From assembly GCA_015491245.1 (NCBI GenBank), contig WFWH01000047.1, positions 1-36,149 of the forward strand: a stretch of 36,149 nt of DNA, read 5' to 3'. The position numbers and the translations under genes are program-made. This document shows, in pieces, positions 1-36,149 of this stretch (positions are counted from its first letter, which is position 1; each line of letters begins with the position of its first letter). The stretch is from Patescibacteria group bacterium (lineage in GTDB: Bacteria > Patescibacteriota > Minisyncoccia > Phycocordibacterales > UBA12088). Under the pieces are notes generated by a model. The model did no database searches, was not told the origin of the DNA, and saw only the letters and a list, made by a program, of their open reading frames with translations.

Positions 1-1
1 A

Positions 2-130
2 GCACTTGATATTTACCTCAACAGCGAACCTGCGCGAATACTGGGAGATGTATCTACTGATAAAAAGTATATATTGTCAGTATATGCTGACTACCAAAAA
101 GATTTCAAAAAAGAAACGGCGGGTTCATAA
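2..130 (+). CDS. C-terminal end of an unidentified CDS (5' partial)
   Basis: Open frame from the window edge: ALDIYLNSEPARILGDVSTDKKYILSVYADYQKDFKKETAGS, stop TAA at 128-130 inside a terminator-like hairpin. Family not identifiable. Confidence 0.4.
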   Translation, partial: ALDIYLNSEPARILGDVSTDKKYILSVYADYQKDFKKETAGS

Positions 131-145
131 ACCCGCCGTTTATTA
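114..145 (+). terminator. Rho-independent terminator-like hairpin
   Basis: Perfect 12-bp inverted repeat AAACGGCGGGTT-CATA-AACCCGCCGTTT (114-141) followed by a T/A-rich tail. Confidence 0.6.
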
Positions 146-871
146 ACGGCGAACACCGCTGGTCACCTGAACAGATCAGTGGCCGCCTGCGGCGCGACGG
201 CCGCCTGCCGTATGTTTCGGCGGTGAGTGTCTATGCTTTCATGAAAAGAGCACGTCCTGATTTGCGCGTATATCTGCGGCACCACCGACACCGCAAACGG
301 CACGGGACGGCGCGCAAGCACGCCTTGAAACGCATGATCACTGCACGTCTGCGCATGGTGGCACAACGGGCGCGCTTCGGCAACTGGGAGGGCGACACCA
401 TAGCCGGTAAAGAGAAGACTGAACGAATCCTTGCGTATGTTGCGCGCAAGAGCGGATTCCTCATTGCCGCGCGTACCCGGGCAGACAGCAATACGGTGCG
501 CCGCCTGACCGCACGGTGTATGGCGTTCGTGCCGTGCAAAACCATTACCTACGACAACGGCAGTGAGTTCGCGGCATTCTCCTGCATCGAGCGTGATACG
601 AAGGCGCGCGTGTACTTCGCCCATCCGGGCAAGCCGCACCAACGGGGCACGAATGAGAACACCAACGGCCTTCTGCGGCAATTCTTCCCTAAGGGCAATT
701 CGTTTGCTACGCTGACGCCAAGAGAAGTGCGTGAGGCCCGTAGTAATGATTAATAACCGGCCTCGGAAACGACTCGGCTATCGTACGCCACTGGAGGTGT
801 TGTGTGCGACGGCGGTGCGTTGCGGTTGGGGGTTTAATGTACGTATTATATTTATAGAAGCGAACAAGTAG
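142..871 (+). pseudogene. IS30-family transposase remnant (5' truncated, frameshifted near 738-745)
   Basis: RWSPEQISGRL, GNWEGDTIAGK, ITYDNGSEFA, PGKPHQRGTNENTNGLLRQFFPKG are IS30-family DDE motifs. The canonical tail VVMINNRPRKRLGYRTPLEVL is in the +1 frame after the ORF stops at 753. Confidence 0.8.
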
Positions 872-895
872 TACCATTCAAGAAAGGAGAATCTT

Positions 896-1360
896 ATGCA
901 ATCAAATATCGACCACAATCTCATCCGGCGGCTACTCGCCGAAAGCCAGAAGGACGGCGTACAGAAACTGGTCGTGGGTGCAGTGATTCGCAGAGACAAT
1001 AAGTTTCTGCTCCTTGAGCGGGTTCCATCTGATTTTATGGGCGGACTCGTTGAGCTTCCAAGCGGCGCTGTGGACGCGGGAGAAGACTTACTTACGGCGC
1101 TTGCGCGGGAAACAAAAGAGGAAACTGGACTCGCAATTACTTCAGTTCTCACGTATCTTGGCTCATTCGACTACACTTCAGGTTCTGGCAAGAAGACGAG
1201 GCAATTCAACTTCCTCGTCGAAGTCGTGCCAGGAGAAGTCAAACTCAGCTCTGCTGAACACCAAGCGTATCACTTCGTTGCACCAACCAATGAAGCGTTT
1301 ACAACGCTTAACATCTCGGATGCGGTTAAGGAGGTTCTCAAAACCGCACAGCAACAGTGA
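896..1360 (+). CDS. NUDIX hydrolase
   Basis: Nudix box GAVDAGEDLLTALARETKEETGL; SD-like AAAGGAG upstream. Confidence 0.85.
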   Translation: MQSNIDHNLIRRLLAESQKDGVQKLVVGAVIRRDNKFLLLERVPSDFMGGLVELPSGAVDAGEDLLTALARETKEETGLAITSVLTYLGSFDYTSGSGKKTRQFNFLVEVVPGEVKLSSAEHQAYHFVAPTNEAFTTLNISDAVKEVLKTAQQQ

Positions 1361-1386
1361 TGACGGCGTTCAAAACGGACATCCAC

Positions 1387-1421
1387 AGCCCCAGCGGAGA
1401 ATACTCCTGGGGCTTTTTTTG
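1387..1421 (+). terminator. Rho-independent terminator after the NUDIX gene
   Basis: AGCCCCAG-N12-CTGGGGCT followed by T7. Confidence 0.8.
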
Positions 1422-1766
1422 ATCATATCTAAAAATTTTGCGTCGTCTTTTGGCAGGCGGGCAAAAAGAAAAGGGAGTGTGGGGAAAAATGAATTTTTGC
1501 CCGCCTACTTCCGCGCCGAAGGCGCGGTGAGGGTGGGAGCGGCTCCGTCCCGACGATAGTCGGGGACAAAATCCGCAAAATTTTCCACCTTAATTGAAAA
1601 ATTTTTGCGGGCGCCTTAAAAGAAAAAGAAGGAAAATTTTTGCGTATTTTAGGGATCGGCGAGAGCCGAGCCGCTGGAGCCGCGGGGTGGGATATGCCGC
1701 GAGCGAAGCGAGCGGCAACCTTCCTTTGTTCAGGAATTTTTGATAAAATGAGTTCGAACGGAACGG

Positions 1767-1772
1767 TATAAT
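1767..1772 (+). promoter_or_regulatory. Candidate -10 box TATAAT
   Basis: TATAAT ~10 nt upstream of the leader's 5' hairpin; no well-spaced -35 recognised. Confidence 0.4.
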
Positions 1773-1786
1773 TGCACCGATATACC

Positions 1787-2066
1787 CCCCACACCATAGG
1801 TGCGGGGGGTATTCGTGCCTTTGTTCAACCACGCTCGAACTTTTTAAGGAAAGGGGCTCTTTGCTCGGTCCTTCACTTAATTCTTCCGGTGGCAGGACTG
1901 CCAACGCTCGGACGGCGCGGGCATTCTCTTCCACACCCTTCCTTTCTGTGTCGTTTTCACTCAATCATTGCGCGGATGAGAGAGTCGTGTGTGTATCCAG
2001 CGAAAAACTCACCGTGAGTTTTTCCGAAACAGCACATTCACAACCGAAAGAAGGGAGAACAAGATG
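1787..2066 (+). repeat. Leader cassette copy 1 (inverted relative to copy 2), ends at the ATG of the RNR-like gene
   Basis: Near-identical to the reverse complement of ~5510-5796; both end ...CGAAAGAAGGGAGAACAAGATG. Hairpins at 1782-1812 and around AAAAACTCACCGTGAGTTTTT. Confidence 0.9.
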
Positions 2067-3782
2067 AAGCCGTATAAATCATCTTTCTCTCCGAATAATT
2101 TCGTGAGGGAAGAGATCTTGAAGAAAGGCCGCATCGCTGCAAGAGACGAGGCTCCAACAGAAATGATCGAGCGAGTTGTCTCCGTGTTGTATTCCGCTGT
2201 ACGAGCATTCTCCGGTATTGCTGGTGTAAAACAGTTTGCTGAATCGATCGGTCGGCTGATGGATGAACGGAAGATTGTATTTAGCACTCCCGTCATGACA
2301 AACGCAGGGCGCACTGAATTCCACCGACCGCTTTCCGCTTGTACTGTCCCGCCAATCTCCCTACGTGGCGATTTATCAAAAGTCCGCAAGGTAATTGACG
2401 CATACCACCGAGAGGCAATCGGTACCGGCTTTAATCTCGACGAAATAGATGATCCAGTGTCTACGCTTCTATTTCTGAACGAGATTGCTGTAAAGGGAGC
2501 AGATTCTGGTAAGGAAGATCGACCAGTCGGAAACATAGGTATCCTTAGTATTGACCATCCCCGCATCGTGGAATTCATCGCAAGCAAACAGATGCGGCGG
2601 GATATGCTGTGGAAGTTCAACATCTCAGTCAACACGCCAGAATCTTTCTGGCTTGCAGTGGAGAACGACACTCGGTGGACGCTACGTAATGGAGATGTGG
2701 TGTACGCACGTGAATTATTTCAGCTCATGGCGCAATCTGCGCACACCTGCGCTGATCCGGGCATTGTTTTCATGGAGCGGATTAGTCGCGACAATCCGGT
2801 GCCTGCCGGAGGAGTGTATTACGGTATCGCTCCCTGTGCAGAGGTTGGGCTGGTGCCCGGCGAGACTTGCCAATTCGGCTACATTAACATCGGTGCCTTT
2901 TGTCACAACAAGAGCATCGACCTTGACGGCATTAAGCAGGCAACCGAGTCGATGGTGCGTGCGCTCGACAACTGCCTCGAAATAAGCATCGGCGCATTTT
3001 CGGTGCGTATCAGTGCGGAAGTTGTGGTAGGGCGTCGAAAAATCGGTGTTGGCGTATGCGGATTAGCTGATGCACTCATCAGGCTTGGCATTCCGTATGC
3101 GTCGGATCGGGGCCGTGAATTTGCGAGAGACGTAGTGGCGTTCATAAACTACCACTCAAAGCTCACTTCTCATGTTCTCGCTAAAGAGCGCGGGTCGTTC
3201 GGCGCAATGAGTGCACTGTTTGGGTGCAAGTACACCGAGGAGCCGGATTTTCTGAGTGTAAAATACGGAAACGTTAATACGCAATGGGTATCCGCTCTGG
3301 AGTGGAAAAAACTTGGATCACTCATTAAGTCTTCCAGGTTGCTCCGCAACAGCAGCACAACCGCGCTTCCTCCTACAGGAAGAAGTGCGCTGGTGATAGA
3401 CGCCTCAACGGGCGTGGAGCCGATTTTTTCGATCATCCACCCCGACAAGATGTCGCTGTTGCCAGTCGTCAAAGAAATCCTCGGTACCGACGAAGAACAG
3501 GAGCAAGCCATCTTCGAGAAGGGTAGACTCGATGATTCTTGCGACGAAGAAATGAGAATACTGCTCCGCACGAGTACTGAAATCCATCCGAATGACCACA
3601 TGCTTATGGTCGCGGCTCTTCAGTTGGTTGTTGATGAGTCCGTCTCGAAAACCATCAATCTACCGCAAGATGCAACGGTTGAGCTAGTAGAGCACATTTA
3701 CAAACAGGCATACTCCTTAAATCTCAAGGGCGTGACCATGTATCGGGATGGATCATCTCGATTCCAGCCCAGAAAACTGTAA
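2064..3782 (+). CDS. Ribonucleotide reductase large-subunit-like protein, class II (NrdJ)-like, short variant
   Basis: LSACTVPPI, GTGF, NISV, PCAEVGLVPGETCQFGYINIGAF, ALPPTGR, C-terminal GVTMYRDGSS...QP; 572 aa from ATG 2064 preceded by GAAGGGAG. Confidence 0.75.
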   Translation: MKPYKSSFSPNNFVREEILKKGRIAARDEAPTEMIERVVSVLYSAVRAFSGIAGVKQFAESIGRLMDERKIVFSTPVMTNAGRTEFHRPLSACTVPPISLRGDLSKVRKVIDAYHREAIGTGFNLDEIDDPVSTLLFLNEIAVKGADSGKEDRPVGNIGILSIDHPRIVEFIASKQMRRDMLWKFNISVNTPESFWLAVENDTRWTLRNGDVVYARELFQLMAQSAHTCADPGIVFMERISRDNPVPAGGVYYGIAPCAEVGLVPGETCQFGYINIGAFCHNKSIDLDGIKQATESMVRALDNCLEISIGAFSVRISAEVVVGRRKIGVGVCGLADALIRLGIPYASDRGREFARDVVAFINYHSKLTSHVLAKERGSFGAMSALFGCKYTEEPDFLSVKYGNVNTQWVSALEWKKLGSLIKSSRLLRNSSTTALPPTGRSALVIDASTGVEPIFSIIHPDKMSLLPVVKEILGTDEEQEQAIFEKGRLDDSCDEEMRILLRTSTEIHPNDHMLMVAALQLVVDESVSKTINLPQDATVELVEHIYKQAYSLNLKGVTMYRDGSSRFQPRKL

Positions 3783-3785
3783 CTC

Positions 3786-3825
3786 ATCCCTCGCGCGGAG
3801 CCAATCTGCGTGAGGGATTTTTTTA
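3786..3825 (+). terminator. Terminator between convergent genes
   Basis: ATCCCTCGCGC-N11-GCGTGAGGGAT followed by T7. Confidence 0.7.
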
Positions 3826-4434
3826 TATGGCGATTTTTTGCTTAAACGCGCGCTCTTTCATGATGATGTTCGTAATGCTTTTAGGCACGATACTTGCATC
3901 ATTTATCCCACATTTGTGCAAAAAATTCTTAATTTTTAGTTTTGCATCAATCGCTTCTCCGTTACTAGAACACATAACCTCAACTTCCACCGCGCCACCA
4001 AAGTCCACAATATCCTCAACGGAGATCTCCATGTTATCCAATATATATACAGACCTCTCTTTCTCTAATTTAAAAAAAGGCTTAAACTCTGTCGCATTAA
4101 AAATGCGACCCGCCTCCGAAAAGTCGCTCACCTCAACTTCATGTTCTTCCCATGCGTTATGGTCGCCACGGTTCATGATAGTTTTTGTATTGATGGTAAA
4201 TTTCTCTTTATCAGTTCCCCTCCTTAATTTGCGCAAGCGAAGACTGTATGAGCCTACTTCGTCCATTTCAACATCCTCGACTTTTTTTGCCATTTTTTTA
4301 CAAAAATAAATATCACATATATGCAGTGAAGATGTTGATTTGGCTCCAAGTTTTTTAATAAGATTCTTAAAACCTTTGATATCATCAAGACGGGCTCGGA
4401 TTTCAACCTCTATGTTTTTAGATCCATTAACCAT
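3823..4434 (-). CDS. CYTH-domain protein (class IV adenylate cyclase / triphosphatase-like)
   Basis: N-terminal IEVEIRARL (ExExK-like) and downstream SLRLRKL, FTINTK, VEVEV motifs. Confidence 0.7.
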   Translation of the reverse strand: MVNGSKNIEVEIRARLDDIKGFKNLIKKLGAKSTSSLHICDIYFCKKMAKKVEDVEMDEVGSYSLRLRKLRRGTDKEKFTINTKTIMNRGDHNAWEEHEVEVSDFSEAGRIFNATEFKPFFKLEKERSVYILDNMEISVEDIVDFGGAVEVEVMCSSNGEAIDAKLKIKNFLHKCGINDASIVPKSITNIIMKERAFKQKIAI

Positions 4435-4488
4435 AGTGGCATTATACCAGGCTCCCGCTGAAAAGCGATCGGTTGATCGCTCCCATTG

Positions 4489-5037
4489 TTAGATTTTGAG
4501 TGCGGAAGTTACGATGTCTGCACACTGATTAGGAGAGAAACGTTGCGTGTCAACGACAATGAACGGAATATTAAACTCCAGAGCGTTTTGATAAAATGCT
4601 ATGGCAATCTCCCGCTGTTTGTCGAGAACGCGACGGTCTCCCACCGACATGCCTCGGTGCAACATTCTCTCAATTTGTACCTCATGGTTGAGAGCGAGAA
4701 TGACCGTAAGGTCCGGCTGTACCACAAATGCGAAGTCTTCCCTTGATATGGCCACACCCATCACTTGGTGATAAGTGTAAGTGGTAAGCCAATACCTGTC
4801 GGAAACGACCTTGCCGCCGTTTCGGAGCATGGTAACAATTTCATCGTGGGCATCATAGATGCCGTCGCGATAAAACCGGTAGTGCTCTTCAGCGGGCGCG
4901 TTCTTATCCACCCGATCCCTTATCTGGAGATACTTCTTTGGAGGGGTAGCATATGCCGTAGCCCCCAACCGTTCCGCGAGAACTGCGCACAATGTTGTTT
5001 TGCCGCAGCCATCAGCACCTTCAAGAGCTACCAGCAT
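4489..5037 (-). CDS. Thymidylate kinase-like P-loop kinase
   Basis: MLVALEGADGCGKTTL Walker A, DRYWLTTYTYH motif, dTMP kinase-like layout. Confidence 0.7.
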   Translation of the reverse strand: MLVALEGADGCGKTTLCAVLAERLGATAYATPPKKYLQIRDRVDKNAPAEEHYRFYRDGIYDAHDEIVTMLRNGGKVVSDRYWLTTYTYHQVMGVAISREDFAFVVQPDLTVILALNHEVQIERMLHRGMSVGDRRVLDKQREIAIAFYQNALEFNIPFIVVDTQRFSPNQCADIVTSALKI

Positions 5038-5512
5038 CTTCTCCTCCTCCCGTAATCTCCAGGATCTCGATCTCGGTCTGGCGTCCAGCGATTGTTCCGA
5101 CAACGACTTCTCCCTTCTGCTTGCCCATGACAAGCGAAGCGAGCGGGGTATTGTAGGCGAGCATGTTGTTGTCGGGATCAGATTCACCGAAACCGACGAT
5201 CTCCCACGTCATTTCCTCTCCGTCGCGGATGATTCTGACGCGAGTACCGATGGTCACCTTGTCGAAACTTGACGGCACCTCAACCAAGGTTGCGTTATTC
5301 AATGCTTGGCGCGCGTCGGAGAGCCGACGATCCATTCCTCTGATGTCGATGACCAAAAGTTCATACGAAGCATTGTCGTGCCACTGATCTCCTCCGACTT
5401 CCGCCACATGAGCGGTTTGAGCTTGGAGGTCCTGCAATTTTTTCTCCAGCTCCTCCACCTCTTTGAGCAACTTATTGATGCCGCGTCGAGTGAAATAAAA
5501 CTTGCCGCTCAT
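5021..5512 (-). CDS. GreA/GreB-family protein
   Basis: TRRGINKLLKEVEELEKKL coiled coil, GGDQWHDNASYE tip, C-terminal GKQKGEVV domain; overlaps the kinase start by 17 nt. Confidence 0.75.
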   Translation of the reverse strand: MSGKFYFTRRGINKLLKEVEELEKKLQDLQAQTAHVAEVGGDQWHDNASYELLVIDIRGMDRRLSDARQALNNATLVEVPSSFDKVTIGTRVRIIRDGEEMTWEIVGFGESDPDNNMLAYNTPLASLVMGKQKGEVVVGTIAGRQTEIEILEITGGGEDAGSS

Positions 5513-5796
5513 CTTGTTCTCCCTTCTTTCGGTTGTGAATGTGCTGTTTCGGAAAAACTCACGGTGAGTTTTTCGCTGGATACACTCAAACACGACTCTC
5601 TCATCCGCGCAATGATTGAGTGAAAACGACACAGAAAGGAAGGGTGTGGAAGATAATGCCCGCGCCGTCCGAGCGTTGGCAGTCCTGCCACCGGAAGAAT
5701 TAAGTGAAGGACCGAGCAAAGAGCCCCTTTCCTTAAAAAGTTCGAGCGTGGTTGAACAAAGGCACGAATACCCCCCCCGCACCTATGGTGTGGGGT
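5510..5796 (-). repeat. Leader cassette copy 2, ends at the ATG of the GreA-like gene
   Basis: Reverse complement is near-identical to 1787-2066; differences are one substitution (CATTCTC/CATTATC), a 4-nt indel and a C-run length change. Confidence 0.9.
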
Positions 5797-5867
5797 TTGA
5801 ACATAGACGAGATACTAGATACTAAAGTGTACACAGCAGTGCGTATCTTCCCCGCCGATGGGTAGCT

Positions 5868-6305
5868 TCACCCCTTTGCAAACCCTTTCATTCTGTAAAT
5901 CAAAAAGGCCATAAGCGCCACCGACGCCACCAGAAACACCCAGCTTATTCTGCTGAGATAGACACTGACGCCGAGGGGCAAGAAAAATGCCAAGACCGGA
6001 ATGCACGCGGGGCAGGCGCCCAACAACACACCGCCCAGCATCCCCGCCGTACCGGCTTTTGCGGTGACCCTGCAGGTAGCGCACACTTTTTTGTGATACA
6101 CATATATGCCGACATACAGGCCCGCAAGGGCGGTGAGCAGCGCATACAGGATGTTTTGCGGCGTGTAGTAATAGAAAAACTGAAGCCAATTATAGACGCC
6201 TTTCAGCGGCACCGAAGGCCACAAAAACACAGCAGCCATCGTTGCCGCCGCCGAAAGTGCGGGCCAAGGGTAGCGCCATAGCTTTATCACGAGAACGTCT
6301 CTCAT
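5868..6305 (-). CDS. Small polytopic membrane protein with two CxxC motifs (possible metal/mercury transport-related)
   Basis: Several hydrophobic helices; CATC and CPAC motifs; adjacent to the thioredoxin-like gene and merA. Confidence 0.55.
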   Translation of the reverse strand: MRDVLVIKLWRYPWPALSAAATMAAVFLWPSVPLKGVYNWLQFFYYYTPQNILYALLTALAGLYVGIYVYHKKVCATCRVTAKAGTAGMLGGVLLGACPACIPVLAFFLPLGVSVYLSRISWVFLVASVALMAFLIYRMKGFAKG

Positions 6306-6306
6306 C

Positions 6307-6897
6307 TTAGTTATCAGCCACCGCTTTTTTCACCACGCCGAGATACCTTTCATCAGCTATCTGCACATCAATATTTTGTATCACCCCATTGCGATTGAGG
6401 AGGTATTTGGTGTCCAAAAATTTTAGGTTGATTTTTTTGGCGAGCGGATCGGCTCTGTTGTCAAACGCGACGATCCAATCCTCATTGGCGAAATTTTGCC
6501 TCCATTTTCGCAGATCACTTTCATTCTCACGAGGGTCCACAAACACCACCAGCACATTAAACGCGTCTCCGCCCAGCGCGGTATCAAGCTTCGCGACCTC
6601 CTTCGCGCCAATTTGGCAAGGAACACACCAGGAAGTGGTAAACCAAAGGATAGTTGGTTTTCCCGAAAGGGCAGCGCGCGTAACCGTGGCGCCGTCCACA
6701 TCTACGAGGCTGAATTCCGGAAACGGTGCACCGACGGACAGCGCCGCGGGCGCGGCTGCCGTGCTCTCACCAGCCGATGCGGCGCTGTTGTTGCCGTTTG
6801 GCGCAGGAGCGGCGCCACCCCAAAACCACAAGGCCCCTATAAGCGCCGCCGCGCCGATACCGCCAAATATGAATGCAAAGGTGAGATTTTTTTTCAT
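6307..6897 (-). CDS. TlpA/thioredoxin-like secreted or anchored protein
   Basis: N-terminal hydrophobic segment; redoxin fold with FTTSWCVPCQIGAKE. Confidence 0.8.
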   Translation of the reverse strand: MKKNLTFAFIFGGIGAAALIGALWFWGGAAPAPNGNNSAASAGESTAAAPAALSVGAPFPEFSLVDVDGATVTRAALSGKPTILWFTTSWCVPCQIGAKEVAKLDTALGGDAFNVLVVFVDPRENESDLRKWRQNFANEDWIVAFDNRADPLAKKINLKFLDTKYLLNRNGVIQNIDVQIADERYLGVVKKAVADN

Positions 6898-6901
6898 ACC
6901 G

Positions 6902-8305
6902 CTATATGCAACAACTTAATTTGGCTACATCTTTGGTAAACGCCAACGCGGCGTACTTAAAACTTTCCGAAAGGGTGGGAAATACCGGCAAGGAGCGCAG
7001 GAGGTCGTCAAGAGTGTTGCGGTTTTGTATGAGCAGTGCACCTTGCGCAATCAGATCTCCGGCGTTGGGCGCAAGCATATGTATGCCGCGTATCTCCCCC
7101 GTTTTGGGATCCACGCCCATTTTTATCAATCCCTCGGTGCGGCGCATAATCTGCGCTTTGGGAATAATCTCAAAGGGGACCGTGCGGCAGGCACAGACGC
7201 CCGCCGTTTCCATTTGCTCTTGTTCCGTCCAACCCACGCTGGCAAACTGCGGATCGGTAAAAACGGTGCGAGGTACGCTGCGGTAATCAATGCGGTGCTG
7301 CGTGCCGGAGACGGCATTTTCCGCCGCAAGCGTGCCCTCGCGGCCCGCCGTGGTTTCCAGCCGGAGCGGCGCATTGGTGACGTCCCCCACCGCAAAAATG
7401 TGGGGCTGGTTTGTTTGGAGCCATTCATTCACTACGACCGCGCCCCGCGCATCCACCACAACTCCGGCATGTTCCAGGCCCAGGCCTTTGGTGTTGGGTG
7501 TCTTGCCGGCCGCCACCAAAATTTCATCGGCGGCTACTTTTTCCTGCACCCCCTCTTGTTCAAACACCAGCACCTTTTTGCTGTCTTCTTTTTCCGCGCG
7601 CGATATTGCCGCCTTGGTGTGAATGGTGACCCCCTCGTTTTCAAGTATTTCCGTAAGGCGCGCCGTAAGTTCGGGCTCGGCGCCAGTCAAAATGGTGTCG
7701 TCTTTTTGCAAAATGGTTACCTTGGTGCCAAACCGCGCATACATCTGGGCGAACTCAAGCCCGACAGGACCCGCACCGATAATCGCCAGCGATTCGGGCC
7801 GCTCCTTGAGGTGCAGCGCTTCAATGTGGGTCACAAACCCGACCTCGCGCAGTTGGGGTATGGGCGGAATAGAGGCGGTGGATCCGGTGGCGATAATGAA
7901 TTTTTCCGCCGACAGTTTTTCGCCCTGCACCACTACCTCTTTTTCTCCCGTAAATGTTGCATACCCCTCAATGAGCGTTACGTGTTCCAAGCCCGCCAGT
8001 ACGTTCTCATATTTATCTTTTCGTGATGCCGCAACCATGGCCAACTCCTCCTCCACCACGGCGGCAAAATCAAATTGCGCCACCTCAAGCGCAATGCCGC
8101 TAACGTGGTGCGTTTTCGCCCGATGCAGCACCTCCCCCGCATGCAGTAGTATTTTTGACGGCACACAGCCGACATTCACACAGGTGCCGCCGAGCGGGAG
8201 CCCCGCGTTTATCATCGCGGTATTTATTTTCAGTTCGTTGGCGCGAATCGCGGCGGCGAATGCGCCCGCCCCGCCGCCGATAATAACCAAATCAAAATTT
8301 TTCAT
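6902..8305 (-). CDS. merA: Mercuric reductase (no N-terminal HMA domain)
   Basis: GGTCVNVGCVPSK redox centre, FAD/NAD motifs (GGGAGAFAAA, GAGPVGLEFAQ), C-terminal vicinal Cys KDVAKLSCCI. Confidence 0.88.
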   Translation of the reverse strand: MKNFDLVIIGGGAGAFAAAIRANELKINTAMINAGLPLGGTCVNVGCVPSKILLHAGEVLHRAKTHHVSGIALEVAQFDFAAVVEEELAMVAASRKDKYENVLAGLEHVTLIEGYATFTGEKEVVVQGEKLSAEKFIIATGSTASIPPIPQLREVGFVTHIEALHLKERPESLAIIGAGPVGLEFAQMYARFGTKVTILQKDDTILTGAEPELTARLTEILENEGVTIHTKAAISRAEKEDSKKVLVFEQEGVQEKVAADEILVAAGKTPNTKGLGLEHAGVVVDARGAVVVNEWLQTNQPHIFAVGDVTNAPLRLETTAGREGTLAAENAVSGTQHRIDYRSVPRTVFTDPQFASVGWTEQEQMETAGVCACRTVPFEIIPKAQIMRRTEGLIKMGVDPKTGEIRGIHMLAPNAGDLIAQGALLIQNRNTLDDLLRSLPVFPTLSESFKYAALAFTKDVAKLSCCI

Positions 8306-8403
8306 GGTGCACGAAAATGAGCTTGCAACTTAGATCAGGGTAGTCGGACCCCCTCGCGTGCGGCACGGCGCTGTTTTTTGTTGCCCTTAATTTGATCCGT
8401 ACC

Positions 8404-8426
8404 CATTCACTTGAATGAGTATTCAA
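8404..8426. promoter_or_regulatory. Overlapping palindromes upstream of merA; candidate ArsR/SmtB-type operator
   Basis: CATTCACTTGAATG (8404-8417) and TTGAAT-GAGT-ATTCAA (8411-8426). Confidence 0.45.
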
Positions 8427-8471
8427 ATGATACCCCACCGCAACCTTTGATGCAATGCACAGCGTTTTGCG

Positions 8472-8499
8472 GCGCACCACTGTGGGCGCACAGTGGCGC
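8472..8499. repeat. Inverted repeat
   Basis: CCACTGTG-GGCG-CACAGTGG flanked by GCGC arms. Confidence 0.6.
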
Positions 8500-8507
8500 A
8501 CACCCCG

Positions 8508-8555
8508 CACACAGCACCCCTGCACCCCACTGTGTGGGTGCAGGGGTGCTGTGTG
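8508..8555. repeat. Perfect 20-bp inverted repeat, 8-nt loop
   Basis: CACACAGCACCCCTGCACCC-CACTGTGT-GGGTGCAGGGGTGCTGTGTG. Confidence 0.85.
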
Positions 8556-8617
8556 GCAACGCACCGTGCGCGCTACCGCGTGCGCCCGCAGGGGATACGG
8601 AGCTCAGTGGGCGTTTG

Positions 8618-8905
8618 CTACTGCCCTTCCGCGCGCGGCGCGGTCCCGGGTGCCTCGCCCGCCGCACTCTTGCCGAACCACACGCGCTCCAGTATCAGCG
8701 ACATGGGGCATAAGCCCGCAGTACCGGAGAGGAAAAGCCCAAATGAAACCGCAAGCGACAGCAAAAGGTACCACGGACTCACCCAGACCCCCAGCGCAAG
8801 TCCGGCAAGATTAAGCAAAGAGCCGAATAAGAGCGCCGCGCGCAAGGCGGGAATATCACGCAGGGATATTTTTTCTCGGGTGTTTTTTACGGTGAGCTGC
8901 AACAT
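8618..8905 (-). CDS. DUF2892-like (YgaP-type) inner membrane protein
   Basis: Two TM segments with AGLCPMSLILERV signature. Confidence 0.6.
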   Translation of the reverse strand: MLQLTVKNTREKISLRDIPALRAALLFGSLLNLAGLALGVWVSPWYLLLSLAVSFGLFLSGTAGLCPMSLILERVWFGKSAAGEAPGTAPRAEGQ

Positions 8906-8957
8906 AGGCAGATGATGATTATTGCGAGTAATGCGGTTAATGGCGGGCACATGCGCC

Positions 8958-11900
8958 TCACGGTGCCGTGTGCCTACTCTCCCCCTCCACGCCCCGGAAA
9001 AACACCAAGAGGGTAGGGTACACCACCAAGGTAAGCAGGGTGGAAAGGGAGAGGCCGAAGACTATGGACCACGCCAGCCCCGACCACACCGGATCGGCAA
9101 CGATGGTGAGGCTGCCCATTACCGTCGTGAGCGAGGTGAGCAGAATGGGGCGCAGCCGCGCGCGGCCCGCCGCGACGAGCGCATCAAGGGGCGCCGCACC
9201 ACGTGCAATTTCTTGCTCTACATATTCCAAATAGATAATAGCATTGTTCACCACAATGCCGATAAGGGCAATAAAGCCGATGAGCGCGGTCGCGGTGAGG
9301 TATATGCCGAACAACTGATCCAGAAAAAGGAAGCCCCACACGATGCCGATAAGGCCTAGCGGCACCGTCACTAAAATAAATGCGGGCTTGGCAAAGCTGC
9401 GGTACTGCGCCACCAGCACCGCATACACCAGCAGGAGCGCTACCAGCATGGCAATGCTCAAGTCGCGGAAATTCTCTAGCGTCATTTTCCACTCCCCTCC
9501 CCACGAGAGGCGCACCGATGCTCCTTCCGGCGTGTTGAGCACCAGCCCCCACAGCCCCCACGACGCGACGCGATACCCTTCCATCTCACCTGCCATAAGC
9601 TGGCGCAGCAGGCCAAGCACCGCATAGATAACCGGGTGTCCCACCACTTCGGCGGTCACATAGGTAACCCTCTCCCCTTCCTCCAAAGTACGCACCGAGG
9701 GGCGCAGTGCGTACTCCGTTTGTATGAGCGCCGAAAGCGGCACCATGTCGCCCCGGCTGTTTTTCACCGAGAGGAGGCCGGCACCGCTTGCCGCCTCGCG
9801 CACCGCGCGCGGCAGTGTCGCCACTACCGGCACAAACTCCACCTCCTGCGCGCCCACAAACTCCACCACCTCCTGCGGGCGCGCAAACAGCGCCAGTGCG
9901 CGGCGCACCGCCTCGGGCTGCACGCCGTAAGCGGAGAGCGCATCGTAGTTCACGCGGTACACCGCGCGCCCCACCGGCGCGTCTTCAGAAAGGTATACGT
10001 CTTCCACCGCGCGTACGGTGCTAAAAAGGCGCGTGAGGGCGCGCGCGGCACGCGCGCGCACCGCCTCATCCTCGCTGAACACCTTCGCCACCAGCGTCGC
10101 GCGCACCGGCGGCCCTGGCGGGTCTTCCATAAACCGTGCGAAACGCCCTTCGGGCAGGGTGCGCTGCACCTTTTCGCGCAAACGGGTCACTATATCCGTA
10201 GAGCTCTCGCGGCGCTCTTCCGTGGGCGTGAGGTTAACCCGCAGAGTCGCCTGGTTGGCGCGCGCGCGGTTTTGCGCCCCCTTAAACATGCCGTTGAAAT
10301 CCAAGACGGGCGCGCGTGCGACAAACGCCTGCACGTCCACCACTGCTTCGTCGGCAAGCAGCAGGTCCGCGATGCGTGCCGCAACCTCTTTAGTGCGCGC
10401 GGTGTGGGTGCCCGCCGGCAAATCCACATACACATAAAATTGTTCCCGGTCGGCTTTGGGGAGCATTTGGAAGTGCACCAGGCCGCTTGCCGGCAACAAG
10501 AGGGTTACCAGGAAGGCGCCCGCGAGCCCCAAGAGCAGGCGCCGCTGCGCGCGGGGGCTCCGCAACAGGCGCGCAAGCAGCGCGGCGTAGCGTTCCGTAA
10601 TGGTGGCAAGCGCGCGCCGCACCGCGCGTGCCAAAGGGAAGGGGCGCTCGTTACGGCGCAAAAGGTACGCAGCCACAAACGGCGTAACCACTATCGCAAC
10701 TACAAAAGAAACGGCGAGCGCCACGGGAACGAAAAACGCAATAGGCCCCATGTACGGCCCCATCATCCCCGTAATGTACCGCATGGGCAAAAAGACGATG
10801 ACCGAGGTCACCATGGAGAGCAACAGCCCCATACCCACCTCATCCATCGCCCCCGCAACCAGGCGTGCGCGCGCGGGGGAGCGGGGCGGCACCTCTTTCT
10901 TTTCCGCGGTGAGGCGCGCGTGGATATTTTCCACCGCCACAATGGCCGCATCCACCAAAAGCCCCAGAGAGAGGATGAGCGCAAAGAGGGTGATGCGGTT
11001 AATAGTTTGCCCCGCAAGGTAGCCCGCACCGAACACCGCCAAAAACGTGGCGGGAATGGCGATGAGCACCACCACTGCGGCGCGAAAAGAGAGAAACAGG
11101 AGCAGCACCCCTGCCACTATGGCGATGGAGGTCACCAGGTTGCGCGTCAGGCCGTAAATCTCGCGCGCAGCAGTTACGCCATCATCCAGCACCACGCGGT
11201 AGGAGAGCTGCGCGCCGCTTTCGCGCGAGGCAATGCGCTGCGCAAGCTCCCGCAGCACCGCCTTTGTTACCGAAGGCGCGTTGGACCCCTCCACTTTGGA
11301 CACGGCAAGCATCACCGCTTCGCCGCCGCCCCCGCGCGTATAGTGCGCCACATAGGTGCGCTCGGGCGGTGCGCCAAGGTATACCGAGGCAACATCTTTT
11401 ATCCGCACCCCGGGCGCGACCGTCAATTGCCGCACCTCCTCGGGACGCGCCGCCGCACCTTCCACCGCCACCTCTACCTTTTGCCCGCCGGCGGATACGG
11501 CGGGCGCAACCATGCGAAACTGGCTTGCCTTGAGTGCGGCATATACCTCTTCCACAGACACCCCGCGCGCCTGCAGGCGCGCGGGGTCCAGCTCTACCCG
11601 CAGGTGGGGCGCATAACCCCCCACCACCTCAATGGCGCTCACCCCTTCTACGTTTACCAGGCCCTGCGCCGCGCGCACCACCTCCTCACGCAAGGCGGGA
11701 AGAGAGAGGCGCGCCGAGGTAAATACCACCTGAAGGACAGGTATGGTTTCCGGGTCTATCTCACGTATTTCGGGAAAGGCAATGAAGCCGCGCGCAAGGT
11801 ACGAGTGCTGCGCCAGCTGCGCGCGCAAATCCAGCTTTGCCTTTACCGGATCGTAGCCCACCTCAAAAATCACCGTGGTGCGCACTACCGCGCCGTCTTC

Positions 11901-12212
11901 CACCTCGGTAAGTACCTCGTCTACCCCCGGAACGGTGCGCACTTTTTCCACCAGCTCATACACCACACGCGAGAGTGCCGCTTCAATGTCCGCACCATCG
12001 TAGCGGAGCGTGAGCGCAAACGCGGGGCGTGTGATTTCCGGGTTGTACTGTTTAGGGGTCACCGCAAACGCGGCGGCGCCGAATGCCACTACCGCACCCA
12101 ATACCAAAAATGAGAGCGGCCGATTGGCGGCAAAAAAATGCCCTATCTTCCCCGCCAGATTCAAGGGGCGCGCCGTTTCCGCCGAGGTATGCATTTCCCT
12201 CTCCATACGCAC
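8958..12212 (-). CDS. RND-family efflux transporter permease (AcrB/MMPL-type)
   Basis: 1084 aa with two RND repeats: GLLVDAAIVAVENI, IGIVVNNAIIYLEYV, LRPILLTSLTTVMG. Confidence 0.92.
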   Translation of the reverse strand: MRMEREMHTSAETARPLNLAGKIGHFFAANRPLSFLVLGAVVAFGAAAFAVTPKQYNPEITRPAFALTLRYDGADIEAALSRVVYELVEKVRTVPGVDEVLTEVEDGAVVRTTVIFEVGYDPVKAKLDLRAQLAQHSYLARGFIAFPEIREIDPETIPVLQVVFTSARLSLPALREEVVRAAQGLVNVEGVSAIEVVGGYAPHLRVELDPARLQARGVSVEEVYAALKASQFRMVAPAVSAGGQKVEVAVEGAAARPEEVRQLTVAPGVRIKDVASVYLGAPPERTYVAHYTRGGGGEAVMLAVSKVEGSNAPSVTKAVLRELAQRIASRESGAQLSYRVVLDDGVTAAREIYGLTRNLVTSIAIVAGVLLLFLSFRAAVVVLIAIPATFLAVFGAGYLAGQTINRITLFALILSLGLLVDAAIVAVENIHARLTAEKKEVPPRSPARARLVAGAMDEVGMGLLLSMVTSVIVFLPMRYITGMMGPYMGPIAFFVPVALAVSFVVAIVVTPFVAAYLLRRNERPFPLARAVRRALATITERYAALLARLLRSPRAQRRLLLGLAGAFLVTLLLPASGLVHFQMLPKADREQFYVYVDLPAGTHTARTKEVAARIADLLLADEAVVDVQAFVARAPVLDFNGMFKGAQNRARANQATLRVNLTPTEERRESSTDIVTRLREKVQRTLPEGRFARFMEDPPGPPVRATLVAKVFSEDEAVRARAARALTRLFSTVRAVEDVYLSEDAPVGRAVYRVNYDALSAYGVQPEAVRRALALFARPQEVVEFVGAQEVEFVPVVATLPRAVREAASGAGLLSVKNSRGDMVPLSALIQTEYALRPSVRTLEEGERVTYVTAEVVGHPVIYAVLGLLRQLMAGEMEGYRVASWGLWGLVLNTPEGASVRLSWGGEWKMTLENFRDLSIAMLVALLLVYAVLVAQYRSFAKPAFILVTVPLGLIGIVWGFLFLDQLFGIYLTATALIGFIALIGIVVNNAIIYLEYVEQEIARGAAPLDALVAAGRARLRPILLTSLTTVMGSLTIVADPVWSGLAWSIVFGLSLSTLLTLVVYPTLLVFFRGVEGESRHTAP

Positions 12213-12224
12213 CGGCCACCAACG

Positions 12225-13862
12225 CTAGGGGCGCACCGCGCCCCTAAAGGGGACGAGTGCCGCCGCGCGCGCCTCAGGGGCGCGCACAAAAAACCTCTCC
12301 GGGGTGTCGTACACTACCGTGACCCGCAGCACGCCCCCATCTTCATAGCGGATAAAGGGCCCCTCACTATCAAACCAAACATACGCGCGCGGCACCGCAT
12401 ACAGCGCATCCATTTCCTCCAGCAGCAACGTACCCCGCAGCGCCTCTCCCACGCGCCACGTGCCTTCTTCCAAAGTAATGAACACCCGCATGCCCCCCTC
12501 GGGCCCGGGCGCGAACCGATCCACCCGCCCCACCACTGCCCCCTCCCGCACGAGCGGCTGGCCCGGGCGCAATCCCGCGGCAAACGCAAACGGCACCTGC
12601 ACCGCAAGCTCTCTTCCCCGCGCGCTCGCCATGCGGAGCAGCGCTTCCCCCTCGCGTACATACGCACCGCGCTTCACATAGCGCTCCAGCACCTCTCCCG
12701 AAAACGGTGCGCGCACTTCCGCAAGCGAGAGCCGCGCAGCGCGGGCAGCGACCAGTGCTTCCTGGACGCGGTCCATGTGGCGCGCAATGCGCGCGGCGTA
12801 CTGCGCCTCGGCGCGCGCACGCGCCGCTTCTTCTTCGCGTACCGCCACCGTGCCCTGCTCCCGCGCTCGTGCCTCTTCGCGTGACGCGCCCGCGCGCAGC
12901 GCTTTCTCCATCCCTCCCTCAAGAGCTCCGGCGGCGGATGCGACACGGGTCCGCACCGCGTAGTACGCATCATACGTGGCATCGCCCGGAGAAAAGTTTG
13001 CGAGTACCTCCGGTTCGGCGGTGATGAGCAACTGCTGCGTGGCGCGCAGCTGCAGCGCCACGAGCGCCGCAAGGCGGCTCACCTCTTCTCCTGAAGGACG
13101 CGCCGCCTCACGCAACGCCTGCACCCTGCGCGCCAGTGCCTGCGGCACCGGCGCTTCGGGCGCGCCGTGCAGCGAGCCGTTGCCGAGAAACGTGGGCTCG
13201 TAACCGAAGAAGGAATAGGCTACGTCCTGGAACGAGGAGAGTGCCATCGCATCAAAAAGATACTGGTGATTATCAATGAAATCCAGCGCCACCGCCACTT
13301 CCGTGAGTGCCCCGTCCACCGACGCCAGGAGCGCGCGTGCCGACGTTTCGGCGGCAGCGCGGGCGCCGGATATGCGCGCCGCCGCCGTCCCCTCTGCAGC
13401 CGTTTGTGTGAGCAGTGCGATGCTCTCTGCGGCACGGGCGCGCACCAAAGCCAACGCTTGTTCGGTTCGTACAAGCGCGCGGCGCGCTTGCGCCACTGAA
13501 AGCGCCGCGCGCGCCTCCGGCACCTCTTGGCGCGCCAAGAGCGCACCTGCGCGCACCGGCGACCCCTCACGCACCAGCCAACGCGCCACCGTGCCGCTGA
13601 TGCGGGCGCGCACTACTACCTCGTCCACACCCTGCACCACGCCGGAAACTTCCAGCGGCAGAGGTGCCCGTGCCAAGGTGACTACTTCTTGGCTCGCGGC
13701 ATCGCGGTACTGTGCCGCACGTTGGCGGTCCGCCACCTGCGCATCCTGAAGTGCCTCCTGCGGACGTATTGCCCCTACCCACAAAAGTGCCACACCCGCG
13801 AGCGCGGCACCCCAGTAGGCGACTTGCCGCTTCCGCGCAGTATATTGCAACATGTAACGCAT
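12225..13862 (-). CDS. RND periplasmic adaptor (HlyD/MFP family)
   Basis: SGVVQGVDEVVVRARISGTVARWLVREGSPVRAGALLARQE and VRAPFSGEVLERYVKRGAYVREGEALL half-lipoyl motifs around a long helical hairpin. Confidence 0.88.
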   Translation of the reverse strand: MRYMLQYTARKRQVAYWGAALAGVALLWVGAIRPQEALQDAQVADRQRAAQYRDAASQEVVTLARAPLPLEVSGVVQGVDEVVVRARISGTVARWLVREGSPVRAGALLARQEVPEARAALSVAQARRALVRTEQALALVRARAAESIALLTQTAAEGTAAARISGARAAAETSARALLASVDGALTEVAVALDFIDNHQYLFDAMALSSFQDVAYSFFGYEPTFLGNGSLHGAPEAPVPQALARRVQALREAARPSGEEVSRLAALVALQLRATQQLLITAEPEVLANFSPGDATYDAYYAVRTRVASAAGALEGGMEKALRAGASREEARAREQGTVAVREEEAARARAEAQYAARIARHMDRVQEALVAARAARLSLAEVRAPFSGEVLERYVKRGAYVREGEALLRMASARGRELAVQVPFAFAAGLRPGQPLVREGAVVGRVDRFAPGPEGGMRVFITLEEGTWRVGEALRGTLLLEEMDALYAVPRAYVWFDSEGPFIRYEDGGVLRVTVVYDTPERFFVRAPEARAAALVPFRGAVRP

Positions 13863-13871
13863 TGACGGCAG

Positions 13872-13889
13872 TATACCCCATGGGGTATA
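13872..13889. promoter_or_regulatory. CsoR/FrmR-family-like operator palindrome
   Basis: Perfect 18-bp palindrome TATACCCCATGGGGTATA in the 41-bp gap between divergent repressor and efflux genes. Confidence 0.75.
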
Positions 13890-13903
13890 TTTGTAAAGCG
13901 AGC

Positions 13904-14179
13904 ATGAAAAAAGCGCACCAAAAGGCTGCCGCAGTGCCACACGATATCCTGCATCGCCTGAACCGCGCGGAGGGGCAAATTCGCGCGCTGAAAAAACTCG
14001 CCGCTTCTCCCCATCAAGTAGACTGTGAGACGTTCGTTACGCAATTGAAAGCGGCGCGCGGGGCGCTCAAAGCGGCGGGAGAGATGTTCATCACCCGCTA
14101 CATAGAAGAATGCCGCGCCCTGCCGCAGAAAGAGCGCGCCCGCCACATCGCCAAGGCAATTTCTCTCATCACGGATTGA
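13904..14179 (+). CDS. CsoR/RcnR/FrmR-family metal-sensing repressor
   Basis: 91 aa: HDILHRLNRAEGQIRALKKL...VDCETFVTQLKAARGALKAAGEMFITRYIEEC. Confidence 0.88.
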   Translation: MKKAHQKAAAVPHDILHRLNRAEGQIRALKKLAASPHQVDCETFVTQLKAARGALKAAGEMFITRYIEECRALPQKERARHIAKAISLITD

Positions 14180-14193
14180 CAGGTTGGCGCGCC

Positions 14194-14658
14194 CTAGAGC
14201 ACCTCATGGCCGCGCTCCCGCTCGCGCGCTGCTACCTGATCCTCTGAGAGCCCGAGGTGGTGCCCCACCTCGTGCCACACCGTTTCAGCCACCAAGCGCG
14301 CGAGGAGTGCACGGTCCAGTGTGCCGTCCGCGCGGCGCGCCCGCGCTTCGTGCGGCAACTGATAGAGGGTGATGGTATCGGGCAGGGTATTGCCGTAGCT
14401 GTGGTCCCGCTCGGAAAGCGGCACGCCGCGGTAATAGCCGAAAAGCTCCAGCGGATCTGCAAGGCCCTCTGCGCGCCGCACCTCTTCGTCGGCGCAGGGC
14501 TCGGCAAGAAACACCACGTTGTCCATTTTCTCTTTTACCCACGCGGGAAGCGCGGCAACCCCCGCGGCAACCAATGATTCAAATTCTTCGGATGAGAGGA
14601 CGGGTTTGGGAAGCGGCATCAGCCCCAGCATACCTTTTTGTCCTGCGGGATGCACCAT
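14194..14658 (-). CDS. Zincin-like metallopeptidase family protein (PF06262-like)
   Basis: VWHEVGHHLGLSED motif; ELFGYYRGVPL. Confidence 0.82.
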   Translation of the reverse strand: MVHPAGQKGMLGLMPLPKPVLSSEEFESLVAAGVAALPAWVKEKMDNVVFLAEPCADEEVRRAEGLADPLELFGYYRGVPLSERDHSYGNTLPDTITLYQLPHEARARRADGTLDRALLARLVAETVWHEVGHHLGLSEDQVAARERERGHEVL

Positions 14659-14716
14659 GGAAAAAGGCAGCTTTTGTGGCACACTAACACTCAGGAAACC
14701 ACTAGTGGAGGAAAAA

Positions 14717-14836
14717 ATGCGCGGCTTTTGGAATGATGCGTGGTGGATCATCATCATTGTGGGCATGCTCTCCCTCCTATTCTTCGGGAAAGGCGATATC
14801 GGCCTGCTGTCGCCCGGCCTTTTCTCTTCTCCATAG
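14717..14836 (+). CDS. Candidate 39-aa membrane miniprotein
   Basis: GTGGAGG SD 7 nt before ATG; MRGFWNDAWWIIIIVGMLSLLFFGKGDIGLLSPGLFSSP with one strong TM segment. Confidence 0.5.
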   Translation: MRGFWNDAWWIIIIVGMLSLLFFGKGDIGLLSPGLFSSP

Positions 14837-14899
14837 GAAAAACCTATGCCGCATACCCTCACAAACACACGCGCGCCCGGCCTTTGCGGCGCGCATGTT

Positions 14900-16609
14900 T
14901 CATTCCTCTAGGAAAAGCCGCGCACGCCAAAGCGTATCGTAGGAATACTTTTCCCCCAGCGCACGGTACACGGGAGTAAGCCGCGTGCCGCCGCAGGCGC
15001 GGAATGCCTTGTGTATCTCCCGCAATACGCGGGAGGGCGGCCTCAAGTGCGCCAGAGAAAGCGCACGCCCCTCCGCGCGCAGTGCATCAATGTGCCCGCG
15101 TACGGTCGCGGCGGCAATGCTGCGCACGTGCGCGATTTCCTCTACGCCCCTGCCTTCGGCAAGAAGCGCCGCGGTTTTTTCACGGCTGGTTTTCTTTGGC
15201 GCTTTTTTTTCCGCACGCACAGGTGAAGCGCGTGGCGCACGCGGCGCATCTTTGTCATGCGGTATCGTGCCGCCGAAGCGATCCCGCAGCACTTCGCGCA
15301 TGGCACGGCGCCGCGCCGTGTGCGAGAGCGCCGCGAGTGCCTCACGCGCCTCTCGCGCGTACCGCTTCAGGTGCGCATCAAAGCGCCGCACGCGCGCATC
15401 TGTGGTGAGCGCCATGTCATTTACCCCGCCGCCCACCAGGCGGATAGAGGAGAGCCGCCGCGCGCGGGAAAGCGCCACATAGCCCATGCCCGGCGCAAAC
15501 GCCCGCGACAAATCGGTTTCCAAAGCCGAGAGCGTCATGCCTTGGCTCTTGTGGACCGTGATAGCCCACGCCAAGCGCAGGGGAATCTGCGTATACACCG
15601 TGCCGGCGCCGTCCTCCGCTTCAATGCGCCACTCCTCAGGCGCGAGCCATACCAGCGCGCCCTCATCTAGCCGCACCAAGGGTGCGCCGGAGGCGGGGTC
15701 AAACCCCTCCACCACCCCCAAGGAGCCGTTTACATACCGGCCGCGCGGATCATTTTTCACGCACATAACCCGTGCGCCTTCCTTGAGGGAAAGCAGCGGC
15801 GGCGCGGGACACGTTTTCTTCAAAAAAGAAACTAGCGCGGGCGCGCCGCGGGCGCGGGCGGCAAAGGTGCGCGCCTTCCCGGGAAGCGCCGCAAGGCGCG
15901 CCGCATTCTTTTCCTCTGTCGCTGCGTGGTGCGTATACAGCACGACCGGCTCATCGGTCTCAAGCGGCGCGCGAAAGCGCGTGCGCAGCACCGCCTTGAG
16001 GTCTTCTTTTTCACCGCCCGCGCGCAGCGCGCGCAAAAGGCGGAGGAGCGCCGCGTCCTCCTGCCGATACTGCCGCGCAAGGTAGCACACGAGGAATTCT
16101 CCCTTGGCAAACGCCGCACTCTCAAATACGTAGGCGGGAGGCTCTCCCGCACGCGTCACCGGCGGCAGCTGGAAAAAATCTCCCGCAAGCACCACCTGCA
16201 CCCCGCCGAAGGGCTTGGTGAAATCCCGCAGGCGGCGCAGTATCGCATCCACCATATCCAATTGCCGCGGATGCAGCATGGATACTTCGTCCACCACGAG
16301 CACCTGCACCGCGCGCAGGCGCGCCAGTACGTCTTTTTTCTTCTCCAACTCGGCGAATTCTTTTTCTCCCCACACCTCCCGCACACCGATGCCGCTCCAT
16401 GCGTGCAGGGTCTGCCCGCCGAGCGCCACGGCGGCAATGCCGGTGGAGGCGGTTACCGCATGCGGAACCCGATGCCGCGCCAAATACGCAAGGTAGCGGC
16501 GCAGCACGTGCGTTTTCCCCGTGCCGGCCTCACCGGTGAGTATGGCATTGTGCCCCAGGGCGAGTAGCGTGAGCGCCTCGTTTTGGGTCATAGCGGCATA
16601 ATACCGCAC
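14900..16609 (-). CDS. Pif1-like superfamily 1 helicase with C-terminal HTH domain
   Basis: GEAGTGKTHVLRRYL, VDEVSMLHPRQLD, GDFFQLPPV, AITVHKSQGMTL, YVALSRARRL; C-terminal KTAALLAEGRGVEEIAHVRSIAAATVRGHI. Confidence 0.87.
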   Translation of the reverse strand: MRYYAAMTQNEALTLLALGHNAILTGEAGTGKTHVLRRYLAYLARHRVPHAVTASTGIAAVALGGQTLHAWSGIGVREVWGEKEFAELEKKKDVLARLRAVQVLVVDEVSMLHPRQLDMVDAILRRLRDFTKPFGGVQVVLAGDFFQLPPVTRAGEPPAYVFESAAFAKGEFLVCYLARQYRQEDAALLRLLRALRAGGEKEDLKAVLRTRFRAPLETDEPVVLYTHHAATEEKNAARLAALPGKARTFAARARGAPALVSFLKKTCPAPPLLSLKEGARVMCVKNDPRGRYVNGSLGVVEGFDPASGAPLVRLDEGALVWLAPEEWRIEAEDGAGTVYTQIPLRLAWAITVHKSQGMTLSALETDLSRAFAPGMGYVALSRARRLSSIRLVGGGVNDMALTTDARVRRFDAHLKRYAREAREALAALSHTARRRAMREVLRDRFGGTIPHDKDAPRAPRASPVRAEKKAPKKTSREKTAALLAEGRGVEEIAHVRSIAAATVRGHIDALRAEGRALSLAHLRPPSRVLREIHKAFRACGGTRLTPVYRALGEKYSYDTLWRARLFLEE

Positions 16610-16618
16610 TTTCCCCCG

Positions 16619-18463
16619 TCACTTGGCGCGCGGCAGCGACGCCATGATGGCGAGCACGCAGCGGTGCTCCATGGAAGAGAACCCAAGCGAGCGCGTCGCC
16701 TGCGCATACTCATTGTGTACGTCAAGGTAGTAATCGCCCCACGGCGCCAGCGATGCATCCGCCTCATCCCAAATGCGCCGCTCCAGCGCGGTGGCGCAGC
16801 GTAAAAGGCGGCAGCACACCAAAAACTCAAACTTCATATCCAGCGAGGTGCGCTGATAGTGTGAACCTATTAACATTTCCAGCTCTTTCAAAAGGGGGAG
16901 GAGCGCGGCGCGCTCCTGTGCGGAAAACCGGCGCGCATAAAATTTTGATGCGCCGATGATCACATGGGTGAGGGTGTAGACCCGCGCCCGCAGCAGTGTG
17001 CGGGGGCACGCGCCTCTCAGCGTGCGCCGCGACGCCTCAATGAAAAACGCGGTGTCCGGCACAGCCACCTCGGGGAGAAAGAAGTGGCTCAAAAAGAGAA
17101 AGTTCACCCCGTGCGTGGAGAGCGCGAGCACGTCCCCGGGAGATGCGGCGAGCTTGCGGGCGTACCGCAGCACCTCATCGCGATATTTCTTTTCGGCAAA
17201 CACTCGCGCTGCGTGTGCGCGCCCCCACACGGTTTCATTCCAGAGCAGCTTGAACAATAGGCGGTTAATCGCGGCCAGTTTGGGGTAGCGGCGGCGCAGC
17301 ACTTTTTTGCGCGGCGTTTTTGCAGTATCCGCGTGAGGCGCAGCGGCTGCACGCGGCGCGAACGCCTGCCGCGCCGCCTCGTCTATGGTGTCCGGCGAGG
17401 TGTATTCCTCGCGGAATTCCTCCAGTGCGCGCAGGTACTTTTGTTCCTTCGTCCAGGTATACATCCGCGTCAGGTAGTGCACACGGGCCGCGGGGGGCAG
17501 CAACTGGTACTTGTCGTCCATAAAGCGGCGTACCCGCACCACGCTCTCTTCCGCCGGGTGTGTGGTGCGCCGCCACATGCGCGCCAGCATGTCCGCTATT
17601 TCCTCTTCCACGCGCACCGTGCGCACCGGCAAAAATCCCCCGCCCCAGTCCGCGCACGTGTTTACCTCCAAAAAATACCACGTGCCGGAATCGGCGTCTT
17701 GTATCACATCCACGCCGCACATTCCCAAATCAAACAGGCGCGCCACTCTTTCCGCGATGCGCGCAATCTCCCAATACCGCTCATCGCGCGGCATGGCAGA
17801 AGCCACCGCACCGCGGGAAATGTTATTGAGGTGCAAAAACGAGGCGTGCGCGGGATGGCGCCTCAGTACATCCACGCATACCCCCCCTACGACAAATGCA
17901 CGAAAGTCGCCTTGGTTGGGAACATAGTTTTGGAATACGTACTCTTTATATTTTTCCAAACGGGCGCGATCAGCATCGTTTTGTATGAACACTATCTTCT
18001 CTCCGCACATGCCGAAATTCGGTTTTGCAATATACGGCCGCCGCAGCATCTGCGCGCGCTCCAGTTGCTGCAGCGCCTCCTCGGAAGGCGCCAGATAGGT
18101 GGGAATGCCGCGCAGCCCCTTGGTGCAAAGCTGCACGTACCATTGCTGATACGCCTTTCTCGTCACCTCCGGCATGGTGGCCAAACCGGGATTCACCACC
18201 CGCACCTCTCGTGCGAGTGCTGCACGGAGAAACGCCGTGCGCGCCAGCGCCTGCGGCGCCTGCTTGGTGAGTGCGCCGTCGCGCCAAAACAGTATGCTGC
18301 CGGCAGGGGGGAGCGCCGCAGGATCGGTAAAATTCACCGCCCGTATCGGAAGGCCTCTTGCGCGGGCGCTCTTGAGCGCGCCGCGTACGTTCTCGTTATA
18401 CGCAGCGGCGGCGATGAGTATTTCCGGATGTGCCGCAGGTTGGTACGGCGCGGTTTTCCGCAT
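16619..18463 (-). CDS. ATP-grasp protein with a ~270-aa uncharacterised C-terminal helical region
   Basis: RPYIAKPNFGMCGEKIVFI, YVFQNYVPNQGDFRAFVVGG, WYFLEVNTCADW ATP-grasp motifs; C-terminal region with YTLTHVIIGASKFYARRF. Confidence 0.78.
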   Translation of the reverse strand: MRKTAPYQPAAHPEILIAAAAYNENVRGALKSARARGLPIRAVNFTDPAALPPAGSILFWRDGALTKQAPQALARTAFLRAALAREVRVVNPGLATMPEVTRKAYQQWYVQLCTKGLRGIPTYLAPSEEALQQLERAQMLRRPYIAKPNFGMCGEKIVFIQNDADRARLEKYKEYVFQNYVPNQGDFRAFVVGGVCVDVLRRHPAHASFLHLNNISRGAVASAMPRDERYWEIARIAERVARLFDLGMCGVDVIQDADSGTWYFLEVNTCADWGGGFLPVRTVRVEEEIADMLARMWRRTTHPAEESVVRVRRFMDDKYQLLPPAARVHYLTRMYTWTKEQKYLRALEEFREEYTSPDTIDEAARQAFAPRAAAAPHADTAKTPRKKVLRRRYPKLAAINRLLFKLLWNETVWGRAHAARVFAEKKYRDEVLRYARKLAASPGDVLALSTHGVNFLFLSHFFLPEVAVPDTAFFIEASRRTLRGACPRTLLRARVYTLTHVIIGASKFYARRFSAQERAALLPLLKELEMLIGSHYQRTSLDMKFEFLVCCRLLRCATALERRIWDEADASLAPWGDYYLDVHNEYAQATRSLGFSSMEHRCVLAIMASLPRAK

Positions 18464-18488
18464 AACAACGCTACCCTAGCACCTATCA

Positions 18489-19142
18489 CTACTTTTGCAA
18501 CCGGCGGCGCGCAAACGCCTCGTAGCACTCTGCCACGAGGTAGGGATTTTCCCGCCGCTCGTCTCGTATCGTGGACACGGGGCGGACGCTGTAGTCATGC
18601 CCGGGGTATACCACCGTATCGTCGGGAAGCGTTTTGAGGCGCTGCAGAGAGCGGTAGAGGTCGGGGGCACCCGCCGCATCCGTCCTCCCGCACCCCCCTA
18701 CGAATAACGTGTCGCCGGTAATGATTTTGGGCACGCCGTCTTCCGCCTCCTCTCCTTCAATGAGGTAGCACAGCGACGTGGGGTGGTGGCCGGGCGTGTG
18801 CCACACCCGCACGCGGCCGCCGCCGACGGGAAGTGTGTCTCCCTCCTCAAGGGGCACCAACGGCACGGAAAAAGGAACGCGAGCGGATGCATGCGCGTAC
18901 ACCGGCGCACCGCGATAGCGCGCACAAGCGTCTTCCAGCCGCGCTATATGGTCAAAATGCGTGTGCGTAACGGCAATGCCGCACACCTGCAGGGCGTGTG
19001 CCGCGATGAGTGAAGCCACTTTTTCAAAATCGCCGCAGGGGTCCACTACCAGCGCCTCACGGCGCTCCCGATCCGCCACCACATACGAGAAATTACGGTC
19101 AAAACCGCCCACCGGAACCTGGATAACAGAAAGCCCTTTCAT
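18489..19142 (-). CDS. MBL-fold hydrolase (glyoxalase II-like)
   Basis: VTHTHFDHIARLED, VWHTPGHHPTSLCYLI, GDTLFVGGCGRTD, YPGHDY. Confidence 0.9.
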   Translation of the reverse strand: MKGLSVIQVPVGGFDRNFSYVVADRERREALVVDPCGDFEKVASLIAAHALQVCGIAVTHTHFDHIARLEDACARYRGAPVYAHASARVPFSVPLVPLEEGDTLPVGGGRVRVWHTPGHHPTSLCYLIEGEEAEDGVPKIITGDTLFVGGCGRTDAAGAPDLYRSLQRLKTLPDDTVVYPGHDYSVRPVSTIRDERRENPYLVAECYEAFARRRLQK

Positions 19143-19235
19143 GGTTGCAGAAACCTGACGCCACGCACATCGTGCGGCTTTGCTGCATGAAACATAACAA
19201 GCGGCACACTGCGGCGGCAAAAACGCACAGGAGGA

Positions 19236-20663
19236 TCACGCCTCGCTGAGGCGCTCCGCCGCCGAGAGCGGTGCCGGAGCGGGCGGCAGTGCGAGAGCTT
19301 CGCCTTGGGAAGTGCCGGCCTCTTCCTCCATTTCCTTCCGCACCTTTGCTACCTCTTTGCCCCGCGCGGCATGCAGCGCGCGTAGGACCAGGGAAGGATC
19401 CACCAAAAACCCCCGCAAGTTTCTCCTCCCCACTATCATGGGATAGCGCATATGCGCGCGGTCCATAACCGTCACCTCGTCTACGATGCGCTTGCCATTG
19501 AGGATAAACTGCACCTGCGCGAGGGGGCGCGAGGAAACCCCGGTAGCCGACCACACTTTGTGCCTCTTTCCCGGAACCAGCGTACAGCCCAATTCCTTGC
19601 AGAGCGACTCGTCAATAGAAGTGCGGTACGCCCCGGTATCCATTTTGGCAAACACCTCTTTCTCTCCCCCCGCACACGATAACAGGACGGGCTCTATAAT
19701 GCCGATCACGCGCTGGTGTCCCGTTCTTGGCGTTATGTTTTCCAGCTCACGGTGGGCAAACAGCGATTTGGCGATTTCAACCGCGCGCTTCACCGTGGGA
19801 GTTTTCAAATAATGGATGCGATCCAAGCGCGTGCGGAGCGAGGATCGGTTGACGTTTTGTATTTCCAACCCCGGCGCGGCGTTAATCTCTAGTACCAGCG
19901 GCTCACCCGTTTTCCCCATGACAATGTCTACCCCCGCAAAACCCAGCTCGCTCACGCGCTGGGCGCGCGATGCCAGGCGCAATATCTCATCCCATCGCGG
20001 AATGCACACACCGCGCGTTTTCACCTTGGTACCCGGGAAGTAATCCACTGGCTTTTGGTACCGCAACCCACCCAAGGTAATGCCCGTACCCATGTCTATC
20101 CCCACGCCAATGGCGCCCTGGTGCACGTTGGCGCGGCCGCCGGATTGTGCGGTGGGAAAGCGCAGCATCGCCATAACCGGAATGCCGTTGGCAACAATTA
20201 CCCGAATGTCCGGCAGGCCCGCCGGCTGCATTTTTTTGAAAAACGGTGCAAGGGTCACAAACTCCTCCACAAAAGCGCTGTCCGGCATATCGCCCAGGGA
20301 GTACACGCCCTCAAACACGTCAAAAAGGTGGCGCTCAATTTCTTTGAGAGTAATGGGGGTGCCGTCCATGCACTCACCTTCCTTCCCGTTCCATTTCTTT
20401 ACCGCAATAATGCCCTTGCCTCCGTAGCCGCGCGCGGGCTTCAGCACAAACCGCTTGGGAAGCGTGTCCCACCGAAACGAAAACAGCTCACGCCTGCTTT
20501 TAAACGCCGCGATGAGGCGCGGGGTGGCAATGCCCTCCCTGGTATAGAGCCGCTTGGTCGCGAGCTTGTTATTGGCGCGGCGGTGGGCGCGCGGCGGATT
20601 GAGCGCACGCACAAACAGCACGTTGCGCGCGTTAATTCCCAGCGCTTGCTTGCTCACTGCCAT
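19236..20663 (-). CDS. RimK-related alpha-L-glutamate ligase-like ATP-grasp fused to a retropepsin-like (RimB/PF05618-type) domain
   Basis: RFVLKPARGYGGKGI, PDIRVIVANG, VLEINAAPGLEIQN; C-terminal AKMDTGAYRTSIDE...YPMIVGRRNLRGFLVDPS. Confidence 0.85.
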   Translation of the reverse strand: MAVSKQALGINARNVLFVRALNPPRAHRRANNKLATKRLYTREGIATPRLIAAFKSRRELFSFRWDTLPKRFVLKPARGYGGKGIIAVKKWNGKEGECMDGTPITLKEIERHLFDVFEGVYSLGDMPDSAFVEEFVTLAPFFKKMQPAGLPDIRVIVANGIPVMAMLRFPTAQSGGRANVHQGAIGVGIDMGTGITLGGLRYQKPVDYFPGTKVKTRGVCIPRWDEILRLASRAQRVSELGFAGVDIVMGKTGEPLVLEINAAPGLEIQNVNRSSLRTRLDRIHYLKTPTVKRAVEIAKSLFAHRELENITPRTGHQRVIGIIEPVLLSCAGGEKEVFAKMDTGAYRTSIDESLCKELGCTLVPGKRHKVWSATGVSSRPLAQVQFILNGKRIVDEVTVMDRAHMRYPMIVGRRNLRGFLVDPSLVLRALHAARGKEVAKVRKEMEEEAGTSQGEALALPPAPAPLSAAERLSEA

Positions 20664-20669
20664 ACGCTA

Positions 20670-21581
20670 CTACTCTTCATCAAGGTACTTGAAGCGGAAA
20701 TACTCCACGAGCTGCAGGCCAAAGTAGCGCCCCATGAGGATGTCCAGCGGCACCACGAGCAAAATAACCTCGGGATACACCAGCACGAACCGCCGCACCG
20801 CGGCGCTCTCCAGCAAAAGGTATGCGGCAATGCCCAGCACCAGTGACACTGCGGCCACCCGCAGCGCTTTTTTAAACGTAACTTCAAACTGGAGGCGCGT
20901 GATGCGCTCGCTCAACATGACCAACAGCAAAATGGGTACGATGGAAATATCCTGGAACGACATGAATCCCCACCGCGAGAGCAGCGTCATGCCGGTTAAG
21001 AGGAGCGAGACCACCAAAAACATGGAGAGCGCGGTTTTGGGCAGTTGGATCATGCGCACCCTTTTAAGCAGTATGCGCGCGGTGACAGAACCCACGATAA
21101 TGAGCGAGAGCAGCACGAGGCCGGTTACCAAACTGCTCGCGAGGAGCGCAATGGCAAACGCGATGATCACCAGCATGCCCAGCGAGGGGAGGCCGACAAT
21201 GGCGCGCACAAATGCGATAAGGGTTGCCACCACGGGCATGAGCAGCACAAAGGCAATGGTTTCGCTCGGCAATCCCGCGCGCGCGGCAGTCTGCACGAGA
21301 TACGCGATGAAATTAAAAGGGGTAACGTTCTCAATGGGGCGCTCGGAAAACACCGAAGGCGCAATTTGCGCTTCCTCGGGCAACACTGTCGCGCGCGTGG
21401 AAGAAGAGAGGGGTGGCGTGTTTTCCGCTGTTGCGGAGACCAACTGCGCCGCCTCTGCGGAGGTGGCGGCCGCCGCGGCGCCTTCCTGCGCGAGCGCCAC
21501 GCCGCCGGAGCTCAATGCCGCCGCGACCGGAAGCCAAAATGAAACAAGCGCAACAAGGCGCGATGCGTGCAAAAAATGCAT
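20670..21581 (-). CDS. 7TM membrane protein related to the 7TM_transglut/UUP1 family
   Basis: Signal-like N-terminus then several TM helices; 6 bp upstream of the RimK-related ATP-grasp gene, a known pairing. Confidence 0.7.
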   Translation of the reverse strand: MHFLHASRLVALVSFWLPVAAALSSGGVALAQEGAAAAATSAEAAQLVSATAENTPPLSSSTRATVLPEEAQIAPSVFSERPIENVTPFNFIAYLVQTAARAGLPSETIAFVLLMPVVATLIAFVRAIVGLPSLGMLVIIAFAIALLASSLVTGLVLLSLIIVGSVTARILLKRVRMIQLPKTALSMFLVVSLLLTGMTLLSRWGFMSFQDISIVPILLLVMLSERITRLQFEVTFKKALRVAAVSLVLGIAAYLLLESAAVRRFVLVYPEVILLVVPLDILMGRYFGLQLVEYFRFKYLDEE

Positions 21582-21757
21582 AGGAAAAATTTGCGGAGGC
21601 AAATCCGGGGAATGTGAGCGTGCCGCCACTATAGCGCGCGGAGAGAGAACGCGCAAGAGGCGGCTATACACCAATTATACGGCTTATGTAAAGGATTTTT
21701 TAGCAAAATTCCGTGCGGGAGCGCCGCACGTGGCGCACCGGCGCGCGCCGTTTCGGG

Positions 21758-21830
21758 GGTGCCTATCCGGATTCGAACCGGAACTGAGGGCTCCACAAAC
21801 CCTAGTGCTAACCATTACACCATAGGCACC
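21758..21830 (-). tRNA. tRNA-His(GTG)
   Basis: Cloverleaf readable; GGTGCCT/AGGCACC acceptor stem, anticodon loop TTGTGGA, C73-equivalent; CCA not encoded. Confidence 0.92.
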
Positions 21831-21864
21831 ATGCGTGTAGGGGGAGTGTAGCAAAAAACGGCAT

Positions 21865-21893
21865 AAAAAAGAAGGGACGCGTACGCGCGCCCC
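21865..21893 (-). terminator. Terminator after spoVR
   Basis: Minus strand GGGGCGCGCGTACGCGTCCC followed by TTCTTTTTT. Confidence 0.65.
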
Positions 21894-21908
21894 TCGCAAC
21901 GAAAAATA

Positions 21909-23312
21909 CTACCCGGATGTAGTGGCGTCAAAGCCGCCCTCGCGCATGCACAGCTGCGTGGGCTTGCCGCGCAGGCGCGTTTCCAAATAGACGTCCTGTC
22001 CCCAGAGCGCGCGCAGGTAGCCCAGGGTCTTCTCGGCGTGGGTCATTTCCAGATCACGCCCGTCGTGCTCGTGGCGCAGGTAGAGGGCGCGCCGTCCCTG
22101 ATGATCGGCATCGAGGATGCGGATCACCGGAAGGGTTCCGGTACCCACCTGGCGCAGCAGCTGCGCTTTCACCTCCCTCCAGTTTTCCTCGTCGGACACC
22201 TGGGTGACGACGCAATACTCGCCGCGCGGCTTCCATGCAAAGAGGTCCAGCTCCCCCATAAGTTCCTTGGTGAGGAACCGGCGCAGGAAGGCAACGTCGC
22301 GGTCGCTCTCGCGCACCGAAAAGAGCTTCTCGCGCGCTTCGGCGCTACCCTCGCCGCCGAAGCGCCGCTCAATGTCCCGCCAGACTAGGAAGCCGATGTG
22401 GTAGGGATTGAGGCCTCCGGGCTGCGGGCAGATCACCTGGTTGTGGCGCACCAGGAACTCGAGATGGAGGGCCTCGGGGAGCTCGAGGGCGTGCATGATG
22501 CGATGGTGCCAGAAACTGGCCCAACCCTCGTTCATGATCTTGGTTTCCATCTGCGGGATGAAGTAGCGCGCCTCCTCGTCAACAATGGTCAGGAGGTCGC
22601 GCTGCCACTCCGCGAGATGGCGGTTGTGGTCGCGGATGAAGAGCAGGATGTCCTCCTCGGGCTCGAGGGGAACGCGCCGCAGCTCCGGCTCCGCCACCTC
22701 CTGCGGCGGGTGCAGATGGGCGAAGGGGTCGGGCCGCGGCGTCGCCCGCTCAAGGGCCGCCGCCCGCTGCTCCTCCTCCGAGGGCTTGCGGATGGCGATG
22801 TTGCGGCGCCGGTTGAACGAGAGCGCATGGGCGGCATCCAGGAATTGCTCCACCGCCTCGGCGCCGATCGAGGGATCCTCGAGGTAGCGCCGCACCCGGT
22901 CGGCGCGGGCCTTGAACGCCGCGAGGGTCTCCTTCGCGTTCGTCGCGCTCGTGAAGGTGAAATTGTTCTTGAAGAAGTCATTGTGCCCGTAGACGTGGGC
23001 GATGGTCAGCACCTGGAGGCAGAGGCTGTTGTCCCGCATGAGGTAGGCGAGACAGGGGTCCGAGTTGATCACCATCTCGTAGGGCAGGCCCTGGACCCCG
23101 TAATCGTACATGGTCTTGATCTGCTCGAACGCCTTGCCAAAGCTCCAGTGGGGATAGTGCGAGGGCATGCCGTGGTAGGCCATGTAGCCGAGCATTGCCT
23201 CCTGGTCGCAGATCTCGAACTCCTGTTCGTAGCAGTCGAGGCCGAACTCTGCAACCTTCTCGCGGATGCGCGCGTCCCAGTACTCGAGCTCGCGCATGCT
23301 CCAGCTGCTCAT
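21909..23312 (-). CDS. SpoVR family protein
   Basis: DPCLAYLMRDNSLCLQVLTIAHVYGHNDFFKNN and NEGWASFWHHRIM motifs; SD AGGAGGAG. Confidence 0.92.
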   Translation of the reverse strand: MSSWSMRELEYWDARIREKVAEFGLDCYEQEFEICDQEAMLGYMAYHGMPSHYPHWSFGKAFEQIKTMYDYGVQGLPYEMVINSDPCLAYLMRDNSLCLQVLTIAHVYGHNDFFKNNFTFTSATNAKETLAAFKARADRVRRYLEDPSIGAEAVEQFLDAAHALSFNRRRNIAIRKPSEEEQRAAALERATPRPDPFAHLHPPQEVAEPELRRVPLEPEEDILLFIRDHNRHLAEWQRDLLTIVDEEARYFIPQMETKIMNEGWASFWHHRIMHALELPEALHLEFLVRHNQVICPQPGGLNPYHIGFLVWRDIERRFGGEGSAEAREKLFSVRESDRDVAFLRRFLTKELMGELDLFAWKPRGEYCVVTQVSDEENWREVKAQLLRQVGTGTLPVIRILDADHQGRRALYLRHEHDGRDLEMTHAEKTLGYLRALWGQDVYLETRLRGKPTQLCMREGGFDATTSG

Positions 23313-23368
23313 GATCTCCTCCTTTTTTGTGTCCACCCCCCAACGTACTCTTTTTTTGCAAAGGTGCA

Positions 23369-23395
23369 AGAAAATACCGGCGCACCGCGCCGGTA
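23369..23395 (-). terminator. Terminator-like hairpin between yeaH-like and spoVR
   Basis: Minus strand TACCGGCGC-GGT-GCGCCGGTA followed by TTTTCTT. Confidence 0.6.
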
Positions 23396-23421
23396 ATATG
23401 TTCAAAGTGAGATGGGTGCCC

Positions 23422-24624
23422 TTATCCGGCCACCGCCTGCTCTCCGGCCCGATCTTTTGCCATGAAGGCGCGGAAGGCGGGCCAAACATCTTCGCGCCCC
23501 CTAATCTGCACCGCATGGAAATGCTCGGCCTCCAACTGCTGGCTGAACATTTCCAAGAGGGACCCCTCAAAGAAGGGGGATCCCTCTGGCTTGATTTCGC
23601 CATAGCCGAAGAGGTTGCACACTTCGCACAGCTCCGCCGCGGCACGCAGCGCCTCGGCGTTGTCGGACTGGAAGTTATCGCCGTCCGAGCAGTGGAAGGC
23701 GTAGATGTTCCAGAGCTCGGGGTGATAGCGGCCGTGAATGATCTCAAGCGCCTTCTTGTAGCCCGAGGAGATGAGCGTGCCGCCGGATTCGCCCTTGTGG
23801 AAGAACTCTTCCTCGGTGACCTCCTTCGCCTGGGTGTGGTGGGCGATGAACACCACCTGCACGTGGTCGTAGCGCACGCGCACGAACTGATAGAGGAGGA
23901 AGAAGAAGCTCCGCGCGAGGTACTTCTTCATCTGGTCCATGGAGCCCGAGGTGTCCATGATGCAGATGACGACCGCATTGCTCTCCTCGCGCAGATCTGG
24001 TTTGAGGCGGCGGTAGACGAGATCGCGTTTGTGGAAGGGGAAACGCTCCTCGCCCTCGGCTGGCGACGATGCATCTTCACCGGCGGCACCGACCGCAACC
24101 TTGCGGCGCATGCGTGCGCGCACCGTGCGCCTGCGGTCGAGATGCACGCGCACGCCCTGCCGGCGGTAGCCCTTGCGCTTGGCGATCCGCTCGCTCGGCA
24201 CCTCGCGCAGGAACTTGCGCTCCATGTCGGGCAGTGCGAGATCCTCAAACATGATGTCCACGAGCTCGTCGAGGGAGATCTCGGTCTCGTAGTAGTCCTC
24301 CCCCGGCGCGTTGCCCGCCTTGCCCGGCCCCGCCTGCCCGCGGCGCCCGCGTCGGCCGACGACCTGGCCCGGCTTGGTGTCACCCTTGCCGGTCCCCACG
24401 CCGCCCGCGCCTTTGCCGTAGACGAAGCGGTATTCCCGCACGCCGCGGATCGGCACCTTGATGATGCGGTCCCGGGCGCGGCCGATGATGCTCTCCTCGG
24501 CGATGATGTCGGCGATGTTCTCGCGCAGTGCGCGGCGCAGCTTCTCGCGATGCCGCGTGCGGTCGCCAGCGCTCCGGTCGGAGCGCAGGGCGTCGCTCTC
24601 GGAATAGGGACGGAACACCGTCAT
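23422..24624 (-). CDS. YeaH/DUF444 family protein (VWA-like)
   Basis: CIMDTSGSMDQMKKYLARSFFFLLYQF, EEFFHKGESGGTLISSGYKKALEII; SD AAAGGAGG. Confidence 0.92.
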   Translation of the reverse strand: MTVFRPYSESDALRSDRSAGDRTRHREKLRRALRENIADIIAEESIIGRARDRIIKVPIRGVREYRFVYGKGAGGVGTGKGDTKPGQVVGRRGRRGQAGPGKAGNAPGEDYYETEISLDELVDIMFEDLALPDMERKFLREVPSERIAKRKGYRRQGVRVHLDRRRTVRARMRRKVAVGAAGEDASSPAEGEERFPFHKRDLVYRRLKPDLREESNAVVICIMDTSGSMDQMKKYLARSFFFLLYQFVRVRYDHVQVVFIAHHTQAKEVTEEEFFHKGESGGTLISSGYKKALEIIHGRYHPELWNIYAFHCSDGDNFQSDNAEALRAAAELCEVCNLFGYGEIKPEGSPFFEGSLLEMFSQQLEAEHFHAVQIRGREDVWPAFRAFMAKDRAGEQAVAG

Positions 24625-24711
24625 TTCCCACCTCCTTTCTTTCGCGTGCTACATTGCTTCCCTGCGCCAACGTAGCGGATTTTTACGGAAATGTAAACGC
24701 CGCCGCGCGCC

Positions 24712-24740
24712 AAAGAAAAAGCCCGAACGCGTGTTCGGGC
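24712..24740 (-). terminator. Terminator downstream of prkA
   Basis: Minus strand GCCCGAACACGCGTTCGGGC followed by TTTTTCTTT. Confidence 0.8.
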
Positions 24741-24759
24741 AAATTTGCGTTCGCGCCCC

Positions 24760-24867
24760 CTACTTCTTCCGCGGAATCTTTTTCTGCGGCGGAGAGTGGC
24801 GCGAAGAGGAAGTGCGCTGCAGAAGGCGCAATGTGTACGCCTTCGCAACCCTTGACGCCACCATCAT
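24760..24867 (-). CDS. Candidate 35-aa basic small ORF overlapping the prkA stop
   Basis: TGATG stop/start overlap; MMVASRVAKAYTLRLLQRTSSSRHSPPQKKIPRKK; ends just before the terminator. Confidence 0.35.
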   Translation of the reverse strand: MMVASRVAKAYTLRLLQRTSSSRHSPPQKKIPRKK

Positions 24868-26786
24868 CAATCCCTCCACAGGTGGTTGGCGGCGTACTTG
24901 AGGATCGTGTCGATGCTCTCCTCGCTGTAGCCCTGCGCTAGCAGGTTCTCCACCATGGCATCGTACTTCTGGCGCTGCTCGGCGTCGCGGGTGCGTGCCT
25001 TGGTGATGATGCGGCTGATGTCCCGCACTGAATGCATGAGCTTCTTCTCGATCGCCTCCTTGAGCGGCTCGTAGGATTCGTAGGAGATCTTCTCACCGCG
25101 CCGGCTGGCCGACCAGAGATAGGCGATCACCTCCTGGCGGAAGCCCTCGGCGGCGGGGCCGATGACGGCGATCTGCTCCTCAATGGATTTGAGAAAGCTC
25201 TCATCCGGCTGCATCTCGTCGCCGGTCATCTGATCCTTGACCTTGCCGCGGGTGACGAAGGCCTCGGCGTGGTCGAGATAGTTGTGGAACAGGGTCTCCG
25301 CCTGGTCCTTGAAGGAGTAGACGAAGGCCTTGGTGATGTCCCGCTCCAGCATCTCGAGATAGGCCTTGTGCAGGGTATCGCGCAGGAATTCGAGGTACTG
25401 CTTCTTCACGTCATCGGCGAGGTCGGCCTCCTTCACCATCTGAATGAGGGCCTCGCGCACGTTGATAGGGTGGATCACGCCGCCGTGCTGGGTGAGCGCG
25501 GTGTCCAGCGCCTTCATGATGAAGCGGGTGGAGATGCCGAACATGCCCTCGCGCTTGGCGTCCTCCCAGAGCTCGTGGGCGGTGAGCTTCTTGGGCCGTC
25601 CCTTCTCCAGCACCTCCTCGCCGTTGTAGATCCGGAGCTTGGTCATCGGATCGCACTTCGGGGTCGGCTCCAGCCGCGACAGGATCGCGAACATGGAGGC
25701 GATCTCCAGAGTATGCGGCGCGATCTTGGCACCAAAGCGCGACCGCGCGAGGAACTTCCGGTAGATCTTCACCTCCTCGGAGAGGCGCAGGTTGTAGGGC
25801 ACCTTGACCACCACGATGCGGTCGAGGATGGCCTCGTTGGTGTGGTCGGCCTTGAATTTCTGCCACTCGGCCTCGTTGCTGTGGGCGATGATGCAGCAGT
25901 CGACATAGATGGTGCCGTGGCGGCCCGGCGCTGGCACGAACTTCTCCTGCGTCGCGGTGATCATGGTGTGCAAATACTCGGTCTCGTTCTTGAACACCTC
26001 GATGAACTCGACGAGACCGCGATTGCCGGCGTTGAAAGCGCCGTTGAGCTCCAAGACCCGCGGATCGCTTTCCGAGTAGCGGTCGAGCTTGGAGATGTCC
26101 TCGGAGCCGATCAGCACCGAGGTGTCCTGGTTGTTGGGATCGACCGGCGGCACCACGCCGATGCCGCGCCGGGCCCGGCTGCTGAAGGTCACCGTGTGCA
26201 CCGGGACCGCTTCGTACTTGCCCCCGTACTCCTGCGCAAGCCGCCAGCGGCACACCGGGCAGAGATCGCCCTCAATACGCACCCCCAGCATGTCCTCGAA
26301 GGCCGGGCGCAGATGGCGGGGGATGAGATGGAGCGGCTGCTCGCGCATCGGGCAGCCCTCGATGGCGTAGATCGGATCGAGCTCCTCGAGGCCGCGCTTG
26401 AGCCGCTCGGCGAGCGAGCTCTTGCCGGAGCCCACGGGCCCCATGAGATAGAGCACCTGCCGGCTCTCCTCGCCGCCCATGGCGGCCGAATGGAAGTAGC
26501 GGACGATCTTCTCAAGCGTGCGCTCCATGCCGAAGAACTCGTCCTTGAAGAAGCCGTAAGCCTTGACCGGACGGTCGCCGAACAGGCGCTGGGCGCGGGG
26601 ATCGGCATCCTTGTCGAGCTCGCCGACGCCCTTGGCGGCAATCATCTCGTAGACCCGCTTGTGGGCGAGGTCGGCGAGCCCGGGATCGGCTTTAACGAGC
26701 TCCAGGTACTCCAGAAACGTGCCGCGCCACTCTTTGCGCTGGCGCTCGCTGCGGTCCTGGGCGATCAGGGTCGCGAAGTCGTTCAT
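24867..26786 (-). CDS. prkA: PrkA family serine protein kinase
   Basis: 639 aa with GPVGSGKSSLAERLKRGLEE, DCCIIAHSNEAEWQKFK, and conserved PrkA C-terminal region; SD GAGGAGAAGG. Confidence 0.93.
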   Translation of the reverse strand: MNDFATLIAQDRSERQRKEWRGTFLEYLELVKADPGLADLAHKRVYEMIAAKGVGELDKDADPRAQRLFGDRPVKAYGFFKDEFFGMERTLEKIVRYFHSAAMGGEESRQVLYLMGPVGSGKSSLAERLKRGLEELDPIYAIEGCPMREQPLHLIPRHLRPAFEDMLGVRIEGDLCPVCRWRLAQEYGGKYEAVPVHTVTFSSRARRGIGVVPPVDPNNQDTSVLIGSEDISKLDRYSESDPRVLELNGAFNAGNRGLVEFIEVFKNETEYLHTMITATQEKFVPAPGRHGTIYVDCCIIAHSNEAEWQKFKADHTNEAILDRIVVVKVPYNLRLSEEVKIYRKFLARSRFGAKIAPHTLEIASMFAILSRLEPTPKCDPMTKLRIYNGEEVLEKGRPKKLTAHELWEDAKREGMFGISTRFIMKALDTALTQHGGVIHPINVREALIQMVKEADLADDVKKQYLEFLRDTLHKAYLEMLERDITKAFVYSFKDQAETLFHNYLDHAEAFVTRGKVKDQMTGDEMQPDESFLKSIEEQIAVIGPAAEGFRQEVIAYLWSASRRGEKISYESYEPLKEAIEKKLMHSVRDISRIITKARTRDAEQRQKYDAMVENLLAQGYSEESIDTILKYAANHLWRD

Positions 26787-26998
26787 ATCCTTCTCCTCTA
26801 AAGAACAAATGGACACCTCACCATGAGGCGCCCTTCCTGTGTCAGAAAGGTACGAAATTTCCCCGCGCCGTCAATCTTGTTTTTGCCGAGAAACCGTAAA
26901 TTCCCGCGTGTCAAGCGCACGCCCACCCATAGGAGTTCGGCGCGCGGAGAAAGTGGCGAACACGCCCACAGCCATTAGGCACCGCGCCGGCGGCGAAT

Positions 26999-27155
26999 GG
27001 CGCGCTGAGAACGTCGGGTGCAGCTCGCCGACAAGCACTCACTTCGCTCGTCTTGTATACCGGCTCCGCCGTTCAAGTCCTCTCCTGGGACATACACAAT
27101 AGTCGGCACACACGGTGTGTGTGCCTCCTTTGTGTTTTGTGTCCAGGAGAGGACT
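26999..27155. repeat. tRNA-Leu-derived long-hairpin repeat, unit A
   Basis: 157 bp, ~92-95% identical by eye to unit B; AAGTCCTCTCCTGG(G)ACA ... TGTCCAGGAGAGGACT arms around GGCACACAC-GGT-GTGTGTGCC. Confidence 0.85.
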
Positions 27156-27180
27156 GTCCCGCTTTTTCTAAGCGCGCCGC

Positions 27181-27337
27181 GGCGCGCTAAGAACGCTGGA
27201 CGCGGCTCGCCGACAAGCACTCGCTTCGCTCGTCTTGTATACCGGCTCCGCCGTTCAAGTCCTCTCCTGGGACGTACACAATAGTCAGCACACACGGTGT
27301 GTGTGCCTCCTTTGTGTTTTGTGTCCAGGAGAGGACT
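27181..27337. repeat. tRNA-Leu-derived long-hairpin repeat, unit B (right arm is the 3' end of tRNA-Leu)
   Basis: Tandem copy 182 bp from unit A; right arm overlaps tRNA-Leu. Confidence 0.85.
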
Positions 27338-27405
27338 TGAACCTCCACGGGGTTGCCCCCACTACCCCCTCAAGGTAGCGCGTCTACCAGTTCCGCCACC
27401 TGGAC
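27322..27405 (-). tRNA. tRNA-Leu(GAG)
   Basis: GTCCAGG/CCTGGAC acceptor stem, loop TTGAGGG, long variable arm, GGTTCAAGTCC T-arm. Confidence 0.92.
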
Positions 27406-27447
27406 AACTGCTTTCAGTATGCCCGAGAACGCCGTAAGTGACAAGAT

Positions 27448-27472
27448 CACACGCGCCCCACAGGCGCGTGTG
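27448..27472. terminator. Hairpin between rplS and tRNA-Leu, possible terminator
   Basis: CACACGCGCC-CCACA-GGCGCGTGTG; weak T-tract. Confidence 0.4.
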
Positions 27473-27507
27473 CTGAGAGAAATTACACTTTATTTATAAT
27501 GTAAAAG

Positions 27508-28095
27508 TTATGCCGCTTTCTCTTCCTGCTTTTCTTGTGGCTCTGCGTCGGCAGCGCGCGCACTTTCCTTTTGCGGCTCTGGATCGCTTTGCGGCTCCGC
27601 AGTGTTTTTCTCCTCTTCCTTGCCTTGCGGTGCGGGTGCATCCTCTGCGGCAGGAGAGGTAGAGGATTCTTCCGCTGCAGGCACCGCTTCATCACCCGCT
27701 TCTGTTTCCTTCTCGGGTGCAACGAGATCGTCGGTAGACGTTCCCATCACGCGCGCGCCGCGCAGGGTGCGGCGAATCTCGCGTGCCACCTTTTCGCGAA
27801 TGTAGTAGAGCTTGGCGCGCCGCACTTTCGCGCGCTTTACAATCTCTATCTTTTCAATCATCGGGGAGTAGAGGGGGAAGGTCTTTTCTACCCCCACACC
27901 GCTTGCCGTGCGGCGCACGGTAAACGTGCCACCCGCCTCATTGCCGTGTTTGCGGTAGAGTACCATGCCCTCAAAGACCTGCAGGCGCGTTTTCCCCTTT
28001 TCCTGGATTTTCTGGTGCACGCGCACAATGTCACCCGCTTTAATGCCGAGATTTTTGCGTGCCGCCGTATCCACCGGCGAAATGACCGTTTCCAT
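27508..28095 (-). CDS. rplS: 50S ribosomal protein L19 with acidic C-terminal extension
   Basis: [45 protein letters not shown]...[11 protein letters not shown]; ~70-aa E/P/A-rich tail. Confidence 0.92.
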
Positions 28096-28276
28096 AGCGC
28101 GAGTACTGTAACACGAGTTTTTCACGCGCACAACCCTTCCTATCGCTCCACATCCCACATACGGGACACAGCTTTTGTCCCTCATCAAAGGTTGCCCTTT
28201 ATGAATGCACCAAGTACACGCAATACATTCCCACAAAGCGACCTTCGAGATTGCACCTGCCACAAGCTCGGTCTTT

Positions 28277-29050
28277 CTATTTAAATTCCGCTTCCGCCCT
28301 TTGCGCCGCTTCCACCGCCCGCACCGCGCGCGCCATGTCCTCGGGAAGGGGCGCCGCCACTTCTCTCTCTTCCCCCTTGCGCGTGCGGAACACCACGCGC
28401 GCGGCGTGGAGCGCCACGCGCGAGAGGCCGAGCGCCAAAGGGTGTTTGGGCGCATAGAGTGCGTCCCCCACAATGGGATGATGGAGCGCCTGCAAATGCA
28501 CGCGCAGTTGGTGCGTTCTCCCTGTTTCGGGTTCCAGCGCAACCACACTAAACCCCCCGCCGCGCGCGCACACGCGGTATCGCGTGCGCGCATCCCGCAC
28601 CTTCCCCTTCACCTTAGAAAATGCGCTCCAGCGCGGCGGCCCCTTGGAAGAGGCGCTGCGCCCTATGGGGCGCGCGATCACTCCCTCCTCTTCGTTCCAT
28701 TCCCCCCACACGACGGCGAGGTACTCTTTCTTCACCTGCCGCGCTTGGAATTGCGTTTTGAGATGTGCGTGCGCTTCGGCCGTTTTCGCAAGCAGCAACA
28801 CGCCGCTCGTATCCCTATCCAAACGGTGCACCACACCGGGGCGCGCAATCGGCGTGCCATCGTGCAAGAGGTGCGGCTCCCCCACCCGGGCCGCCTCAGG
28901 ATACCGCGCCACAAACCAATCGGATACGGTGTACGCCACACGCTTGCCGTCGGGGTGCACCAGCATGCCTGCGGGCTTGTCTACGGCGAGCACGTCTTCG
29001 TCCTCATACAGGACGGCAATATCGGCTCCGGATGATGCCGCAGTTTCCAT
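28277..29050 (-). CDS. RluA/RluD-family pseudouridine synthase
   Basis: [32 protein letters not shown]. Confidence 0.92.
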
Positions 29051-29069
29051 AACCGAGTTGGCAGGCGAG

Positions 29070-29798
29070 TTATCGCCCGCGGCGGCGCTCACGCGCCGCG
29101 TACCATGTGAGGATTTCCTCAAATTCCTCGCACGAAAAATCCGGCCACAGCGTGTCGGAAAAATACAGTTCGCTGTAGACGCTGTCCCACGTGAGAAAAT
29201 TGGAGAGCCGCCGCTCACCGCCCGTGCGAATGATGAGATCGGGCTCGGGAATATCCGCCGTCCACAAGGCGCGGGAAAACTCCTCTTCGGTTACCTCTGT
29301 CTTTCCCTCGCGCGCAAGGCGCGCGGCGGCTTGCAGAATATCCGCCCTGCCGCCGTAGGAAATGGCGGGCGCCAGTATGAAATCCGTATGGCGCTTTGAT
29401 GCCTCTTCCAGCTGCGCGATCTTTTGCTGCGCCGCCTTTGACAGCCGCTCCCGCTGCCCGAGCACGATAATGCGCACCTTTTCTTTGGCAATCTCCTCCA
29501 TGTCGGTGAGGAGCGCCTCTTCCAGGAGGCGCATGAGGTACGCCACCTCTTCTTTACTGCGCCGCCAATTTTCGGTAGAGAACGCGTAGCACACCAGCGC
29601 GCCCACGCCGGCGTCACGCGCCCACTGTGCCACTTCTTTAAATACTTCGTACCCTTTGCGGTGCCCCTCCAGAGAATCAAGGCCGCGCTCGCGCGCCCAC
29701 CTGCGGTTGCCGTCCATGATAATGCCGATGCAGCGCGGCGCTGCTGCGCGGGCATCGCGCTGTGGTGCACTATCTTGATGTGGTGATCTGATGGTCAT
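29070..29798 (-). CDS. uppS: Isoprenyl transferase (undecaprenyl diphosphate synthase family)
   Basis: IMDGNRRWARERGLDSLEGHRKGYE, YAFSTENWRR, PDLIIRTGGERRLSNFLTWDSVYSELYF. Confidence 0.94.
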   Translation of the reverse strand: MTIRSPHQDSAPQRDARAAAPRCIGIIMDGNRRWARERGLDSLEGHRKGYEVFKEVAQWARDAGVGALVCYAFSTENWRRSKEEVAYLMRLLEEALLTDMEEIAKEKVRIIVLGQRERLSKAAQQKIAQLEEASKRHTDFILAPAISYGGRADILQAAARLAREGKTEVTEEEFSRALWTADIPEPDLIIRTGGERRLSNFLTWDSVYSELYFSDTLWPDFSCEEFEEILTWYAARERRRGR

Positions 29799-29850
29799 TT
29801 GTAAATACGCGCATTACCCGCCGCGCCCGGACACACACACGCTTCCTAGG

Positions 29851-30123
29851 TTATCGCAGTATATCAAAATGAGAAAAGGTTTCTTGCGGCTGTTCCCAGC
29901 GCACCGACAAAAAGTCCACCTGCGCACGCGGCGGCCCTTGCCGCAGGCGCGCGATGAACTTTTTTAAAAAGGCCTCCCCGCCCTGCGCCACCACCCGCAC
30001 GCTCCCGTCGGGCTCATTCCGCACCCAGCCGGTGATGCGCAGACGCTCCGCTTCTCTCTTGGTAAAATCACGGAAAAACACCCCCTGCACCTTCCCCGAC
30101 ACCTCAATCACACACTGCCACAT
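29851..30123 (-). CDS. Acylphosphatase
   Basis: SGKVQGVFFRDFTKREAERLRITGWVRNEPDGSV. Confidence 0.92.
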   Translation of the reverse strand: MWQCVIEVSGKVQGVFFRDFTKREAERLRITGWVRNEPDGSVRVVAQGGEAFLKKFIARLRQGPPRAQVDFLSVRWEQPQETFSHFDILR

Positions 30124-30255
30124 GGTAGTGCTGTTGTAGCGCATCGGGGCACATAAGGCAATGGCCGCGAGAGAAGGCGGCGCGGCGGCCACGGAGGGCC
30201 CCGCCTCACCGCGCATCGCCGCGCAATGCTGGCGCATCGCGCGGCGTGCTTTCGG

Positions 30256-30328
30256 TGGGCGGTGAGGGACTTGAACCCCCGGCCTTCTCGGTGTAAACGA
30301 GCTGCTCTACCAACTGAGCTAACCGCCC
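30256..30328 (-). tRNA. tRNA-Val(TAC)
   Basis: GGGCGGT/ACCGCCC acceptor, loop TTTACAC, GGTTCAAGTCC T-arm. Confidence 0.92.
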
Positions 30329-30446
30329 GAACAGTGCTCTAGTGTACCGAGGATTTCACATTTTGCAATCAAAAACACAAAACGCGTGTGGGATTGGGTT
30401 GCACCATGTGCCCTTGTTGCGCGAGAAAAAGCGTAAGCCACCTCTG

Positions 30447-30518
30447 CGCTCCCGGAGGGAATCGAACCCCCATCTAGGGCTTAGAAGGCCCCTGTTCTAT
30501 CCATTGAACTACGGGAGC
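30447..30518 (-). tRNA. tRNA-Arg(TCT)
   Basis: GCTCCCG/CGGGAGC acceptor with G73, loop TTCTAAG. Confidence 0.92.
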
Positions 30519-30557
30519 GATGCCGCACACATGCGCGAGAAAACGCGCCTCATGCTA

Positions 30558-31025
30558 CTATTCGGCAAACACAGGGTCAACCGCTGTCCCCGCCGATTCT
30601 TCTACACGCTCATCATTATTATAGCGGTCCCCTCTCCCTCCAGAGAAGAGGGCGTCCTCTGGCGGCAGCACCTCTGTCGGTGCGGCGCGCTGCTCCAAAA
30701 GCATGCGATGGCGCTCTGCACGGGCGGAAAACTTGCGCAACACCTCTTTTATTTGCTGCGGGTCCACCGCACGTTCGTAGCGGCCCTCCGAAGGCGCCGT
30801 GGCCATACTTCCCGCATCCACCACGCTAACAGTGCGATAGAGCCCCCAGGCATACCACGCGAGTACCACAAAGCCTGCGGCGCCCAACACCAAAACCGCA
30901 CACCAATCCCGCACGGGGCACCTGCCACGGCACGGGCGATACCCCCGCCTTTTCGGGGGCGCCGCTTTTTTTGCCCATGCGCGCACTTTGGTAAGTAGAG
31001 TGACCTGGCTCATACAGAATAGCAA
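30558..31025 (-). CDS. Hypothetical single-TM protein downstream of pilus genes
   Basis: 155 aa with one hydrophobic segment, 3 bp after the PilO-like gene. Confidence 0.55.
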   Translation of the reverse strand: MLFCMSQVTLLTKVRAWAKKAAPPKRRGYRPCRGRCPVRDWCAVLVLGAAGFVVLAWYAWGLYRTVSVVDAGSMATAPSEGRYERAVDPQQIKEVLRKFSARAERHRMLLEQRAAPTEVLPPEDALFSGGRGDRYNNDERVEESAGTAVDPVFAE

Positions 31026-31028
31026 TAT

Positions 31029-31589
31029 TTAGCGAGCTTCTTCTTGGGCAGCAGCCGCATCGTCCCTTGTCATCGCAAGCACCAGCGTCGCATCTGCACG
31101 CCACCGGTCTGCCCCCGACGCAAGGCGCCGCAGGGAGAGCGTAGCGAGGCGCGCCGCGCGCGGCAAGGTCTCCAGAAGCGCTACGAGGTACATCACATCT
31201 TCTCTTGCTCCCACCGCCTCCAAGCTCACCACAGTAGTGGCGCGTGCCTCTGCGGTGCGCGCGCGCGCTTCCACCTGCGTGATAGTCATCTCTACCCCCG
31301 CGCGGCGCGCAAAGGACTCCAGCTCCTCCAAAAGTGGCACGATCTGTTCCCGCGCCACAAAGCGCTGCTCCAATGTGAGTGCGTCTTTTGCCACCGCCCG
31401 CACCGCGCGCTGCAGGGCCGCGACGCGTGCCACGCGGCGCTCTTGTGCACTGCGTGTTTCCTGCAGGGTGCGCATCTCTTTTACTTGCGCCCCAATGCTC
31501 TGCACCAAATACAGGCTGGCACCCGCAAAAACCGCTGCGGTGCACAGTGCTATCACCCCCACCATCACACTGCGTTTCGGCATGCTCAT
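31029..31589 (-). CDS. PilO-like type IV pilus assembly protein
   Basis: N-terminal TM, coiled coil then ferredoxin-like fold; position after the PilM/PilN-like genes. Confidence 0.5.
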   Translation of the reverse strand: MSMPKRSVMVGVIALCTAAVFAGASLYLVQSIGAQVKEMRTLQETRSAQERRVARVAALQRAVRAVAKDALTLEQRFVAREQIVPLLEELESFARRAGVEMTITQVEARARTAEARATTVVSLEAVGAREDVMYLVALLETLPRAARLATLSLRRLASGADRWRADATLVLAMTRDDAAAAQEEAR

Positions 31590-32152
31590 GGCGAATCGTT
31601 CTCCTGCGCGTTCGGCTCCAGTAACACCGATACGGTAAATGGCACCATCACCCGCTTCGCAAAGCTCTCCAGAGGAATATCCGCAGACGTTACCCCGGAG
31701 AGCGCGCGTAGTGCATCAAGATACGCCACGAGGTCTGCGCGGGTAGCCGCCGTACCCTCCAACTGCACCCGCACCGATGCGGTTTCCCCTCGCGCTTCCT
31801 GGAGAGAAAAAGCACGGAGCGACACCTGCGAGGTGCGCACCGATTCTAAGCGCGCGATCGTCTCTCCAAATGACACCGGCGAGAGAAAGCGCTTTGCTTC
31901 TCGCGCGGTAGCACGTAGCTCCTCCAAAAATGCCTCGGCGCGATTGGCGCCGGTTTCTTCCAGGCGCTGATCCAAGCGCGTGAGCTCTCGCTGGAGGTTT
32001 TCCCTCGCAACACCCACGTACACCGCCACCGGTACCAAGAGCACCGCAAACGATGCAAAAAGGAATGCGAGCATAAACAATGCGACCGCTGCGAGGCGTA
32101 TACGATACTCGCGCACCACCGCTTTCTTCTGTTGGTCGGTAAGTAGGTTCAT
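31586..32152 (-). CDS. PilN-like type IV pilus assembly protein
   Basis: MNLLTDQQKK N-terminus, TM and coiled coil; 4-nt overlaps with its neighbours. Confidence 0.6.
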   Translation of the reverse strand: MNLLTDQQKKAVVREYRIRLAAVALFMLAFLFASFAVLLVPVAVYVGVARENLQRELTRLDQRLEETGANRAEAFLEELRATAREAKRFLSPVSFGETIARLESVRTSQVSLRAFSLQEARGETASVRVQLEGTAATRADLVAYLDALRALSGVTSADIPLESFAKRVMVPFTVSVLLEPNAQENDSP

Positions 32153-33264
32153 GGCACGTGGTGCAGAGAACGCAGCCCCAGCCCCAGTGCGGTGGTGTAC
32201 CGCAGCGCATCGCGGCGGAGAATGGGGGGAAGGTACTCTTCAAAAGAGGCGACGTTTACCCAGGGGTTGCCCATTTCCACCGCTACATTGAGGGTGGCGG
32301 TAAGATACTCCTGCAATCCGGGCATGGAGGCGCCGCCGCCGCAGAGATAAATGGTTTGAATGTCTCTGTGCTGTTTGCGGGGGGCAGCAGTTCCATGCAT
32401 CTGCCAGTAGGTGAGGTGCTTGGTAATGCCGTCGCGCAAATTGGAAACCGAACCGAGCAGCGCCTCAAACAGCTCGTTATTCTCGTCACTTTTGATAAAA
32501 CCGCGCTCCGCCTTTACCCGCTCCGCTTCTTCAAATGAAATTTGTAAAAAGCGCTGGATGGCTTTGGTGAACATGGTGCCGCTTACCTCCACCGAGGTGG
32601 TGAATACCAGCCGCTGCCCCTCGGCAATGGAAATAATGGAGCCATGCTTTCCCACATCCACCAGCATCACCGCCGCATCACTCGTGTACGGCACTATGGC
32701 CCGCACGTTGGCGCGCCCCTCCGTTTCCAACGAGAGCGGGGTCACCGCTGCCGCGCGCAGCACCTCCAGGTATTGCTCAATAATGGCACGCGGGTACGCA
32801 TACACCGCTACCGGCACCATGCGGCGCGCCGGAGGCGCGGGGAGCTCCTCAAAATCAAACACCACCTCCTCGGGTGAGAGTGGCACGTTTTCTTTCAAAT
32901 GAAACTCTATGGCAACTCTCTTCTCTTCATAGGAGTGCTTTGCTTCCACCTCGGTATGGAAAAGATACGAGTGTTCCTCCGGCAGCGAGGCATGCACAAA
33001 TTGTATGCCGAGTTCAGAGTGAAGCGTGCGAATACATGCGGAAACCGCCTCCGGCTTTTTGATCGCTCCCTTCTGCACGGCCCCCTCAGGGAGCTTGCGG
33101 CGGCCAAAAAGGCGCACACGATTTCCTCTGGGGGTCGCCGCGAGCGCTACAAACTTAACCGCGTCATCGGAGATATCCAACCCCGCCGCCGGCATGGTGA
33201 GAAATTTGGGCGGCGGCACGGCGCGCACAAAACTGTAAAACAACGAGTGGTGCATGGCACGCAT
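32149..33264 (-). CDS. PilM-like actin-fold type IV pilus protein
   Basis: GLDISDDAVKFVAL, MLVDVGKHGSIISI, YLCGGGASMPGLQEYL. Confidence 0.8.
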   Translation of the reverse strand: MRAMHHSLFYSFVRAVPPPKFLTMPAAGLDISDDAVKFVALAATPRGNRVRLFGRRKLPEGAVQKGAIKKPEAVSACIRTLHSELGIQFVHASLPEEHSYLFHTEVEAKHSYEEKRVAIEFHLKENVPLSPEEVVFDFEELPAPPARRMVPVAVYAYPRAIIEQYLEVLRAAAVTPLSLETEGRANVRAIVPYTSDAAVMLVDVGKHGSIISIAEGQRLVFTTSVEVSGTMFTKAIQRFLQISFEEAERVKAERGFIKSDENNELFEALLGSVSNLRDGITKHLTYWQMHGTAAPRKQHRDIQTIYLCGGGASMPGLQEYLTATLNVAVEMGNPWVNVASFEEYLPPILRRDALRYTTALGLGLRSLHHVP

Positions 33265-33341
33265 TCGCGCAAGGCGCGAGTACTTGCATTATACGCGTAC
33301 CCGCTCCCTGCGCACAAACGGTGCCGATGCAATACGCCACC

Positions 33342-33926
33342 TCAGCGCCACCACAGCCACAGCGCCGCCAACACCAGCGCGCCCGCCGCAGCGGTGAGCA
33401 CATTGGCCCAGCGAATGGCGGCATCAGCCGCGCGCGCGCCCCAGCGGTGCGCGGCCCACGCCACCACCACGTAGCGGAGGAAGCGCCCCACAAGGGACGC
33501 TGTGAAAAACAGCGCAAAGGGGATGTTAAAAAATCCCGCCGCCAGCACAAACACCTTGAAGGGAATGGGGGTGAACGCAGCGGTAAACATTACCCACCCC
33601 GCATTGTTTTCAAAGAGCGCACCCACGCGCGCAAACGATTCCTCCAATCCGTAAAAATCTATGATGCGCGCGCCTACCGTATCAAATAAAAAGTAACCCA
33701 GCGCGTAGCCGAACGCCGCACCGGCAAGCGACGCGACGGTAGTGGTGGCGGCGTACCACAGCCACCGCCGCGCGTCCGCCGCCAGCATGGGCACCAAGAG
33801 CACCTCGGGGGGCACGAGAAAAAATGAAGACTCACTGAACGCCAAAAAATACAGCCAGGCGCGGGCGTGGGTACCATGTGCGCGCGCGGCAAACCACCGC
33901 CATACTTTTCGGGCGAGCGCGGGCAT
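33342..33926 (-). CDS. VTT/DedA-related (YqaA-type) membrane protein
   Basis: FSESSFFLVPPEVLLVPM...GAAFGYALGYFLFD...FTPIPFKVFVLAAGFFNI. Confidence 0.85.
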   Translation of the reverse strand: MPALARKVWRWFAARAHGTHARAWLYFLAFSESSFFLVPPEVLLVPMLAADARRWLWYAATTTVASLAGAAFGYALGYFLFDTVGARIIDFYGLEESFARVGALFENNAGWVMFTAAFTPIPFKVFVLAAGFFNIPFALFFTASLVGRFLRYVVVAWAAHRWGARAADAAIRWANVLTAAAGALVLAALWLWWR

Positions 33927-33934
33927 GGGTCTTC

Positions 33935-34345
33935 TCAGGAAAGGCGCGTGCCGGGTGCCACTGATCCGTCCGTCTCCAGCAATGAAAAATGCTTCCCGTC
34001 ATGGGCGGCCAGCAGCATACCGTTGCTCTCCATTCCCATTATGGTACGCGGCTGCAAATTGGTCACAAACGGCACGCGCTTACCCACCAGTGCTGTGGGG
34101 TCGGGGTACCACGCACGAATGCCGGCAAGAATCTGGCGCGGCGCTTCTTCGCCCACATCCACCATGAGGCGCAGGAGCTTCTCCGACCCCTCCACTCTTT
34201 CCGCCGAGAGGATCTCGCCCACCTTCATTTCCACACGGGCGAAATCGTGGTAGGTAATGCGCGCACCTTCCTGCGCCGCCTCCTCGCCGGCGAGAGGAGT
34301 TCCGTCTGTTTTTTGACGAGGTAATTCTGGTACGGAATCGTTCAT
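33935..34345 (-). CDS. tRNA-binding (MetRS beta/MetG C-terminal-like) protein
   Basis: VEMKVGEILSAERVEGSEKLLRLMVDVGEE-RQILAGI...NLQPRTIMGMESNGMLLAA. Confidence 0.88.
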   Translation of the reverse strand: MNDSVPELPRQKTDGTPLAGEEAAQEGARITYHDFARVEMKVGEILSAERVEGSEKLLRLMVDVGEEAPRQILAGIRAWYPDPTALVGKRVPFVTNLQPRTIMGMESNGMLLAAHDGKHFSLLETDGSVAPGTRLS

Positions 34346-34434
34346 ACTATTGTGATGGGTTCACACTATGGATAATGGTTGGTTTTGTTGTACCATGGCC
34401 GGCGGGCAAACAATAGCCGCCGGTACCGGTGGCA

Positions 34435-34863
34435 CTACCCTTCTTGGCGCCGCCGCTCCAAATAGCTCTCCAAAATGAGCGCGGCGGCCGCGTGGTCCAG
34501 CGGGCGGCGGGGCAGTGGTTTGCGCGTTTTCTCTCTCTCGGGACGCACGTGTGTGTGCCGCGCCATTTGGGTGGTAAACGACTCGTCTTCCCACACCACT
34601 GAAATGTGGGGCACCTCTTTACCCAGCGCCCGCACAAAACGGCGCGCCTGCGCCATAAGCGGGTTGTCCTCTCCCTGCAAGTCCCGCGATGCACCCACCA
34701 CCACGGTTTCTACTCCTTCTTTTGCGATAAGCGCTGCAACGCGGCGCACCGCGTGTTCTCTCGCGGGAATAATCGCGTACGGGAATGCAAAGCACCCTTC
34801 CTCATCGGAAAGGGCGAGGCCTATTTTAGTGGTACCGTAGTCAATGCCGAGCACACGCCCCAT
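34435..34863 (-). CDS. ruvX: Holliday junction resolvase-like RuvX/YqgF
   Basis: VLGIDYGTTKIGLALSD, VVGASRDLQGEDN, VWEDESFTTQMA, LDHAAAALILESYL. Confidence 0.9.
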   Translation of the reverse strand: MGRVLGIDYGTTKIGLALSDEEGCFAFPYAIIPAREHAVRRVAALIAKEGVETVVVGASRDLQGEDNPLMAQARRFVRALGKEVPHISVVWEDESFTTQMARHTHVRPEREKTRKPLPRRPLDHAAAALILESYLERRRQEG

Positions 34864-34949
34864 ACGCAGCTGCCACTTCCTTGCAGAGCCAGCATAGCAT
34901 ATCCACCCATCGGCATGTTGACAGGATGCAGAGTATGCTACACTGATAA

Positions 34950-35204
34950 GTGATGGACATGCTGCCGATGACCACACCGTGGTTTGTCTTTTTGGTCGCA
35001 CTGTGGACCTTGCCGTGGAAAGCATGGGCCCTGTGGCTTGCCGCGCGACGCGGTGAAAAATGGTGGTTTATCGCGCTGTTGGTACTCAACACACTGGCGA
35101 TACTTGAGATTATCTACATCTTTTTGGTAGCCGAGCGCCGCGACACCAAAACACCCACCTGCACACATGAAGGCAACGGCGCCGCCTCCGAAGAAGATGC
35201 ATGA
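34950..35204 (+). CDS. DUF5652-like small membrane protein
   Basis: WTLPWKAWALWLAARRGEKWWFIALLVLNTLAILEIIYIF. Confidence 0.7.
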   Translation: MMDMLPMTTPWFVFLVALWTLPWKAWALWLAARRGEKWWFIALLVLNTLAILEIIYIFLVAERRDTKTPTCTHEGNGAASEEDA

Positions 35205-35381
35205 ATCAGCGCTCTGTTATCGAGCCGCCACTACGTGTGATGCCCACCCTTGGCGCCTTTTATAGGTAGCGCGTCACCATGTAACGCGCCGGCCGCGCCG
35301 CACGCCAATGGCGCACCCGGCCAACGAATTGCCAGTTGCGCTGCACGCCAAACCGCCGTAGCATGCGTAGTGCGCACACAA

Positions 35382-35471
35382 GGAGGGGTGGCAGAGCGGT
35401 TGAATGCACCGGTCTTGAAAACCGGAGTGCCCGCAAGGGTACCGCGGGTTCGAATCCCGCCCCCTCCGCCA
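35382..35471 (+). tRNA. tRNA-Ser(TGA), CCA encoded
   Basis: GGAGGGG/CCCCTCC acceptor, G73, long variable arm, loop CTTGAAA, GGTTCGAATCC T-arm, CCA. Confidence 0.93.
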
Positions 35472-35856
35472 AAGGTAACTTCCGCTTTTTGTTTGATGCG
35501 TGGCAGCGCAGGGCGTACGGCGCAACAGCATGCTGCGCACTGTTGTTGTTAATCTTTGTTAAAAGTAACTATGGGGAAAAATAAAAACCCCATTACCCAA
35601 CAAGTAATCAGGAAGGCGAAGGTGCGCGGGGGTTTTTCTAAAATTACCACATCACATATCGGGCAATTAACTTCAGCACTGAAAAACTGAAAGAGTGCAA
35701 TACACCCCATGGCGCACCACAGGACAAAGGCAATCTCCCCGCAACACCCGCACCCTCTCGCACGCAGACGATGTTGTGGTAACCTGCTCCATTCGTGGAA
35801 GAATCAGGGCGTGCATAGTATAGTGTGTACATAAGCAGTTGCTCCGTTTGATTGGC

Positions 35857-36149
35857 ATGCACGCACCTGCCGCACCGCAGCCGCCGTTTGGGCGCGGGCG
35901 CCTCAGCGCCGGCATTTTGCCCTATCGCCGCAACGCCGAAGGGAAACTGGAAGTCTTGCTCCTGCACCCGGGCGGCCCCTTCTTTGCCAAAAAAGACGCG
36001 GGCGTGTGGACGCTCGGCAAGGGGCAGGTGGAGCAAGGCGAAACGCCCTTCGCTGCGGCACTGCGCGAATTTCAAGAGGAAACCGGCTTTGCGCCACCGC
36101 CCGACGAGGCCGGCTACCGCTATCTGGGGGAAGCGCGCTACCCGACGGG
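35857..36149 (+). CDS. NUDIX hydrolase (3' partial)
   Basis: Open to window end: MHAPAAPQPPFGRGRLSAGILPYRR...GVWTLGKGQVEQGETPFAAALREFQEETGF. Confidence 0.85.
   Translation, partial: MHAPAAPQPPFGRGRLSAGILPYRRNAEGKLEVLLLHPGGPFFAKKDAGVWTLGKGQVEQGETPFAAALREFQEETGFAPPPDEAGYRYLGEARYPT

Follow-up and report, generated by a model that had tools for sequence, protein, structure and literature searches.

The described systems that come closest to the repeats analysed here are tRNA-targeted integrative elements, integron cassettes with their attC sites, MITEs and REP-type elements, and the group I introns of tRNA genes. Like the first of these, the units described below insert into a tRNA loop, restore the tRNA and have, on either side, a direct repeat that begins in the loop and ends with the tRNA; unlike them, they are gene-free, measure roughly 130-220 nt, combine an antisense T-arm copy with a folded conserved core, carry copies matching any isotype, and no dedicated integrase was found for them. 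They share with integron cassettes and attC the position of the newest unit beside a fixed anchor, imperfect strand-specific hairpins conserved more in structure than in sequence, and occasionally bracketed cargo; they differ in that a tRNA gene is the anchor, the tRNA's own T-arm provides the arms, the core ends in GACC or GGAC instead of the attC GTTRRRY box, and the single PF00589 proteins of these genomes, assigned at family level, are presumably Xer. Short, non-coding, hairpin-forming, present in many copies and presumably mobilised in trans, the units also resemble MITEs and REP-type elements, from which a fixed spacing of 57-62 nt to tRNA genes and target-specific arms set them apart. 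As with group I introns of tRNA genes, a structured RNA with guide-like pairing to a tRNA exon is present in the tRNA gene; in contrast, the units have no Rfam group I match, neither a P3-P9 core nor removal from an interrupted gene was found, most are far smaller, and the tRNA is almost always complete upstream of the unit, so that no splicing is needed. Such units are absent from Rfam and from the open-access literature searched, in which the only related remark found concerns group I introns in CPR tRNAs (PMC8172020). The novelty of the class is judged against Rfam, the libraries used and open-access papers only, and a preprint or subscription paper could describe it.

The window (the whole 36,149-nt stretch of DNA analysed) contains two tandem copies of a real, unclassified class of units that fold strand-specifically and track tRNA genes. 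The host gene, tRNA-Leu(GAG), lies on the minus strand, from 27405 down to 27322 (ARAGORN; Rfam RF00005). It sits between the gene of a long ribosomal protein L19 (361 aa) and prkA, with spoVR beyond (window 21909-28593). The two 157-nt copies with period 182 that the sequence-only reading had reported (26999-27155 and 27181-27337) were recovered, at 94% identity; the 6% of positions that differ indicate that this is not a simple assembly duplication. The complementarity that it had proposed to the true tRNA-Leu(GAG) 3′ end is exact over 18 nt (GTTCAAGTCCTCTCCTGG / CCAGGAGAGGACTTGAAC). It had rightly placed the repeats beside tRNA-Leu, with the correction that the tRNA is on the minus strand and both units are downstream of it.

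Read on the tRNA strand (all features below are on the minus strand), the order is: tRNA; hairpin A; B, antisense to the T-arm; folded core C; and D2, a copy of the tRNA from the T-loop to the 3′ end. After the first D2 the window repeats A, B and a truncated C, the conserved core (27156-27252; 27022-27070 plus a remnant) lying between one hairpin and the next tRNA copy. The duplicated stretch within the tRNA itself, D1, covers tRNA positions 57-73, T-loop to discriminator (27322-27338). Part A of unit 1 (27274-27321; repeat comparison and folding) is a hairpin with the apex GGCACACAC/GTGTGTGC, followed by B (27253-27273; inverted repeat I2), an antisense copy of the tRNA T-arm and acceptor. 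Its core consists of helices P1-P3 (GGCGGAGCCGGTATACAAGA...TGCTTGTCGGCGAGCC; 27204-27252), supported by covariation and by an 86.6-bit match (27187-27261) to the covariance model R1 described below, and helix P4 (GTCC..TTCTTAG..CTTAGAA..GGAC; 27156-27203), supported by folding and by covarying closing pairs; the second copy of the tRNA 3′ end, D2 (AGTCCTCTCCTGGACAC), occupies 27139-27155. The distal unit opens with this 17-nt tRNA copy and continues with an A near-identical to that of unit 1 (27091-27139; whole-unit tandem duplication), B (27071-27091), helices P1-P3 (27022-27070; R1 match 27005-27079, 73.5 bits) and a P4 remnant (26999-27021), truncated at its far end and with no further tRNA copy after it. 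The nested GGCACACAC stem of the sequence-only reading is thus a real hairpin, but only the apex of part A, and its long hairpins correspond to D1-A-B, the conserved core C having been missed.

The window sequence was searched against its own genome and 60 relatives. The own genome has the same core after its tRNA-Thr(tgt) and tRNA-Asp(gtc) genes, and in the relatives it follows many isotypes, a strongly positive outcome for the suggestion that the unit would recur beside other tRNA genes. The model R1, built from 14 cores, matched 110 of 197 genomes of the order; when 380 genomes were sampled across the phylum at a strict threshold, all five matching genomes came from this same order. An exact 22-nt core pattern occurred at 52 loci in 84,980 genomes, nearly all titled Patescibacteria (Kaiser-, Campbell-, Taylor-, Nomura- and Yonathbacteria, and unnamed Parcubacteria) and a few only 'bacterium'. 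The same pattern had no exact match in the viral contigs of IMG/VR, and phage records compared with the window gave only tRNA-like matches limited to the tRNA itself. Rfam 15 at the gathering score detected only tRNAs in the window, and a permissive Rfam scan of 12 loci gave no consistent family on the core. In nearly all fetched loci, whatever the isotype, the core starts 55-65 nt past the 3′ end of the tRNA or tmRNA. Units were found behind tmRNA and nearly all tRNA isotypes, at 3 of the 33 tRNAs of the own genome and at 79% in the relative G144. The genomes compared are mostly metagenome assemblies, and units are frequently located at contig ends, as repeats would give. Three particular arrangements were observed: a tmRNA followed by three successive units, one strong and two weak matches (L109/L044, G029:C18); a normal unit behind a tRNA missed by ARAGORN that carries an apparent group I intron (L110, G149:C3); and, in one genome, another short element (ACCACAAGGGCACTTCTTG...) that is inserted in units and also located at contig ends (L147, L185 and L186; UBA3458).

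Copies B and D2 follow the sequence of the adjacent tRNA. In the complete Campbellbacteria genome G114, the 3′ tail of the gene itself is matched (at least 12 nt, within 420 nt downstream) in direct orientation at 29% of the tRNA/tmRNA genes and in inverted orientation at 31%, compared with about 1% for tails of other isotypes and 0% upstream. Among the 296 tRNA genes of the fetched loci, a set biased by having been fetched for its matches, B was present in 158 and B together with D2 in 108. The D2 acceptor was identical to that of the tRNA at 7/7 positions in 72 of these 108 units, so that both borders carry the tRNA 3′ end as a direct repeat, as known from tRNA-targeted integrative elements; D2 was intact in 79, and the acceptor part of B was complementary to the tRNA in only 37, indicating that what stays constant is the anti-T-arm together with a D2 of full length. 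The idea that B is antisense over its whole length was ruled out, regular complementarity being confined to its T-arm part. Hairpin A and the hairpin after D2 were unrelated in 72 of 79 units, and the seven similar pairs, the window's included, are whole-unit tandem duplications. A would consequently travel with the unit, and the hairpin after D2 is probably the native terminator. The same count excluded the D+A direct repeat as a fixed-length target-site duplication.

The core is maintained as a structure. Helices P1-P3 covary strongly (score 0.251, compared with 0.091 in shuffled and at most 0.038 in slid alignments), the pairs that close P4 change together (GGTC/GACC, GTCC/GGAC, GGGG/CCCC), and several core families have a common architecture. 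At the window repeats, the minus strand folds at −232 kcal/mol (z = −10; none of 100 dinucleotide shuffles as good), and B-C-D2 folding has a mean z of −4.9. The tRNA-sense strand folds better in 96% of 102 units (p about 1e-17), and downstream control DNA has no strand asymmetry. Structure prediction and covariation together show the core as folding single-stranded on the tRNA-sense strand, in a modelled three-way junction closed by B/D2 pairing; the asymmetry persists under DNA as well as RNA energy parameters, so RNA and single-stranded DNA are not separated. The T-arm of a read-through transcript pairing with the downstream antisense copy, as the sequence-only reading had imagined, is present in the predicted minimum-energy fold. 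When the units common to the congeneric genomes G144 and G184 were compared, both partners had changed, with pairing kept, in 21 of 291 core pairs; among slid partners, both sides changed in 2.8% of pairs, pairing or not. These compensatory changes indicate that the structure is maintained after insertion, by selection or by template-switch correction, and they speak against the units being dead scars.

G144 and G184 have a unit directly behind 27/34 and 23/31 of their tRNA genes, respectively. The site behind tRNA-Thr(ggt) contains one unit in G184 and none in G144: the downstream DNA is identical at 201/225 positions past the extra 175 nt, with homology upstream as well. At tRNA-Cys(gca), an extra 216-nt unit of G184 lies between the tRNA and an older unit common to both genomes; a comparable offset was found at Trp(cca), and a related offset with another element type at Ile(gat). 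As read from these orthologous sites, units are gained singly at the tRNA 3′ end, the newer adjoining the tRNA where an older one is shared. The tRNA stays complete after the gain, the stretch from about position 57 to the 3′ end flanking the unit on both sides. Besides an integration scar, the sequence-only reading had considered a MITE-like repeat or a cis regulator of tRNA maturation. Empty and occupied orthologous sites support the inserted unit implied by its integration-scar idea; the tRNA-targeting integrase element that this idea invoked finds no support in the PF00589 search described below. Many units are inherited vertically between species, with compensatory changes in their stems. 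Genome G036 has remnants stacked behind its tRNA-Phe, Gly(tcc) and Gly(ccc) genes, every remnant closing with a further tRNA copy; its orthologous tRNAs in G114 carry the same unit at Ala, and different families at Leu(tag) and Gly(gcc).

D-loop units analogous to the T-loop units are also present. In G036, a complete tRNA-Phe is followed by a second copy with a structured D-loop insert, preceded by an antisense D-arm copy (L239), and a complete tRNA-Ile(tat) by a second copy whose D-loop, anticodon loop and variable region all contain structured inserts (L232). At tRNA-Ile(gat) of the own genome (L259), a tandem 101-102-nt repeat carries a tRNA copy that begins in the anticodon arm, and resembles a counterpart of the unit at the anticodon loop.

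The units contain no genes, and in two genomes a near-identical pair of them brackets cargo. In G062 (G062:C1, L070/L112), tRNA-Ala(tgc) is split in the T-loop, in the order: tRNA 5′ part, unit core, 3.9 kb with GajA and GajB of the Gabija defence system (PADLOC E = 1.8e-153 and 3.5e-184), near-identical core, tRNA 3′ half. No intact tRNA-Ala(tgc) was found in G062 (89% complete), by a search that also missed the split gene and is therefore not exhaustive. In G066 (L100), two tRNA-Asn unit copies enclose three ORFs over about 1.4 kb, two of them transporter-like and one rhodanese-like, labelled by reading the translations. At tRNA-Trp of G149:C3 there is an 11.8-kb island (L107:356-12348) with a 567-aa large serine recombinase beside the tRNA, and also DUF4238 and zinc-ribbon proteins; its right end and those of two other islands share GTTC(T/G)AACGTCCTC, a T-arm mimic. 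The tRNA-Trp island separates the tRNA from part A, which makes it look independent of the unit.

No enzyme common to the unit-rich genomes was found among reverse transcriptases, Y1 transposases and PF00589 proteins, the families surveyed genome-wide (serine recombinases were outside the survey). The sequence-only reading had suggested a search for a tyrosine recombinase; one PF00589 protein, presumably Xer, is all that nearly every genome searched contains, on which ground a tyrosine recombinase dedicated to the units was rejected, and the complete genome G114 has none over threshold (72 kb of it masked). The PF00589 search accordingly gave no cognate integrase, in the element or elsewhere in the genome. 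Reverse transcriptase, present in 3 of 14 unit-rich genomes, does not track the units and was rejected as the mover. So was Y1 transposase, the enzyme of IS200/IS605-type MITEs and REPs, present in 10 of 14 and absent from the carrier genomes G000, G144, G047 and G151.

We consider that the window repeats are probably a tandem pair of small non-coding units whose insertion is targeted to tRNA loops. The folded single strand, as single-stranded DNA or RNA, would be the active, mobile or recognised form; B may act as a guide or recognition arm, directing insertion to the T-arm; and insertion would be carried out in trans by a host or other enzyme. The tRNA-specific B and D1 might be copies taken from the target as the unit inserts, or made afterwards by template-switch repair, and the unit could serve as an attachment site where two copies bracket cargo genes. 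Unrelated hairpins on the two sides are expected if A is brought in by the unit, the native terminator being the hairpin that comes later. Against this explanation, no enzyme shared by the unit-rich genomes was found in the families surveyed, the compensatory upkeep of inherited units would not be needed by a purely selfish insertion, and the match of B and D1 to each newly occupied tRNA is a difficulty for it. An unlikely form of mobility is a mobile RNA: the folded unit, cut or copied from read-through tRNA transcripts, would insert into T-loops (related forms into D-loops) guided by B, and be fixed in the DNA by copying off the tRNA 3′ end, rewriting B and D1. tRNA-primed reverse transcription stopping at m1A58 was ruled out, D2 usually including positions 57 and 58.

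Maintained stems would be natural for a resident regulatory RNA, in which B of a read-through transcript has two alternative partners, the T-arm (the tRNA then misfolds) and D2 (the tRNA is then freed), and core C chooses between them, thereby controlling tRNA maturation, the units being ancestral and selected and the differences between genomes being losses and gene conversion. Strand-specific folding on the tRNA-sense strand, the 21 paired double changes in 291 pairs against about 3% doubles of any kind in slid partners, the fixed spacing to the tRNA, and the existence of both alternative pairings, with the T-arm invaded in the minimum-energy fold, all agree with it. We nevertheless hold it to be rather unlikely: occupancy ranges from the 3/33 tRNAs of the own genome to the 79% of G144, orthologous tRNAs carry different core families, one clean empty site was found, the acceptor part of B is complementary to the tRNA in only 37/108 units against an intact D2 in 79/108, and part A, ahead of B, is already terminator-like. 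A further reading takes the units as attachment-site remnants of classical tRNA-targeted elements with a tyrosine or serine integrase, the 3′ end being restored by attP and the displaced end being D2. Direct repeats that begin in the T-loop (or D-loop) and end with the tRNA are the hallmark of such elements; islands targeted to tRNA genes occur at these loci, such as that at tRNA-Trp, and cargo is bracketed by units. This reading is quite unlikely, since the tRNA-Trp island looks independent of the unit, one tyrosine recombinase per genome faces tens of units, a circular attP would bring the donor tRNA 3′ end and could not match every isotype, and a covarying RNA-like core and an antisense arm B are foreign to such sites.

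Inverted copies beside hairpins are typical of template switching, and the window units are tandem duplicates; both would follow if, in place of a mobile unit, a strong terminator hairpin had provoked tandem duplication and quasi-palindrome template switching. However, a conserved core recurs across isotypes and families of the order, which slippage cannot create. The shared core refutes this as a complete explanation and leaves it very improbable, although template switching may explain how B stays complementary in the insertion units that we favour.

The units affect annotation, some of them leaving tRNA-like or split tRNA sequences and breaking assemblies. If the insertion reading is true, up to three quarters of the tRNA genes in some Patescibacteria carry a tRNA-specific structured unit, posing the question of how a non-coding unit gains sense and antisense copies of the adjacent tRNA without a dedicated recombinase. 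Were the mobile RNA true, it would be a protein-free, tRNA-tracking retroelement or intron-like parasite. Insertion units of this kind would also offer a possible route by which very small genomes acquire cargo such as defence systems.
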